Assembly (NCBI RefSeq): GCF_001889165.1
Contig: NZ_CP016020.1
Span: forward strand, 1,152,501 to 1,216,500
Reading direction: 5' to 3'
Source: Bacillus weihaiensis
Lineage (GTDB): Bacteria; Bacillota; Bacilli; Bacillales; Bacillaceae
DNA length: 64,000 nucleotides
Made by a program: the position numbers and the translations under genes. The notes beneath the pieces were generated by a model. The model was not told the DNA's origin. It worked only from the letters and a program-made list of their open reading frames with translations, and did not search any database. Every line of letters starts with the position of its first letter. The stretch's first letter is position 1. Shown here one piece after another: positions 1-64,000 of the stretch.

Positions 1-1
1 C

Positions 2-457
2 GCATTTGAATTAATTCGCGAGGGAGGGATTAGAGTTCCTTCTCCCATTGGACCTACTATCGGAATTGTAGGTGCATTAATTTTAGGACAGGCTGCTGTG
101 GAAGCAAATATTATTAGTCCCATCTTAGTTATTGTTATTGCGGTGACGGGGCTTGCATCCTTCGCCGTGCCTAACCTGTCTTTTACCTATATGATTAGAC
201 TTTCAACCTATATTTTTCTTATATTTGGTGCCTTTTGGGGACTATTCGGTATTGCTTTGTGCATGACCATGAGTATTTCTTATTTGACCTCCGTTAAGTC
301 CTTTGATGTCCCGTTTTTATCTCCAATGGCACCTCATTATCCTTCCTCTAAAGATATGATTATTAGACCACCTTTGTGGAAAATGTGGCTTAGACCATTA
401 AATATATTCCCAGCTGAAAATAAGAGAATGAGTCAGGAGGAAGAAGATTCCAAATGA
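2..457 (+). CDS. GerA-family germinant receptor A subunit, C-terminal part (gene cut by window edge)
   Basis: The reading frame is already open at the left edge, so only about the last 151 residues are present. The segment begins with the conserved GerA-family stretch containing GIRVPSPIGPTIGIVGALI, followed by several hydrophobic helices and a charged cytoplasmic tail. A subunits are multi-pass proteins of the inner spore membrane that work with B and C subunits to sense germinants. The stop overlaps the start of the B-subunit gene by four bases (ATGA), which supports one operon. The germinant specificity cannot be told from this fragment. Confidence 0.93.
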   Translation, partial: AFELIREGGIRVPSPIGPTIGIVGALILGQAAVEANIISPILVIVIAVTGLASFAVPNLSFTYMIRLSTYIFLIFGAFWGLFGIALCMTMSISYLTSVKSFDVPFLSPMAPHYPSSKDMIIRPPLWKMWLRPLNIFPAENKRMSQEEEDSK

Positions 458-1545
458 GAATGGACCGAAAGCTAGGAATGAGGGAATTTACTGCACTAAT
501 TGTAGTAACCATCGGATCAAAACTAACGGATATGACCTCGACAATTCTGTTTAAAGAAGCTGGACATTCAGCATGGATGGTGCCGATCGTATCAGGGGTA
601 TTTATGCTCATTCCATTACTCGTTTTGATAAAGTTAGTAAAAGCCTTTGAAACAAAAGGACTTATTGAAATCATCTACACACTGACGGGAAAGTATATAG
701 GGTTTATTTTGAGCATATCCTTATTTTTCATTGCCTACAGTAGTACGGTGTTAAATACAAGAGGCTATGTAGATATCTTAAATTCATTATATTTTCCTAA
801 TTCACTAACCATTCAGCTTTACATCATTTTAATGGTTGCTATATTTTTTGTATCTAAGAGAGGATTTTTAAATATAGGCTACACCGCGTGGATAAGTGTA
901 CCCTATATTACTGTATCATTTATCATCTTAATTCTGCTCATTTGGAGAGAGTTACATATTTCATATATTTTCCCTCTTGGTGGATATGGGATCGGGTCTC
1001 TTGTTAAAACAAGTGTTAACTATTCAAGTATTGTTGGAGATATTTTTTTCTTTTCTGTTCTGTATCCTTACTTTAGAAATTATAGGACATTTCGCAATGC
1101 AAGCATCTTAGGCTATTCCATTGTTATTTTTCAGTTAACGGTGTTTTTTGTTGTGTACCTCATGACATACGACTTTCCGATCATCGATAATGTATTATAT
1201 CCATTTCATGAGATAACGAGAATGGTTCAAGTTGGACGTGTGTTATCGAATGTAGAGGCTATCTTTTTAGCCTTTTGGAGTGTCGCAAGCATTCTTCGAT
1301 TTGCTGTCTATTTGTATATCTCTGTAGCGATTTTTAGTTATAGTCTTAAGATTAAAGAGTTTGAGCCACTGCTTCTACCTTTTGCGGCGTTAACGATCAT
1401 GCTTGGTGTTATTCCAGACAATGCAGTAGAGAATGTCCTAGTCTATCGTAGTCAATATGTTCTTAATACAAGCTGGATTTACTTAGTTTGCCTTCCTATC
1501 CTCTTATGGGCTCTTGCTAAATGGAAAGGAGTAGTGGCTAAATGA
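454..1545 (+). CDS. GerA-family germinant receptor B subunit (APC-type transporter fold)
   Basis: This 363-residue protein has about ten hydrophobic segments and no signal peptide, the usual size and layout of GerAB/GerKB proteins. They belong to the spore germination branch of the amino acid-polyamine-organocation (APC) transporter superfamily, and the B subunit is where germinant recognition has been mapped. The N-terminus (REFTALIVVTIGSKLTDM) matches the family's first helix. The gene overlaps the A subunit at ATGA and its own stop overlaps the C-subunit start at ATGA, so the three are translationally coupled. The family assignment is firm; the ligand is unknown. Confidence 0.93.
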   Translation: MRMDRKLGMREFTALIVVTIGSKLTDMTSTILFKEAGHSAWMVPIVSGVFMLIPLLVLIKLVKAFETKGLIEIIYTLTGKYIGFILSISLFFIAYSSTVLNTRGYVDILNSLYFPNSLTIQLYIILMVAIFFVSKRGFLNIGYTAWISVPYITVSFIILILLIWRELHISYIFPLGGYGIGSLVKTSVNYSSIVGDIFFFSVLYPYFRNYRTFRNASILGYSIVIFQLTVFFVVYLMTYDFPIIDNVLYPFHEITRMVQVGRVLSNVEAIFLAFWSVASILRFAVYLYISVAIFSYSLKIKEFEPLLLPFAALTIMLGVIPDNAVENVLVYRSQYVLNTSWIYLVCLPILLWALAKWKGVVAK

Positions 1546-2795
1546 AAGCTCACGTACGGTATTTTTGGCTACTTGTTATCATCCTCATCAGCTGTAGTGG
1601 ATGTGCAGATAAAATTGAAATTGAAGAGGAAGGATTTGTGTTAACGTTAGGCATAGACTTAGCAGAGGATGGAGAAGGTCTTGCGATAACTTATGAAATT
1701 GCCGATCCTATGGCAGGTAACCCAGGGAGCGATCCTTCCAGAGAAGAGGTCCAGGCTATTACATTGAATGCCCCAGATATTTTATCGGCGAGAGATTTAA
1801 CGAATGCGTCGGAAACAAGAAATGTGAATTTTTATCATACAAAAGCCATTGTTTTCAGTGAAAAATTAGCAAGGTCAGAACGATTTTTAGAAGTGATAGA
1901 AATGTTAACTCGTGATAGACAAATACGAAGAACAATGTATTTTATCATTTCAAAGGAACGAGCAGAGGAGTTTATCCGAAATAATAAACCCGCTCTTGAA
2001 GCGAGCCCCCATAAATATTTCGATTTTATGTCAAGACGATGGAAAAGGAATGCCTTAGTACCTGATACTACTCTGCATAATTTCCTCCATGAGACGTATA
2101 CGGAAGCAGGATTAGCATTAGGAATTTACACAACAACTAATGTGAATGAAGGAACAGATGAATCAGAGAATAGTGAAAATGAAGACAATTTTTTGCCAGG
2201 TGAAATTGAGAAAAAGGGTGGTACAACCATCCAAACAATTGGTGCGGCAGTATTTAAGAACGGGAAAATGATTGGAACAATGACAGGTGAGGAACAGAGA
2301 ATAACCGCAATCTTAAAAGAAGATGTGAAGCCGTCAGAAATATTGTTTACGTTTCCAGATCCCTTAAAGGAAAACACAAGAATAACTGGTAAAGCTACAA
2401 ATATTCGTACCAAAGTAAATGTAAATGTAGACGAATCAACACCTAAGGTATATGTGCAAGAGTGGATGGAAATAAAAATTCTGTCTCTTCCTAGCATGAT
2501 TGATTATGTGGAAGATATGAATAAGCAGAAGATCTTAATAAAAAGTCTTGAAGAGCGTTTTACGAGTAAAGCATTACGTTTTATAAATCGAACACAGACA
2601 GAATTTGAAGCCGAGCCCTTCAATTGGGCTTCAACAGTTAGAAGTAAATTTTTTACTTATCAAGAGTATGTCACATATGACTGGATGCAAAAATACAAGG
2701 ATGCTGAGGTGCAGGTGGAATTTATCGTAACAATTGATGATATGGGAAAAATGCTTAAACCGCATAAAATGAGTAAAGAAAATGAGGGAGAATAA
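1542..2795 (+). CDS. GerA-family germinant receptor C subunit, lipoprotein
   Basis: A 417-residue Ger(x)C family protein. The N-terminal signal peptide ends in a lipobox (L15-I-S-C18), so Cys18 is the likely lipidated residue after Lgt/Lsp processing, although Cys21 is close by. The remainder is hydrophilic, as expected for a protein held on the outer face of the inner spore membrane. The start codon overlaps the stop of the B subunit, and its stop overlaps the start of the small downstream membrane protein (TAATG). Residues around NVNFYHTKAIVFSEKLA match the conserved family core. Length is slightly above the usual 370-410 residues, with an acidic insert near residues 200-220. Confidence 0.93.
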   Translation: MKAHVRYFWLLVIILISCSGCADKIEIEEEGFVLTLGIDLAEDGEGLAITYEIADPMAGNPGSDPSREEVQAITLNAPDILSARDLTNASETRNVNFYHTKAIVFSEKLARSERFLEVIEMLTRDRQIRRTMYFIISKERAEEFIRNNKPALEASPHKYFDFMSRRWKRNALVPDTTLHNFLHETYTEAGLALGIYTTTNVNEGTDESENSENEDNFLPGEIEKKGGTTIQTIGAAVFKNGKMIGTMTGEEQRITAILKEDVKPSEILFTFPDPLKENTRITGKATNIRTKVNVNVDESTPKVYVQEWMEIKILSLPSMIDYVEDMNKQKILIKSLEERFTSKALRFINRTQTEFEAEPFNWASTVRSKFFTYQEYVTYDWMQKYKDAEVQVEFIVTIDDMGKMLKPHKMSKENEGE

Positions 2796-2965
2796 TGTAT
2801 AAATGGTTCATCTTTCCTTTGGTCCTCTATATTGCTCTTTACACGTTTATGTATGCGAAAATAGTCTGGAAACAGAAAAATAAAGCGGGGGCAATTGGAG
2901 TTTTCATCCTATCTGTTGTTGTTTGTTTCTTGCCAATTTATTTGCTTTTTTTTATAAACATATAG
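2795..2965 (+). CDS. small two-helix membrane protein at the end of the germinant receptor operon (D-subunit-like)
   Basis: A 56-residue ORF starts with ATG in a TAATG overlap with the C-subunit stop, preceded by the GAGGGAGA ribosome site at 2784-2791. It encodes two hydrophobic segments (about residues 4-20 and 33-55) separated by a short basic loop (KIVWKQKNKAG). Several Bacillus germinant receptor operons carry a fourth small gene encoding a two-helix D subunit that modulates receptor function. The tight coupling and topology fit that class. Assignment rests on position and topology, not on a recognised sequence motif. Confidence 0.7.
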   Translation: MYKWFIFPLVLYIALYTFMYAKIVWKQKNKAGAIGVFILSVVVCFLPIYLLFFINI

Positions 2966-2983
2966 GTAAATCTGTAAAATAAT

Positions 2984-3011
2984 CATATTTTTCTCCTTTC
3001 ATACATACATC
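2984..3011 (+). promoter_or_regulatory. candidate sigma-E promoter for spoVID
   Basis: CATATTT at 2984-2990 and CATACATC at 3004-3011 are separated by 13 bases, close to the sigma-E consensus (-35 ATATT, -10 CATACANT). The same spacing is seen before spoIVFA at 38551. spoVID is known to be mother-cell sigma-E controlled in B. subtilis. It lies about 50 bases before the TTG start. Confidence 0.55.
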
Positions 3012-3058
3012 TGTATTGTCATAGTAATTTACTAGGCTATTTGAAAGGAGGAGTTTTT

Positions 3059-4255
3059 TTGTCACAGGACCAACAATTACGATTCTCTGTAGAAGAGTCA
3101 GTGTGGTTTCAAAAAGGACAGGAAGTATCTGAACTTTTATCTATTTCTTTAGATCCGGACATTACCATTCACGAACATGATCAGTACATTTCAATTCGAG
3201 GTGCATTGCAGCTGACAGGTGAATACAAAATAGATGAAAATGCCGATGTTAGAGAGCAATTTGAATATGCGAATGTTCGATATGTGAATGAAGTAGTAAC
3301 TCGTGAGGATGGAACGAGTATTTTAACTCATCGCTTTCCAGTTGATATTACCATTCCTAGAAATCGAATTCAGCAATTAGAAGAAGTGTATGTATCGATT
3401 GAGTCATTTGATTATGAATTACCAGAATACAAATGTTTAAAGTTAACGGCTGATCTCTCGATTAGTGGAATTAGTCAAGAAACACAACAAGAAGCGGAAG
3501 CACAACCAGAGAATGAAACACTTATTGCAGCGGATCGACCAGAGGAAGAAGCATTTGAGGCGCTTTATAGAGATGACACTTTACCATCAAGTCCTTCAAC
3601 CCCGACTGCTGAGATCGAGAAAGAGAATGAGGAAGATAGTGATAGGCAAATTGCCTCACCATTTTCAGCATTTTATCAGGATCACTCTTCACAAGACCAA
3701 GAAGAAGAGGAACAAGTTGTTGACACACCTACTGTAGTAGTTGCTGTTGATGAAGAAGAAGGCGCAACAGATAATGTGGCATCCTTCAATTATTTTGAGG
3801 AAGAAAAGGAAGAAGTAGGGGATGAGTTACATTCTACTAGTGTTGAGCAGGACGATCTTTATAAGCCAGAGGCTGTTGAGGTAAGACAGGAGCAGCAAGA
3901 GTTTTTGGAACAAGATGTACAAGAAGATCAGCCACAAGAAGAAAAAGAGGTGCAATATTCCTTCTACTCAAAGCCTGAGCAACCTCATGAATATGAAGAC
4001 GAAGAGCTTGATGGACGTGAAGAATCGGATCCTAAGGATGCTCATTACTTAACAAGTTTATTTGCTAGAGAAGATGAAGAAGATTTTTCAAGGGTGAAAA
4101 TGTGTATTGTTCAACAAGGAGATACACTGGAGCTCATCAGTGAGCGTTATGAAATATCAGCACAACAAATCTTACGAGTGAATAATTTTCATGCTGATCA
4201 AGATGTATACGAGGGACAAATTCTATATATCCCGGCATATTCTACAAGCAAGTAA
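3059..4255 (+). CDS. spoVID: spore coat encasement protein SpoVID
   Basis: SpoVID lies on the forespore surface and drives coat encasement together with SpoIVA and SafA. The N-terminal domain (FSVEESVWFQKGQEVSELLS) closely matches B. subtilis SpoVID. It is followed by a long acidic Glu/Gln-rich middle (about residues 150-340) and a C-terminal LysM-type domain (QQGDTLELISERY... VYEGQILYIPA). The start is taken as TTG at 3059, because AAAGGAGGAG at 3044-3053 sits just upstream; the longer frame from 3041 would place that ribosome site inside the gene. The product is 399 residues, shorter than B. subtilis SpoVID (about 575), with the difference in the low-complexity region. Confidence 0.93.
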   Translation: MSQDQQLRFSVEESVWFQKGQEVSELLSISLDPDITIHEHDQYISIRGALQLTGEYKIDENADVREQFEYANVRYVNEVVTREDGTSILTHRFPVDITIPRNRIQQLEEVYVSIESFDYELPEYKCLKLTADLSISGISQETQQEAEAQPENETLIAADRPEEEAFEALYRDDTLPSSPSTPTAEIEKENEEDSDRQIASPFSAFYQDHSSQDQEEEEQVVDTPTVVVAVDEEEGATDNVASFNYFEEEKEEVGDELHSTSVEQDDLYKPEAVEVRQEQQEFLEQDVQEDQPQEEKEVQYSFYSKPEQPHEYEDEELDGREESDPKDAHYLTSLFAREDEEDFSRVKMCIVQQGDTLELISERYEISAQQILRVNNFHADQDVYEGQILYIPAYSTSK

Positions 4256-4301
4256 AATTCTTAGATTTTAACAAGAGCTTTAGCATGAAACGCATACTTG
4301 G

Positions 4302-4341
4302 AAAAACAGCATGGGGCAAGGTATACCTCAGCTGTTTTTTT
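4302..4341 (+). terminator. intrinsic terminator after spoVID
   Basis: AAAAACAGC at 4302-4310 pairs with GCTGTTTTT from 4331, followed by a T run. A smaller GGTATACC palindrome is in the loop. It separates spoVID from ysxE and argues against any ysxE start before 4345. Confidence 0.75.
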
Positions 4342-4364
4342 CATTGATTGGAGGTTTCCTACAC

Positions 4365-5405
4365 TTGACCATTCAAATGGAAGAAATAGAGCCTTTACTA
4401 CGACAATATGATCTGACATTAGAGTATGGGGAGGAAGTAAATTCTAAGGTAATGAAGATCTATACAAACAAAGGACCATATGTAGTGAAGCTGTTGCCAA
4501 ACTCTATAGATCAACAATTTCTACATTCTTATTCATCGTTAAGGCAATCAAATTTTAACCAATTTGTCCCGATTGTTTTAAATCGCAACCAGCAGTTGAT
4601 TTCTCATTATAATGGGCAGAACTATTATGTTAGTCCATGGCTTCCAAATGAGCCAGAGGATGAGCGAGAAAAACGACATCAGTACCTCTTTCAAGAGATG
4701 GCGAGACTTCACAAACAAACAGAACAGAATGTTACGCTTTTAGGTCATGAGGTTTCCAAGCATTATGAAACGTATGTTAAGGAATTAGAAGAAAATAAGG
4801 CATTTTATGAAGCATTTGTTGAAAAGTGCGAGCAGAAGCTTTATTTATCTCCTTTTGAATTACAAGCAGTAACCTATTATATTGAAGTAAGTCGTGCTAT
4901 TGATTTTTCGATAAAGAAAATCGAAGAATGGTATGAGAAAATGGGAGAGAAAGAAACATCAAGAATTTCATTAACTCACCGGAAAATTTCAGCACACCAT
5001 TTTTTGTATGATCAAAATGAAAAAGGACATTTCATTAATTTCGAACAAGCGAGATATGCTTCGCCGATAGATGATTTTCTTCTCTTTATCACACGAATTG
5101 CTAGAACTACTCCTGTTCAAAGCGATGATTGTGTTAATTGGTTTTATACGTATCAAAAGGAATATCCTTATACGGATGAAGAAATGCTTTTATTCTTATC
5201 CTATTTAGCTTATCCACATCGAATCTGCAGCTTAATTAAGCAGAGTCATACGTATCCATACACAGAGCTAGAGAAAAACCGTAAGCTTGTAAAGGCCTAC
5301 TGGCAATTCAAAAATATAGAATATGTAGTGATGAAACTATCAGAAATAGAAGAAAGAAAAAAACGAGAAGCAGAAGCGGCTGAGGCGAAAGCAACTAACG
5401 AATGA
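4365..5405 (+). CDS. ysxE: YsxE, spore coat-associated kinase-like protein (CotS/YsxE family)
   Basis: YsxE belongs to the CotS family of spore coat proteins with an aminoglycoside-phosphotransferase-like fold. No substrate is established. Recognisable segments include KIYTNKGPYVVKLLP (N-lobe strand with lysine), FQEMARLHKQT and FINFEQARYASPIDDFLLF, the counterpart of the DxD metal site region, here lacking a clear DxD, so catalysis is doubtful. TTG at 4365 is preferred: GGAGG lies at 4350-4354, and an upstream extension would run into the terminator hairpin. ATG at 4377 is the alternative. It follows spoVID as in B. subtilis. The C-terminus is a charged Lys/Glu-rich tail. Confidence 0.85.
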   Translation: MTIQMEEIEPLLRQYDLTLEYGEEVNSKVMKIYTNKGPYVVKLLPNSIDQQFLHSYSSLRQSNFNQFVPIVLNRNQQLISHYNGQNYYVSPWLPNEPEDEREKRHQYLFQEMARLHKQTEQNVTLLGHEVSKHYETYVKELEENKAFYEAFVEKCEQKLYLSPFELQAVTYYIEVSRAIDFSIKKIEEWYEKMGEKETSRISLTHRKISAHHFLYDQNEKGHFINFEQARYASPIDDFLLFITRIARTTPVQSDDCVNWFYTYQKEYPYTDEEMLLFLSYLAYPHRICSLIKQSHTYPYTELEKNRKLVKAYWQFKNIEYVVMKLSEIEERKKREAEAAEAKATNE

Positions 5406-5451
5406 TCCACCTCCTATTAAATTGTAAGGGAAATGGCAGTATCTTAGGGCG

Positions 5452-5520
5452 TCTAGGGCTTATAAGTTGATTTAGTAGCGATAAGTTTTCTTCTTAATCT
5501 AAATGAGCTTAAGCCCTAGA
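5452..5520. terminator. inverted repeat between convergent genes
   Basis: TCTAGGGCTT at 5452-5461 is a perfect complement of AAGCCCTAGA at 5511-5520, with a 49-base loop. It lies between the 3' ends of ysxE (plus) and the small membrane protein gene (minus). The long loop and weak T tracts make terminator function uncertain. Confidence 0.4.
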
Positions 5521-5561
5521 AACGCTTCGGACTAATCCATATTATCTGTGTACTATGGATA

Positions 5562-5753
5562 TTAAATCCAATCATATTTAAACGCAATTGCTAAAACAAT
5601 TAACAAACCAAGTAAAAGCACATCAAAGGATGTGGGAAAGAATACCGTTCTGATTCCTTGGAAAATCGTTAATGGAATAATGATTTGAATTCCGATTTCA
5701 CGAATTTGTCTTAGCCAAGGTGGAAGTGTGTATGGATTGAATCTCCGCTTCAA
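5562..5753 (-). CDS. small conserved-looking membrane protein, function unknown
   Basis: A 63-residue protein on the minus strand. A good ribosome site (AGGGAGG on the minus strand, seven bases before the ATG) supports it as a real gene despite its size. A basic N-terminus (MKRRFNPYTLPPWLRQI) precedes two hydrophobic segments at about residues 20-38 and 42-60. It sits alone between ysxE and the valS leader, convergent with ysxE. I do not recognise a named family. A shadow ORF is unlikely because no other gene covers this interval. Confidence 0.65.
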   Translation of the reverse strand: MKRRFNPYTLPPWLRQIREIGIQIIIPLTIFQGIRTVFFPTSFDVLLLGLLIVLAIAFKYDWI

Positions 5754-5911
5754 TAGTTAACCCTCCCTAAACTTTTTTTTCAATATATAAGTGATGAAGA
5801 GTAGCCACGTGCTAGATGGCTAGCCTACTAAATACAGGTTGATATGTCTTACACTATGCAAAGAATAAAAGACATGTGCCTGTATGAAATAAAGGAAAAA
5901 TGGTAAACATA

Positions 5912-5941
5912 TTGACGAAAAAAAGATTTATTTAGTAATAT
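5912..5941 (+). promoter_or_regulatory. candidate sigma-A promoter for the valS T-box leader
   Basis: TTGACG at 5912-5917 and TAATAT at 5936-5941 are 18 bases apart. This places the transcription start near 5948, just before the T-box leader. Confidence 0.5.
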
Positions 5942-5981
5942 ATAAGTGATATAAAATTAAATGAGCCAAAACATACGTAGA

Positions 5982-6217
5982 ATGGGAAGAGTATAGTGCG
6001 ATCGCTTTTAGAGAGAGAAATCAGTTGCTGAAAGATTTCTTAAGTATGAAGCAGTAGAATGTCGCCCAGGAGTAGTTTCTTTGAATAAGAGTAGAAGAAA
6101 CCGGTAAAAACCGTTATTTTGTTGAGTGTATAGGCTAAGTCTATTTTTTAGTCTATAAAAAAAGGTGGTACCACGAAACTATTCTCCTTTCGTCCTTTTA
6201 CGGGCGGGAGGAGTTTT
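5982..6217 (+). promoter_or_regulatory. T-box leader of valS (valine specifier GUC)
   Basis: The conserved T-box core AAAGGTGGTACCACG is at 6161-6175. It is followed by an intrinsic terminator at 6183-6217 (CTCCTTTCGTCC pairing with GGGCGGGAGGAG, then a T run). The candidate specifier is GTC at 6061-6063, in the context GAAT-GTC-GCCC typical of the specifier loop, which fits a valyl-tRNA synthetase gene. Uncharged tRNA-Val is expected to stabilise the antiterminator and allow valS transcription. The exact 5' edge of stem I is approximate. Confidence 0.9.
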
Positions 6218-6305
6218 TGTTTTTCTATTCATATAAATAAGGCTTTAAGATGTTACGAAGAGTCTTTACATTTTACATAACTACCATTAGGAGGACAATC
6301 AGATC

Positions 6306-8954
6306 ATGGAAAATAATGAACAGCAGTTATCTTTACCGACAAAATATGATCCTAAAGCAATTGAAAACAACAGGTATTCTTTCTGGCTAGAAGGAAAATA
6401 CTTTGAGGCAACAGGTGACGTAAACAAAACACCTTATACAGTTGTTATCCCGCCACCAAATGTAACAGGAAAGCTTCACTTAGGTCATGCTTGGGATACA
6501 ACTCTTCAAGATATCGTGACTCGAATGAAGCGTATGCAAGGGTACGATGTTTTATGGTTGCCTGGAATGGACCATGCTGGAATTGCGACACAAGCAAAAG
6601 TAGAAGCTAAATTAAAAGAAGAAGGTAAATCTCGTTACGACCTTGGGCGAGAAAGCTTTATTGAAGAAACGTGGAAATGGAAAGAAGAATATGCTGGGCA
6701 TATTCGAGAGCAATGGTCAAAGGTGGGCCTTGGACTAGATTATTCTCGTGAACGCTTTACACTTGATGAAGGGTTATCAAAGGCTGTACGAGAGGTATTT
6801 GTAACACTTTATAATAAAGGGCTAATCTACCGTGGTGAGTATATCATTAACTGGGACCCTCAAACGAAAACAGCATTGTCTGATATTGAGGTTATCTACA
6901 AAGATGTACAAGGTGCCTTCTATCATATGAAATACCCATTAGCAGATGGATCTGGATCAATTGAAATTGCTACAACAAGACCAGAGACAATGCTAGGTGA
7001 TACGGCTGTTGCTGTTCATCCTGAGGATGAACGCTACAAGCATTTAATTGGTAAAAAGGTAGTGCTTCCGATCGTTGGGAGAGAAATTCCAATTGTTGGA
7101 GATGACTATGTAGATATGGAATTCGGTTCGGGAGCAGTTAAGATCACTCCTGCACATGATCCTAATGACTTTGAAATAGGAAATCGTCACAATTTAGAAC
7201 GTATTTTAGTGATGAATGAAGACGGAACAATGAATGAAAAAGCAGGCATCTATCATGGTTTAGATCGTTTTGCTTGTCGAAAGCAAATCGTAAAAGATCT
7301 ACAAGATCAAGGAGTACTTTTCAAGATTGAAGAGCATATGCACTCTGTAGGTCATAGTGAACGAAGTGGCGCTGTAGTTGAACCTTATCTTTCTACACAA
7401 TGGTTTGTGAAGATGCAGCCACTTGCAGATAAAGCTATTAAGCTTCAAGAAGATGAGGAAAAAGTTAACTTTGTACCAGATCGCTTTGAAAAAACGTACC
7501 TTCGTTGGATGGAAAATATTCGTGACTGGTGTATTTCACGTCAGCTTTGGTGGGGACACCGTATTCCAGCTTGGTATCATAAGGAAACTGGAGAGGTTTA
7601 TGTAAACCAAGAGCCGCCTGCAGATAGTGAAAACTGGGATCAAGATAATGATGTTTTAGACACATGGTTCAGTTCCGCTCTTTGGCCATTTTCAACGATG
7701 GGTTGGCCAGACGTTGAATCTGCTGATTTTAAACGTTACTACCCTACAGATGTGTTAGTAACTGGTTATGATATTATTTTCTTCTGGGTATCACGCATGA
7801 TTTTCCAAGGACTTGAATTCACTGAACAACGACCATTCAAAGATGTCTTAATTCATGGTCTAGTACGTGATGAGCAAGGACGTAAAATGAGTAAATCCTT
7901 AGGTAACGGTGTTGATCCAATGGAAGTAATCGATCAATATGGTGCTGACTCACTACGATTCTTCTTATCAACGGGAAGCTCGCCAGGACAGGATTTGCGC
8001 TTTAGCTATGAAAAAGTAGAATCAACTTGGAACTTTGCAAATAAAATTTGGAATGCTTCACGCTTTGCTTTAATGAACATGAATGGCTTAACCTATGAAG
8101 AAATTGATCTAACTGGAGAAAAATCTGTTGCAGACAAGTGGATTTTAACTCGTCTAAACGAAACGATTGAACATGTAACAAAGCTTGCTGATAAGTATGA
8201 GTTTGGTGAAGTTGGCCGTCTTCTATACAACTTTATTTGGGATGATTTCTGTGACTGGTACATTGAAATGGCGAAACTTCCATTATACGGTGAAGACGAA
8301 GCAGCTAAGAAAACCACTCGCTCCGTTTTAGCTTATGTATTAGATAACACAATGAGATTATTACATCCGTTTATGCCGTTTATTACGGAAGAAATCTGGC
8401 AATCACTACCACACCAAGGTGCTTCTATTACAATTGCTGAGTGGCCAACTGTAAATCAAGAGCTAACAGATGTTCAAGCGGCAGCTGAAATGAAGCTCTT
8501 AGTTGAAGTGATTCGTGCAGTACGTAATATTCGTTCAGAAGTTAATACACCGATGAGTAAGCAAATCCCAATGCAAATTAGAGCGAAGGATGAGCAAATA
8601 CTTGCTCAGCTTGAAAAAAATCGCGTGTATGTTGAACGTTTCTGTAACACAAGCTCATTCCTAATTGCCACAGAGCTTACGTCAAATGAAAAATCAATGT
8701 CTGCAGTCGTAACAGGAGCGGAAATTGTATTGCCGATTGAAGGACTAATTAACATTGAAGAAGAAATACAACGATTAGAAAAAGAACGTGAAAAGCTAGA
8801 TAAAGAAGTAGAGCGAGTTCAGAAAAAATTAGGAAACGAAGGTTTCTTAAAGAAAGCACCAGAAAAGGTTATTGAAGAAGAGAAAGCAAAAGAACAAGAT
8901 TATATCGAAAAACGAACGATTGTTTTAGCGAGAATCGAAGAGTTAAAAGGATAA
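6306..8954 (+). CDS. valS: valine--tRNA ligase
   Basis: Class I aminoacyl-tRNA synthetase that charges tRNA-Val in the cytoplasm and edits misactivated threonine. Visible motifs are the HIGH-type signature in [16 protein letters not shown] near residue 50, the connective editing domain ([20 protein letters not shown]), the KMSKS loop in [11 protein letters not shown] near residue 530, the anticodon-binding domain, and the C-terminal coiled-coil arm rich in Lys/Glu ([13 protein letters not shown]). At 882 residues it has the normal Bacillus length. AGGAGG is at 6290-6295. It is controlled by the T-box leader and ends at a strong terminator, so it may be transcribed mostly apart from folC. Confidence 0.98.
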
Positions 8955-8961
8955 GAAAGGG

Positions 8962-8997
8962 AAAAACTCGGGTGTGGATTCACATACCCGAGTTTTT
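8962..8997 (+). terminator. intrinsic terminator after valS
   Basis: AAAAACTCGGGT at 8962-8973 pairs perfectly with ACCCGAGTTTTT at 8986-8997 and runs into T residues, in the 63-base gap between valS and folC. Confidence 0.85.
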
Positions 8998-9017
8998 CTT
9001 ACAAAGGAGAGGAAGTA

Positions 9018-10322
9018 ATGTTTAAGCGATACGATGAAGCAATCTCCTGGATTCACGGTCGATTAAAGTTCGGTGTGAAGCCTGGATTACAACGAATGGA
9101 AGAATTGTTGAAACAACTAGGATCACCTGAAAAAAACCTTCGGATAATCCATGTGGCGGGGACAAACGGGAAAGGCTCTACAATCTCTTACATGCAACAT
9201 ATGCTTTGTGAAGCTGGTTATAAGATTGGGACATTTACTTCACCCTATATTGAAACCTTCAATGAGCGTATAAGTATGAATGGTCTGCCAATTTCGGATG
9301 ATGCGATGCTTCAGCTTGTGAATGAAGTGAAACCATATGTTGAGAAAATGGGTCGAACTGAATTGGGGGATCCAACGGAGTTTGAAATTATCACGATTAT
9401 GATGTTTCTTTATTTTGGGAAGTATGATCAACCAGATTATCTACTCTTAGAAACAGGCTTGGGAGGACGACTGGATTCTACTAATGTTGTGAGTCCGCTT
9501 CTTTCTGTTATTACGAATGTGGGATTCGACCATATGAATATTTTAGGGAATACACTAGCGGAAATCTCAGCTGAAAAAGCAGGAATTATTAAAGCTAACG
9601 TTCCACTTATAACAGGAGTAGAGGATTTTGAAGCCCTTAAGGTGATAGAAAAAGTGGCTGCGCAAAATAATGCTCCTATTTGGCGATTGGGACAAGAAGT
9701 GAAAACCTTTAACAGTTCTCGAGATCTACATGGTGAATCCTTTACACTACAAACACCTTATTCAACCTTTAAGAAGATTCATATTCAAATGAAAGGTGAG
9801 CACCAAGTGAAGAATGCGGCCATAGCGACAGCAGCAATAAATTATTTAGTGACTGCTGGTTTGGTGAGCATGGAGAAAGAAGCAATTTTAAAGGGATTGA
9901 AGAAAACAATGTGGAAAGGGAGATTTGAACAGATTAAACGTAACCCTGATGTGATTATAGATGGTGCTCATAATAATCAGGGGATAGAGAGTCTTGTTCA
10001 AACAATAAAAGGATATTATCCTAATAGAAAGGTTCATCTTTTGTTCAGTGCCTTAAAAGATAAGGAATATAATTCAATGATAGACCGGTTATCATCTATA
10101 GCTACTTCTATTCATTTTACAACCTTTGATTTTCCTCGAGCAGAGACAGCGCAAAATCTCATGAATGCATGCGAGCATAAGGATAAAGGCTTCTTTGAAT
10201 CTTGGGAACAAGCTCTTTTGGAAATGATGAATAGGTACTCAAGTGAAGAAGATGTCATCATCATAACGGGTTCACTTTACTTTATTTCAGTTGTAAGGGA
10301 ATATTTGCTGCAATATAACTAA
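9018..10322 (+). CDS. folC: folylpolyglutamate synthase / dihydrofolate synthase
   Basis: FolC is an ATP-dependent Mur-ligase-type enzyme that adds glutamate to folates. The P-loop HVAGTNGKGSTISYM begins near residue 44, the substrate loop FTSPYIETFNERI follows, and the Mur-ligase central motif ETGLGGRLDSTN and the C-terminal DGAHNNQGI motif are present. At 434 residues it matches the family. GGAGAGG lies just before the ATG at 9018. The gene follows valS as in B. subtilis, but the next conserved gene there (comC) is replaced here by the diguanylate cyclase and pilus block. Confidence 0.97.
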   Translation: MFKRYDEAISWIHGRLKFGVKPGLQRMEELLKQLGSPEKNLRIIHVAGTNGKGSTISYMQHMLCEAGYKIGTFTSPYIETFNERISMNGLPISDDAMLQLVNEVKPYVEKMGRTELGDPTEFEIITIMMFLYFGKYDQPDYLLLETGLGGRLDSTNVVSPLLSVITNVGFDHMNILGNTLAEISAEKAGIIKANVPLITGVEDFEALKVIEKVAAQNNAPIWRLGQEVKTFNSSRDLHGESFTLQTPYSTFKKIHIQMKGEHQVKNAAIATAAINYLVTAGLVSMEKEAILKGLKKTMWKGRFEQIKRNPDVIIDGAHNNQGIESLVQTIKGYYPNRKVHLLFSALKDKEYNSMIDRLSSIATSIHFTTFDFPRAETAQNLMNACEHKDKGFFESWEQALLEMMNRYSSEEDVIIITGSLYFISVVREYLLQYN

Positions 10323-10350
10323 CTACCTATTTCTTTTATAGCTTGTAGTT

Positions 10351-10379
10351 GTGACAAAAATTAGAATTTTTGGTACTAT
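10351..10379 (+). promoter_or_regulatory. candidate sigma-A promoter for the diguanylate cyclase gene
   Basis: GTGACA at 10351-10356 and TACTAT at 10374-10379 are 17 bases apart, 42 bases before the GTG start. A TGG just before the -10 resembles an extended -10 element. Confidence 0.45.
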
Positions 10380-10421
10380 TAAAAAAAGGACTAAAGAACG
10401 ATTTATTTGGAGGGTGTTTAG

Positions 10422-12131
10422 GTGAATAAGCGAAAAAAAATAGTAATATGGGTGTTATGGGCGAGTATTACTCCCATTCTTTTTTGGTCTTCCTATCATT
10501 TGTCCCCTCCTACAGTAAAAGGATTGGAGATTGATATACTCGCGTTCCTTTTATTAATGTGCTTAGTGTCAATTTGGCCAATTAATATTAATGGAACACC
10601 TGTGTTTTTTATTCAAGGTGTTTCGCTAGCCGTATTTTTATACTTCGGGTTATTTATTGAATTACTTCTTACCCAAATTTCGATTGTTGTTCTCCTATTA
10701 AAGATGCGTGTTGGAATAAAAGAGTCGTACAGATATCCGCTTAATTTTCTTTTGTTTTCGCTTGTTTCCTATGGAGGAGCTATGATGTATTACTATATGG
10801 GTGGTACTCATGGTGAGGTTCCGTTTAGTTATCAATCTATTATGATTATATTCGGATATGAATTAACTGTTTTTTTATTAAACCAATTTTTTCTAGAAGC
10901 TTTTCAGGTGTATTTATATAAGAAAAAATTTAACCTCTTAACGAAAAGTTTTATTTGGGAGTTCTTCACTTCCATCATTATTTTTCCAATCGGTTTAGCA
11001 CTCTATTTTCTCTATCTTGATGTAGGAATTAATACGGTTCTATTTATCGGAACACCATTGCTTGCTCTTTCGATCATTCTAACACTCTATTATAAAAGCC
11101 AGCATGTTAATCAATACCTAAAACAAGCAAGTGATATTGGTCAGCAATTAACGGGAAGATTTGAAATTAAGCAGGTAGTTGATCTGTTTATGGAGAAAGT
11201 AATCTCCATGGTTCCTGTGGATGCAGCCTATTTAATCGACATTTATGAAAAGGACAAGCTACGTATTATACGGAAATATGAAAATGGTAAAATTTTTGTC
11301 AATATTGAAGAACCGAAATCTCCTGACCGAGGGATTTCAGGACATATTTATGTGATGCGAAAAAGTGTGCTCTTTCATTCGCGTAAACAATGGAAACATA
11401 TTCAGCAGTCACAACTTCCAATATCAGTGGAAAGTATTATTGCTGTACCCGTCATGAGAAATGAAGAACTAGTTGGAATTGTCATACTTGCTTCCAATAA
11501 AAAACATGCATTTGATCAAGCTCAATTAATGATTATGGACTTACTTTCTGCTTATTTAGGAGTGGCAGTAGAAAATGCTAAAAACTATGAAGTAACTAAG
11601 AGAGAAAGTGAACATTGTTCATTAACAGGGTTATATAATTATCGTTATTTAGAAAGAAAATTAGACGAAAGCTTTACTATGTTAAAAGAAAATAAATTAG
11701 AGGAACTTTCTCTTATTTTGTTAGATGTAGACCATTTTAAGGCAATAAATGATACATATGGGCATCAAGCAGGGAATGAAGTATTAATTCAGCTCTCAAA
11801 GCGACTTTTGTCATTTTTCCATTCGAAAGGGATTGTAGCACGTTATGGTGGAGAAGAGTTTGTTGTCATATTGAAGAATACAAATAAAGAGAAAGCCTTC
11901 CAGCTTGCGGAGGACTTAAGACTCTTTATTGCAAACACACCTTTTGAAATCCATCAAGCGTTGCAAAGCTCTTCTAACATGCTATCCATATTCCTTACAG
12001 TTAGTTTAGGAGTTTCCTCTGCACCTTATGATTCAGAGGACGGCGTTTCATTAATTCGACATGCAGATCGAGCGATGTATTTAGGGGCAAAGAGAGCTGG
12101 TAGGAATAAAGTTGCAGGATATGTTGGATAA
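10422..12131 (+). CDS. membrane-bound GAF-GGDEF diguanylate cyclase
   Basis: A 569-residue protein with about six N-terminal membrane helices (residues 5-225), then a GAF-type sensory domain (about 240-385) and a C-terminal GGDEF domain (about 400-565). The active-site signature is GGEEF at residues 476-480 within ARYGGEEFVVIL, and the metal-binding DVDHFKAIND segment is intact, so c-di-GMP synthesis from GTP is expected. No RxxD product-inhibition site precedes the signature. GTG at 10422 follows GGAGGGTG. Its place next to the pilus genes suggests it feeds c-di-GMP to the MshEN domain of PilB; that is inference. Confidence 0.93.
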   Translation: MNKRKKIVIWVLWASITPILFWSSYHLSPPTVKGLEIDILAFLLLMCLVSIWPININGTPVFFIQGVSLAVFLYFGLFIELLLTQISIVVLLLKMRVGIKESYRYPLNFLLFSLVSYGGAMMYYYMGGTHGEVPFSYQSIMIIFGYELTVFLLNQFFLEAFQVYLYKKKFNLLTKSFIWEFFTSIIIFPIGLALYFLYLDVGINTVLFIGTPLLALSIILTLYYKSQHVNQYLKQASDIGQQLTGRFEIKQVVDLFMEKVISMVPVDAAYLIDIYEKDKLRIIRKYENGKIFVNIEEPKSPDRGISGHIYVMRKSVLFHSRKQWKHIQQSQLPISVESIIAVPVMRNEELVGIVILASNKKHAFDQAQLMIMDLLSAYLGVAVENAKNYEVTKRESEHCSLTGLYNYRYLERKLDESFTMLKENKLEELSLILLDVDHFKAINDTYGHQAGNEVLIQLSKRLLSFFHSKGIVARYGGEEFVVILKNTNKEKAFQLAEDLRLFIANTPFEIHQALQSSSNMLSIFLTVSLGVSSAPYDSEDGVSLIRHADRAMYLGAKRAGRNKVAGYVG

Positions 12132-12247
12132 GACGTAAATTTATCAAAACTTAAACCATGCTATTCATCTATTTCCCGAGAAATAACTCGAAATATGTTT
12201 TTGTTTTGTAAATATTATTTTTACCTACTATTCTAGTGCGTTGTTTT

Positions 12248-12256
12248 TGGTATAAT
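12248..12256 (+). promoter_or_regulatory. extended -10 promoter for the vWA protein gene
   Basis: TGGTATAAT at 12248-12256 is a perfect extended -10 element. No clear -35 is visible at the proper distance. It lies 59 bases before the preferred start of the vWA gene. Confidence 0.5.
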
Positions 12257-12314
12257 AGAACTATATCTATATATGTCTATTGTTTTAGATGAATATGTCG
12301 TGGGAGGTATTGTA

Positions 12315-14018
12315 ATGATGAAACGTTTATTTACAATATTTCTAGTGTCTTTGCTCGTAATTCAATTTATACCATTAAACAAGGCGTCAGCTACAGTAAA
12401 CGGCCTCTCGATTAATGCGACAGTTAATGGTAAGCAATCACTAGAGATAGGCGATGATGGAACAGTAACAACTAATGTTTCGTTTAATTTAGAACCAAAA
12501 GGTACGGCTACTTCTAATGAGCGAAAGCCGATGGATGTCGTGATTGTATTTGATAAATCAGGATCCATGGCAGAAGTGGTAAGTGGTGGAAAGACAAAGC
12601 TTCAGCTCGCCAAGGAAGCCGTGGAGCAAGCAATGAATACATTTAAGAAAAACTCAAAAAATAATCAGGACCGATATGGGATCGTGGCATTTGATTCTGG
12701 AGTGAATTCTTCTTACACCATCTCTACACTTCAAACAAATCCTGATACGATTACGAATAAAATTAAAAATGTTCCTGCAGAAGGAGGAACAAACTATACA
12801 GAGGCATTGAAAATCGCCGAAAATATTCTACTTAATTCAACGAATCGCTCAGCAAGAGATCAATATATTATCTTCATGACGGATGGTCAAGCAACTAATT
12901 CATCAAAGGTTGAAAGTATCAGTGGTAGCTACTATAAATTAATTAATGCTGCTGATTATTATAATATGTATGGCTACTTTGCTTATTACAATAAATATTT
13001 TGCAGGACATTTAGTCTCAGTGGCTGGAACCTCTTATATCATTTCCGATACTAGATCAACTATTAATGGAAAGAAGACCGTGCATTACGACTCGAATGGT
13101 AATCGAAATGTAAAGGTAATTGAGCATAATAATTCTTATTATTTTCATTCTAAAGAAAATCCTTCTGTCCCAAGTGATATTAAAAATCATGCAAGAGATC
13201 AAGCTCAAAGTATAGCGAATAATAAAATGACGTTGCTATCTATTGGATTCGGTGAACAAAGTCAGCTGGATATGAACTTGCTAACCGAATTATCTAGTAA
13301 GTCAAATGGTAAGGCTGAACGTGCATCAGGAGAAAACATAGTAGATATCTTTAAAGATATTTCGGACAATATTTCTGCTGAATATCCATCATTATCTAAT
13401 GGATTTATTAAGTTTACTTTGCCAGCAGGTGTGACCGTACAACAAAATGACTCAGTTTCGATTATAAAAGAGAACAACAAAGATGTTGTATATATGAACT
13501 TGAATAATATCAAATTTAACCCTAACCCTCCTAGCAAAGGAGATCCATCTTTAAGTTACAGCTTACCATTGATATTCACGCAGCCTGGTAATTATCAATT
13601 TACATTCGATGTTGTTTATAATTCTGGCGCCGTGAAGGTTGAGGGGTTAAGATATGTGACAGAAGTTATCGTTCCGTTAAAATCTATTGGGTTTACACAG
13701 CGTACGTTAACATTAGAAATAGGTCAAAAGGTTAATATTTCATCGTACATGTCATTTAATCCGATCAATGCTACAAATAAACTAATAAGAGAAATCAAGA
13801 ATGATTTCAGCACGCCAATAAATCCGATCGTGATTTCGAAGGAAAATGGAGATTGGTACATTACTGCTAAAGAAATTGGTTACACAGAAGTCAAAGCAGT
13901 AGCTGACTTTAAACATCCTAGCATCGTAAGTGAACCGTTGACTGTTGTCGTGAAAAGAGAATCAACAGATCCTGATACAGGTGACAATGACGGGACAGAG
14001 AGCTTTGGGAAATGGTAA
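12315..14018 (+). CDS. secreted von Willebrand factor A domain protein, possible pilus-associated adhesin
   Basis: ATG at 12315 follows GGGAGGT at 12302-12308 and begins a classic signal peptide (MMKRLFTIFLVSLLVIQFIP... ASA). The vWA domain starts near residue 73 and has a complete-looking MIDAS: D80-x-S82-x-S84 in FDKSGSM, an EGGTNY threonine, and D190 in FMTDGQ. A Tyr/Asn-rich insert spans roughly residues 205-290. The C-terminal third looks beta-rich and Ig-like. No LPXTG or membrane anchor is seen, so the protein is secreted or held by partners. It is convergent with the minor-pilin operon. By analogy with vWA-containing PilY1 and pilus tip adhesins it may be a pilus-tip or surface adhesin. 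That role is inferred. Confidence 0.8.
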   Translation: MMKRLFTIFLVSLLVIQFIPLNKASATVNGLSINATVNGKQSLEIGDDGTVTTNVSFNLEPKGTATSNERKPMDVVIVFDKSGSMAEVVSGGKTKLQLAKEAVEQAMNTFKKNSKNNQDRYGIVAFDSGVNSSYTISTLQTNPDTITNKIKNVPAEGGTNYTEALKIAENILLNSTNRSARDQYIIFMTDGQATNSSKVESISGSYYKLINAADYYNMYGYFAYYNKYFAGHLVSVAGTSYIISDTRSTINGKKTVHYDSNGNRNVKVIEHNNSYYFHSKENPSVPSDIKNHARDQAQSIANNKMTLLSIGFGEQSQLDMNLLTELSSKSNGKAERASGENIVDIFKDISDNISAEYPSLSNGFIKFTLPAGVTVQQNDSVSIIKENNKDVVYMNLNNIKFNPNPPSKGDPSLSYSLPLIFTQPGNYQFTFDVVYNSGAVKVEGLRYVTEVIVPLKSIGFTQRTLTLEIGQKVNISSYMSFNPINATNKLIREIKNDFSTPINPIVISKENGDWYITAKEIGYTEVKAVADFKHPSIVSEPLTVVVKRESTDPDTGDNDGTESFGKW

Positions 14019-14021
14019 AAT

Positions 14022-14052
14022 AAAAAACCGCGGATATGATCCGCGGTTTTTT
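14022..14052. terminator. bidirectional terminator between vWA gene and minor-pilin operon
   Basis: AAAAAACCGCGGAT at 14022-14035 is perfectly complementary to ATCCGCGGTTTTTT at 14039-14052 with a three-base loop. A/T runs on both sides allow it to serve both convergent transcripts. Confidence 0.92.
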
Positions 14053-15780
14053 CTATGGAGTAGCAGCAGGTTCGTCATATGGTGCATTCTCAATTGTAGG
14101 CTCGTCTAGTATAACGAGATAGTGATCTACTCGGGGTAACGCGTCAATTTGATCTGCTAAGACTTTCAAATTGTGCTCTACCTGGAACCTAGACTTTTCA
14201 GTACTTCTATTTTGTAGAGAAGTAGGATCGATGCTGTTTTTTAAATTAATAGTATCAGCGGAATTGAAGCTTTTTTTAATTTCATTTTGCTTTATAGAGT
14301 TTATCGTTAAATTATCTCTAGCAAAGATTCCACCTTCAATTAAGAATAAAGAACCTACCCCATACAATTCTGCACTTTTTTCAGTATAGAAGAATGCATC
14401 AAGCTTTTCTATTGTGCCATCATTCAATTTAAATTCATTTATTCGATTTACTAACAGCTGCTCTTTAGATAATAAAACCAACTGCTTTTGTTCGTATCCA
14501 TTAATATTAGTGTTAGATATTTCTGATTGACCTAATACATAAATTGTTGAATCAACTAATAGATTATCATTTTCTGGTGTTTCATCGTTTTCTTCATCAC
14601 CTGAAATAATTAAGTCTCCTGTTACGATAATATTACCTTGTAAGATTATTGTTTTATTAATCGGTCTAACAATTAAATCTCCATGGACAATTAACCAGCT
14701 ATCATTGGCCATTTTCACATCCTGTTCAATAAAGAGCGGAGGAGTTGGTACCTTTAAAGGATCAATAATGGCACCTGAATTATTTGCATAATATATATAC
14801 GTTTTGGCGTTACTTGAAGTAAGCTTACTTACGAGTGCACTATAATCAGGACTTTCTGACAAAGGTGAGATCGGTAGTAATTCTGCCGTCTGATTGCAAG
14901 TAGAAGCAACACCGTTTTTACAATTGGTTATAAGTTGTTCAATTGCAAGGTGTACGTTCGTAGGTGTAGAAAACATATCATCCTGAAATCCAGTCGACAA
15001 ACGGTTAAATACCTGTGACATCGTTCCAGGAAAATTAACATGGACAAATTCTGATAGGTCAAGGTTAACAGTTAAATTGTTGGAATCCGTATGAAAATCA
15101 TCTTTATATTCATTACTTGAAAGAGGAAGGCTTACGTTATTTAATGATTTTTTTAAGTATATATTCCCGTCTACTCTAGGATATAATGTGTTTTGTTGGT
15201 TGATTTTTTCTTTATTTACGTCTTCATATTGAGCAATGTTGCTTGTATATAAATCTCCGGAAAAGACATCACCATTTACATAGGAAGCACCATTTAAATA
15301 AACTTTTCCGTCTGGACCTGATCCTATAGCATAATTTAAAAAGCTTGGAGTTGGTGAGAGGTAGACCTTCCTTTTTATCACACGTGCAATATGTGCTCTA
15401 TCACCATCATTTTGAACTTTATAAGAAAGTTCAAAAATCCGAGTGTAATATTTAGTTGTATCAATATTGAATGGTTCTTCTGCTGAGATGTCAGTAACAG
15501 TTATATCACTATTTAATTTCGTTATCTCTTGTGCTATTTGTGAATCAAGTGAGCTAAGGTTTATTTTATTTAACTCTAAGCTGTTAATTGACTTTGTGAA
15601 TTTAGCTATCCCCTCGTTCAATACCTTAGTAGCATTGGTCGTTAATTCAACTTCATCAATTCTAACTCCTGTTCTTTCGTTACTATTAATGGAAGCAGCA
15701 ACAATCGTTAACCCAAGAACAGTGAAAATTAACGACACTACCATCACGGTTAATAGAGTTTGCCCCTTTTCATTCTTCAT
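14053..15780 (-). CDS. large pilin-like protein of the minor-pilin operon (PilX-like N-terminus)
   Basis: A 575-residue protein that begins with a prepilin-like leader and helix (NEKGQTLLTVMVVSLIFTV). The residue at mature position 5 is Thr, not the usual Glu, as in PilX/GspK-type components. The remainder is a large extracellular domain with many short beta-strand-like repeats (DGKVYLNGASYVNGDVFSG; DSWLIVHGDLIVRP; IIVTGDLIISG), suggesting a beta-helix. It is the last gene of a three-gene minus-strand operon, 15 bases after the PilW-like gene. AGGTGA precedes its ATG. A large globular pilin lacking Glu5 is expected near the pilus tip; that placement is inferred from related systems. Confidence 0.75.
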   Translation of the reverse strand: MKNEKGQTLLTVMVVSLIFTVLGLTIVAASINSNERTGVRIDEVELTTNATKVLNEGIAKFTKSINSLELNKINLSSLDSQIAQEITKLNSDITVTDISAEEPFNIDTTKYYTRIFELSYKVQNDGDRAHIARVIKRKVYLSPTPSFLNYAIGSGPDGKVYLNGASYVNGDVFSGDLYTSNIAQYEDVNKEKINQQNTLYPRVDGNIYLKKSLNNVSLPLSSNEYKDDFHTDSNNLTVNLDLSEFVHVNFPGTMSQVFNRLSTGFQDDMFSTPTNVHLAIEQLITNCKNGVASTCNQTAELLPISPLSESPDYSALVSKLTSSNAKTYIYYANNSGAIIDPLKVPTPPLFIEQDVKMANDSWLIVHGDLIVRPINKTIILQGNIIVTGDLIISGDEENDETPENDNLLVDSTIYVLGQSEISNTNINGYEQKQLVLLSKEQLLVNRINEFKLNDGTIEKLDAFFYTEKSAELYGVGSLFLIEGGIFARDNLTINSIKQNEIKKSFNSADTINLKNSIDPTSLQNRSTEKSRFQVEHNLKVLADQIDALPRVDHYLVILDEPTIENAPYDEPAATP

Positions 15781-15795
15781 ATTCAGTTCACCTCA

Positions 15796-16413
15796 CTAAA
15801 ACCCGAATTTACTTGTTAATACAATTGGATCAACAGAAATCATCTGACCATCAGTGAATTTTCTATGCTCTAACTTTAATTGCATTTCTATAAGACCTTG
15901 CTCGCACTGATTACTTTTGTCAAGACACTCTAGATTCACTTTTGTTCTTTCCTCATTGTTGAATAATAATTGATAGTTATTGTTTAGTAAATTTGATGTT
16001 GTTTCTGGATTTTGTCCTTCTTTTTTCGTTAATGTGACAGCGTTTGGTGTGAAAATTATAGTAGTAACAATTTCATCAGATTCATCTAATGTCTTTTGAT
16101 CAATAAGTGTAGAAAAATTCTCGTTTTTTTCATATACGATATTTTGAACAATTTCTATACAATGATCAACTCCATCACATTCTCTCACAGAATTAATCGG
16201 TGTTTCATAAAGCTCCTTCATAATGGCGGAAACGATATAATCAGCTTCATCCCTAAGCTGCATCTCAACCCCTACGCGTTCGTAGGTTTTGACTCCCATA
16301 GTAAATACATTATAAAAAACAACCAATATAATGGATGAAATGACGACTGTTGCCATTACTTCAAGCAGGGAAACTCCTTGTTCATTATTGAGCTTTTTAA
16401 CGATATTCTTCAT
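15796..16413 (-). CDS. minor pilin, PilW/PulJ-like prepilin
   Basis: A 205-residue prepilin. The class III leader ends in EQG and is followed by VSLLEVMATVVISSIILVV, which has Glu at mature position 5 and a hydrophobic helix. The C-terminal domain contains four cysteines in two close pairs (CDGVDHC and CLDKSNQC), likely forming disulfides. The gene overlaps the upstream prepilin gene by 17 bases, so they are coupled. PilD (25116) should process it. It probably helps initiate the pilus, as PilW-class minor pilins do. Confidence 0.82.
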   Translation of the reverse strand: MKNIVKKLNNEQGVSLLEVMATVVISSIILVVFYNVFTMGVKTYERVGVEMQLRDEADYIVSAIMKELYETPINSVRECDGVDHCIEIVQNIVYEKNENFSTLIDQKTLDESDEIVTTIIFTPNAVTLTKKEGQNPETTSNLLNNNYQLLFNNEERTKVNLECLDKSNQCEQGLIEMQLKLEHRKFTDGQMISVDPIVLTSKFGF

Positions 16414-16930
16414 GTGTTATAAACCCCTCTAGAGTGGATTCGTTGTCATCTTCCCAATTCACAATGACTTTTATAGGAATGAGTGAGTCTTGAAGTTCTC
16501 CATCCTGATGCTTTGAAAGCTCCACTTTGACAAGAAAATCACGATTATTAATGGAAGGGGTAAAGGTAGCTTTACATCTTTCTCGTAATTCCTCGTTATC
16601 ATCCAGACCGTCATTGTTTGTATCCTTTATTGGATACCAAACTAAACAAATGTTTTTTTCTAACACCTTTTTTGAGCCTGAGTCGGCTGTAAGGGGTGTT
16701 ACATATTGGTTCATTTGCGTAAAATCCTTTTGCTCCATATAATTCATCATATTTCTTGCAGCGTATATTCCGATGGTGTCATTTTTGCTTTTTTGTGTGT
16801 AATTCATTGCTTGTGAAAAAACTGTAAGCATACCTAGGGTTAAAATACTAAAAATAAGAATAGATGACATAACTTCGATTAATGTAAACCCTTTGGTATG
16901 GGTGAAAAGTTTTGCCAATTTGAATTTCAT
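16397..16930 (-). CDS. minor pilin, PilV/PulI-like prepilin
   Basis: A prepilin of about 177 residues from the ATG at 16930, which has a better ribosome site (AAGGGAT) than the ATG 27 bases upstream. The leader ends in TKG and is followed by FTLIEVMSSILIFSILTLG, the canonical Phe1...Glu5 arrangement. The soluble domain has two cysteines (CLVWYP and RCKATF) that may pair. It is the first gene of the minus-strand operon and diverges from the main pilus operon at 17067, so both are transcribed outward from the 16931-17066 gap. Confidence 0.82.
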   Translation of the reverse strand: MKFKLAKLFTHTKGFTLIEVMSSILIFSILTLGMLTVFSQAMNYTQKSKNDTIGIYAARNMMNYMEQKDFTQMNQYVTPLTADSGSKKVLEKNICLVWYPIKDTNNDGLDDNEELRERCKATFTPSINNRDFLVKVELSKHQDGELQDSLIPIKVIVNWEDDNESTLEGFITHEEYR

Positions 16931-17066
16931 TCCAATCCCTTCTTTCAAATAGGTCAAGTTTATTATACAATAAGTTATGGTCGAGAAATGTCTTTTTTTC
17001 GTTTCTAAAGCAGATATTTGCTAGAAAAATAGGAAAAAATACTTAATTATTAAGTGGGGTGAGTTC

Positions 17067-18368
17067 TTGCACTTATATGTATTCATTTTAGTTGGATTCC
17101 TGATTTTAATTCCAATTGTGCTATTAGTCCCAATTGGATTAAATAAGACAGGAAAAATTGTCTTATCACTAATTGCCTTCTTATCAACCATTGTGTTTAC
17201 TTTTACATCAAAAGTAATTCCAATTTGGCAATCAGGAGTTGCAATATTTTTATTGCTTTGTGCCACCGCATACTTATTAAGAAATAAAGCAAACCTTTTC
17301 GAAGAATCAGTCACCGAAGAAATACATGAAGAGAATGTCATCACAGAAGAATGGAATGAACCATTATTAACTGTTGAGGATCGTGAGCCTGAAATAAATC
17401 ATGCTGATGTACTAGAACGACATCAAGGGGAAACTCAAGAATGGAGTGTTGATGCGTCGGAGGTCAACCATGATGATAAAGAGGCGTTTGTAGAGAAAGA
17501 GAATAAGGAACAGCAGGAGCAAAGCTTTTTGGACGATTTCTTTGACTCTATAGATTCGCAAAATGTACGGGAAGAAGAATTAAGTGAGAAAAATCAAATG
17601 ATAGAAGAAGTAGCTGTAGCTATTGAATCTAATGAGATGAACGAACCAGTAACAAATGATAATCAAGAAACGACAGACGACTTTCTATTTGAGTTATTTG
17701 AAGGAAGAGATCAAGATCAAAACACTGAACAAGAAAATCAAAAAGAAGAGCCAGAAACGATGGAACTTGATTACTTGGACGATTTGTTAGAAGCTGAAAG
17801 TGTTAATAGGGAAGAGAGGAATTCCCTGGATCCTGAAATTGTACCAGTTGAAGAAATAGCTTCTGATGAAGAGAATCAGGTAGAATCAATGATGAAAGTT
17901 GAGCAAGAACAAGAAGAACCAGAAGTGCTAGCACTAGAAGAGGAACAACAAGAACAACTCAAAGAAGAGCAAATGGTGATGGAAGAAAAAGCTTTAGAAA
18001 ATGGTAGTGAATATTCCGATTTCCAAGAACCTCTAGTTGAAGAAGCTTATAGTGAACATACAGAGCCGCAACAGGATTATTTGATAAGAAATGAAGAGCT
18101 TCCTAACGACGTGTTAGATTTATTATTAGATCAAATGAGCATATATAAGAATACTCTTTCACCACAACAATATGAAAAAGTATTGATTGAAACAGTGAAT
18201 AATGCAAAATCTGAAAAAGATACTTTCTTATTTGCACGTGAGCTTCTACATTATTATGTCGAGGCAGGTAAGGAATTAGAGTACGAGCTATTCTTACAAG
18301 AAATGAAGGATGCTTTAACAAAGTATCCACTATTATTTGAACAACTATTATGGATTAAGCAAAAGTAA
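17067..18368 (+). CDS. membrane-anchored acidic protein, first gene of the pilus operon, function unknown
   Basis: A 433-residue protein with two or three N-terminal hydrophobic segments (residues 2-24, 30-48, 52-70). A very acidic, low-complexity middle follows (about 85-335, rich in Glu/Gln), then a more ordered helical C-terminal domain of about 90 residues (from LPNDVLDLLLDQM to the end). TTG at 17067 is preceded by GGGGTGAG at 17056-17063. I do not recognise the family. It is the first gene of a run of same-strand genes ending in pilO, so a role in pilus assembly or anchoring is plausible but inferred. The acidic linker could span the cell wall or bridge assembly proteins in the cytoplasm. 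Confidence 0.75.
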   Translation: MHLYVFILVGFLILIPIVLLVPIGLNKTGKIVLSLIAFLSTIVFTFTSKVIPIWQSGVAIFLLLCATAYLLRNKANLFEESVTEEIHEENVITEEWNEPLLTVEDREPEINHADVLERHQGETQEWSVDASEVNHDDKEAFVEKENKEQQEQSFLDDFFDSIDSQNVREEELSEKNQMIEEVAVAIESNEMNEPVTNDNQETTDDFLFELFEGRDQDQNTEQENQKEEPETMELDYLDDLLEAESVNREERNSLDPEIVPVEEIASDEENQVESMMKVEQEQEEPEVLALEEEQQEQLKEEQMVMEEKALENGSEYSDFQEPLVEEAYSEHTEPQQDYLIRNEELPNDVLDLLLDQMSIYKNTLSPQQYEKVLIETVNNAKSEKDTFLFARELLHYYVEAGKELEYELFLQEMKDALTKYPLLFEQLLWIKQK

Positions 18369-18395
18369 ATATTTTGAATAGGTGAGTGAATTTAG

Positions 18396-19187
18396 ATGAA
18401 GAAAAGTACTGAAATTGTAGGTTTACCGATTATTAGCATTACAGCGGGAATTGAGCTTGGAAATGTAAAATCATTAGTTATCAATCCTGAAAAAGGAACA
18501 GTTGATTTTTTAACAGTTGAACATGATGATTGGCAAGTAAGTGTAAAGGCGATTCCATTTAGTAAAGTCATTGGAATAGGAGAGTTTGCAGTGACTATAG
18601 ACTCCGATAATGCCATCATTGACTTAAATGAGATTCCAATCGCAAATCAGCTTGTTAATAAGCGCATAAAAATTACTGATACAAGAGTAATTACACGTAA
18701 GGGTCAATTACTAGGAGAAGCAAAGGAATTTTATGTAGATGAAGAGAACGGTACAATCATTGGTCTACAATTAGTAGTAAGCGACCAAACAGTTTTTGTG
18801 AAATCTGAGCATGTAGTGACTTATGGGAAAGATATTCTTGTTGTTAAGGAAGAAACATCATCTGATCTTTTGAAATCTGAACAAGATTTTCTTCATACCC
18901 CAGAAACAAAAGGAGAAGACAATGTGATTGAAGAGTTAATCGATGAGCTTGCTCCTACGAAACAAGAAGAGGTTGTATATGAAGACTTGAACTATGATCA
19001 AATTGATGCGATAAAAGAAAAGCAAATTAAACTACTTGAAGGAAAAGTTGTCGTAAAGGACATTTTAAGTGGAGATCAATCCGTGCTCATTCCAAAAGGT
19101 ACAGTTTTAACAATTGAGGATATTAAAAAAGCACAAAACGAAGGACCGAGCACATTTGTAGAATTATCAATGAATACTGAAATGTAA
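18396..19187 (+). CDS. PRC-barrel domain protein of the pilus operon
   Basis: A 263-residue cytoplasmic protein with no signal or membrane segment. Two PRC-barrel-like units are visible: residues about 4-80 (IVGLPIISITAGIELGNVKS) and about 85-150 (VITRKGQLLGEAKEFYVDEE). A linker and a C-terminal region with VVVKDILSGDQSVLIPKGT follow. PRC-barrel domains act as small adaptor modules in RNA processing, photosynthetic complexes and cell-division proteins. The gene lies 27 bases after the acidic membrane protein and 16 before the VanW-like gene, so it is in the operon. A scaffold role in pilus assembly is a guess. Confidence 0.78.
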   Translation: MKKSTEIVGLPIISITAGIELGNVKSLVINPEKGTVDFLTVEHDDWQVSVKAIPFSKVIGIGEFAVTIDSDNAIIDLNEIPIANQLVNKRIKITDTRVITRKGQLLGEAKEFYVDEENGTIIGLQLVVSDQTVFVKSEHVVTYGKDILVVKEETSSDLLKSEQDFLHTPETKGEDNVIEELIDELAPTKQEEVVYEDLNYDQIDAIKEKQIKLLEGKVVVKDILSGDQSVLIPKGTVLTIEDIKKAQNEGPSTFVELSMNTEM

Positions 19188-19203
19188 AAAGGGGCAATTC
19201 ATT

Positions 19204-20538
19204 GTGAAGATAAACAATGGTGTTAAAGCGTTTGTTGTACTACTTATTTCTACTGTTTACTTAATTGCTTTTTCACAGATTGGTGCAAGAGCATATGATT
19301 TTATGGCAGGTGGGGGAACGTTTCAACCTGGTACAAAAATTGGGTCGGTAACAGTAGAAAATATGACAGTAGAACAAGCGGTTGAGGAAGTATCAAAACA
19401 AGTTGATCAATGGTTTTTAGGTGACTATTTGCAGGTGTCCATTAACGATCAGAATGTTGTGATTGGACAGGATTTCTTTTTTATTGATATACAAAAGACT
19501 GTTCAGGATGTATTAGAGGGGAAAAGTGATTCACTTTCTGTAGAAATAAACAAGGACGTTTATGATTTATTGGTAAAAGAAGAGCTGGGTGATAGCTACT
19601 CGACTATTGATCATGAACAATTACAGCAGGTCTTAGTAGACGCTGTAAAAGCTATGGCAAATGAACAACAATATTATGTTATTCAAGCATTTGTTAAACA
19701 GGAATTAAACACCATTGCAGCTGAAACTACGATCACAAGGGAATTCGATCAGGAGTTGCTCCAAAAAGTTATCAATCAAATTGGAACAATACATGTACCG
19801 GCTCAATCACAAATATCAGTTGTGGAGCTTTTAGGAAGTCATGCAGAACCCAATACACCTGAGATAAATAGTGTAACATCTGCCTTATATAAAACTTTAT
19901 TACTAACAAACTTTGAAATTGTAGAAAGACATACTAGTTTAGAGCTTCCAAATGAAGTAGAACTAGGCTATGAAGCTAGTGTTATTGCGGGTAAATCTGA
20001 TTTGAAATGGTTTAACCCTAATCCATCAGACTACACCATTTCATTTACAGTAACAAACAACAGTTTCATTGTTACTGTACACGGAGCACCTTTTCTCTAT
20101 ACCTATGATCTTAAGCTTTCAGAACAGGAGACATATCCTCCTAAACAAATTAAGCGATATACTAGTTTGCTAGGTGAAAAGGAAGAAAAGGTTGTTCAGG
20201 ATGGAAAAAACGGTTTATTTGTTAAAGTCTCTAGAATCGTCAAGGATCTAGAAGGTGCGCTACTTGAAACGGAGGAAATCGCGGAAGATTTTTATCCACC
20301 TGTACACAAAATTATTGAAACAGGACTACTTAACCCTGTTACAAATAGTGATACGACTCCAAGTGAATCCATTATTGTAGAAGAAGGCGAATCAGTAGAA
20401 GAAAGTACGACTACTGAAAGGGAAAGTGAGTCTACAAATAATGAAGATCAAGCAGTGAATGAAAGTCAGGATCAACAAAAAACGCAAGACAAGCAGGATG
20501 GAATGTGGGAAAAGCCTACTGAACAGGATGTAAAATAA
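19204..20538 (+). CDS. VanW-like exported protein of the pilus operon
   Basis: A 444-residue protein with an N-terminal signal or anchor helix (residues 8-27), then a peptidoglycan-binding-like segment (GTKIGSVTVENMTVEQAVEEV), and a VanW-type region toward the C-terminus (FEIVERHTSLELPNEVELGYEAS, FTVTNNSFIVTVHG). The tail is Ser/Glu/Gln-rich and looks disordered. VanW proteins are exported and often linked to cell-wall functions, but their activity is not established. Placed directly before pilB, it might help the pilus cross the thick wall, standing in for outer-membrane components absent from Gram-positive bacteria; this is inference. GTG at 19204 follows AAAAGGGGCA. Confidence 0.75.
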   Translation: MKINNGVKAFVVLLISTVYLIAFSQIGARAYDFMAGGGTFQPGTKIGSVTVENMTVEQAVEEVSKQVDQWFLGDYLQVSINDQNVVIGQDFFFIDIQKTVQDVLEGKSDSLSVEINKDVYDLLVKEELGDSYSTIDHEQLQQVLVDAVKAMANEQQYYVIQAFVKQELNTIAAETTITREFDQELLQKVINQIGTIHVPAQSQISVVELLGSHAEPNTPEINSVTSALYKTLLLTNFEIVERHTSLELPNEVELGYEASVIAGKSDLKWFNPNPSDYTISFTVTNNSFIVTVHGAPFLYTYDLKLSEQETYPPKQIKRYTSLLGEKEEKVVQDGKNGLFVKVSRIVKDLEGALLETEEIAEDFYPPVHKIIETGLLNPVTNSDTTPSESIIVEEGESVEESTTTERESESTNNEDQAVNESQDQQKTQDKQDGMWEKPTEQDVK

Positions 20539-20562
20539 TTTCTGCTAAAGAAGGGATCTTGA

Positions 20563-22224
20563 ATGAACGATACGAGAAAAAGATTAGGAGATTTGTTAGT
20601 AGATGCAGGCTTACTTACAGAAGAACAGCTAAGTATAGCATTAAAGGAAAAACAAAAGGGCCAAAAGCTTGGCGATGCTCTTCTAGAAAGAGGATATATC
20701 ACAGAACAACAGCTTATAGAGGTTCTTGAATTTCAGCTGGGAATCCCTCATGTAAGCTTGTATCGTTTCCCTTTTGACCAAAAACTAGTGAAGCTAGTTC
20801 CTAAGGAAATGGCGAAAAGAAATCTATTAATCCCAATTAAAATTGATGGAGATCGACTTTTCGTCGCAATGGCCGATCCAATGGACTTCTATGCCATTGA
20901 TGACTTGAGATTAGCGACTGGTTTTCAAATTGAAACGGCCATTGCATCTAAAGATGATATCCTACGTGCTATCAATAAATACTATGAAATTGATGATAGT
21001 ATGTCGGATATTATGAATGAATTAACAGCTCAAAATGATGTGGAAGAGGAAAAAATCACGAGTGAAGATTCACCAATTGTTCGACTCGTTAACCAAATGC
21101 TTCAAAACGCAGTCCAACAAAAGGCAAGTGATATTCATATTGATCCTCAAGAAACAAAAGTATTAATTCGTTTGCGTGTGGATGGCGTTTTGAAAAATGA
21201 ACGAACCTTTCCAAAGCATATGCAAAGTGTCTTAACAGCCCGACTAAAAATAATGGCAAATTTAGATATTACAGAGCATCGAGTCCCACAGGATGGTCGT
21301 ATTAAGATGCACATTGATTTTCACCCAATTGATTTACGTGTATCAACCTTACCGACTGTCTACGGGGAAAAAATTGTTATGCGTATTTTAGATTTAGGCA
21401 GCACATTAAACGACTTAAATAAATTAGGCTTTAATAGTTTAAATCAAAAACGATTTATGAATTTAATCGAAAATCCAACTGGAATAGTTCTGATTACGGG
21501 ACCAACGGGTTCTGGTAAGTCTTCAACTTTATATGCTGCTCTAAATCATTTGAATTCAGAAGCAGTAAACATTATCACAATTGAAGATCCTGTTGAATAT
21601 CAGCTTGAGGGAATAAATCAAATTCAAGTAAATTCTAATGTGGGGATGACCTTCGCAAAAGGTCTTCGCTCGATTTTACGTCAAGATCCGAATATTATTA
21701 TGGTCGGAGAAATACGTGACCGTGAAACAGCAGATATAGCGGTACGTGCTTCTTTAACTGGGCATTTAGTATTAAGTACGCTTCATACAAACGACTCTTT
21801 AGGTACCATTACTCGTTTAATGGATATGGGTGTAGAACCGTTTCTAGTTGCATCTTCTCTAACTGGAGTTGTTGCTCAACGGTTAGTAAGAAAAGTATGT
21901 AGAGACTGTGCTACTGAACAGCCTCCAACTAAACGTGAAATGGAGATATTTGCCAAAAGAGGATTATCCATTGATAAAATAATTCGAGGTCGTGGATGTG
22001 GAACATGTAATATGACAGGATATAAAGGTCGTCTTGCTATACACGAATTACTTGTTTTAAATGATGAAATGAAAAGAGTCATTATGAATAATGAGTCGTT
22101 GTCTAAGCTAAGGGAGCTAGCGACTAAGAATAAAACCATTTTCTTAATTGATGACGGCTTACTAAAAGTAAAACAAGGCTTAACAACGACAGAAGAAATT
22201 CTACGTGTAGCGGTAGCGGAGTAG
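20563..22224 (+). CDS. pilB: type IV pilus extension ATPase PilB with MshEN domain
   Basis: PilB hydrolyses ATP to power pilin polymerisation. The N-terminal MshEN domain (residues 7-57) shows two tandem motifs, RLGDLLVDAG...L and KLGDALLERG...Q, the pattern shown in other bacteria to bind c-di-GMP; the Gln that normally ends motif one is Lys. The C-terminal ATPase has Walker A GPTGSGKS at 313-320, Asp box, Walker B and His box. A four-Cys zinc site follows (CRDC and CGTC). The 553-residue length is normal for PilB and much longer than ComGA, so this is a pilus motor and not the competence ATPase. Confidence 0.96.
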   Translation: MNDTRKRLGDLLVDAGLLTEEQLSIALKEKQKGQKLGDALLERGYITEQQLIEVLEFQLGIPHVSLYRFPFDQKLVKLVPKEMAKRNLLIPIKIDGDRLFVAMADPMDFYAIDDLRLATGFQIETAIASKDDILRAINKYYEIDDSMSDIMNELTAQNDVEEEKITSEDSPIVRLVNQMLQNAVQQKASDIHIDPQETKVLIRLRVDGVLKNERTFPKHMQSVLTARLKIMANLDITEHRVPQDGRIKMHIDFHPIDLRVSTLPTVYGEKIVMRILDLGSTLNDLNKLGFNSLNQKRFMNLIENPTGIVLITGPTGSGKSSTLYAALNHLNSEAVNIITIEDPVEYQLEGINQIQVNSNVGMTFAKGLRSILRQDPNIIMVGEIRDRETADIAVRASLTGHLVLSTLHTNDSLGTITRLMDMGVEPFLVASSLTGVVAQRLVRKVCRDCATEQPPTKREMEIFAKRGLSIDKIIRGRGCGTCNMTGYKGRLAIHELLVLNDEMKRVIMNNESLSKLRELATKNKTIFLIDDGLLKVKQGLTTTEEILRVAVAE

Positions 22225-22233
22225 GTGATAGGG

Positions 22234-23274
22234 ATGAAATCAAAAATTGATACTATTTTAAAGTTTGCTTTTGAAAAGAATGCATCTGACATTCACCTAT
22301 CCGTCGGAGTTCCACCGATTATGAGGGTGAATGGAGACCTAGTTAAAATCGGCGAAGATTTCTTAATGCCAGCAGATACAGAAGGAATGGCAAAAGCAAT
22401 GATTTCTCAGGCAAAATGGCCAATGTTCGAAGAAAAAGGGGAGCTTGATTTCTCTTATGGTATTCCGGGGGTTTCTCGCTTTCGAGTAAATGCCTTTCGT
22501 CAACGCTCGTGCATTTCCCTTGCCATACGTATTGTTCCGAGAAACATACCTTCAATGGATGATTTGCATTTACCACCAACCTTAAAAAATATCGTAGAAA
22601 AGCCCCATGGACTTATTTTGGTAACAGGTCCAACGGGAAGTGGTAAATCAACGACATTAGCGTCTATGATTAACTTCATGAACACGACAATGAAACGCCA
22701 TATTATTACGTTAGAGGACCCTATTGAGTATTTGCACAAGCATCAATTATGTGTCGTTGATCAACGTGAGGTTGGTTTTGATACAATGAGCTTTGCATCA
22801 GGCTTAAAATCAGCACTCAGACAGGATCCAGATGTCATACTAGTAGGTGAAATGCGTGATCTAGAAACAATCCATACAGCGATTACAGCTGCTGAGACAG
22901 GACATTTAGTGCTTGGAACCTTACACACGTCCTCAGCTGCATCAACAATTGATCGGATGATTGATGTATTTCCAGCTAATCAGCAGCCACAAATTCGATT
23001 GCAGCTTGCATCTGTTCTTGTTGGTGTCATTTCACAAAGACTCTTCCCTACGATTGATCGATCAGGACGTCGAGCTGTAATTGAAATCCTTTTAAATAAT
23101 TCAGCTGTGTCAAGCTTAATACGAAATGAAAAAACGTATCAAATTCCTAGTGTGATACAAACGAGTCGCGCACAAGGGATGCAATCGTTTGAAAGCAGCT
23201 TATCTGAATACGTTAAAGCAGGAGTAATTGCTTCTGAAGCTGCATTACCTTATCAGCAAAGGGCGTCTGAATAA
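22234..23274 (+). CDS. pilT: type IV pilus retraction ATPase PilT
   Basis: PilT powers pilus retraction. ATG at 22234 follows GGTGATAGGG. The protein, about 346 residues, has the PilT N-terminal domain (ASDIHLSVGVPPIMRVNGD), Walker A GPTGSGKS at 132-139, the Walker B region ILVGEMRD, the His box HTAITAAETGHLVLGTLHT, and the C-terminal helices. Presence of PilT implies dynamic retractile pilus function such as twitching or DNA uptake. Its end overlaps the pilC start by one base. B. subtilis lacks a PilT. Confidence 0.96.
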   Translation: MKSKIDTILKFAFEKNASDIHLSVGVPPIMRVNGDLVKIGEDFLMPADTEGMAKAMISQAKWPMFEEKGELDFSYGIPGVSRFRVNAFRQRSCISLAIRIVPRNIPSMDDLHLPPTLKNIVEKPHGLILVTGPTGSGKSTTLASMINFMNTTMKRHIITLEDPIEYLHKHQLCVVDQREVGFDTMSFASGLKSALRQDPDVILVGEMRDLETIHTAITAAETGHLVLGTLHTSSAASTIDRMIDVFPANQQPQIRLQLASVLVGVISQRLFPTIDRSGRRAVIEILLNNSAVSSLIRNEKTYQIPSVIQTSRAQGMQSFESSLSEYVKAGVIASEAALPYQQRASE

Positions 23275-24482
23275 TGCCTAAATTTAAATATGAAGGTCGA
23301 GAACGTTCAGGGAAAAAGTCAGGGAGAGTAACAGCAAACTCAAAACGTGAAGCCGTATTAAAGCTAAGTGAGCTTGGTATTCGAATTACAACGATTGAAG
23401 AAATTCCCGAGACATTGTTAACGAAGGATATTTCAATTGGAAATCCAGTGAAGCTTCAGGATTTCGTCATCTACTTAAGACAGTTTGCGACACTACTTCG
23501 TGCTGGTGTTACGATTGTCGATGCAACGAATATATTAGCTCAACAAACGAGCAGTAAAGCATTGCGAAACGCGTTAGAGCAAATGGAAGAGGATTTGAAA
23601 AGTGGACAAGCATTGTCAGCGACCGCTGCCAAGCATAAAAAAATCTTTTCTTCTATGTTTGTGAACATGATTAAAGCTGGGGAAGCTAGTGGAAGCATGG
23701 AAGAAACGCTAGATCGTCTTGCTATCCAATACGAAAAACAAAACCGTACAAAGCAAAAAATTCAATCCGCACTTGCATATCCAATGGCAGTAGCTATTGT
23801 GGCAGTAGTCGTTGTTATCTTCTTATTAGTATCCGTTGTTCCAACCTTTGTTTCTATGTTTGAAGGCTTTGGAGCTCAATTACCAGCTATTACCCTCTTT
23901 GTTTTGAATTCAAGTATATTCATGCAGGAATACTGGTATATAGTTATTTTGTTCTTCATTGTGGTTGTTGTAACATTTATTGCATTAAGAAAGAACAAGC
24001 AAACGAAATACTATTTAGATGTAGCAGCTTTACGTATGCCGATTTTTGGAAGTATGATACAAAAAGCAGTCCTTGCGAGAATGACACGAACACTTAGTTC
24101 GTTATTTTCTAGCTCAGTTCCTATTCTTCAATCCTTATTAATTGTTGAGAAGATAGTAGAAAATGAAGTAATAGCAAAAGTGATTGTGGATTCACGGAAT
24201 TCCTTAGAAAATGGTCGTTCACTAACAGAACCGATGAAGAAGCATTGGGCCTTCCCTCCTCTAGTCACTCAAATGATTGCAATAGGTGAAGAAACAGGTT
24301 CGTTGGATGAAATGCTTGGAAAAGTAGCTGATTTCTATGAAGAAGAGGTAGAAAATAGCACAGATCGACTAAAATCATTAATAGAACCATTAATGATTGT
24401 TTTACTAGCAGGAATTGTCGGGACTATAGTCATTGCGATCATTGTTCCTATGTTCGACATTTTCAATCATGTACAGATGTAA
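23274..24482 (+). CDS. pilC: type IV pilus inner membrane platform protein PilC
   Basis: A 402-residue GspF/PilC family platform protein. It contains two tandem GspF domains with the first around LRQFATLLRAGVTIVDATNIL and the second around MTRTLSSLFSSSVPILQSLL, each followed by SGSMEE- or TGSLDE-type loops, and three membrane helices (about 170-195, 220-240, 370-395). It sits in the inner membrane and links the PilB and PilT motors to the growing pilus. The start overlaps the pilT stop (TAATG). Size and motif order are normal. Confidence 0.95.
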   Translation: MPKFKYEGRERSGKKSGRVTANSKREAVLKLSELGIRITTIEEIPETLLTKDISIGNPVKLQDFVIYLRQFATLLRAGVTIVDATNILAQQTSSKALRNALEQMEEDLKSGQALSATAAKHKKIFSSMFVNMIKAGEASGSMEETLDRLAIQYEKQNRTKQKIQSALAYPMAVAIVAVVVVIFLLVSVVPTFVSMFEGFGAQLPAITLFVLNSSIFMQEYWYIVILFFIVVVVTFIALRKNKQTKYYLDVAALRMPIFGSMIQKAVLARMTRTLSSLFSSSVPILQSLLIVEKIVENEVIAKVIVDSRNSLENGRSLTEPMKKHWAFPPLVTQMIAIGEETGSLDEMLGKVADFYEEEVENSTDRLKSLIEPLMIVLLAGIVGTIVIAIIVPMFDIFNHVQM

Positions 24483-24500
24483 ATTTACAAAATTTATCTA

Positions 24501-24528
24501 TTCATAGGCAGGACTAATCGTGTATAAT
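24501..24528 (+). promoter_or_regulatory. candidate pilA promoter
   Basis: A perfect TATAAT at 24523-24528 with a weak TTCATA at 24501-24506 lies in the 95-base pilC-pilA gap. An internal promoter would allow more pilin than machinery. Confidence 0.45.
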
Positions 24529-24577
24529 AAGGATAGATTTAGGGCAATAGAACTAATATATATTAGGAGGAAAAAAC

Positions 24578-25045
24578 ATGTTTAAGAAACTAGTAAAAAA
24601 TGAGCGTGGCTTAACGCTTATCGAGCTTTTAGCAGTTGTTGTCATCTTAGGAATTATCGCAGCTATTGCGATTCCAGCTATTGGTGGGATGATTAATAAC
24701 TCTAAAGAAGATGCGCATATCGCTAATGCTAAGCAAATTGCAAATGCTGCTAGGTTATTTGCTACAACAGGTGATGAAGTTGGAACTGATAATGTAGTAA
24801 CACTGGCTGAACTAATTTCGGCGGGTCATTTAGAACCAATCACTGACCCAAGTAGTAAAGGGAATGTATATCTTGCATCTGAGACTAAAGTGACAGTTGA
24901 TGACTATAAAAAACCGACTGTTTTTAAAGTAACTTTAGTAGGTGGTACAGCTACTGCTAAAGCTACTTATACTAATTCTGCTGGTATAGCAAAAGATGCT
25001 AGTGATTTAGTACGTTCTGATATTGTTCTTGATGGAGTTAAATAA
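24578..25045 (+). CDS. pilA: major type IV pilin PilA
   Basis: A 155-residue prepilin with a short leader ending in ERG, then LTLIELLAVVVILGIIAAIA with Glu5 and the polymerisation helix (mature residue 1 is Leu). The C-terminal domain is short with no cysteines. GGAGG at 24565-24569 is a strong ribosome site. Its own candidate promoter upstream and a stable hairpin directly downstream fit an abundant, separately controlled transcript. It is the major subunit judging by size, position between pilC and pilD, and its typical pilin helix. Confidence 0.92.
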   Translation: MFKKLVKNERGLTLIELLAVVVILGIIAAIAIPAIGGMINNSKEDAHIANAKQIANAARLFATTGDEVGTDNVVTLAELISAGHLEPITDPSSKGNVYLASETKVTVDDYKKPTVFKVTLVGGTATAKATYTNSAGIAKDASDLVRSDIVLDGVK

Positions 25046-25057
25046 TATAAATTTTAA

Positions 25058-25090
25058 AGATAGATAGTCTTTTACCAAGACTATCTATCT
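25058..25090 (+). terminator. perfect 14-base hairpin after pilA
   Basis: AGATAGATAGTCTT at 25058-25071 and AAGACTATCTATCT at 25077-25090 are exactly complementary with a five-base loop. Only a weak T-rich tail follows, so partial termination or mRNA 3'-end protection is more likely than full termination. Confidence 0.65.
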
Positions 25091-25115
25091 TACTATCTTA
25101 AGGAGCCCCCAACCC

Positions 25116-25892
25116 ATGCCAACAACCATCTTCCTATACACCTACATCTTTATTCTTGGCCTCGTTCTGGGCTCCTTTTACAATGTTGTAGGGTTGCGTA
25201 TTCCACTAAAGCAGTCAATTGTATATCCTGGTTCAGCATGTCCAGTATGCAATAAAAAGCTATCACCATTAGAATTAATTCCAGTCTTTTCTTATCTTTT
25301 TCAAGGTGGAACATGTAAAAATTGTAAAACGCATATTTCCTCTTTATATCCGTCAATGGAATTAACAACTGCAATTCTTTTTACGATTTCACCGCTATTG
25401 GTGGGATGGTCAAAAGAATTGATTTTAGCATGGTCTCTTATCTCACTGTGTATGATTGTTACGGTGTCTGATTTAAAATATATGATTATTCCAGATAAGG
25501 TCAATCTGTTTTTCTTAGTATTATTTGCGGGAGAACGGATCTTATTAGTACCAGCAACTCCTTGGTGGGATCCTCTTTTAGGTTTTTTAATCGGGGGGAT
25601 TGTTCCTCTATTGATTATTTTAGTTAGTCGAGGTGGAATGGGTGGGGGCGATATGAAGCTACTTGCTGTGTTTGGGATTATTCTTGGATGGAAGCTTGTG
25701 CTTTTAAGCTTCTTTCTCGCAACACTCATTGGTACAATTGTTGGGTTAATTGGAATGGCTACCGGTGTTGTAAAGAAAGGAAAACCATTCCCTTTTGGTC
25801 CATTCCTCGTTATTGGAGCACTACTAGCTTATTTTTTTGGTAATGAGATGATCGATCTTTACATGTCTCACTTCTTTTCTTACTTATATTAA
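25116..25892 (+). CDS. pilD: prepilin peptidase / N-methyltransferase PilD
   Basis: A 258-residue A24-family peptidase that cleaves prepilin leaders and methylates the new N-terminus. The N-terminal cytoplasmic domain has two CxxC pairs (CPVCNKK and CKNCKTH), the zinc-binding hallmark of the methylase domain. The two catalytic aspartates are seen in VSDLKYMIIPDK and in GGGDMKLL. About seven membrane helices are predicted. In B. subtilis the gene at this locus is comC, the same family; here it probably processes PilA, the three minor pilins and perhaps competence pseudopilins. AAGGAG is at 25100-25105. Confidence 0.95.
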   Translation: MPTTIFLYTYIFILGLVLGSFYNVVGLRIPLKQSIVYPGSACPVCNKKLSPLELIPVFSYLFQGGTCKNCKTHISSLYPSMELTTAILFTISPLLVGWSKELILAWSLISLCMIVTVSDLKYMIIPDKVNLFFLVLFAGERILLVPATPWWDPLLGFLIGGIVPLLIILVSRGGMGGGDMKLLAVFGIILGWKLVLLSFFLATLIGTIVGLIGMATGVVKKGKPFPFGPFLVIGALLAYFFGNEMIDLYMSHFFSYLY

Positions 25893-25907
25893 GAAGGGGT
25901 TTTTAAA

Positions 25908-26906
25908 ATGGCTTTTACATTATTCCGTCAAAATCAAGCAGATGTTAGCTTATACATTTCAAATTATTCTATACAGCTTTTAGAATTAAAATCGACAAAT
26001 CCTCTCATTGTTAATCGGTTTGTCGAGAGCTACCTACCAGAGGGAGTGATGATGGACGGTAGTATTAAAGATGCTGAAAAGCTATCTATGATCATAGATC
26101 AATGTCTATCAGACTGGGGTCTTAAAAAGAAGAAGGTTCGATTTATTACACCTGATTCTTCTGTAAGTGTTCGAAAGGTGAAGGTCCCTCTAGAGCTAAG
26201 AGAAGATGAAATCAAGGGATACCTTTATCTGGAGTTAGGCAATACTATTCATCTTCCATTTGAAGAGCCTGTATTTGATTTTGTGCTCTTAGATGAGACG
26301 GAGTCAGAAAAGGAAATTCTATTATTTGCTGCTCCGGAAAAAGTGATGAAAGAATATACTGCCTTGTTTGATCGTGTGAAACTAGAAGCAAATGTGGCAG
26401 ATTTATCCTCATTAAGCACGTACCGACTATTATATGAGCGTCAGCATACTACAGAAAAAGAGAATACGCTTTTAATTGAAGTGAAGCTTGATTCCATTAA
26501 TTTTAGTATTTTTGAACAATTAAAACCTATTTTTACTAGACATATGCAATTAGATGGGTTAGCAGCACGTGAATGGGCATATCAATTAGATCAAGAAACC
26601 CAATTATATTATCAATATGAGCTCAAAAATCAAGAGGTATTGTACGTTCAATTTCGTGATGTAGTAAAAGAAATTGAAAAAATTATTAATTTTTATCGAT
26701 TTACGATTCATCAAGGCGATCGTCAAATTACACAGGTTACACTCGTAGGAGATAATCCTTATATTGATCAATTGCTTACTTTGGTAAAGGATTCGATTCC
26801 TTCTTTACCCATTACACATTTTGCGGATCGCATTTATACGACTAAAAATATGGCTGTACCGAGTAAATTTCATACCGTTCTTGGTCTGGCGTTAAAAGAG
26901 GTGTAA
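25908..26906 (+). CDS. pilM: type IV pilus assembly protein PilM
   Basis: A 332-residue actin-like protein. Recognisable PilM features are the N-terminal strand LYISNYSIQLLELKS, the segment VRFITPDSSVSVRKVKVP, and the GDNPYIDQLLTLV region near the end. PilM is a cytoplasmic ATP-binding protein that binds the PilN N-terminus and forms the inner assembly ring. AAGGGG precedes the ATG at 25908. It is directly followed by pilN and pilO, the standard order. Confidence 0.88.
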   Translation: MAFTLFRQNQADVSLYISNYSIQLLELKSTNPLIVNRFVESYLPEGVMMDGSIKDAEKLSMIIDQCLSDWGLKKKKVRFITPDSSVSVRKVKVPLELREDEIKGYLYLELGNTIHLPFEEPVFDFVLLDETESEKEILLFAAPEKVMKEYTALFDRVKLEANVADLSSLSTYRLLYERQHTTEKENTLLIEVKLDSINFSIFEQLKPIFTRHMQLDGLAAREWAYQLDQETQLYYQYELKNQEVLYVQFRDVVKEIEKIINFYRFTIHQGDRQITQVTLVGDNPYIDQLLTLVKDSIPSLPITHFADRIYTTKNMAVPSKFHTVLGLALKEV

Positions 26907-26911
26907 AGTTG

Positions 26912-27496
26912 ATGTTAGCTGAAATAAATTTATTACCACAGAAGCAGCAACGCAACTACACTAATTTTCTCGTTATTTTTATTGTAATCTTCATCCTGAT
27001 AGCTGCTTCAGTTACGCTATATATTATGATTAATCAAAAAAACAGTGAGTTATCTGATCTTGAACAGCAAGTTACACAAGCACAAAAACAAACAGAAGTA
27101 CTTCAACAACAGGCTGTTACATCAGATTCTACAAATGCAGTCGCTGAACTGGAAAATGCGGTTACTTGGTCTGAGAAATACCCGGTTGATTTTGTTCCGC
27201 TTTTACAAGAAACAACAAGAATTCTCCCAGAAAAGGGATTTTTCGCATCTCTCGATTATGTAAATAGTTCTTCATTACATTTAGTCATTCAATTTGAGAG
27301 CTCAAGAGAAGCAGCATTTTATCTTAATCGATTAAAAGATCTTGAGGTTATTCAAGATGTGAAGCTAACAACTATAGAAACAATCCAGTTGTCTGAGGAA
27401 GAGATTGATGTGGTCCCTCGTTACTTAGCAACCTATCAATTAACTGTAAATCGCGATGTCCTTAAATTGATAGCAGAGGAGGGCACAGAAGAATGA
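26912..27496 (+). CDS. pilN: type IV pilus assembly protein PilN
   Basis: A bitopic membrane protein of about 195 residues. The conserved PilM-binding N-terminal motif is EINLLPQKQQ. A single membrane helix (about residues 17-38) and a coiled coil (SDLEQQVTQAQKQTEVLQQQ) follow, then a ferredoxin-like periplasm-facing domain (here outside the membrane). ATG at 26912 is preferred over the TTG three bases earlier. The last four bases overlap the pilO start. Confidence 0.9.
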   Translation: MLAEINLLPQKQQRNYTNFLVIFIVIFILIAASVTLYIMINQKNSELSDLEQQVTQAQKQTEVLQQQAVTSDSTNAVAELENAVTWSEKYPVDFVPLLQETTRILPEKGFFASLDYVNSSSLHLVIQFESSREAAFYLNRLKDLEVIQDVKLTTIETIQLSEEEIDVVPRYLATYQLTVNRDVLKLIAEEGTEE

Positions 27497-28266
27497 TAGA
27501 CTGGAATAGAAAGCATACGATCATCCTTTTCATTTCCGTTGTTCTTATTGGAATAGGTAGTTATTTATTATTCTTTCTGTCGGTTCAATCGAAGGATACA
27601 GATATACAAACACTTCAGAACCAGCTAGACACGGAAAATCAGTTAATAGAGACTTTACAGCAAGATACAACAGGAGTGTCAAGTTCAATGTTATCCTCTG
27701 TAGAATTGCAAAAAATTCTGCCGGTAAGTCCATTTGAAGAGCAATTTTTACTTGAATTGGAAAAGGCAGAAACCATGACGAATAGTACAATAAGCTCTAT
27801 TTCGTTTGCAGAAGGAGAAACAATTGGAGCAGATAACTCAGGTGATGAACTAGTAGAGGCATATGATGAAAAATTAGATCCTGATAGTGCATCTGAAGAT
27901 ACAGAGACTGTAGGGGATGAGGCTGTACCAGAGATCGTTCCGGAAGGTGTTCAGAAATTAACAGTTGAATTAAGTGTACAATCACCTAGTTATTACGAAC
28001 TCGAGGAGTTTGTGAAAATTTTGGAAACGACTCAAAGAATAACACAAGTAGAGTCTATCCAAGTAACAGGATTACCTGAAATTTTTCAAGTAGTTGAAGA
28101 TCTGCAAACATCCTATGATTATACCTTGATTGTATCGACGTTTTATTTTCCAAAGCTTGAGGAATTACAAGATCAGCTTCCTCCGTTTACAGCACCAAAT
28201 CCAAGTGAAAAAGAAAATCCTTTTGTTGATTTAATAAAAGAAGAAGAAAAAAAGGAAGAAAATTGA
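27493..28266 (+). CDS. pilO: type IV pilus assembly protein PilO
   Basis: A 257-residue bitopic protein with an N-terminal membrane helix (residues 8-28), a coiled coil (about 30-60), an acidic insert (about 105-150), and a C-terminal ferredoxin-like domain recognised by SPSYYELEEFVKILETT-type sequence. PilO pairs with PilN in the alignment complex. It starts at an ATGA overlap with pilN. A strong terminator follows at 28278, so pilO is the last gene of the pilus operon. There is no pilP or pilQ, as expected without an outer membrane. Confidence 0.87.
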   Translation: MIDWNRKHTIILFISVVLIGIGSYLLFFLSVQSKDTDIQTLQNQLDTENQLIETLQQDTTGVSSSMLSSVELQKILPVSPFEEQFLLELEKAETMTNSTISSISFAEGETIGADNSGDELVEAYDEKLDPDSASEDTETVGDEAVPEIVPEGVQKLTVELSVQSPSYYELEEFVKILETTQRITQVESIQVTGLPEIFQVVEDLQTSYDYTLIVSTFYFPKLEELQDQLPPFTAPNPSEKENPFVDLIKEEEKKEEN

Positions 28267-28277
28267 CGAAAACTTTT

Positions 28278-28312
28278 AAGAACGAGACGACAAAAGTCTT
28301 GTTCTTTTTTTT
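28278..28312 (+). terminator. intrinsic terminator ending the pilus operon
   Basis: AAGAACGAGAC at 28278-28288 pairs with GTCTTGTTCTT at 28296-28306 and is followed by a T run to 28312. It lies between pilO and spoIIB and shows that the frame extension of spoIIB back to 28263 is not its real start. Confidence 0.82.
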
Positions 28313-28373
28313 AGCCCTTTTGATAGCATTAAAGCTATGTTACTATGTGCGAATGAGAAAGGGTGGTAGACAT

Positions 28374-29408
28374 ATGGACAAACAAAACGTAGATCATGTA
28401 AAAATAAAAATAAATGGAAAAGACCGTCCTGTGTCACAATCTAATGCCAATGTTGAAGAACTACCTGTTTCGACCTGGGATGAAAAGCGACAAGCTGAAA
28501 ATGAGGTAGCATCAGCTAAGCAACCTATAGAAGAAGAGGATGAATTTCCATGGCTACTTCCTGAAGAAGAATCTATATTTAAAGAGGATCCGAAGGTTGT
28601 CACACCGACAAAATGGAAAAATAAAAAACATTCCAATCAGACCGTTACTCCTTATATATACCCTAAAAAGAATAAAAAGGCGATTTCATTGGGGTTTCCG
28701 CTCAAGAAAATGGTCTCGATTTTGTTTTTAGCGGTGGGAGTAGGAATTGGTTTTGGCTACATTGCGCTACATCTAATGTCGAATGAAGATATGCCTGCTA
28801 CAGCGACACCACTTACGCAAAACCAAGAACCAAGTGATAACGCAAGTGAGCAAGCTGAAAATAAGGAGGGTGCTACAAAGGAAGAAGCTCCGGCTGCTTC
28901 AACCTCTTCAGCTACTCTTGAAGTGTACGCTGTTCAAGGTGGCATATTCTCAACGAACGAAGGAGCGACCACTGTAAGATCCTCAATCCAATCAAAAGGA
29001 CTGGCTTCCACTACCCTTGAACAAAACGAGAATTTTACCGTGATTGCTGGACTTGGAAAAGAAAAAGCGGAAACCGATTATTTAAATGAGGAGTATAAGC
29101 AAGAAGGCTTTACCGAATTCTGGGGAGGGAAACAATTAACGGTAAACATACATACGAGTCATGAGCCAGAAAAATGGTCAGCTATTCTATATGAGCTCTC
29201 ATCTCATGCAGCTGCATCTATAAAAGGCAAGAACGTTGGGGAAGAAACATTAGCGACAATTGAAAATAGTATCAAACAATTACATGTATCGGAAGAGGAG
29301 AAATCGTCAAGAGAAAAGCTCTTACAATCGGTAGAAGAGATTCGTACAAAAGAAGGATGGAAAGCGCAGCAATCCTTGTTAGATGTTGTTCAATCTCTGT
29401 ACAAATAA
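28374..29408 (+). CDS. spoIIB: stage II sporulation protein B (SPOR-domain protein)
   Basis: SpoIIB assists septal peptidoglycan thinning during engulfment and localises to the sporulation septum. ATG at 28374 follows AAAGGGTGG and gives a 344-residue product starting MDKQNVDHVKIKINGKDRP, like B. subtilis SpoIIB. It has a hydrophilic cytoplasmic domain with FKEDPKVVTP, one membrane helix at about residues 115-135, a Ser/Ala/Glu linker, and a SPOR-like domain (LEVYAVQGGIFSTNEGA... FTVIAGLG). Position before maf matches B. subtilis. The promoter is not clear. Confidence 0.92.
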   Translation: MDKQNVDHVKIKINGKDRPVSQSNANVEELPVSTWDEKRQAENEVASAKQPIEEEDEFPWLLPEEESIFKEDPKVVTPTKWKNKKHSNQTVTPYIYPKKNKKAISLGFPLKKMVSILFLAVGVGIGFGYIALHLMSNEDMPATATPLTQNQEPSDNASEQAENKEGATKEEAPAASTSSATLEVYAVQGGIFSTNEGATTVRSSIQSKGLASTTLEQNENFTVIAGLGKEKAETDYLNEEYKQEGFTEFWGGKQLTVNIHTSHEPEKWSAILYELSSHAAASIKGKNVGEETLATIENSIKQLHVSEEEKSSREKLLQSVEEIRTKEGWKAQQSLLDVVQSLYK

Positions 29409-29417
29409 TTACTCGAA

Positions 29418-29535
29418 GAGGCTGGGACAGAAGTGCCTGGCACCTTATCGTAACGACTATATGAATGCACTGATTCATCTAGTGCACACATAGATTGTAT
29501 CGGAGGGTGCCTGGCTCTTTATTTGTTCCAGCCTC
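29418..29535. repeat. GAGGCTGGGACA-type intergenic hairpin repeat
   Basis: GAGGCTGGGACA at 29418-29429 opens and TTGTTCCAGCCTC at 29523-29535 closes a 118-base element. Nested inside are GTGCCTGGCAC at 29433-29443 and the inverted pair TGCACT/AGTGCA at 29466-29487. The outer arms are complementary. It lies after spoIIB and could act as a terminator. A related half-copy is at 43233. Confidence 0.65.
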
Positions 29536-29673
29536 TATTTTGGTTTCATAGGAGTACTTTCTGAAGAATTTTTACGACAAAATTAATTTTTCTTAAATTG
29601 TTCATCTTTTTATCGTTTGGTAAGATATAGAAGTATCTTCTAATCTGAAACGAAGAAAGGACGGAATAACAAC

Positions 29674-30243
29674 ATGACCCAAAACCTCATTTTAGCTTCA
29701 GCATCTCCACGCAGAAAAGAACTTCTAGCGCTGCTTCGACTCCCTTTTGAGATCATACCAAGTTCAATTGAAGAAATCATAGATGAAAATCTAGATCCAG
29801 CTGACATGGTAAAATCTCTTGCTGAACAAAAGGCTAAAAGTGTTGCGGAACAGCACAAAAATTCGTATGTAATTGGTTCCGATACGTTAGTCGTTTATGA
29901 AGGGAAAATGCTAGGAAAGCCCAAAACGGAAGCAGAGGCTATCGATATGCTTCAGCTTCTATCTGCTAAATCACATGATGTATATACGGGAGTATCTATA
30001 TGCTATCAAGGTCGGATGCGCACATTTTATGAAAAAACAACGGTTACCTTTTATCCTTTGTCTTTAAAAGAGATGGAAGATTATGTGAGAACAGGTGAAC
30101 CAATGGATAAAGCCGGTGGCTATGGTATTCAAGGATATGGGGCTTTATTAGTAAAAGAACTTCATGGTGACTATTATTCAGTAGTCGGTTTGCCTGTTGC
30201 AAGACTGAAAAGAGAGCTGGAAAAAATTGGTTTTCACCAATGA
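29674..30243 (+). CDS. maf: Maf-type nucleoside triphosphate pyrophosphatase
   Basis: A 189-residue Maf protein, which hydrolyses non-canonical or modified nucleoside triphosphates; the B. subtilis protein has also been linked to septum formation control. The N-terminal signature LASASPRRKELL, the VIGSDTLV segment with catalytic Asp, LGKPKTEAEAIDML, and EPMDKAGGYGIQGYGA are all present. GAAAGGACGG lies upstream of the ATG. It sits between spoIIB and radC, as in B. subtilis. Confidence 0.95.
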   Translation: MTQNLILASASPRRKELLALLRLPFEIIPSSIEEIIDENLDPADMVKSLAEQKAKSVAEQHKNSYVIGSDTLVVYEGKMLGKPKTEAEAIDMLQLLSAKSHDVYTGVSICYQGRMRTFYEKTTVTFYPLSLKEMEDYVRTGEPMDKAGGYGIQGYGALLVKELHGDYYSVVGLPVARLKRELEKIGFHQ

Positions 30244-30264
30244 TAGCAAGGATTCCGTGCAAAT

Positions 30265-30292
30265 ATACCGTTTTTTTGGGATAAAACGGTAT
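30265..30292 (+). terminator. hairpin between maf and radC
   Basis: ATACCGTTTT at 30265-30274 and AAAACGGTAT at 30283-30292 are perfectly complementary with an eight-base loop. No T run follows, so this is only a weak terminator candidate. Confidence 0.4.
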
Positions 30293-30354
30293 GTTGAGAA
30301 AAAAGATAGAATGAGTCAATTTACTTGAGCAGATGGGGAAGCGAAGGAGGAGAC

Positions 30355-33300
30355 ATGGAAGATTTATCAGCTCTCAAAATTCGTGATTTTCCCGAAGATG
30401 AAAGACCACGTGAACGCCTAGTAAAAGAAGGACCGGACAAACTTTCAAATCAAGAATTATTGGCAATTTTACTCCGAACGGGAACAAAAAAAGAATCAGT
30501 CCTAGATCTTTCCCAACGTTTATTAAAGCACTTTGAGGGCTTGCGAATGCTTAAGGATGCATCTGTAGAGGAGATTACGACCATCTCTGGAATTGGGGTT
30601 GCCAAGGCTGTTCAAATACTTGCTGCCTTAGAGCTGGGGAGAAGAATGAATCGTCTTACTTATGATGACCGCTATGTGATTCGCTCACCTCAGGATGGAG
30701 CGAATTATGTAATGGAAGAAATGCGATTTCTCAGTCAGGAGCATTTTGTTTGTTTATATTTAAATACTAAAAACCAAGTCATTCATAAACAAACAGTCTT
30801 TATCGGGAGTTTAAATGCCTCGATAGTACATCCTAGGGAGGTTTACAAGGAAGCTCTCAAACGTTCGGCAGCATCTTTAATATGCATTCATAACCATCCT
30901 TCTGGAGTGCGCCTGTAAGGTGTCTAATTTTAGCGATTTCTTTGAAATCTAGAACTCCTTACAAGGTTCTATGGTCAGCATCTTACCTTGAGGGGAAACC
31001 TATAAAGGGAACAGAGCATGATGTGAAAAGGAGAAGAGACGACTAAGCTATCTATGTTGATTCAGTTCTTCAGACTAATGTGATGTATGGTAAAAGCTAT
31101 ACTGCTTGAATCCTAGACGAATGAGCGATGGGTGCGCCATTGTCTACGATAGCTAACAGGCAATGAGGACAAAATGGGAGATACATCTTTAACTGTATCT
31201 GTTGGGTATCGCCAGAGCCCTGTCCATCGTAAGGTTTGTCCTTCAATCCTCAACTAGAGGAAACCGTCGAAAGGGATACCTAACCGTCACGCATCTAAAA
31301 TTATGACATAATTCAGGGATTACCTAAGTGCAAGTGCCAAATGGCTATTAGATAGAGGTCTATGAAAATTGCATATGGTAACGGAGTCTCCATAGTACCC
31401 AATCGTTTGCTTGTAATGAGTTTAGCAGGGGGAAGGGAGACAGGTTGATTGTAACGTCTATGAGAAAGGAGTCATGAATATGGCAAAATATCCATTTCAA
31501 CAGTTGGACGTTATATGGAAAGCTTCTCAAAGAGGAAACATGATCACAGATTGTTACCGTCTGATGTATAACAAAGAGCTATGGATGAAAGCATATGGAG
31601 AATTGTATCCAAATGGAGGAAGCTTACCAAAAGGAGCATCTGATGAAACAATAGATGGTTTTGGTTTACAGATAATAGATGACATAATTGAGCAACTAAA
31701 AGCCGGAACCTTCCGTTTTACGCCTGTAGAAAGGGATTATATTCGAAATTCAAGTGGGGAAAAGAGACCTTTAGAAGTTCCTAATGTTAAAGATCAGCTC
31801 GTACAGGAAGTTATGAGAATGATTATAGACCATATATATGAACCAGTATTTTCAGCTAATTCTCATGGAACTAGGGAAGGAAGAAGCTGTCACACTGCTC
31901 TATCTCAAGTGAAAAATACATGGCAAGGTTTAACATGGTGTATTAAAGGAGATATGAAAGGCTACTCTGACCAAATTGACCATTCTGTCCTCCTTAATTT
32001 TATCTCCAAGAAAATTAAGGATCGTCGCTTTTTACTACTCATTCATCATGCACTAACATGTGGTGTAATGGGGAATAGGACATATCACAAAACATACTGT
32101 GGCACACTACAGAGAGGGATTATCTCACCTTTACTTGCTAATATCTACCTTCATCAATTCGATATGTATATGGAAAACCTAATGGATAAATTCGGTAAAG
32201 GTAGAGTGAGAAGTGAACATTCCGTCAATTGGGAAGATCGCAATGAATTAGCTCTAAGCATCGAACAACTTAAAACGAAGCAGATTGAAGCATCTTTATT
32301 TAATCCTGCAGATAAAAATGGTCAAAGAATGAAATATGTCCGTTATGATGATGGTTTTGTTATAGGGATTGCAGGCTCTAAACAAAGTGCATTATATATA
32401 AAAGAAAGAATCACAGCTTTTCTTTTAAAGGAACTTCATCTTACTTTAAGGGAAGAAAATACACTCATCACACATATGGACCATCCTATTTCCTTTCTTG
32501 GTTACGAGTTTCGAAAACGGAATGAGATAAAGGCGAAAAGGCTCACGGATAAAAACCAAAAGCACGCATTGAAAAAACGAACGCTATCAGGTGCAATTAA
32601 GTTGGAAATTCCTACAAAGAAAATGAAAGAATTTGCATTAAAGAATGGATATGGTCACTTAGATGATTTCACCATTGTGCATCGATCAAAGCTTATGAAC
32701 AATTCGGAATTGGACATTCTCTCTACCTATAATGCTGAACTAAAAGAAATTGCAAATTACTACAAGCTAGCTAATAATTATCATCATCTTGATAGGTTAT
32801 TTTATTTAGCGGAAAGTAGCTTCATTAAAACCATAGCTAATAAACGTAGAAGCACCTCAAAGAAAGTAGCCACAAGCATGAGAACATCTAAACAAGGGGT
32901 ATTATGTTTGGTTAGTAGGGATACTAAAGGCAAAGAAAAACTTTATCCATTCATTAAACTAAAAGATTTGCCCAAAACATAGAGGTCCCATACAATACTC
33001 AGGTAGGATTAAGTATGAAACAGAGTATATTACTACTAAATGTCAAGCATGCGGTACAGAAGGTCAGATGGAAGGTTATCTCGTTTGTTAAGTTAATAGC
33101 CATGCAAGAGGCCCCTAACATACTTGGACAAGGTTTGCCGTAAAACAGATTAACACTTGCCCTATGTTATAAGTGCCATCACGTCCTCGATGAGAAGTGA
33201 ATTTCCGATTTAGTCAACTGGCGAGCCGTATACGCTGAAAGGTGTACGTACGGTTCTGAGGGGGGAATGGTGAAACCTACTTTGAAAACAAAGGAAGGCG

Positions 33301-33458
33301 CATGACTCCTACCCTACGATCCATCACCGAGCAGAGAAGATATCGAAGTCACGAAACGTTTAGTTGAATGTGGGAAGATGTTAGGAATAGAACTTTTGGA
33401 CCATCTTATCATAGGAGAACAAAAATATGTAAGTTTGAAAGAAAAAGGCTACGTGTAA
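30355..33458 (+). CDS. radC: DNA repair-associated JAMM protein RadC, interrupted by a group II intron
   Basis: Exon 1 is 30355-30906 (184 codons) and exon 2 is 33318-33455 plus stop at 33458 (46 codons). Removing 30907-33317 joins PSG to [11 protein letters not shown] in frame and gives a 230-residue protein aligning throughout with B. subtilis RadC (231). The intron falls inside the JAMM metal motif (HNHPSG | D...). Unspliced, translation ends after VRL at 30918, losing the catalytic aspartate. The start is ATG at 30355 after GGAGGAG. RadC has an N-terminal helix-hairpin-helix-like region and a JAMM domain; its exact biochemical role is unsettled. The gene is functional only if the intron splices. 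Confidence 0.95.
31474..32982 (+). CDS. group II intron reverse transcriptase/maturase, likely degenerate
   Basis: A 502-residue intron-encoded protein. RT blocks are recognisable ([69 protein letters not shown]) and a maturase (X) domain follows ([23 protein letters not shown]). Key positions depart from consensus: the YADD catalytic box is Y291-D-D-G294, PQGG is LQRG (212-215), and FRP is TRE. The frame stops at 32982 within what should continue into an HNH endonuclease domain. AAAGGAG precedes the ATG. Reverse transcription is probably lost; maturase activity may remain. Confidence 0.9.
   Translation: MNMAKYPFQQLDVIWKASQRGNMITDCYRLMYNKELWMKAYGELYPNGGSLPKGASDETIDGFGLQIIDDIIEQLKAGTFRFTPVERDYIRNSSGEKRPLEVPNVKDQLVQEVMRMIIDHIYEPVFSANSHGTREGRSCHTALSQVKNTWQGLTWCIKGDMKGYSDQIDHSVLLNFISKKIKDRRFLLLIHHALTCGVMGNRTYHKTYCGTLQRGIISPLLANIYLHQFDMYMENLMDKFGKGRVRSEHSVNWEDRNELALSIEQLKTKQIEASLFNPADKNGQRMKYVRYDDGFVIGIAGSKQSALYIKERITAFLLKELHLTLREENTLITHMDHPISFLGYEFRKRNEIKAKRLTDKNQKHALKKRTLSGAIKLEIPTKKMKEFALKNGYGHLDDFTIVHRSKLMNNSELDILSTYNAELKEIANYYKLANNYHHLDRLFYLAESSFIKTIANKRRSTSKKVATSMRTSKQGVLCLVSRDTKGKEKLYPFIKLKDLPKT
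32983..33200 (+). pseudogene. frameshifted remnant of the intron-encoded HNH endonuclease domain
   Basis: In the frame +1 to the maturase, 32986 onward reads [31 protein letters not shown], ending at a TAA near 33099. In another shift [13 protein letters not shown], a stop, then [14 protein letters not shown] follow to 33200. CxxC, then CxxCHH with intervening histidines is the layout of the C-terminal HNH domain of group II intron proteins. At least one frameshift near the AAAA run at 32974-32979, a second one near 33100, and an in-frame stop break it. A single-base sequencing error could explain the first lesion but not all. Confidence 0.8.
33223..33256 (+). ncRNA. group II intron domain V (catalytic hairpin)
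   Basis: The 34-base element begins GAGCCGTATAC, has a central GAAA tetraloop and ends GTACGGTTC. This is the standard bacterial domain V, with the AGC catalytic triad at its 5' end. It is followed by domain VI and the intron end 61 bases later. Base pairing looks complete. Confidence 0.93.
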
Positions 33459-33846
33459 TACTTTTTTTTTTACGTAATTACGATATAATAAGGTTTATGA
33501 GTTTTTCTGGGTTACTAGTCATTCGACTAGATCTCCTTTAAAATTCATACAGGAAAGATGAAGAAACGTATCTCAATATTCAACTTCATTCATTGAAGGT
33601 AGTTATCACTACAGTAATAAAAAAGGTTGATTCTCTCAATTTTCCTACAAAAGGAAAGTTTTTTCTCTTATCCCGGGTCTTATAAAAAACAGGCATCTCT
33701 CTTAAAGGAGTAGTACGAGACTGTAAATCGAAAATTCACTTGTTGATTCTTTTTATCTTTACAGATGGATTTGTCGGTTTTTTTAGATCATTAGGAAAAA
33801 ACTTAAATAAAAAAGTATATTCGTTTCAGAAAGGAAGATACACCCT
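33459..33846 (+). other. 388-base gap between radC and mreB
   Basis: No gene is seen. It holds a TATAAT at 33484-33489 without a good -35, and a small hairpin TTTTCC/GGAAAG with a T run at about 33640-33669 that may be a terminator. GAAAGGAAG just before 33847 is the mreB ribosome site. A mreB promoter is likely within this gap but is not clear to me. Confidence 0.5.
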
Positions 33847-34869
33847 ATGTTCGGTATTGGTACAAGAGACCTTGGAATAGATTTAGGGACAGCTAATACA
33901 CTTGTTTTTGTAAAAGGAAAAGGAATTGTGGTTCGAGAACCATCAGTTGTTGCTTTACAAACAGATACAAAACAAATTGTTGCTGTTGGTAACGACGCAA
34001 AAAATATGATTGGACGTACTCCTGGAAATGTAGTAGCACTTCGTCCAATGAAAGATGGAGTAATAGCAGATTATGAAACAACTGCTACGATGATGAAGTA
34101 TTATATTAGGCAAGCAACAAAAACAAAAGGTGTTTTTTCAAGAAAGCCATATGTTATGGTGTGTGTACCATCTGGTATTACAGCTGTTGAAGAAAGAGCC
34201 GTGATTGATGCAACAAGACAAGCAGGAGCTCGTGATGCTTACACAATTGAAGAGCCTTTTGCTGCCGCGATTGGAGCGAACTTACCTGTATGGGAACCTA
34301 CTGGTAGTATGGTTGTTGATATTGGGGGCGGAACAACCGAGGTTGCGATTATTTCATTAGGTGGTATTGTAACGAGTCAATCAATACGCGTCGCTGGTGA
34401 TGAAATGGATGATGCAATTATTACATATATAAGAAAAACCTATAATCTCATGATTGGGGATCGTACATCTGAGGCTATAAAGGTTGAAGTTGGTTCTGCG
34501 GGTTCTCCTGATGGAGTCGAAAATATGGAGATTCGCGGAAGAGACCTATTAACGGGTCTTCCTAAAACGATTGAAATTACGGCAGAAGAAATTTCAGATG
34601 CATTAAAGGATACGGTCTATACGATCGTCGATGCAGTTAAGAATACACTTGAAAAAACACCGCCTGAGCTAGCAGCGGATATTATGGATAGGGGTATTGT
34701 TCTTACAGGTGGCGGTGCACTACTTCGTAATTTAGACAAGATTATTAGCGAAGAAACGAATATGCCTGTCTTAATAGCTGAAGATCCATTAGATTGTGTT
34801 GCAATTGGTACTGGAAAAGCATTAGAACATATTCATTTATTTAAGAATAAAGCTAAAGATAGTCGTTAA
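33847..34869 (+). CDS. mreB: rod shape-determining actin homologue MreB
   Basis: A 340-residue bacterial actin that organises lateral cell-wall synthesis. It is nearly identical to B. subtilis MreB over long stretches, with phosphate-binding loops [14 protein letters not shown] and [14 protein letters not shown], the segment [17 protein letters not shown], and the adenosine motif [13 protein letters not shown]. It starts with MFGIG, a probable membrane-association element. Unlike the tight mreBCD operon in B. subtilis, a terminator and a 297-base gap separate it from mreC. Confidence 0.98.
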
Positions 34870-34878
34870 TAAAGGGTT

Positions 34879-34927
34879 GACTAAACATATAGATGTGGGA
34901 AGCATTTCATTTGTTTAGTCTCCTTTT
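34879..34927 (+). terminator. intrinsic terminator after mreB
   Basis: GACTAAAC at 34879-34886 pairs with GTTTAGTC at 34913-34920, followed by TCCTTTTTT. The loop is long (26 bases). Confidence 0.65.
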
Positions 34928-35048
34928 TTCTAAAAATAAAAGTGTATAAAAAGTTGTACGTATGTTTTAGTGTTTTGCGTCGAGGCGCCTTACGCTATTT
35001 CTTAATGTGACTATTCATGCAACGAATTTCAATAAGTAATTAGAAATA

Positions 35049-35127
35049 TTGGTTTGCATTTTTATGAGTATATAGTGTTGGTGTTTAGCTTAAAAAAGGA
35101 CCTACTAAATTTGATAGGGTCCTTCAG
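35049..35127 (+). promoter_or_regulatory. candidate mreC promoter and leader hairpin
   Basis: TTGGTT at 35049-35054 and TATAGT at 35071-35076 are 16 bases apart. Downstream, AAGGACCTA pairs with TAGGGTCCTT over 35098-35127, followed by CAGCTTTTCT. Such a promoter-leader-hairpin arrangement could attenuate mreCD. The signals are modest. Confidence 0.4.
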
Positions 35128-35166
35128 CTTTTCTAGTATGGAATCTAAGTTAAGAGGGTGTTCTAT

Positions 35167-36111
35167 ATGCCACAATTTTTTCTAAATAAACGCCTTATCT
35201 TGTTGTTAGTAAGTATTATCATCTTAGTGGCATTGATTGGCTTTTCGATAAAGGAAGATCGTAAACTTACTTGGCCTGAACAATTTATTCAGGATACTGT
35301 TAGTGTGTTTCAATCGATTGTCCACAAGCCTGCAGCCTATGTATCAGGCTTTTTTGAAAATGTCTCAGATCTGAAGAATACTTACGAAGAAAATGAAATG
35401 TTAAAAAGTAGACTTGCAGAATATATGCAATTAGAATCCGATCTTCAAGAATATAAAACTGAAAATGAAAAATTACAGGCTGAACTTGGACAAGTGTCAG
35501 ATCTGAAAAAATATGACCCCATCTATTCTGCTGTTATAGGTAGAGAGCCTGCAAGATGGTATGATTACATTTCAATTGATAAAGGTCAACAAGATGGAGT
35601 CGAGCCCAACATGGCTGTTGTGACAGCAGAAGGGTTAATCGGGAAGGTGAAAACCGTTTCTCAATTCAAGTCTACGGTCCAGTTATTAAGCGCTACAGAT
35701 TTAAAAAATAGAATATCTGCAGAAGTATTACCTCTTCCAGAAGAAGAGGAGACTGAAGAAGATGTGGATAGTAGTTCTAAAGAAGAACCACCAAATGGTA
35801 AAGTTACTGGACTAATTGAAGGCTATGATGAAGAGAAAGGCTTTCTATTACTTAAAAAAATTCAATCGGATGTTGAATTAGTTGAAGGACAAAAGGTTCG
35901 AACTTCTGGTACCGGTGGTGTATTCCCTGGTGGAATTATTATTGGTGAAATAGTTGAAGCCCAGCCTGATACATATGGGTTAGAGCAAATGGCATATGTA
36001 AAACCATCTGCTAATTTCTATGATATTGACCGTGTCTGGATAGCAAAACGTATTGCGGCATATGACAATCCAATTGAAACGCTTGAAGAAGAACAGGAGG
36101 AGGAATCGTGA
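35167..36111 (+). CDS. mreC: rod shape-determining protein MreC
   Basis: A bitopic membrane protein of about 314 residues linking MreB to peptidoglycan synthases. ATG at 35167 is favoured over the GTG at 35158, which overlaps the AGAGGGTG ribosome site. A cytoplasmic start (MPQFFLNKR), one membrane helix (residues 9-26), a coiled coil (about 65-110) and a two-barrel extracellular domain with IGREPARWYDYISIDKG follow. An acidic insert lies near residues 190-215. The stop overlaps the mreD start (GTGA). Confidence 0.95.
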   Translation: MPQFFLNKRLILLLVSIIILVALIGFSIKEDRKLTWPEQFIQDTVSVFQSIVHKPAAYVSGFFENVSDLKNTYEENEMLKSRLAEYMQLESDLQEYKTENEKLQAELGQVSDLKKYDPIYSAVIGREPARWYDYISIDKGQQDGVEPNMAVVTAEGLIGKVKTVSQFKSTVQLLSATDLKNRISAEVLPLPEEEETEEDVDSSSKEEPPNGKVTGLIEGYDEEKGFLLLKKIQSDVELVEGQKVRTSGTGGVFPGGIIIGEIVEAQPDTYGLEQMAYVKPSANFYDIDRVWIAKRIAAYDNPIETLEEEQEEES

Positions 36112-36626
36112 GACGTTTCCTACTTCCTTTTCTCGTCTTTTTTGCTTTTATTTCTGAGAGTACATTTGCTCATTTAGTTCAGTTTCCGTTTGCAACAGAG
36201 GATCATTTATTTGTCCCACGTTTCGTTTTAATTGTCGTTATTTTTATCACTGTATACTTAAATCGAACACAAGGAATGTTATTCGGCTTCTTTTTTGGTC
36301 TGCTTCATGATATTGTCTATATTGAGGTTGTCGGAATTTATTTATTTCCTTATGCCATGATTGCCTATCTAATAAGTAAAGCAATGAAGGTCATACATGG
36401 TCATGTACTCATCGTCCTATTACTTATTGTGTTAGCTATTTCGGTGCTCGAATTTTATGTGTACGGAGTGAATTTGGCTACTGGGGTTACAAGCATGAAG
36501 GCTTATGATTTTACTATGTATAGATTGCTGCCAACATTAGCTCTTAACACACTTGTAGCACTGCTGTTTGTCTTTCCTTTTAGAGGATTTCTAACTAAAT
36601 TAAAACAAGCGGAACTTGAGGATTAA
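36108..36626 (+). CDS. mreD: rod shape-determining membrane protein MreD
   Basis: A 172-residue protein with five hydrophobic segments, the standard size and topology. MreD is an inner membrane partner of MreC in the elongation machinery. It starts at GTG overlapping the mreC stop. The conserved GMLFGFFFGLLHDI segment is present. Confidence 0.92.
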   Translation: MRRFLLPFLVFFAFISESTFAHLVQFPFATEDHLFVPRFVLIVVIFITVYLNRTQGMLFGFFFGLLHDIVYIEVVGIYLFPYAMIAYLISKAMKVIHGHVLIVLLLIVLAISVLEFYVYGVNLATGVTSMKAYDFTMYRLLPTLALNTLVALLFVFPFRGFLTKLKQAELED

Positions 36627-36659
36627 TAATTGAGAAATACTAAAGAAGTAAGATAATGG

Positions 36660-36684
36660 AGCGGAAGACCTACATGCTTCCGCT
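36660..36684 (+). terminator. hairpin after mreD
   Basis: AGCGGAAG at 36660-36667 pairs with CTTCCGCT at 36677-36684 in the gap before minC. The following ATATCTTC is only weakly T-rich, so termination may be partial. Confidence 0.5.
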
Positions 36685-36848
36685 ATATCTTCGGCTCATA
36701 ACATGAACACAGTGTTTCCTTTTTACTGCTTTGTAAAGGGAAAAACAGACGTATTTCTTCTTGTCTAAAAAAGTTTCATAGATTATTAGGTGAGAAAAAA
36801 GGGTTTCTTGCATTTCTGTCGAATAGTACAATCGTTGAGGTGAACGTC

Positions 36849-37535
36849 ATGAAGGTCCAAAAACAACAACTTGTTACGATAAAAGGAACAAAAGATGGCT
36901 TAACGTTACATCTCGATGATTCATGTTCTTTTGATCAATTACTCCATGAACTCGAGGAAATGCTATCTTTAAAACAATACATCCAACAAGATGGACCTGT
37001 TATCGGGGTCAAAGTTAAAGTTGGAAATCGCTTTGTAAATAAATCACAACGTGAGAAATTAGAACTAGTCATAAAGCAAAAACGAAATCTTGTAGTTGAG
37101 TCCATTGAAAGCAACGTCATGACGAAAGAAGAGGCTCTCAGATTAAAAAGAGAGACAGAAGTAGTGTCCGTTGCAAAGATTGTTCGGTCAGGTCAAGTTC
37201 TAAAAGTGAAAGGTGACCTGCTCTTAATAGGGGATGTAAATCCAGGTGGAACAGTAATAGCATCTGGGAATATCTTTGTATTGGGAGCGTTAAGAGGGAT
37301 TGCACATGCAGGAATTGAAGGAAACGCCGATGCTGTTATTGCTGCCTCTTTTATGAGACCTGCTCAACTACGAATAAGTGAATATATCAACCGTGCACCA
37401 GATCATCAACCTAATGAAGGGAAAAATGAGATGGAATGTGCGTATATGAATGAACAGGATGAGATGGTTATAGAACGATTACAGCAACTTACTCATTTAC
37501 GACCTAATTTAACTAGGTTTGAAGGGGGAATCTAA
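36849..37535 (+). CDS. minC: septum site-determining protein MinC
   Basis: MinC inhibits FtsZ assembly away from mid-cell. ATG at 36849 gives [18 protein letters not shown], matching the B. subtilis N-terminus, with GAGGTG as ribosome site seven bases upstream; the GTG at 36840 overlaps that site. The N-terminal FtsZ-inhibiting domain (residues 1-100) and the C-terminal beta-helical dimer domain ([23 protein letters not shown], MinD-binding) are both complete. About 229 residues. It is directly followed by minD. Confidence 0.96.
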
Positions 37536-37537
37536 CA

Positions 37538-38341
37538 ATGGGTGAAGCAATTGTCATAACTTCTGGTAAAGGTGGAGTTGGAAAAACAACGACATCAGCT
37601 AATATAGGGACAGCTTTAGCTATATTGGGCAAGCGTGTTTGCTTAGTAGATACAGACATCGGTCTTCGTAATCTTGATGTTGTTATGGGTTTGGAGAATA
37701 GAATCATTTATGATTTAGTAGATGTAATCAATGGGCGTTGTAAAATTCACCAGGCGCTAGTAAAAGATAAACGTTTTGAGGACCTCCTTTACTTATTGCC
37801 TGCTGCCCAAACGAGTGATAAAACATCGGTTAAGCCCGAGGAAATGAAGAAATTAATTCATGAGCTTAAGCAAGACTATGATTATATTATTATTGATTGC
37901 CCAGCAGGAATAGAGCAAGGGTATAAAAATGCGGTCATTGGGGCTGATAAAGCTATTGTAGTCACAACCCCTGAAATTTCTGCTGTGCGTGATGCTGATC
38001 GAATTATTGGACTCCTTGAGCAAGAGGACATTGAGCCTCCAAAACTTGTTATTAATCGTATTCGTAATCATCTAGTGAAAAATGGTGATATGCTAGACGT
38101 AGATGAGATTGTAACACATTTATCAATTGATTTAATTGGTATTGTAGCAGATGACGACGATGTCATTAAAGCATCTAATAATGGAGAACCGATTGCGATG
38201 GATCCAAATAATCGAGCTGCTATTGCCTACCGTAATATTGCTAGACGTATATTAGGAGAATCGGTGCCACTTCAATCACTTGAGGAACCTAACAAAGGAA
38301 TGCTTGTGAAGCTAAAGAAGTTTTTTGGCGTGAGAGTCTAA
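37538..38341 (+). CDS. minD: septum site-determining ATPase MinD
   Basis: A 267-residue ParA/MinD ATPase that recruits MinC to the membrane. The deviant Walker A loop SGKGGVGKTTTSANIG begins near residue 9, Walker B is in IIIDCPAG, and the C-terminus (NKGMLVKLKKFFGVRV) forms the amphipathic membrane-targeting helix. It starts three bases after minC and ends before a strong terminator. In Bacillus it works with DivIVA/MinJ rather than MinE; no minE is seen here. Confidence 0.98.
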   Translation: MGEAIVITSGKGGVGKTTTSANIGTALAILGKRVCLVDTDIGLRNLDVVMGLENRIIYDLVDVINGRCKIHQALVKDKRFEDLLYLLPAAQTSDKTSVKPEEMKKLIHELKQDYDYIIIDCPAGIEQGYKNAVIGADKAIVVTTPEISAVRDADRIIGLLEQEDIEPPKLVINRIRNHLVKNGDMLDVDEIVTHLSIDLIGIVADDDDVIKASNNGEPIAMDPNNRAAIAYRNIARRILGESVPLQSLEEPNKGMLVKLKKFFGVRV

Positions 38342-38351
38342 ACATACATAG

Positions 38352-38406
38352 AAAAGGCTATTGGAAATTCTATAATTAATTAGAATGTTCTAGTAGCCTT
38401 TTTTTA
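38352..38406 (+). terminator. intrinsic terminator after minD
   Basis: AAAAGGCTA at 38352-38360 pairs with TAGCCTTTT near 38394-38402 and a T run follows. An inner pair, ATTCTA/TAGAAT, extends the structure. Confidence 0.8.
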
Positions 38407-38550
38407 TTGATTCGAAAAAAAATAAATAATGTACCCTATACGATCTTACTAAACTGGCAAACAAAGATTATGAAAATGGCTAAAAAAATAGGTTATTTCC
38501 TCCCCTCAAGAAAAAAAGAATCCGTGAGCTGAAAATAGATTGAAAGTGCT

Positions 38551-38578
38551 CATATCTGAAGGGGACAAGGCATACACT
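38551..38578 (+). promoter_or_regulatory. candidate sigma-E promoter for spoIVFAB
   Basis: CATATCT at 38551-38557 and CATACACT at 38571-38578 are 13 bases apart. The -10 matches the sigma-E consensus CATACANT well, and spoIVF is sigma-E dependent in B. subtilis. It lies 31 bases before the preferred spoIVFA start. Confidence 0.7.
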
Positions 38579-38608
38579 TGTATAAACTTGCTAAAAGGAT
38601 GGATGGGG

Positions 38609-39403
38609 ATGAGTCATCGAGCGGATGAAGTAAGAAAACGAATTGCAAAAAGAAAACGAGAACGTGGGGTTATGTCTCCGAAACACACGGATACAAGACA
38701 AACATCATTATTCATGTCAGATGAAGAAAGGCATGGGGGTCTTTATACACCACCAAGCTATGAAGTGGGTCCAGGTAATAATCAGACGGGTCACCCGTTA
38801 TTTCGAACGGAAGTATTTATGTTTAAAGTTTTATGTTCTGCTGTTTTAGTGTTGGTTACGGCCATTGTCTTTAAAAATGGTTCTCCAATGTTCGACCAAG
38901 CAAAATCAGCTATCACTTATTCTCTAGAAGAAGAATTTCAATTTGCTGCGGTTTCAACCTGGTATCGAGATCAGTTTGGTGAACCTCTGGCATTATTTAA
39001 TATTAATGATAATGGAGAGAAACAGACGGAGGAAGAACCAACAAAGATGGCGCAACTTGCTGTACCTGCATCTGGAAAAGTATTAGAATCCTTCCAAGAT
39101 AATGGACAAGGAATTATGGTTGAGACGAACAAACCATCAGTTGAAGCAATAAGTGAAGGGACAATCGTTGAGGCAAGTGAAAAACCTGACACAGGACTTA
39201 CAATTGTCTTGATGCATGCAGATGGGACGAAATCATGGTATGGAAACTTAAATAAGATCAATGTCGCTTTATATGATTTCGTTGAGAAAGGAACCGAGCT
39301 TGGGAAGACGAAGCTCTCTGATGAAAATAAAGGAACGTATTACTTCGCTATTAAAAAGGGTGATGTCTTCATCGACCCAATTCAGGTGATACAATTTGAG
39401 TAA
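38609..39403 (+). CDS. spoIVFA: stage IV sporulation protein FA, inhibitor/scaffold of SpoIVFB
   Basis: SpoIVFA holds SpoIVFB and BofA in the outer forespore membrane and keeps the protease inactive until the SpoIVB signal. ATG at 38609 begins MSHRADEVRKRIAKRK, matching B. subtilis SpoIVFA; the longer frame from 38540 starts before the sigma-E promoter and is rejected. One membrane helix is at about residues 75-95. The extracytoplasmic domain is a degenerate LytM/M23 fold (PASGKVLESFQDNGQGIMVET, YYFAIKKGDVFIDP) without the metal ligands, as expected. The end overlaps the spoIVFB start by eight bases. Confidence 0.94.
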   Translation: MSHRADEVRKRIAKRKRERGVMSPKHTDTRQTSLFMSDEERHGGLYTPPSYEVGPGNNQTGHPLFRTEVFMFKVLCSAVLVLVTAIVFKNGSPMFDQAKSAITYSLEEEFQFAAVSTWYRDQFGEPLALFNINDNGEKQTEEEPTKMAQLAVPASGKVLESFQDNGQGIMVETNKPSVEAISEGTIVEASEKPDTGLTIVLMHADGTKSWYGNLNKINVALYDFVEKGTELGKTKLSDENKGTYYFAIKKGDVFIDPIQVIQFE

Positions 39404-40262
39404 TTATGTAAATCTACTAGCGAAAATTCATATTCACCCATTATTATGGGCAATGATAGGGATTAGTGTTATTACTGCAAGTTTCAAATTACTGATGATG
39501 TTAATGGTAATTGTCTTTATCCATGAAATGGGCCACGCATTTAGTGCTCATTTTTTTTCTTGGCGGATAAAATCTATAATGCTGCTCCCCTTTGGTGGTG
39601 TTGCAGAAGTAGAAGAGCATGGTAACCGGTCACTAAAGGAAGAGCTTATCGTAGTGCTAGCTGGGCCTCTTCAACATCTATGGTTACAAGGAGTAGCCTT
39701 TCTTTTGTATTCAGGAATGATTATTCAAAGTGCGGATTACGAAATGTTCACGTTTTATAACCTCTCGATTTTTTTCTTTAATTTGCTACCAGTATGGCCT
39801 TTAGATGGAGGGAAATTGTTGTTTATCTTTTTTTCTCAATTTTTCTCTTATCGAAAGGCACATGCTTACATGATGGTTACATCAGTGATTAGCTTGATGA
39901 TCTACATCATTGGTATTTTATTGACCTCACCGCATTATTTAAATATGTGGATGATTACTATTTTCCTTCTTTATAGTTTGTATCATGAGCATAAGAATCG
40001 AATGTATGGGCATTTAAGATTCTTAATGGAAAGGTACTATGGAAAACAACAATCCATTAAGAAATTAAAGCCAATAGTAGTGGAAGAGTCGGAAAGTATT
40101 CACGAAGTACTTCTTCAGTTTCATAGAGGGTGTAAACACTCAATTGTTGTTGAAAGAGAAGGATTGAAACTATCTGAATTAGATGAAAATGAATTATTGC
40201 ACGCATACTTTTCAACCAAGCTGGTTGACTCACGAGTTGGAGATCTTGTTTATCCCTACTAA
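39396..40262 (+). CDS. spoIVFB: pro-sigma-K processing intramembrane metalloprotease SpoIVFB
   Basis: SpoIVFB is a site-2-type protease that cleaves pro-sigma-K in the mother cell. The catalytic HEMGH is in IVFIHEMGHAFSAHFFSWRIK at about residue 43, the second metal motif NLLPVWPLDGGKLL is at about residue 130, and about six membrane helices are present. The C-terminal cytoplasmic CBS domain is visible (LQFHRGCKHSIVVE). TTG at 39396 overlaps the spoIVFA end; no later in-frame ATG precedes the conserved region. Length 288 is normal. Confidence 0.95.
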   Translation: MSNYVNLLAKIHIHPLLWAMIGISVITASFKLLMMLMVIVFIHEMGHAFSAHFFSWRIKSIMLLPFGGVAEVEEHGNRSLKEELIVVLAGPLQHLWLQGVAFLLYSGMIIQSADYEMFTFYNLSIFFFNLLPVWPLDGGKLLFIFFSQFFSYRKAHAYMMVTSVISLMIYIIGILLTSPHYLNMWMITIFLLYSLYHEHKNRMYGHLRFLMERYYGKQQSIKKLKPIVVEESESIHEVLLQFHRGCKHSIVVEREGLKLSELDENELLHAYFSTKLVDSRVGDLVYPY

Positions 40263-40328
40263 TCCTTCATGATGAAAGAATATGGTATAGTATGGGTAAA
40301 ACGTGTGTAAGGAAAGTGAGTTAAAGGC

Positions 40329-41786
40329 GTGAGAAAACTATTTATTAACGAAAAGACGGATGAAGTACGAATTGCGGTTATGGAAAATAACAAATTAGTG
40401 GGACTTTATCAGTCTAAAGGTTCAGATGATGAAATAATTGGTAACATATATGCAGCAAGAGTAAAAAAAGTACTCCCAGGTATGCAAGCAGCCTTTGTGG
40501 ATGTTGGGATGGAGCACAATGGCTATCTCCATCGTAATGATGTAGTTACCTATCAATTAAGTGAGGAAGCTGAGCAGAAGCCTTCAATATCTCATTATGT
40601 CCAAGAGGGACAGCAGTTGCTTGTACAGATTGTAAAAGAGGGAACTGCTCAAAAAGGACCTAAGCTTACGACAAATATTGAGTATCCTGGTGAAACGCTT
40701 GTGTATATGCCTTATGGTAATTATGTCGCTATTTCAAAGAAAATTGAGGATTCAAATGAAAGAAAGAGACTATCGGAGCTTGCTAATGAATTAAAAGAGG
40801 GATCTGAAGGTATCTTATTTCGAACAGCTAGTGTGTATAAAACAAATGATGAGCTCATAAGTGAGTATAACCGATTGAAAAACAAGTTTTTAGCGTTACC
40901 TGAAAAAAAGACAAAAAAACCGTATTGTGTTCAACAGGCTAGATCATTTGTTGAAAAAATCATGATGGAGTTAGCAGTTAAAGAAGGAGATACCTTACTA
41001 ACTGATCAAATTGACCGATTTAAGTACCTGAAAAATGAATTCCCTCACTGTACGATTCAATATCATGAAAAAAAAGAGCCTATTTTTTCTACATATAAAA
41101 TTGAACAAGAAATTGACAAGCTAACTAAGCAAATTGTATGGCTTCAAAACGGAGCTTATATCATTATAGAGCAAACAGAAGCAATGACGATAATCGACAT
41201 CAATACGGGAAAATTTTCCGGGAAATTATCGATGCGTGACACCGTCCTCAAAACAAATCAGTTAGCTGCAGTAGAAATTGCTAAACAAATACGGTTAAGA
41301 AACTTAAGTGGTATCATCTTAATCGATTTTATTGATATGAAGCATAAGGCAGATCAACAAGCTGTTTTACACACAATAACTACTGAAATGAAAAAAGATC
41401 ATGTGCAACACAAAGTAATAGGTTTTACCGAGTTAAATATATTACAGCTAACAAGAAAAAAAGTTCGTCAAACTCATCTTCACCATATGACAACTCCTTG
41501 TAAGATCTGTAATGGAACAGGAAGAATAATTAGTCCAGAATCGGTAGCTTTTAAACTTGAAAGAGAGCTTTGGAGCTATCAATATATGGAAGATGAAGCG
41601 ATTTGGATTGAAGCAACAAAGGATGTTAGTGAATTAGTGCAGGGTGAAAGACTAGAACATCAAGCTCACTTAGAAGAGACATTAAAATGTACATTATATT
41701 TTACGGAAGTTTCACATCCCGTTCCTACGTATCATATAAAATATGTAGGATCTAACGATACAATTATGAAACGTATAAACTCCTAA
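40329..41786 (+). CDS. rng: ribonuclease E/G family protein
   Basis: A 485-residue RNase G-like endoribonuclease. It has the S1 domain (VKKVLPGMQAAFVDVGMEHNGYLH), the RNase H-like fold, the DNase I-like subdomain with the catalytic aspartates in IDINTGKFSG and GIILIDFIDMKHK, and the zinc-link CKICNGTGRI of the dimer interface. Thus the catalytic core is complete, without the long C-terminal scaffold of E. coli RNase E. B. subtilis lacks this family and relies on RNase Y and J, but some other Bacillaceae carry it between spoIVFB and rplU. GTG start. It precedes the L21 promoter and is 67 bases after spoIVFB. Confidence 0.93.
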   Translation: MRKLFINEKTDEVRIAVMENNKLVGLYQSKGSDDEIIGNIYAARVKKVLPGMQAAFVDVGMEHNGYLHRNDVVTYQLSEEAEQKPSISHYVQEGQQLLVQIVKEGTAQKGPKLTTNIEYPGETLVYMPYGNYVAISKKIEDSNERKRLSELANELKEGSEGILFRTASVYKTNDELISEYNRLKNKFLALPEKKTKKPYCVQQARSFVEKIMMELAVKEGDTLLTDQIDRFKYLKNEFPHCTIQYHEKKEPIFSTYKIEQEIDKLTKQIVWLQNGAYIIIEQTEAMTIIDINTGKFSGKLSMRDTVLKTNQLAAVEIAKQIRLRNLSGIILIDFIDMKHKADQQAVLHTITTEMKKDHVQHKVIGFTELNILQLTRKKVRQTHLHHMTTPCKICNGTGRIISPESVAFKLERELWSYQYMEDEAIWIEATKDVSELVQGERLEHQAHLEETLKCTLYFTEVSHPVPTYHIKYVGSNDTIMKRINS

Positions 41787-41808
41787 AGAAACTCTGAATA
41801 AAAAAATG

Positions 41809-41837
41809 TTGCAAAAGACTGGTTAATTTGATATTAT
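41809..41837 (+). promoter_or_regulatory. sigma-A promoter of the rplU-prp-rpmA operon
   Basis: TTGCAA at 41809-41814 and TATTAT at 41832-41837 are 17 bases apart, placing the start near 41844, just before the L21 leader. Confidence 0.65.
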
Positions 41838-41851
41838 TTTTAATGTTATGA

Positions 41852-41945
41852 CTGTAGCGCACCCGTGCTACAACCGCTCGGAGTAAGGTTATTAAGTGAT
41901 GTTCTTACATACACCTAGTTCTGGCGAGTCTGAGTTTATAGGAGG
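41852..41945 (+). promoter_or_regulatory. L21 leader RNA element
   Basis: The stretch from CTGTAGCGCACCCGTGCTAC through TTCTGGCGAG to the ribosome site AGGAGGTG matches the ribosomal protein L21 leader found upstream of rplU in many Firmicutes. GTAGCGC...GTGCTAC forms the first hairpin. L21 autoregulation through it is expected. Confidence 0.78.
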
Positions 41946-41954
41946 TGCATTTGA

Positions 41955-42263
41955 ATGTACGCAATTATTGAAACTGGTGGAAAGCAAATCAAAGTAGAAG
42001 AAGGTCAAGCAATCTACATTGAAAAGCTTGGTACTGAACAAGGTGAAACGGTTACGTTTGACAAAGTTTTATTCGTAGGTGGAGACGACGTGAAAGTTGG
42101 TAGCCCAACTGTTTCTGGCGCGACTGTTACTGCTAAGGTTGAAAAGCATGGTCGTCAAAAGAAAATCACTGTTTTCAAATTTAAAGCTAAGAAAAACTAC
42201 CGTAAAAAACAAGGTCACCGTCAGCCATACACTAAAGTTGTTATTGAAAAAATCAACGCGTAA
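41955..42263 (+). CDS. rplU: 50S ribosomal protein L21
   Basis: A 102-residue L21. The start [18 protein letters not shown] and the basic C-terminal [17 protein letters not shown] are diagnostic. AGGAGGTG lies seven bases before the ATG. First gene of the conserved rplU-prp-rpmA operon. Confidence 0.98.
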
Positions 42264-42274
42264 GGCGATTTGAA

Positions 42275-42918
<644 letters not shown>

Positions 42919-42921
42919 GCT

Positions 42922-42958
42922 AAAAAAACTCTAGCCTATCTTAGGTTAGAGTTTTTTT
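42922..42958 (+). terminator. intrinsic terminator after rpmA
   Basis: AAAAAAACTCTAGCCT at 42922-42937 pairs with AGGTTAGAGTTTTTTT at 42943-42958 with one G-T wobble and a five-base loop. Confidence 0.92.
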
Positions 42959-43009
42959 AAACTGATGACTTTGTTAATGGTTTATGTTTATTTTTTGTAC
43001 TGATTGAGT

Positions 43010-43100
43010 GAATGGCATGAGACTCTGCAAGCGGATACGTTAGAAAAGCTCCAGGACCGCACGCGGCAAGGAAATGCCTGTAACGGAAATGAACAACTAC
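43010..43100. repeat. degenerate Bacillus-type intergenic repeat
   Basis: The segment from GAATGGCATGAGACTCTGC through AAATGCCTGTAACGGAAATGAACAAC resembles a repeat common between genes in many Bacillaceae (GAATGGC..GAGACTCC ... CTGTAGCGGAAATCAACAAC). The middle is shortened and diverged. This is from memory of such repeats, not a search. Confidence 0.4.
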
Positions 43101-43232
43101 TTTTAACAGAGCTAAACTGATAAGGAAGGTTACCCTTTTGTCTCTTATCTTTTTGTTTGAGTCTAGCTAGTGGCTAAAGAGAGAAGTTCACATTTCCTAA
43201 GTCATAAGTCATTTTTGCTAGGAAGTGAAACA

Positions 43233-43302
43233 GAGGCTGGGACAAAACAAAGAGGGTGCCTTGTGCTTATCATATAAAAAACGAGCAGCGTTTTGTTTGT
43301 CC
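43233..43302. repeat. second GAGGCTGGGACA-type element (partial)
   Basis: GAGGCTGGGACAAAACAAAG starts at 43233 and GTTTTGTTTGTCC ends the unit at 43302. The arms are partly complementary. GAGGGTGCC inside is shared with the copy at 29418. It lies in the 609-base rpmA-spo0B gap. Confidence 0.5.
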
Positions 43303-43452
43303 TTACTATAGAGAGGGCTCATAGAACATAAATCAGATCAAACTTAATGATACTTCTTATGCTTGTTAAAATGGCCCCTATATTTTAACTACTCATCTAA
43401 AAAATCTTTCCATAGTATTTAATGAAATTCCCTTATGTTCGTATACAATGTT

Positions 43453-43461
43453 TGATATAAT
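43453..43461 (+). promoter_or_regulatory. extended -10 promoter for spo0B-obg
   Basis: TGATATAAT at 43453-43461 is a good extended -10 element, 67 bases before the spo0B start. The -35 (TTATGT at 43433) is weak. Confidence 0.5.
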
Positions 43462-43527
43462 TTTTAATGCAGTCTAAATGAGTATAACTCCTTAATCCAC
43501 TATTTTTAAAACAGTAGGAGAATTAAT

Positions 43528-44082
43528 ATGAATAACGATAACAAGCAGAACGACTTGAAAATTGTCAATATATTAAGTCATTCACGACACGACTGGATGA
43601 ATAAATTACAGCTTATTAAGGGAAATTTATCATTAGAAAAATATGATCGAATTAAAGATATTATTGAAGAGATTGTGATTGAAGCGCAACAAGAGTCAAA
43701 ACTATGTAATCTTAAAATGCCATGCTTTGCTAGTTTTTTATTAACGTATAATTGGAACAATCATCCGATTTATGTTGAATACGAGGTATTGGGTGACGTA
43801 ACTGTATTAGAGCATTTTGATGAGAGAGTCACGCAATGGTGCAGTGGTTTTTTGGGTATACTAAACCAAACAGTAGATAGCACATATGAAAATCATTTGT
43901 GCATCACAATTGATACTGACACCACAGGTCACGAAACCGTGAAGTTTAAGGTAGATTTCGAAGGGAAAATAAATCATATTCATCATGTTGAAGAATGGCT
44001 TCATTCTTCAGAAGGAACTAAGCTACTACCAGATGATTTTCATATTGATACATTTGAATTGAACACAACTATTTCTTTGTAA
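43528..44082 (+). CDS. spo0B: sporulation phosphotransferase Spo0B
   Basis: Spo0B relays phosphate from Spo0F to Spo0A. The four-helix-bundle segment LSHSRHDWMNKLQLIKGNLSL is highly conserved, and His21 corresponds to the phosphorylated His30 of B. subtilis. The C-terminal part is a degenerate histidine-kinase ATPase fold. The 184-residue length is a little short, with about nine residues missing at the N-terminus. AGGAGAATTA precedes the ATG. obg follows after 109 bases, the usual pair. Confidence 0.94.
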   Translation: MNNDNKQNDLKIVNILSHSRHDWMNKLQLIKGNLSLEKYDRIKDIIEEIVIEAQQESKLCNLKMPCFASFLLTYNWNNHPIYVEYEVLGDVTVLEHFDERVTQWCSGFLGILNQTVDSTYENHLCITIDTDTTGHETVKFKVDFEGKINHIHHVEEWLHSSEGTKLLPDDFHIDTFELNTTISL

Positions 44083-44176
44083 GGTTACGTGTAACGTCTT
44101 ATCCTAACAAGTAAATCTAAAAAAGAAGTATGGTTTTAGTTAGAATTCGTAAGTATAACAGATGATGTAGGAATGA

Positions 44177-45475
<1,299 letters not shown>

Positions 45476-45506
45476 TCGTTATTCTCTAACGAGAGGATTA
45501 ACTAGG

Positions 45507-45536
45507 AAAAGAAGGGCTATTTTAGCTCTTCTTTTT
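45507..45536 (+). terminator. intrinsic terminator after obg
   Basis: AAAAGAAGGGCTA at 45507-45519 pairs with TAGCTCTTCTTTT from 45523, with a short loop and T run. Confidence 0.85.
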
Positions 45537-45665
45537 TAAGTTGTATTTTTCAACCTCAGAATGTATTGGGAAATATACTAACATGTTGTTTAAAAGAAAA
45601 ATTAGAAATTTAGCCAATATTATGATAAATTAAGAACATTGGAGAAAATTCTTGGGAGGCACATC

Positions 45666-46109
45666 ATGAAGGATGATACCTTTTATTTAGTGAGAGAAGA
45701 TATTTTGCCGGAAGCAATGAAAAAAACACTTGAAGTGAAGAAGCTAATTGAAAGAGGAAAAGTAGATTCAGTAGCTGAAGCGGTTCAACGAGTGGATTTA
45801 AGCCGAAGTGCATTTTATAAATACCGAGATGCTGTATTCCCTTTTCATACAATGGTGAAAGAAAAGTTAATTACCCTCTTTTTTCATTTAGAAGACAGAA
45901 GTGGGACATTATCACACTTATTATCAGTTGTAGCAAATGCAGGTTGTAATGTTCTTACTATTCATCAATCAATTCCAATTCAAGGGAGAGCGAATGTGAC
46001 TCTTTCACTAAATACGAACGGAATGACAGAAGATATTAATCAGCTCATGATGAAATTAAGAAGGTTAGAATTTGTGGAAAAGGTTGAAATATTAGGTCAA
46101 GGTGCTTGA
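45666..46109 (+). CDS. pheB: ACT domain-containing protein PheB
   Basis: A 147-residue protein matching B. subtilis PheB. ATG at 45666 ([18 protein letters not shown]) follows GGGAGG; the ORF could extend nine codons upstream but lacks support. Residues 1-60 form a helical region ([17 protein letters not shown]) that looks like a small DNA-binding or regulatory helix-turn-helix, and an ACT domain follows ([19 protein letters not shown]). It is named for linkage with pheA and its precise role is unsettled. Confidence 0.92.
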
Positions 46110-46131
46110 TGTCAAGTAAGGAGTTGACGGT

Positions 46132-47010
46132 TTGTTGGTAAAAAAGGTTGGTTTCTTAGGACCTAGAGCAACATTTACACATTTAGCGGTACAAGCTTTT
46201 TTTGATCATGATATGAAAGAAATTGCGTATTCGACAATTCCACAGTGTATTGATGCTGTTGCTGATGGAGAGATCGATTATGCTGTAGTTCCGACTGAAA
46301 ATGCAATTGAGGGGTCTGTGAATCTCACAATTGATTATCTCATCCATGAACAGCCTCTTACCATTGTAGGGGAAATTGTATCCCCGATTGAGCAACATTT
46401 TATGGTTCATCCTGAGAATAGAGAGAATTGGAAAGACATTACAAGGGTTTATTCTCATTCACATGCTATTGCACAGTGTCATAAATTTTTACATAAAACC
46501 TTTAAAGGTATATCCTATGATTATGCAACGTCTACAAGTGCAGCGGCTTCCTATGTTAGTCAGCACCCGAATGAGTGTGTAGCTGCTATTGCTAATCAGC
46601 TTGCAGCTAAAGAATACGGGCTAGAGATTATGAAAAGAAACATTCATGATTATGAGTATAACCATACGAGGTTTGCTATTTTATGCTCTACTAAACATGA
46701 ATATGAATCCCCAAAACTGTCAGTAAGTAAAGAAAAAACGACGTTAATGATTACATTACCATCTGATCAATCTGGGGCCTTACATCAAGTTTTGTCTGCC
46801 TTTACATGGAGAAAATTAAACCTATCTAAGATTGAATCACGTCCAATGAAAACGGGTTTAGGTCATTATTTCTTTATCATTGATATTGACATGTGTGTTG
46901 ATGATATTTTAATTCCAGGTGCTATTGCTGAACTAGAGGCTTTAGGCTGTCGAGTGAAGCTACTAGGTTCGTATAAGGCGTATAACATCCAGACGGCTAT
47001 AAAAGAATAG
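46132..47010 (+). CDS. pheA: prephenate dehydratase
   Basis: A 292-residue enzyme converting prephenate to phenylpyruvate in phenylalanine synthesis. The catalytic region includes FLGPRATFTHLAVQ, VVPTENAIEGSVNLTIDYL, and SHSHAIAQCHKFL, and DYEYNHTRFAIL near the TRF motif. The C-terminal ACT domain (SGALHQVLSAF, ESRPMKTGLGHYFFIIDID) gives feedback inhibition by phenylalanine. TTG start after AAGGAG at 46119-46124. It is 22 bases after pheB, so the two form an operon. Confidence 0.96.
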   Translation: MLVKKVGFLGPRATFTHLAVQAFFDHDMKEIAYSTIPQCIDAVADGEIDYAVVPTENAIEGSVNLTIDYLIHEQPLTIVGEIVSPIEQHFMVHPENRENWKDITRVYSHSHAIAQCHKFLHKTFKGISYDYATSTSAAASYVSQHPNECVAAIANQLAAKEYGLEIMKRNIHDYEYNHTRFAILCSTKHEYESPKLSVSKEKTTLMITLPSDQSGALHQVLSAFTWRKLNLSKIESRPMKTGLGHYFFIIDIDMCVDDILIPGAIAELEALGCRVKLLGSYKAYNIQTAIKE

Positions 47011-47020
47011 AAACAATAAA

Positions 47021-47057
47021 TAAACACCAGGCATATGTAACCTTGACCTGGTGTTTA
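47021..47057. terminator. bidirectional terminator between pheA and niaR
   Basis: TAAACACCAGG at 47021-47031 is exactly complementary to CCTGGTGTTTA at 47047-47057. A/T-rich flanks on both sides suit the convergent genes. Confidence 0.8.
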
Positions 47058-47062
47058 TCTAT

Positions 47063-47602
47063 TTATCCCTTAAATAAGTACCCCTCTTTTTCTAGTGCAG
47101 CACAAGCTAAATCTAATTGTTTTACTGAATCAGCTTGAAGGGTATGCAAATGAATGCCCTCTGTTAATTCTGATAAGTAAGAGGCATTATTCGCATTAAT
47201 TTTTGCAATAAATTCTTTCACGTCATTCCGATTTCCGACCATAATGGAGGCAGTTAAGTCTCCGTATACAGGGTGTTCAATAATCACGTCTTTTACAAAT
47301 ACTCCGTGATCGACGAGTATGGTTAATTCGTCTGCAGTGTGCTCTGGCGAATGCTTACATGCAATGATTCTCTCTTGTTTTTTTGTTTGATTATCAGGTG
47401 AAGCAAGATAAACGTAGCCTTGACTTGTCGCCATAATCGGATGGTTTTTTGCTTTCAACAAAGAAATATCTTGTACAATGACTTGTCGGCTTACATTTGC
47501 TAAGGTAGCAAGCTCTCCTCCTGTCATAGGGTTTGTAGATTTTTTTAGTTCGTCTAAGATTAATACTCTTCGTTCTTCGCCGAGAATTTTTTCCGTTTTC
47601 AC
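47063..47602 (-). CDS. niaR: niacin-responsive transcriptional repressor NiaR (YrxA)
   Basis: A 179-residue repressor of NAD synthesis genes that responds to nicotinic acid. It has an N-terminal winged helix (EERRVLILDELKKSTNPMTGGELATLANVSRQVIVQDISLLK) and a C-terminal 3H domain with three conserved histidines (ACKHSPEH, DHGVFVKDVIIEHPVYGD, IHLHTL). It is coded on the minus strand just after the cysteine desulfurase gene and is divergent from nadBCA, which it likely controls with its own operon via the site at 48884. Confidence 0.95.
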   Translation of the reverse strand: MKTEKILGEERRVLILDELKKSTNPMTGGELATLANVSRQVIVQDISLLKAKNHPIMATSQGYVYLASPDNQTKKQERIIACKHSPEHTADELTILVDHGVFVKDVIIEHPVYGDLTASIMVGNRNDVKEFIAKINANNASYLSELTEGIHLHTLQADSVKQLDLACAALEKEGYLFKG

Positions 47603-47619
47603 TCGATCGTTCCTCCCGA

Positions 47620-48756
47620 TTACCTAGTAAATTGATGGATAATTTTCTGCATGGTCTTGAGTAAAGATTGTAGGTCCTGTGTTGTTGTTTGAATCCCTGT
47701 TGATATTCTAATATATTGTTTAGCCTCATGTACATGAAAACCAATTGCTGTTAGAGAACGAGAAGGAGCTTGCATGCCAACCTGACAAGCACTTCCAGTT
47801 GAGATGGCGTAACCGAAACGATTGCATTCTAACATCATATATTGACCTTCGATTCCGTGAACGACTAGTGGAAATATAGTTGGTAATGAAGAGGGATCCT
47901 TTTCATTTATTAATGTAATTCTTTCATTATAAAGAGTAAGGGAATCAATAAATTCCCTTCTTAAGTTGTGATAGTGGTCTAAGTTGGCTTCTAATTTCCT
48001 TACTATGTCTTTTGCTGCTGTTGCAAAGGCAGCTATGCTCGGTACATCAACTGTTCCAGGCCTAAATCCTGATTCGTGTGTTGTACCTGGAATCACGGGT
48101 TGCCAATGTATGCTTGGATTTATATAAGCAGCGCCAATTCCTTTAGGCCCGTATATTTTATGACTAGAAATTGAAAGAGCATCTACGTTTAACTCCTCCA
48201 CATGTAAAGGGATTTTTCCAAAGGTTTGAACACAGTCACTATGAAAAAGAATATTTTTTTCTTTCGCGATTTTACCAATCTCCTGGATGGGCTGAATCGT
48301 ACCAATCTCTGAATTCGCATGTTGAATGGAAATAATACCGGTGCGATCGCTTATTGATTGTCTTACCTCCTCAATGGAGATACGTCCTTTTGAATCTGTT
48401 TTCAAAAAAGTAATTTTATAGCCTTCATTTTTTAATTTTTGAAAAAAAGTATGAAGGGAAGAATGTTCAATTTCTGTTGTAATGATATGATTTTTAGTAG
48501 AAGGTAAACTCTTTAATAGAGATTGAATAATAAGAACATTCGCCTCGCTACCGCCACCTGTAAAGTAAATCCCCTTCTCACTAGCGTGAATACAATCCCC
48601 AATTATCTTTCTTGAGGCTTCTAACGTACGAGCTGACATTTCCCCGATATCATGAAGACTACTACTATTTCCATATGCTTTCTTAGCAGCCTTAACATAC
48701 ATGTCTAGAGCGTTGTCACTCATTGGAGTGGTAGCAGCATAATCTAAGTAAATCAT
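47620..48756 (-). CDS. nifS: cysteine desulfurase NifS-like, for NadA Fe-S cluster
   Basis: A 378-residue PLP enzyme. The PLP lysine lies in SISSHKIYGPKG, and the active cysteine in STGSACQVGMQAPS. In B. subtilis the same-position NifS supplies sulfur for the Fe-S cluster of NadA. It is transcribed divergently from nadB and precedes niaR on the minus strand, 17 bases apart. AGGGGGAGAA lies before its ATG. Confidence 0.95.
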   Translation of the reverse strand: MIYLDYAATTPMSDNALDMYVKAAKKAYGNSSSLHDIGEMSARTLEASRKIIGDCIHASEKGIYFTGGGSEANVLIIQSLLKSLPSTKNHIITTEIEHSSLHTFFQKLKNEGYKITFLKTDSKGRISIEEVRQSISDRTGIISIQHANSEIGTIQPIQEIGKIAKEKNILFHSDCVQTFGKIPLHVEELNVDALSISSHKIYGPKGIGAAYINPSIHWQPVIPGTTHESGFRPGTVDVPSIAAFATAAKDIVRKLEANLDHYHNLRREFIDSLTLYNERITLINEKDPSSLPTIFPLVVHGIEGQYMMLECNRFGYAISTGSACQVGMQAPSRSLTAIGFHVHEAKQYIRISTGIQTTTQDLQSLLKTMQKIIHQFTR

Positions 48757-48857
48757 TTTCGTTCTCCCCCTAATGTCTCAGTAGATGAGTGATGTTATTC
48801 TCTCACATAAAAAGAGCAGTTAATAGATAAAAGTTCTTGTTTGATGTATAAAAACAC

Positions 48858-48906
48858 TTGTCATTATTTTAAATTTATGTAAATATAGGTGTCAAGACAG
48901 GTGTAA
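48858..48906 (+). promoter_or_regulatory. nadB promoter with overlapping NiaR-type operator
   Basis: TTGTCA at 48858-48863 and TAAATA at 48880-48885 are 16 bases apart. Over the -10 and start region lies ATAGGTGTCAAGACAGGTGTAAA (48884-48906), containing the TGTC-AA-GACA palindrome and a direct GGTGT repeat, much like the NiaR motif of Bacillales. A further half-site ACACTTGTCA overlaps the -35. Confidence 0.65.
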
Positions 48907-48922
48907 ATTACAGGAGGGTATT

Positions 48923-50473
48923 ATGCCTCAAACAGATGTTTTAATTATTGGAAGTGGTCTAGCGGCCCTCTCAGCTGCTTATTATCTTAAAAATAAACAA
49001 GTGACAGTACTGACAAAATCCTCATGGGTTGAAAGTAACTCAATGCTAGCACAAGGCGGTATTGCAGCAGCAATAGGTCCAAATGATTCTTGGCAAAGTC
49101 ATTACCAAGACACAATAGAAGCAGGGTGCTTTCATAATCAAGAGAACAATGTTGCCTTACTGGTTCAGGAAGGTTCGCGGGAAATCCTCGATTGGGTTGA
49201 AAGGGGAATGACCTTTGATGTGGATGAAAATGGAAGGTTACTTCTAAGTAAGGAAGGGGCCCATCATCATAATCGGATCGTTCACGCTGGTGGGGATGCG
49301 ACTGGAAGGGAAATCACTCAGTTCTTATATAAAAAAGTATGTGAAAAAGCCCATATTGTTGAAGACGAAATGGCTGTAGACTTACTCGTTGATCACAATC
49401 AATGCATAGGAGTGGTGACTAAGAATAAAGAAGGGAAATTAACTACATACACCGCCGATTATACCATTATTGCAAGTGGTGGATGTGGAGCAGTGTATGG
49501 TCATACTTCAAATACACACGTGATAACAGGTGATGGGATTGCGATGGCATATCGAGCGGGTGCTAAACTCTCCGATATGGAATTCATTCAATTTCATCCT
49601 ACGATGCTTTATCAAAATGGTAAATGCATTGGTCTTATTTCAGAAGCTGTCAGAGGTGAAGGGGCTGTCTTAAAGAATCAGCTAGGTGAAAGGTTTATGA
49701 AAGAGATCCATGAACTAGGAGATTTAGCTCCACGAGACATTGTTTCACGAGCTATTTTTGATGAGATGAAAAACGGGAATTCCGTTTATCTAGATATTAC
49801 AAAGATTTCTCAATTTGAAAATCGATTTCCTACAATTACAAAAATGTGTCTAGATAATGGAATTAACTTAGAAAAAGGGTGGATTCCTGTGGCACCAGGT
49901 ATGCATTTTTTAATGGGTGGAATTCAAACCAACGAACATGGAGAAACAAATGTACCGCACTTACTAGCTGTTGGGGAAGCGGCTTGTACAGGTGTACATG
50001 GAGCAAATCGCCTTGCTAGTAATTCTCTTTTAGAGGGATTGGTTTTTGGAAAAAGAGTAGCTGAATTTCTTTCAACAAAATTAACTTCGTCTTATAGTAG
50101 CTATCTAAAAGAAAGCCTCGATCAATATAGAGGAGTATGTAATGTGGAATTACCTACTAAAGAACAAATTCAGGACATTATGACTAACTATGTTGGAATC
50201 TTGAGAACGCAGAGTGAACTTGAATATGCAGTAAAGTGGTTCGAATCTTATCAGAAACGAAATTTTTGGGATTTTAATGTGAAGGATTTCACAATTGAGC
50301 AAATTGAACGTTTAAATATGGTAACTATTGGTTGGATTATTTCCATGTCGGCCTTAAAACGAACGGAAAGCAGAGGAGGACATTTTCGAAAGGATTATCC
50401 AGCTCAAAATAATGATTTTTGGAAACAACGGCAGGTTATTTGTTGTAAAGATGACATTCATGTGGGGGTTTAG
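48923..50473 (+). CDS. nadB: L-aspartate oxidase
   Basis: A 516-residue flavoenzyme that oxidises aspartate to iminoaspartate, the first step of de novo NAD synthesis. The FAD-binding motif IIGSGLAALSAAYYL is at residue 7. The conserved SMLAQGGIAAA, FIQFHPTML and GVHGANRLASNSLLEGLVFG segments of the fumarate reductase/aspartate oxidase family are present. AGGAGG is seven bases before the ATG. nadC starts two bases after its stop. Confidence 0.97.
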   Translation: MPQTDVLIIGSGLAALSAAYYLKNKQVTVLTKSSWVESNSMLAQGGIAAAIGPNDSWQSHYQDTIEAGCFHNQENNVALLVQEGSREILDWVERGMTFDVDENGRLLLSKEGAHHHNRIVHAGGDATGREITQFLYKKVCEKAHIVEDEMAVDLLVDHNQCIGVVTKNKEGKLTTYTADYTIIASGGCGAVYGHTSNTHVITGDGIAMAYRAGAKLSDMEFIQFHPTMLYQNGKCIGLISEAVRGEGAVLKNQLGERFMKEIHELGDLAPRDIVSRAIFDEMKNGNSVYLDITKISQFENRFPTITKMCLDNGINLEKGWIPVAPGMHFLMGGIQTNEHGETNVPHLLAVGEAACTGVHGANRLASNSLLEGLVFGKRVAEFLSTKLTSSYSSYLKESLDQYRGVCNVELPTKEQIQDIMTNYVGILRTQSELEYAVKWFESYQKRNFWDFNVKDFTIEQIERLNMVTIGWIISMSALKRTESRGGHFRKDYPAQNNDFWKQRQVICCKDDIHVGV

Positions 50474-50475
50474 AG

Positions 50476-51306
50476 ATGAACGAAATAAAAGTTAGAAGAA
50501 AACTAGAGGAGTTTTTCCTAGAGGATTTAGGGGAAGGTGATCTTTCGAGTCAAACGATATTCGGAGATTCTGGTGTGGGAGAGGCTATCATAATTGCAAA
50601 AGAAGATGGAATCTTTTCAGGCGCGACCATTATAACAGAAGGCTATGCTTTATTCGGATCGTCCATTGATGTAAATGTACACAAGCGTGATGGTGAAGTT
50701 CTAAAAAAAGGTGAAATCATTGCAGATGTTAAAGGCTCCATGGCGACTATTTTAAGTGGAGAGCGAGTTATTCTAAATTTACTGCAGAGAATGAGTGGCA
50801 TTGCAACAGTAACCAACCAAGCAGTTGACATTCTACAATCACAACATACAAGAATTTGTGACACGCGAAAAACCTCCCCGGGCTTGAGGTTATTTGAAAA
50901 ATACGCTGTTCGTTGTGGAGGCGGCTTTAATCATCGTTTTGGACTATATGATGGTGTCATGATTAAAGATAATCACATTGCATTTGCTGGATCTATTACG
51001 AAAGCTGTTGAGGCAGTGAGAAATCAAACCGGACACATGGTGAAAATTGAAGTTGAAATTGAATCTGAACAACAGCTTCATGAAGCAATTGAAGCTAGGG
51101 TAGATGTCATCATGTTTGATAATCGTACACCAGATGAAGTAGCGAGGTTTGTAGAAATTACACCAAATGGAATCATTACGGAAGCATCAGGTGGAATCGG
51201 TTTCCATAACTTAGCAGATTATCGCCATACAAATGTCGATTATCTATCACTTGGTATGTTAACTCATTCATATAAATCGTTAGATATTAGTTTAAACGTT
51301 AAATAA
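50476..51306 (+). CDS. nadC: quinolinate phosphoribosyltransferase (nicotinate-nucleotide pyrophosphorylase)
   Basis: A 276-residue enzyme that converts quinolinate and PRPP to nicotinate mononucleotide. The family motifs EDLGEGDLSSQ, DTRKTSPGLRLFEKYAV, GGGFNHRFGLYDGVMIKDNHI and EVEIE are all visible. It is the second gene of the nadBCA operon. Confidence 0.97.
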   Translation: MNEIKVRRKLEEFFLEDLGEGDLSSQTIFGDSGVGEAIIIAKEDGIFSGATIITEGYALFGSSIDVNVHKRDGEVLKKGEIIADVKGSMATILSGERVILNLLQRMSGIATVTNQAVDILQSQHTRICDTRKTSPGLRLFEKYAVRCGGGFNHRFGLYDGVMIKDNHIAFAGSITKAVEAVRNQTGHMVKIEVEIESEQQLHEAIEARVDVIMFDNRTPDEVARFVEITPNGIITEASGGIGFHNLADYRHTNVDYLSLGMLTHSYKSLDISLNVK

Positions 51307-51318
51307 GGGGGAATTTTG

Positions 51319-52428
51319 ATGGAACTTTTAGATATAGTAGAACATGAAAAAAATGAAATGATGCCAGAATCCTATAAGAATCGTTCAGTAGAGGAAATGG
51401 AAGAACGAGTAAGAGATATTAAAGAAAAATTTGGCTCAAGACTCTATATACCAGGTCACCATTATCAAAAAGATGAAGTTATTCAGTTTTCAGATGTAAC
51501 AGGGGACTCTCTTCAATTAGCTCAAGCAGCAGCTGAAAATAAAGACGCTGAATATATTGTCTTTTGTGGAGTTCATTTTATGGCTGAAACAGCAGACATG
51601 CTAACCTCTGAGCATCAAAAGGTGCTGCTACCTGATATGCGTGCGGGGTGTTCAATGGCAGATATGGCAGATATTAATCAAACAGACCGGGCGTGGGATA
51701 AGCTCCAAGCATTGTTTGGAGATACTATATTGCCATTAACCTATGTGAATTCAACTGCAGCTATTAAAGCATTTGTTGGGAAAAACGGTGGAGCAACAGT
51801 GACTTCTTCTAACGCAAAAAAAATGCTTGAGTGGGCTTTTACACAAAAAGAACGAATTTTATTTTTACCTGATCAACATTTAGGAAGAAATACTGCTTAC
51901 GACATTGGGATTCCATTAGAGGAGATGGCCATTTGGAACCCTCTATCTAATGAGCTTGAGTATGAGGGGAATGTTGAGGATGTGAAGGTTATTCTATGGA
52001 AAGGACATTGTTCAGTTCATGAAAACTTTACTGTGAAAAATATTGAGAATATCCGTAAAACGAAACCCGACATGAATATTATTGTTCATCCAGAATGTAG
52101 TCGTGAAGTAGTCAGCTTGTCTGATTATGCAGGTTCTACAAAGTATATTATAGAGACAATTGAAGCGGCTGAATCCGGAACACAGTGGGCAATTGGAACA
52201 GAAATGAACTTAGTAAATCGTATCATTCAACAACATCCAGATAAGAATATTGTTTCGTTAAATCCTTTTATGTGTCCTTGCTTAACCATGAATCGAATTG
52301 ATCTCCCTCATTTAGTATGGACTCTAGAAGGATTAGAAAGAGGAGAATTATCAAATCAAATCGTTGTTACAGAAGAAATAACAAAGGACGCAGTATTGGC
52401 CTTAGAACGTATGCTAGCATATGTATGA
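51319..52428 (+). CDS. nadA: quinolinate synthase
   Basis: A 369-residue [4Fe-4S] enzyme that condenses iminoaspartate with dihydroxyacetone phosphate. Likely cluster cysteines are in [20 protein letters not shown] and [10 protein letters not shown]. The N-terminal region [22 protein letters not shown] matches the long Bacillus NadA class. ATG at 51319 follows AAGGGGG; the TTG three bases upstream is the less likely start. Last gene of the operon, followed by hairpins. Confidence 0.96.
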
Positions 52429-52461
52429 TTTTTAAAGTGATTATTTTCTATAGAAACGTTG

Positions 52462-52505
52462 AGGCTGACCCAAAAGTCTAGATTTTAGACCTTGGGTTAG
52501 CCTCT
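52462..52505 (+). terminator. terminator/hairpin repeat after nadA
   Basis: GAGGCTGACCCAA at 52462-52474 pairs with TTGGGTTAGCCTC at 52493-52505, enclosing GTCTAGATTTTAGAC. It starts with the same GAGGCTG as the elements at 29418 and 43233. Confidence 0.75.
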
Positions 52506-52572
52506 TGTCATACTTTTATCTTTTTAATTCAGTTAACGTAAAAACCGGGACGTTCCATTGCGCTTCAGAGAA

Positions 52573-52625
52573 AGGGTGCTGAAAAGGTCGTTATTTAACA
52601 ACCTTTTGAGTCACCCTCTTTATTT
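52573..52625. repeat. second hairpin repeat in the nadA-safA gap
   Basis: AGGGTGCTGAAAAGGT at 52573-52588 pairs with ACCTTTTGAGTCACCCT at 52601-52617 with one bulge and a T-rich tail TTTATTTTT. It may be a second terminator or a mobile hairpin unit. The rest of the 475-base gap (52429-52903) shows no gene; a 60-codon minus-strand frame there has no support. Confidence 0.6.
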
Positions 52626-52903
52626 TTATTGGGAAAGAACGGAAAGAATCCCCCATTTAGCAACAGCCTAGCAAATACTAAAAAAGAAATTCTTTTAATA
52701 AGTTTTATGTTGTCTACATATGTATGACTATAAGCCTTCATACGAAGGAAGAAGTCAATTTCAGATGTTTTATTCATAATTACTGATTATTCTTCATAAG
52801 TTGTTATGAAGATTATGGCATCATGCTTATTTTATTATTTAACATAATGATCACATTATGTATTTACTCAGGGAATTACTTTTTATGCTTAGGAGGGAAA
52901 GCA

Positions 52904-54205
52904 TTGAAAATTCATATTGTGCAAAAAGGCGATACGTTATGGAACATTGCAAAAAAATATGGTGTAGATTTTGAAGAAGTAAAAAACATGAATACACAAC
53001 TCAGTAATCCAGATTTAATTATGCCTGGAATGAAAATTAAGGTACCGTCCGGGAATGTAGCTGTGAAAAAGGAAGCTCCAATTCAACAAGGAACAATTAA
53101 AAAAGAAATGCCTTTAACTGAGCATCCATTCGCGAAGGAAAAACCAAAAGCGGTTGTGGAGGTAGAAGATACAAAGCCAAAGGAACCAGTAACAGAGAAA
53201 CCATCAAAACCTTATATACCGCCTGTACCTAATGTTCAACATCCGGTATATACGGGTCTTGATGTGAATAATTATTATACGGTGAATATGGCAATGATGC
53301 CTCAAATGGCAAATCCGCAGCTACCACCTAAACCAGCAAATGTGCTACCAGATATGACAAAAATGGATGAAGAAGTACCTAATGAAAAATATGATGCAAA
53401 AACGGAAGCGCCTCAGCCATATTACTTACCACAAGAACAACATCATGATGAGGAGGAGTACAAAGATATGGCTAATATGCCGAATGTCCCAAATATGCAA
53501 CATATGCAAATGCCAACCTATACACAACCAGCTATGTACCAACCGCAACCGCAATACGTAGCACCACAATATATGGTGCCTGTCTCACCTGTATTACCAG
53601 GATCAGGGTTATGTCCACCATATTATCCAATGCAAATGCCTTACCAATATGGTCCATCAATGATGCCGAATCAAGCTCACCAGCAACCATATCCAACTGC
53701 AGTTAGTCCAGCTGAATATGAGGATGACGACGATATGGACTATGATCATGAGCAAATGGGCAACATGCCAAATATGCCCTATCAACAGCAAGCTGTAGCA
53801 CCGGCGCATTATGCTCCTGGATTTCCTGTAAATCCATATGCTGGTGTACCTGTTTCTCCAGTTCTTCCAGGTACTGGATTAGGGTATCCTAACCAAGTGA
53901 TGGGAGCTTACGGTGAGGCACCTGAAGGCTATGATCAAATGCCAAATATGCCATATCCTCAGCAAACAGCACCAGCTTATGATGACAAAGATTGTGGGTG
54001 TGGAGGTCCTGCTCCACAATTTCCACAACAAGGATATGGGTATCCTATGGCCCAGCCATATGGTGGCTACCCAATGTATCAACCAATGAATCAAGGGTAT
54101 GCTCCGTACGGTCAAAATCCTTATGGATATGCGCCACAACAAGGTGTAGATCAACAACAAATGTTTGGAATGCCTAATTTTGAACGAGAAGAAGAGGAAG
54201 ATTAA
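52904..54205 (+). CDS. safA: SafA spore coat morphogenetic protein (LysM)
   Basis: SafA is the inner-coat hub, targeted to the cortex-coat interface. TTG at 52904 after AGGAGGGA gives KIHIVQKGDTLWNIAKKYG, a LysM domain at residues 1-48 as in B. subtilis; the longer upstream frame is rejected. It is followed by the conserved EHPFAKEKPKAVVEVEDTKPKEP segment and a long Pro/Met/Tyr/Gln-rich tail (433 residues). The tail has a duplicated PVSPVLPG(S/T)GL motif and MPNMP repeats. An internal Met may produce a short C-terminal form as in B. subtilis. CGCGG near residue 365 may cross-link. Confidence 0.94.
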   Translation: MKIHIVQKGDTLWNIAKKYGVDFEEVKNMNTQLSNPDLIMPGMKIKVPSGNVAVKKEAPIQQGTIKKEMPLTEHPFAKEKPKAVVEVEDTKPKEPVTEKPSKPYIPPVPNVQHPVYTGLDVNNYYTVNMAMMPQMANPQLPPKPANVLPDMTKMDEEVPNEKYDAKTEAPQPYYLPQEQHHDEEEYKDMANMPNVPNMQHMQMPTYTQPAMYQPQPQYVAPQYMVPVSPVLPGSGLCPPYYPMQMPYQYGPSMMPNQAHQQPYPTAVSPAEYEDDDDMDYDHEQMGNMPNMPYQQQAVAPAHYAPGFPVNPYAGVPVSPVLPGTGLGYPNQVMGAYGEAPEGYDQMPNMPYPQQTAPAYDDKDCGCGGPAPQFPQQGYGYPMAQPYGGYPMYQPMNQGYAPYGQNPYGYAPQQGVDQQQMFGMPNFEREEEED

Positions 54206-54225
54206 ATCGGAATACGGAATAAGGT

Positions 54226-54255
54226 AAAAGCAGAGGGAGTTTCCTCTGCTTTTTT
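54226..54255 (+). terminator. intrinsic terminator after safA
   Basis: AAAAGCAGAGG at 54226-54236 pairs with CCTCTGCTTTTTT at 54243-54255 with a short loop. Confidence 0.9.
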
Positions 54256-54420
54256 ATGTGAGCATTTATCCTGTGAGAATATAATCGATGGAAATGAGTG
54301 AAAAGGGAATAGAAAAAATTTAACTAGTTACCGTTATGTAACAGTTTCAAATCCTTTATTGTTGTACATGATAAGGTTGAGCAAGTAAGTTTTGCTTAAT
54401 AGTATCGGGGAGGTCATGTC

Positions 54421-55128
54421 TTGACAATAGGTAAAAAGGCTTCTACATTTACAGCAATTGCGGTATTAGCTTCAGGTCTTACGGCTTGTAATGGTGATGA
54501 AGGTGCCTTAGATACAAATTATGATGACAGTGCTAGACCAATTGGATACTATTCAAATGAGGATACAGATGTTGACAACGAAGGTCCAATCACTGAAATG
54601 ATGGACGGAATGGATGATGAGGACAACTATTTCCGTCGTGTAAATGAACGTAATGATAAAAACATGGCGAATCCGACTGTACCTTTAGGAGACCGAGATG
54701 AAGGGTTAATTAGAGATAATCGCTTTAGTCGTGGTGATGCTAATTATCATGGTCATTTAAATGAAATTGGGTACTATAACCGTGGCGATGGTGCAGTGTC
54801 AGAAAAGGTTAAAAATGCTGTCGAGAAGATGGACAATGTTGACGATGCAAGAGTATTGGTAACAGATAATAATGTCATTGTAGCAGTTGATACAAACGAT
54901 CGAAATGATGCAGATATGAAAAAGGAAATTATGAACACAGTTAAGAAGATGACGGATGGAAGAGATGTACAAGTCGTGACCGATGAAGGTACCTTTACCC
55001 GCATTCGAAATATTGATAATGACATCCATAATGGTGGAGATCGTGAAACCATTGATGCAGATGTAGAGGAATTAATGAACGACTTTGGAGATGCTATTCA
55101 ACGCCCATTTACTAATGATCGTAACTAA
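54421..55128 (+). CDS. YhcN/YlaJ family sporulation lipoprotein
   Basis: A 235-residue lipoprotein. A signal peptide ends in the lipobox L20-T-A-C23. The middle is Asp/Asn/Arg-rich and low-complexity. The C-terminal domain (GAVSEKVKNAVEKMDNVDDARVLVTDNNVIVAVDTND) matches the YhcN/YlaJ family of inner-spore-membrane lipoproteins, whose function is loosely linked to germination or outgrowth. TTG start after GGGGAGG. It stands alone between two terminators. Confidence 0.88.
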   Translation: MTIGKKASTFTAIAVLASGLTACNGDEGALDTNYDDSARPIGYYSNEDTDVDNEGPITEMMDGMDDEDNYFRRVNERNDKNMANPTVPLGDRDEGLIRDNRFSRGDANYHGHLNEIGYYNRGDGAVSEKVKNAVEKMDNVDDARVLVTDNNVIVAVDTNDRNDADMKKEIMNTVKKMTDGRDVQVVTDEGTFTRIRNIDNDIHNGGDRETIDADVEELMNDFGDAIQRPFTNDRN

Positions 55129-55156
55129 AACAAGGGGGATTCCCCTTGTTTTTTTA
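55127..55156 (+). terminator. intrinsic terminator after the YhcN-type gene
   Basis: AAAACAAGGGG pairs with CCCCTTGTTTT over 55127-55152 with a four- to five-base loop, then a T run. Confidence 0.88.
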
Positions 55157-55301
55157 GTAAAATACACATCCAAAAATATGGATTAACTAGTAAAGTAGTG
55201 CGTTAGTGTGTAGATAAGAAAAGATTTTTTTTTGGTTAAAACTTCTATAATTGGTCAAAATACATAGAGAAGAAAATAGAATGACAAATGAGGTGAGATA
55301 G

Positions 55302-55829
55302 GTGAGAATGTTTCATCGTGATCGAATCTTTACCGTTATCGGTTTTATTTTACTTGTCTTAGTTATTTCTGTAGCGAATCAAAAGCCACTAAGAGCCGAA
55401 GAATCACACATCCAAGAACCTATAACTGTAAATGTGATCTTACAGAGAAAATATTTAGACGGTGAAGTAAGTGAAGAACTAACAAAAGAAACAATAGGGT
55501 CGATGGAGGATTTTTGGGCTATGTTCGCCTCTTGGCAGCTAGTAGAACATAATCAAGAGAGAATTGTTTTAAAAAAAGATATTGATGATATTTCCCCCTT
55601 ATTGAAGACAAATGGGTACTTTGGTCTTGCAGGAGATGGAACGTTATCCATTTTTAACGGTAAACCAACGAGTAACGAAGTCATTCAGTCTTTCTTTCAA
55701 ATTGATATGGAAAAGCTTGAGAGTCATAAGCATATTGAGTTAATAGAAGGAATAAGAATTCAATCAAAAGATCAATATTTAGAAGTATTAAAAACATTAG
55801 AAACCTATTCGAAAACAGAAAAGAAGTAA
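55302..55829 (+). CDS. bofC: BofC, forespore checkpoint regulator of sigma-K activation
   Basis: BofC (bypass-of-forespore C) restrains SpoIVB signalling. The 175-residue protein has an N-terminal signal/anchor (residues 7-22), then the BofC N-domain (TVNVILQRKYLDGEVSEE) and a C-terminal domain ending in SKDQYLEVLKTLETY. In B. subtilis it lies upstream of ruvA as here. GTG at 55302 after GAGGTGAGA. It fits with spoIVFA/FB elsewhere in the window, since all act on the same sigma-K checkpoint. Confidence 0.92.
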   Translation: MRMFHRDRIFTVIGFILLVLVISVANQKPLRAEESHIQEPITVNVILQRKYLDGEVSEELTKETIGSMEDFWAMFASWQLVEHNQERIVLKKDIDDISPLLKTNGYFGLAGDGTLSIFNGKPTSNEVIQSFFQIDMEKLESHKHIELIEGIRIQSKDQYLEVLKTLETYSKTEKK

Positions 55830-55833
55830 AAGC

Positions 55834-55871
55834 AAGCTAACTTAGAGGATCTTTACTAAGTTAGCTTTTTT
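55834..55871 (+). terminator. intrinsic terminator after bofC
   Basis: AAGCTAACTTAG at 55834-55845 is perfectly complementary to CTAAGTTAGCTT from 55856, then a T run. Confidence 0.9.
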
Positions 55872-56106
55872 ACCGTCATTAAAAATGTGAAAAATGTTGT
55901 TCGGCGTTTTTGTCTCAAGTTCTAGGTGGTACTTGAGCGCTTCCCCCTTATTGTGTGAATTCTCTCCAAAGAAATGGGCATTAAGACTGGTAAATGTTAA
56001 AATAAGGGAACGGATGTACGTGTTTTTTTACAAGTATTGTAGATATTTCTTCTGATTCTTACCTTTTTTTGATACAATGAAATACAGTCACAAAGAGGTG
56101 AATGTA

Positions 56107-56715
56107 ATGATAGAATTTATTAAAGGGACGATTGATTATGTTAACCCTGAGTATATCGTAATTGATCATCAAGGTATTGGTTACCAAATCCATACACCAA
56201 ATCCTTTCAGTTATAGAAAAGATAATCAAAAAGAAATCACAATCTATACATATCAGCATGTAAGAGAAGATATTATTGCTTTGTATGGATTTTCTTCCCG
56301 AGAGGAAAAAGCATTGTTTATGAAATTGTTGAACGTTACTGGGATCGGACCAAAAGGGGCGTTAGCGATTTTAGCTTCAGGGGATCCTTCACAGGTTATT
56401 GAAGCAATTGAAAATGAAAATGATACGTTCTTAGTTAAGTTTCCTGGTGTTGGGAAGAAAACAGCACGTCAAATTATCCTTGACCTAAAAGGGAAATTAG
56501 GGGATGTTGCGGCACTGTATGCGCCAGATTTATTTAATCAGGAAGAATTGGAACAAAAGCAAACTGACAACCATGCTTTAAATGAAGCTGTTGAAGCACT
56601 TAAAGTGTTAGGTTACGCTGAAAGAGAAATTAAGAAAGTTATTCCTTCTTTACAGAATGAAAGCTTGTCTACGGATCAGTATGTGAAAAAAGCATTGCAA
56701 AAGCTATTAAAGTAA
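56107..56715 (+). CDS. ruvA: Holliday junction branch migration complex subunit RuvA
   Basis: RuvA binds Holliday junctions and loads RuvB. ATG at 56107 begins [19 protein letters not shown] as in B. subtilis, after AAGAGGTGA; the ORF from 56077 would put the ribosome site inside. The OB domain, the HhH motifs ([31 protein letters not shown]) and the C-terminal RuvB-contact domain are all present. About 202 residues. It is 11 bases before ruvB. Confidence 0.97.
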
Positions 56716-56726
56716 GGTGATAGAAT

Positions 56727-57731
56727 ATGGATGAAAGGCTTGTTTCACAAGAAGCAGATTTCCAAGAATCGTATATTGAGCATAGTTTAAGACCTCAATC
56801 TCTTTCCCAATATATTGGTCAAGATAAGGTGAAAGATAACCTTAAAGTATTCATTGAAGCTGCGAAAATGAGAAGTGAAACGTTAGATCATGTACTCCTC
56901 TATGGCCCTCCAGGATTAGGGAAAACCACTCTTGCGACCATCATTGCGAATGAAATGGGTGTTAATATTCGAACAACTAGCGGACCAGCTATTGAAAGAC
57001 CTGGTGACTTAGCTGCCATATTAACAGCATTGGAACCAGGAGATGTCTTATTTATAGATGAAATTCATCGTTTACATCGATCCATCGAGGAAGTTTTATA
57101 TCCTGCGATGGAGGATTTTTGTTTGGATATTGTCATTGGAAAAGGCTCTACAGCTAGATCTGTTCGTCTAGATCTTCCTCCGTTTACTTTAATTGGTGCT
57201 ACAACTAGAGTGGGGTTATTGACAGCACCTTTGCGCGATCGTTTTGGCGTATTGAGTAGATTAGAGTATTATAATGAGAGTCAGCTGGCCAATATTATTG
57301 AGAGAACGGCAGAAATCTTACATGTTGGAATTGAATATAGTGGAGCAGTTGAAATGGCGAGAAGATCAAGAGGGACTCCAAGAATTGCAAACCGTCTTTT
57401 GCGGAGAGTAAGAGATTTCGCTCAAGTAGTAGGTGAGAATTCAATCTCAAATCAATTAGCAACCGATGCTCTAGAAAAGCTACAGGTAGATAAACTAGGA
57501 CTTGATCATATAGATCATAAACTTTTATTAGGAATCATTGAAAAATTCCGTGGTGGCCCGGTTGGAATTGATACGATTTCGGCAACAATAGGTGAAGAAC
57601 CACACACGATTGAAGACGTTTATGAACCCTATTTGCTACAAATCGGATTCCTTCAACGAACACCAAGAGGGAGAATTGTGACCGACTTAGTTTATTCTCA
57701 TTTTAAAATGGAGGCACCGAACAATGACTGA
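56727..57731 (+). CDS. ruvB: Holliday junction branch migration DNA helicase RuvB
   Basis: A 334-residue AAA+ motor. Walker [10 protein letters not shown] near residue 63, Walker [10 protein letters not shown], sensor GATTRVG and the arginine finger region LRDRFGV are in place. The C-terminal winged helix ([14 protein letters not shown]) is complete. It follows ruvA and overlaps the DUF2905 gene by eight bases. Confidence 0.98.
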
Positions 57732-57924
57732 GTTCCCAAAAATTCTAATGATCATTGGTGGAACCCTTTTACTTATTGGATTTTTTATGCAATTTATTGG
57801 TAAACTACCAGGTGATCTCATGTTTAAAAAAGGAAATACAACGGTCTTCTTCCCGATTGTTACATGTATTGTGATTAGTATTGTCTTATCAATTGTATTC
57901 TCCCTACTTGGCCGGTTTAAATAA
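57724..57924 (+). CDS. DUF2905 family small membrane protein
   Basis: A 66-residue protein with two hydrophobic helices (about 7-24 and 42-61) and the conserved [28 protein letters not shown] segment of DUF2905. Its start overlaps the ruvB end by eight bases, and AATGGAGG upstream is the ribosome site. The same small gene lies between ruvB and queA in related Bacilli. Function unknown. Confidence 0.88.
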
Positions 57925-58013
57925 TGGGCTAGTAAGGGGATGTCATTTTGAGCAACAAACACACGAACAAAGCAAAAGATAAAAATGAAGTATGTAGAAA
58001 TTAGGTGTAGAAC

Positions 58014-59042
58014 ATGAAAGTAGAATTATTTGATTTCCATCTTCCTGAAGAACTTATTGCACAAGTTCCTTTAAAGGAACGAGATGCTTCTAGATTAATG
58101 GTTCTTCATAAAGAAACCGGGGATATTGAGCATCAGTCTTTTAAAAACATTTTGGATTATTTCCAAAAAGGTGATTGTCTTGTTTTAAATAATACAAGGG
58201 TTATGCCTGCACGACTTTTCGGTGTGAAAGAAGATACTGGTGCAAGCATTGAAGTATTGTTGCTAAAACAACAAGAAGATGATGTATGGGAAACGTTAAT
58301 TAAGCCAGCAAAGCGTGTAAAAGAGGGGACAATTGTAACCTTTGGTGGGGGCAAACTTAGAGCTACGTGTGTAGGTTCGAGTGATCATGGCGGAAGGCTG
58401 ATGAAGTTTGATTATGAAGGGATTTTCTATGAAGTATTAGATTCCTTAGGTGAAATGCCATTACCACCGTATATTAAAGAACAGCTTGATGATCGAGAAA
58501 GATATCAAACTGTTTTCTCACGTGAAATTGGTTCTGCAGCAGCTCCAACTGCTGGGTTGCACTTTACAGAGGAAATACTAGATCAATTAAAGCAAAAAGG
58601 AGTTCATATTGCCTTTATTACATTGCACGTTGGACTTGGAACATTCCGTCCAGTTAGTGCGGATACAGTGGAAGAGCATGAAATGCATGCTGAATTTTAT
58701 CAGGTAACAGATGGCACTGCGGCTCTGTTAAATGAAGTACGTGCACAAGGTGGAAGAATCATCTCTGTTGGTACAACGTCAACTAGAACGCTTGAAACGA
58801 TAGCTACAAAGCATGATGGTAAGTTTGCTGCTGAGAATGGTTGGACGAATATTTTTATTTATCCAGGCTATGAGTTTAAGGGCATCGATGGGATGATTAC
58901 AAATTTCCATCTACCAAAATCTTCTTTAATCATGCTTGTAAGTGCACTTGCCAGTCGTGATCATGTACTACATGCATATGAGACAGCTGTAAATGAAAAA
59001 TACAGATTCTTTAGCTTTGGCGATGCAATGCTAATTATTTAA
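58014..59042 (+). CDS. queA: S-adenosylmethionine:tRNA ribosyltransferase-isomerase
   Basis: A 342-residue QueA, which transfers and rearranges the ribosyl part of SAM onto preQ1-tRNA to make epoxyqueuosine. The N-terminal [47 protein letters not shown] and the C-terminal [15 protein letters not shown] are diagnostic. Together with tgt it forms the queuosine pair. RBS AGGTGTAGA is modest. Confidence 0.97.
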
Positions 59043-59280
59043 GGTTCTTTTTAGAAGGATTGTTGCTAACGTGCATAATGATTATTACGTGAGAAACGGT
59101 GTTTTTATCGCATAAGAGGTGCACATATAAGAAAAAAGTGCCATTAGACTTCCTTGCAGAGGATTATCTCATTTTACTCAAACATCAAAGACAATGAAAA
59201 CAGCCTTATTTAATTAAAAGCGAGACGATGTACCAATTCGCAAAATGTTCAACTTGTGTGAAACGATTCACACAATGTAA

Positions 59281-60438
<1,158 letters not shown>

Positions 60439-60462
60439 TTATTTGAAAGGGGTGAAAAAAGA

Positions 60463-60723
60463 ATGGAATTATTAGGTACAGTTTTACCTTTAGTATTAAT
60501 GTTTGCGATTTTTTATTTCTTATTAATTCGTCCGCAACAAAAGCAACAAAAAGCGGTACGTGAAATGCAAAACAGCCTACAAAAAGGTGATAAAATCGTT
60601 ACAATTGGTGGCCTTCATGGCATCTTAGATTCAATTGATGAAGATAAGATTGTTTTAAAGGTTGGCGACGGTACACGTTTAACTTTTGACCGTCGTTCTG
60701 TAAAAGAAGTAGTAAAAGACTAA
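60463..60723 (+). CDS. yajC: preprotein translocase subunit YajC
   Basis: An 86-residue bitopic protein. N-terminal membrane helix (residues 2-21) followed by the diagnostic FLLIRPQQKQQKAVREMQ and the KGDKIVTIGGLHGILDSID segment. It interacts with SecDF. It follows tgt by 24 bases, the usual order. Confidence 0.96.
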   Translation: MELLGTVLPLVLMFAIFYFLLIRPQQKQQKAVREMQNSLQKGDKIVTIGGLHGILDSIDEDKIVLKVGDGTRLTFDRRSVKEVVKD

Positions 60724-60770
60724 TATGTATTCCTTACATACATACTATTTGTCGTGAAAAGAGCAAAATA

Positions 60771-60797
60771 AAAACAGGGTAATTGCCCTGTTTTTTT
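60771..60797. terminator. bidirectional terminator between yajC and the TIGR04086 gene
   Basis: AAAACAGGG at 60771-60779 pairs with CCCTGTTTT from 60786, with A and T runs on either side. It overlaps the stop of the minus-strand gene. Confidence 0.88.
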
Positions 60798-61182
60798 ATT
60801 TTGCCGTCCTAGCAGCTACCATATTAACACCGAATACTCCTCCAACCATGCTGATAAGAAGAAAGCCTCCATGATATACTAACTCTTCTACTGTGAAAAT
60901 TTCTCCATAACCTAAAAATTTAAACAATAAAATAATGATGGAATAAAGCAAGGAGGTTAACCCGCCGATAAGCCATCCTTTTTCTTGTCCATTTCCACCA
61001 GCGACAAATCCTCCTATAAACAAGGCTAATCCAGAAAGACCTAACAAAAACCATGTGATTGAAGATTCTGTAAGACTAGTGAATTTTAAGAGTAATGAAA
61101 AGACTAAGCTCGTTACTAATGCGATTGTGAAGACGGTTATTAGGCCATAAAGAATTCCTTTTCCCCATTTCTTTGTTTCCAC
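60796..61182 (-). CDS. TIGR04086 family membrane protein (YrzE-like)
   Basis: A 128-residue protein with four hydrophobic helices and glycine-rich turns (LFIGGFVAGGNGQEKGWLIGGLTSLLYS, GGFLLISMVGGVFGVNMVAART). This matches the TIGR04086 family near yajC in Bacilli (B. subtilis YrzE). It begins with GTG on the minus strand after a GGGGGGA ribosome site. Function unknown. Confidence 0.86.
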   Translation of the reverse strand: METKKWGKGILYGLITVFTIALVTSLVFSLLLKFTSLTESSITWFLLGLSGLALFIGGFVAGGNGQEKGWLIGGLTSLLYSIIILLFKFLGYGEIFTVEELVYHGGFLLISMVGGVFGVNMVAARTAK

Positions 61183-61781
61183 TTAAATAGTCCCCCCTAT
61201 AAGCTTGTTGCAGCTCGTCTTATTAAAGGATATTCATAGAAGAAAAAAATAGACTATAAATATTTTGGTGGACTTGCATCATATATTGATATAGAGGACA
61301 TGTACACATAGTTGTAAGTCATCTATTTTGAGTTGGAGAATGAGAAGAATCTTTGGTCTCAAACGCACTTTAAAATAACGAGCTCAAAGGTAGTCATGTA
61401 CATTTTAAAAAGGTGCTTTTCACCTTTTAATCCTATTAACTTGACTCGGAGAGGATCGTGTCTGGATCAAGATGATAAGACTAAACACTGAACTTCTGCA
61501 CCCTTATGTCAAGAAGAGATCTTTTCTTCCTATTCAAAGAGAAAAAAATTTATTTCGTAAAAAATCCTACATTCGGATTTTAAAATGAACCGAAAATTAG
61601 ATAAGAAAAAGTAGTTTACATAAAGTTGATGTCTAGCTCCATCACCTCGTAGGAAAAATAATAAATTAACTCTTGTACCAGTTGATTGTTTATTTTTCCC
61701 TAATAGATTGACAAACTACGTGTTGTATTTCTGTTAGGAGGCTGAACGAGACGACCTGAGCTTTTTAAAGGGGGATTTATC
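61183..61781. other. 599-base gap with hairpin and weak promoter signals
   Basis: No gene is supported. It contains a hairpin TTAAAAAGGTG / CACCTTTTAA at 61405-61430 and a TTGACA at 61708-61713 followed at about 18 bases by a poor TGTTAG. AAAGGGGGA near 61768 is the ribosome site for the next gene. The long 5' gap could hold a leader RNA, but I recognise none. Confidence 0.4.
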
Positions 61782-63074
61782 ATGCTAACCATACTAACTG
61801 TCGTCATTTTCGTGATTACCTATTTGGTCATCATGACAGAGAAAATTGACCGTGCGGTAGCTGCTGGATTAGGCGGCGTCATTATGCTTGTAGTTGGAAT
61901 TTATGATGTGAACAAAGCCTTTCTGTCGTATATCGATTGGAATACAATTGCTTTGTTATTTTCTATGATGATTATTGTAGCGATTACAAGTAAAACCGGT
62001 GTCTTTGAATATGTAGCAATCATAATGGCTAAGGCAGTTGGTGGACGACCAATCCCTCTTTTGCTTGTTATTTCAACACTAACAGCAATAGGTTCGGCGT
62101 TTCTAGCGAATGTGACAATGGTTCTTTTATTAGTTCCCATTATCTTAACCATTGTCAGGATGCTTAATATACCAGCGATGCCGTACCTCATTTCCATTAT
62201 TATTGCATCAAATATTGGTGGGACAGCCACATTAATTGGAGACCCTCCAAATATTATGATAGGGCAAGCGGTCGAGCACCTTACTTTTAATGCGTTCTTA
62301 TTTCATCTCAGTCCCATCGTTCTCCTTATTTACGCAGTTGTTCTCGGGTACCTAATCATTCTGTATTGGCCAAAGCTAAAGAAAAATCAACTTGATCAAG
62401 TGACATTATCAAGAATGAAAGCTTCTCATTACTTAAAGGTAACAGCTGCATTACCTAAATCCTTAGGTGTATTATGCCTCACGATAGCGGGATTTGTGTT
62501 AAATCCCATTTTACATGTTGACTTAACAAGTGTATCACTAGCTGGAGCATTGTTACTTTTACTTCTTACAGAGAATGAATACAAACCTGAAGAAGTATTT
62601 AAACAAGTTGAATGGGGAACATTATTCTTTTTTATGGGATTATTTATGCTAATTGGCGGGTTAGAAGAAGTAGGAATTATTGATGAGCTTGCTAGAGGTC
62701 TTGTTTTCTATACAGAAGGAGATCTACCGAAAACCTCTATGCTCATTCTATGGATGACTGGTATTTTATCTGGCTTTGTTGATAATATTCCATTTGTTGC
62801 AGCTATGATCCCCGTGATAACAGAGTTTCAGGATTATGGGATGACAAATTTAGATCCGTTATGGTGGTCATTAGCACTTGGAGCCTGTTTGGGGGGGAAT
62901 GGGACATTGCTTGGTGCAAGCTCCAATTTAGTCGTAGCTGGGTTAGCAGCGAAAGAAAAAGAGCCTATTCATTTCATAGAATTTTTGAAGGTTGGTTTTC
63001 CAATCGTTGTGATCTCACTTGCCATTTCGTCGGTCTATGTTTATTTTCGATACTTAATTCACTTCACAACATAA
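61782..63074 (+). CDS. ArsB/NhaD family membrane transporter
   Basis: A 430-residue protein with about 11-12 membrane segments. The family signature IGGTATLIGDPPNIMIG and a second half motif ACLGGNGTLLGASSNLVVAG mark the ArsB/NhaD ion transporter superfamily. These include arsenite and Na+/H+ antiporters and possible citrate-like transporters. No arsenic genes are adjacent, so sodium/proton exchange or an organic-anion role is as likely. Start ATG after AAAGGGGGA. It has a long upstream gap and is followed by the DUF421 gene. Confidence 0.88.
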   Translation: MLTILTVVIFVITYLVIMTEKIDRAVAAGLGGVIMLVVGIYDVNKAFLSYIDWNTIALLFSMMIIVAITSKTGVFEYVAIIMAKAVGGRPIPLLLVISTLTAIGSAFLANVTMVLLLVPIILTIVRMLNIPAMPYLISIIIASNIGGTATLIGDPPNIMIGQAVEHLTFNAFLFHLSPIVLLIYAVVLGYLIILYWPKLKKNQLDQVTLSRMKASHYLKVTAALPKSLGVLCLTIAGFVLNPILHVDLTSVSLAGALLLLLLTENEYKPEEVFKQVEWGTLFFFMGLFMLIGGLEEVGIIDELARGLVFYTEGDLPKTSMLILWMTGILSGFVDNIPFVAAMIPVITEFQDYGMTNLDPLWWSLALGACLGGNGTLLGASSNLVVAGLAAKEKEPIHFIEFLKVGFPIVVISLAISSVYVYFRYLIHFTT

Positions 63075-63155
63075 AAGAACACATAAAAGGTAGGAAAACA
63101 TCCAAAACTAATAAAAAGGTAAGAAAGGAAATGCAAGAAAGAAGGAGGCAATCAA

Positions 63156-63812
63156 TTGGAGATTTACTTAATTATGGTAGCGAGAACTTTATTTCTGTAT
63201 TTTCTCATTGTGATCATCTTTCGATTAATGGGGAAAAGAGAAATAGGTGAGCTAAGCATACTTGATTTAGTTGTTTTCATTATGATTGCTGAGATGGCTG
63301 TTACGGCTATTGAAGATGAAAAGGATCCTCTCATCCATACAATCGTACCAATGACACTATTAATGATTATTCAAATATCGTTGGCATATCTTTCTTTGAA
63401 AAATCAAAAAATCCGACATCTTTTAGATGGAAAGCCGACAATTATAATCAATCGTGGAAAAGTAGATGAGCACGCGATGAGAACACAGCGTTATAATTTT
63501 GATGATCTGATGACTCAGCTTAGAGACAAAAATATTAATAATGTTGGAGATGTAGAATTCGCAATTTTAGAACCGACAGGGAAACTTTCCGTCATTGAAA
63601 AACAAAAAAATAAGAAAAAACAACCAGAACTACAGGTACCTTTAGTTGTAGACGGAATGATACAAGAAGGAAATTTAGAAACCATAAATAAAACCAATTT
63701 ATGGTTAAGACAGCAGCTACGGAAGCTGGGGTATAAGGAAATTAAGGATATTTCTTTATGTACGTTTGGAAAGGGTGTTTTTTTCATTGATGTGAAGGAT
63801 GAAAAGAAATAA
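63156..63812 (+). CDS. DUF421 / YetF-family membrane protein (YrbG-like)
   Basis: A 218-residue protein with three N-terminal membrane helices and a cytoplasmic or surface C-domain of DUF421 type (RLMGKREIGELSILDLVVFIMIAEMA; YNFDDLMTQLRDKNINNVGDVEFAILEPTGKLSV). Such proteins are expressed in the forespore in Bacillus and the YetF/YdfS types are spore-associated. TTG at 63156 after AAGGAGG at 63142-63148. Downstream of yajC in B. subtilis is yrbG, which fits. Confidence 0.88.
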   Translation: MEIYLIMVARTLFLYFLIVIIFRLMGKREIGELSILDLVVFIMIAEMAVTAIEDEKDPLIHTIVPMTLLMIIQISLAYLSLKNQKIRHLLDGKPTIIINRGKVDEHAMRTQRYNFDDLMTQLRDKNINNVGDVEFAILEPTGKLSVIEKQKNKKKQPELQVPLVVDGMIQEGNLETINKTNLWLRQQLRKLGYKEIKDISLCTFGKGVFFIDVKDEKK

Positions 63813-64000
63813 TAAGAGATAATGATTCGAGTGTAGTTCAGGCGGGGTAGAAGGCTAATCTCTCCCCTTTTTGAGTAGTCTTTCGTCTCACACTCTCCTC
63901 AATCACTTCATCAGATAGTCTATTTAATAAGACTCTTTTCTTAATGTCTGTAGCGTAGAGAAAATAACTATTTTATGCCTAAATTTGTTGACAATGAAAA
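63813..64000. other. right-edge non-coding tail
   Basis: No gene is visible in these 188 bases. GGCGGGG near 63841 and CTCCCC near 63862 with TTTTT could form a weak terminator. TTGACA at 63987-63992 may be the -35 of a gene beyond the window. Confidence 0.4.

Follow-up and report, generated by a model that had tools for sequence, protein, structure and literature searches.

A probably splicing-only group II intron in the JAMM motif of radC in Bacillus weihaiensis

The interrupted radC gene

The window, that is, the whole 64,000-nucleotide stretch of Bacillus weihaiensis DNA analysed (NZ_CP016020.1), contains on its forward strand a radC gene which is divided by a group II intron (Table 1). 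The upstream exon ends with CATAACCATCCTTCTGGA (HNHPSG) and the downstream exon begins with GATCCATCACCG (DPSP), the junction lying between the codons for HNHPSG and DPSPSRED in the metal-binding (JAMM) motif. The earlier note had located the intron there and expected its removal to give a RadC of 230 residues. Both claims are borne out: the intron occupies nucleotides 30907–33317 (2411 nt) and the joined exons specify 184 + 46 residues from the ATG at 30355 to a C-terminal SLKEKGYV, the junction peptide spanning HNHPSGDPSPSR. The ends of the intron, GTGCGCC at the 5' side and CCTACCCTAC at the 3' side (GTGCGCC...CCCTAC), conform to those of group II introns (5' GUGYG, 3' AY).

Table 1. Features of the interrupted radC gene, with positions given within the window
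Feature	Positions	Strand	Remarks
radC exon 1, UPF0758_N and start of RadC JAB domain	30355..30906	+	184 codons; Pfam PF20582, PF04002; ends HNHPSG
IBS1 TCTGGA, final six bases of exon 1	30901..30906	+	hexamer covaries with EBS1 region in 19 introns; best pairing here 5/6
Group II intron, 2411 nt, GTGCGCC...CCCTAC	30907..33317	+	same junction in 17/397 genomes of the order
Conserved folded stretch taken for domain I	30916..31400	+	125 predicted pairs, 16-row alignment
Candidate EBS1 GCCAGA, tentative	31211..31216	+	read from alignment; 5/6 pairing with 30901-30906
Intron-encoded protein (IEP), 502 aa, degenerate RT and maturase domain X	31474..32982	+	preceded by GAAAGGAG
RT motif C, YDDG (intact relatives: YADD)	32344..32355	+	alignment with relatives
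Maturase domain X, Pfam Intron_maturas2	32686..32871	+	39.6 bits, cut-off 20.8
HNH endonuclease remnants, frameshifted	32990..33182	+	tblastn pieces, intron 2084-2179 and 2238-2276, in frames other than that of the IEP
Domains V and VI with 3' splice site (ACCCTAC)	33221..33317	+	Rfam RF00029, 64.9 bits
radC exon 2, DPSPSRED...	33318..33458	+	46 codons and stop

A second intact radC, the finding which the earlier note had held to be incompatible with its proposal, was not found when the 4.36-Mb, 99.99%-complete assembly was searched with PF04002. The sole other match covers profile positions 2–72 and belongs to an ORF of 100 aa (from the first ATG) which ends in VGHI, before the expected HNHPSG; rescue by a second full-length copy is thereby ruled out for this genome. 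Among 19 intron-bearing genomes searched, eight carry an uninterrupted second RadC match (in four of these a frame of 147–185 aa), and these look like mobile-element paralogues; the other 11 yielded none.

Ribozyme and intron-encoded protein

The catalytic domain V, with domain VI, was recognized in the window intron well above the Rfam cut-off of 40 bits, and in all 19 introns delimited at this site (site 2) in the order. In 18 of these an adenosine, which we take to be the branch point, stands at -7 as read from the alignment. One relative (G199) lacks a canonical 3' end, which counts against the interpretation given below.

A folded domain I with exon-binding sites is also present. Across the 16 introns remaining once the three most divergent ones of site 2 (G274, G182 and G304) were set aside, 50 of 125 pairs show a kept double change, a figure favoured by the derivation of the structure from the alignment on which it was tested. 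In the window row, which starts at 30916 and so lacks the first nine intron bases, comparison with G284 revealed 107 unchanged pairs, two double changes, nine single changes and two broken pairs, as against 13.0 broken pairs expected with random substitutions. The nine decayed introns of the same alignment have 0–7 broken pairs each (5.6–35.6 expected).

Since a scan of alignment columns for EBS1 was ambiguous, a region-wide permutation test was used instead. Over 19 introns, pairing between the EBS1 region and the exon of the same gene amounts to 110 of 114 positions, compared with a mean of 99.2 for the exons of other genomes, the value of 110 being reached in 0 of 5000 permutations; the region tracks synonymous exon changes. 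The seven least-decayed introns taken by themselves show no preference for their own exon (1263/5000 permutations). In the window copy only five of six positions pair, and the hexamers GCCAGA and GTTGGG tie, a second point against our interpretation. Taken together, the conserved downstream exon (described below), the compensated domain I pairs and the EBS1–IBS1 covariation indicate, on comparative grounds, that splicing persists.

The nearest solved protein to the window IEP is LtrA of Ll.LtrB (5g2x; 1.2e-95), followed at 2.3e-30 by the next. The catalytic residues of an active retroelement (motif A Asp, YADD) are incomplete: the motif A Asp is kept, with LQRG in place of PQGG in motif B and YDDG in place of YADD in motif C. 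No endonuclease (En) motif occurs in frame, and the En pieces lie in other frames; the HNH domain persists in five full-length relatives at site 2, with HD replacing HH in one case (G111). The RT domain itself is still recognizable (RVT_1, 60 bits), so that the window IEP is not of the MatK type, in which the RT domain is lost and domain X kept; relatives G137, G345 and G274 are.

All eight invariant columns of a 20-protein IEP alignment fall within residues 404–455, in the domain X part. Against the intact relatives G284 and G159, the dN/dS of the window IEP is 0.20–0.23 in the RT part, as compared with 0.06–0.16 (where finite) for pairs among the seven least-decayed IEPs. In domain X it is 0.05–0.10, inside the 0.01–0.11 range of those seven. 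G428 was counted as intact in the EBS1, dN/dS and tree analyses with its motif A Asp lost, which slightly blurs the contrasts. Domain X is relaxed in more decayed relatives (dN/dS, where finite, 0.21 in G451 and 0.36 in G199) and in G182 a piece of it has been cut out of frame; these cases also count against the interpretation below. The 262-aa protein of G304 gave a confident structure model over domain X only, the top PDB match of which was LtrA (Foldseek, prob 1.00, E 0.031), with no matches at E 0.001.

Recurrence and decay of introns at radC

A degenerate pattern for the site 2 junction was detected in 17 of 397 genomes of the order and in none of 228 genomes of the class outside it. Since a reversed control pattern gave no hits in the same 397 genomes, this recurrence is not due to chance. 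A second insertion site (site 1), 63 nt upstream, is occupied in 10 of the 397. Altogether 31 radC introns were delimited in 26 genomes. Some are full retroelements, others have open frames (the shortest of 262 aa) from which the catalytic RT residues are gone, and the series ends with ORF-less introns of 516–1067 nt. One relative, Mesobacillus subterraneus MITOT1, has an intron at each of two places in its radC, that of site 2 measuring 2332 nt. At site 2 the catalytic triad is intact in six of 19 introns, broken with an open frame in 11, and two introns are ORF-less, amounting to loss of the RT triad or the ORF in 13 of 19.

Eight shortened proteins were scanned against Pfam. Three have Intron_maturas2 above the cut-off and no RVT_1, and in seven no RT domain was found at E 0.1; a survey based on that domain, such as the published one which detected IEPs in this manner (methods as described in PMC8919778), could therefore miss them. 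As non-canonical IEPs make up about 30% of the tree set reported there (PMC8919778), IEP decay alone is not new.

Recurrence bears on the earlier note's view that a housekeeping gene dependent on splicing is unusual. A conserved gene (RadC was found in every one of the 150 genomes of the order searched) is interrupted within its catalytic motif, and purifying selection on exon 2 lends comparative support to a dependence of its expression on splicing. The unusualness was overstated, given the 17 of 397 genomes with the same junction and the RadC intron of Oceanobacillus iheyensis described in a section of a review (PMC4424553). For both B. subtilis and S. pneumoniae, RadC is quoted as being non-essential (a statement within PMC3788773), which also weighs against our interpretation.

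Intron and RadC distances are weakly correlated at site 2 (Mantel r 0.26; 196/2000 permutations as high), and r is 0.60 at site 1 (119/2000); in this comparison the RadC of G137 is represented by 78 residues only, and is a spurious nearest neighbour to many rows. Several full-length introns from different families are 5–6% apart while their RadCs differ by at least 20%, which makes horizontal spread more likely. Vertical inheritance was rejected on the weak site 2 correlation and these similar introns in distant RadCs. As to the number of losses, the intron tree needs four label changes (bootstrap 3–5; 32/500 shuffles as low); most of its forks are weakly supported and the starred branches force only one change.

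Eight LtrA-like introns were initially taken as non-radC controls, but one of them (G017) turned out to lie at site 1 of radC, in addition to the 31 counted. Among the remaining seven, the triad is broken in three, located in pcrA, addA and recA, so introns outside radC lose their RT as well. In the other four the triad is intact, one lying in addA, one in recA, one near spoIVA and one in a gene without a name, carried by a contig of 246 kb; an intron can thus sit in a repair gene and keep its RT. The host gene names are presumed from resemblance.

Could the intron splice with a maturase supplied in trans by other group II elements, or with none, its own IEP being a pseudogene? Three further IEP genes, each of 602 aa, occur in the window genome, and that these elements could act in trans counts against our interpretation; ORF-less bacterial introns are nearly always accompanied by related, possibly trans-acting IEPs (as summarized in part of PMC4424553), and ORF-less radC introns do exist, two at each site. 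These three proteins, however, are only about 30% identical to the window IEP and were matched in this search over residues 28–240 (the RT part) only, while the 502-codon frame has stayed open with domain X under constraint. In four of the 19 genomes (G304, G199, G451 and G345, assemblies possibly incomplete) no other group II IEP match was found, and the radC intron of each encodes an RT-less protein. We consider this explanation unlikely.

Purifying selection acts on the downstream exon: pN is 0.15 at a pS of 0.79 in 11 hosts of decayed introns and 0.16 at 0.80 in six other hosts, with pS near saturation and G137 and G317 left out. This constraint, on an exon still in frame, argues against the proposal that radC is dispensable, that the intron no longer splices, and that intron and exons are decaying together, as do the compensated ribozyme pairs and an EBS1 region which follows synonymous exon changes. 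Such joint decay, to which the quoted non-essentiality of RadC, the degenerate window IEP and the interruption of radC by other mobile elements in relatives lend some weight, seems to us improbable. In G137 the upstream exon is found at a distance of 43 kb, on the far side of a prophage; an intact radC is therefore not always kept, an observation unfavourable to our interpretation.

A host regulatory switch, with splicing dependent on, for example, temperature or growth, would be very unlikely: persistence of the intron in a conserved gene is indirect evidence for it, but the junction pattern is missing from 19 of the 21 genomes in the genus, hence such a switch can have no general role.

Splicing without mobility, and comparison with known systems

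Because its RT motifs and endonuclease have decayed, the window intron has probably ceased to be an active retroelement and persists as a splicing-only relic, a point overlooked in the earlier note. That it is still mobile, the motif A Asp and first motif C Asp (both present) sufficing and the endonuclease being dispensable, as more than half of bacterial IEPs lack En (a figure given in PMC4424553), is scarcely credible with motif B and En also broken and with the very low mobility published for a YAGD IEP (2.5e-5 % at 37 C, in the portion of PMC2882425 concerned).

We propose, with a probability of about 0.78 for the explanation as a whole, that a mobile LtrA-like retroelement inserted by retrohoming into the conserved part of radC that encodes the JAMM motif, and then lost its mobility through RT motif changes and frameshifts in the HNH endonuclease. 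The ribozyme and domain X would have been retained because radC expression needs the intron to be spliced out. RadC would then be made from spliced RNA only, the cis-encoded, RT-dead IEP probably acting as maturase, and the window intron would represent an early stage of the decay path. The position, the frame, the broken motifs and the constraint on domain X, ribozyme pairs and exon 2 are read from the sequence; from them we infer that the intron is spliced in vivo, that its protein serves as maturase, that mobility has been lost and in which direction decay has gone.

More broadly, we lean towards the view that the Bacillales show a bacterial parallel to the route taken in organelles: entry into repair genes, loss of RT and En, and RT-free maturases or ORF-less introns as the outcome. 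If true, radC (at two sites) and also recA, addA and pcrA would be the genes entered, RT and endonuclease would have been lost repeatedly, and the end products would be RT-free maturases of about 260–440 aa or ORF-less introns, persisting only because the host gene must be spliced. The mini-maturase would be the sole group II protein in some genomes, and every stage would be found side by side at a single insertion site, in living bacteria some of which can be cultured.

Ll.LtrB of Lactococcus lactis, with its protein LtrA (5g2x, 8h2h), is the closest solved relative by sequence and the top fold match of the G304 protein. It has an active RT and an HNH endonuclease, and is not known to reside in a housekeeping gene. 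Among the Thermosynechococcus elongatus introns, which belong to another lineage, one IEP serves many ORF-less introns in trans, and TeI4h keeps En. The IEP of TeI4h from this organism resembles that of the window in its altered motif C (YAGD), and TeI4h resides in an essential gene, where it is taken to splice (both as stated in part of PMC2882425). The recA intron of Geobacillus kaustophilus, reported active (Chee and Takami 2005, as cited in a passage of PMC3522654), is likewise a group II intron in a Bacillales DNA repair gene, in this case a different gene.

O.i.I2 of O. iheyensis is an ML-class intron with RadC exons and an IEP without YADD or stop codons, for which a maturase function has been proposed on the strength of that open frame; the relevant section of the 2015 review calls it the only known bacterial example of a degenerate IEP (PMC4424553). 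The window copy, with exons encoding RadC and an open 502-aa IEP having YDDG instead of YADD, appears from its sequence to be another member of this kind as published. Within the literature on radC group II introns, here partly covered, what is new relative to O.i.I2 is the graded series: as against the single case in that section of the review (PMC4424553), 13 of 19 site 2 introns are decayed, several without an RT domain by Pfam.

One radC position thus offers a ladder from intact retroelement through RT-dead maturase and RT-free protein to ORF-less ribozyme, with stages in relatives whose closeness might permit swap experiments. The change from mobile intron to splicing-only element bears on the origins of organellar and spliceosomal introns. 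The trnK intron of plant chloroplasts is likewise a group II intron that no longer moves and interrupts a conserved gene, and in its protein MatK the RT motifs are gone and domain X remains (as outlined in part of PMC4424553); here the host is bacterial, the window IEP is still RT-like (RVT_1) and an independent origin is presumed.

The split radC gene and its degenerate, probable maturase

The earlier note had placed a group II intron between the HNHPSG and DPSPSRED codons of radC, and this is borne out by the delimited ends of the element (see table) and by the match of its domain V-VI to Rfam RF00029 (64.9 bits). The break lies 3' of the HNHPSG codons and the first codon of exon 2 specifies the Asp of DPSPSRED; as the note had proposed, removal of the intron gives a joined reading frame, specifying a RadC of 230 residues. 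A second intact radC, which it had named as evidence to the contrary, was sought in the window assembly and none was found, the sole other RadC match being in a truncated 100-aa ORF which stops before HNHPSG. The original observation stands, and from the sequence radC would very likely be dependent on splicing. The flanking genes we take, by resemblance, to be maf and mreB/mreC.

The closest solved protein to the intron-encoded protein (IEP) is LtrA (1.2e-95; runner-up 2.3e-30). Against the NCBIfam group II reverse transcriptase (RT)/maturase model it scores 223.7, under the cut-off of 300. Alignment revealed YDDG in motif C and LQRG in motif B, versus YADD and PQGG in intact relatives, with the motif A Asp retained. 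The HNH endonuclease has no in-frame copy in the IEP, and TBLASTN located pieces of it, out of frame with the IEP, at intron positions 2084-2179 and 2238-2276. Judging by these features, the intron is very likely immobile. Compared with the intact relatives G284 and G159, the RT part shows pN of 0.17-0.18 at pS of 0.52-0.54 (ratio 0.20-0.23), pairs within the seven least-decayed IEPs giving 0.06-0.16 where finite; the domain X ratio is 0.05-0.10, these seven spanning 0.01-0.11. Since the first ratio lies above and the second inside the range of the least-decayed proteins, the RT of the window copy is relaxed and its domain X is not. Domain X is also relaxed in more decayed relatives (0.36 in G199 and 0.21 in G451, where finite).

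Features of the window, its genome and the genomes compared
Feature	Location	Extent or strand	Remarks
T-box leader	window 5969-6200		Rfam 144.2 bits; ordinary feature
radC intron	break at 30906/30907, last base 33317	2411 nt	group II
IEP	window 31474-32982	+	502 aa
Ribosomal protein L21 leader	window 41862-41941		Rfam 56.2 bits; ordinary feature
Short RadC paralogue, window genome	L002:1414-1716		ends at VGHI immediately before its HPSG motif
recA with three group II introns	L118, G274 C2:45500-55500	minus; 809, 878, 2716 nt	joined exons
radC interruption	G153 (L111/L112)	~20 kb	two weak integrase matches
radC interruption	G109	~18 kb
radC interruption	G141 (L098, L101)		same sequence in both RadC copies, within ~7 bases after HNHPSG
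Group II intron-like insert in radC	G343 (L093)		near HNH; Rfam group-II-D1D4-5 match nearby
Group II intron-like insert in radC	G448 (L091)		after LDH; Rfam group-II-D1D4-5 match nearby
Group II intron-like insert in radC	G317 (L077)		at KEKG; extends to contig end

Recurrence and decay at two radC sites

The window junction (site 2) was searched for as HNHP[ST]G followed by GTGYG. This pattern occurred in 2/21 genomes of the genus, 2/80 of the family and 17/397 of the order (16/136 genera), and in none of 228 class genomes outside the order (from a sample of 250). Site 2 is a recurrent target for intron insertion. The sole relative returned by a named-collection scan, Mesobacillus subterraneus MITOT1, carries a site-2 intron and, following HPREV, another that lies 63 exon bases further upstream (site 1); the site-1 pattern was present in 10 of the 397 order genomes.

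Delimitation of the introns yielded 31 copies from 26 genomes: site 2 accounts for 19 of them and site 1 for 12. All begin with GTGCGYC and 27 end with ACCCTAC. At site 2 the RT triad (the motif A Asp and the YADD Asp pair) is intact in six, five of 625-629 aa with the endonuclease and one of 537 aa without; it is broken within an open frame in eleven (582, 507, 502, 450, 440, 433, 412, 399, 348, 283 and 262 aa), and two introns are ORF-less (1067 and 877 nt). The site-1 introns comprise six full copies, two without endonuclease, two with a broken triad and two lacking an ORF (516 and 734 nt). G017, of the window's genus, has another intron at site 1 (L047), whose IEP is full at 603 aa; it lies outside the 31 counted.

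All eight invariant columns of a 20-protein alignment fall in domain X (window residues 404-455). Among eight shortened proteins scanned with Pfam, those of G137, G345 and G274 contain Intron_maturas2 above cut-off and no RVT_1, and that of G151 both; G199, G451, G182 and G304 showed neither at E 0.1, and a family-derived profile finds X-region matches in these four. In G182 the X piece is separate from the 283-aa frame, and this genome is a counter-example to the upkeep of domain X.

Several full-length introns of different families have ribozymes 5-6% apart in RadCs at least 20% apart, and the intron and RadC distance matrices correlate weakly (r 0.26; 196/2000 permutations as high). These distances fit a history in which the introns retrohomed to a conserved target and subsequently decayed locally. 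Greater decay accompanies greater intron divergence, the window and Mesobacillus copies excepted.

Comparative signs of splicing and the possible sources of maturase

Four comparative lines suggest that the radC introns splice. Domain V-VI is present in 19/19 site-2 introns and in all 10 scanned of the 12 at site 1. In the predicted domain I fold 50/125 pairs show a kept double change, and nine decayed introns each break 0-7 pairs relative to one intact relative, 5.6-35.6 being expected with the same substitutions placed at random; the structure derives from the same 16-row alignment, which favours the fit, and excludes the most divergent introns (G274, G182, G304). The EBS1 region pairs with the last six bases of its own exon at 110/114 positions (99.2 with permuted exons; 0/5000 as high). 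For twelve decayed introns the count is 70/72, ten being perfect; for the seven others the own exon is no different from chance, and the window copy pairs at only 5/6. The downstream exon gives pN of 0.15 at pS of 0.79 in 11 decayed-intron hosts and 0.16 at 0.80 in six other hosts, with G137 and G317 excluded and pS near saturation.

Maturase help may come in trans from other IEPs of the window genome, since three are present, about 30% identical to the radC IEP; they belong to three equal-scoring copies of a different group II intron (L009, L010 and L011; IEP frame of 602 aa). G214, whose two radC introns are both ORF-less, encodes a single LtrA-like protein elsewhere, and its triad is broken. 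In 4/19 genomes searched (G304, G199, G451 and G345; assemblies 93-99% complete) the RT-less radC protein is the only group II IEP match. For the 262-aa G304 protein the AlphaFold model has an overall mean pLDDT of 64.3 and high confidence only at about residues 160-250, the domain X part; LtrA in the Ll.LtrB complex is the top PDB hit (prob 1.00, E 0.031), and no hit reached E 0.001.

Other interrupted genes and known introns

LtrA-like introns elsewhere in these genomes likewise lie within conserved repair genes, the triad being broken in three and intact in four of seven. The frames of the helicase genes pcrA in G009 (L117) and addA in G214 (L119) are split after the GDxxQSI motif and addA of G017 (L046) is also split, the breaks directly following GDSDQSI or GDVKQSI; two of these three IEPs have broken triads, those of G009 and G214 reading YADQ and YADS. 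G009 pcrA has an apparent second intron of a different class. In G274, where the reading frame of RecA served to set the exon ends, joining out the recA introns gives a 350-aa RecA; the third intron (2716 nt) has a degenerate IEP (YKER), and those of 809 and 878 nt seem too short for one. The G274 genome is 2.5 Mb, and its radC holds two reduced introns.

Elements of ~43 kb also split radC in G137 (L107/L108), in addition to its site-2 intron, and in G200 (L109/L110). A tyrosine integrase adjoins the left exon, and the exon pieces have common 20-base repeats (AATGCCTCGATTGTTCACCC; AACGCATCGATCGTCCATCC) coding NASIVHP. The interruptions in G153, G109 and G141 appear to resemble insertions of Tn554-like transposons, which are reported to prefer a single site in radC (PMC3788773); the same paper quotes RadC as being non-essential in two species.

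Follow-up is merited by the graded series of states that a single site presents, among them RT-free proteins as the sole group II protein found per genome; the window copy by itself is of modest interest because O.i.I2 of O. iheyensis is already known. In the portions of the literature consulted, TeI4h of T. elongatus, with YAGD, has a mobility of 2.5e-5 % at 37 C (PMC2882425), a 2022 survey puts non-canonical IEPs at ~30% (PMC8919778), and ORF-less introns are treated as rare in bacteria by a review which knows of no bacterial intron with a degenerate IEP other than O.i.I2, whose exons encode RadC (PMC4424553). The window intron is of the same kind as O.i.I2, residing in the RadC gene and having a degenerate IEP.
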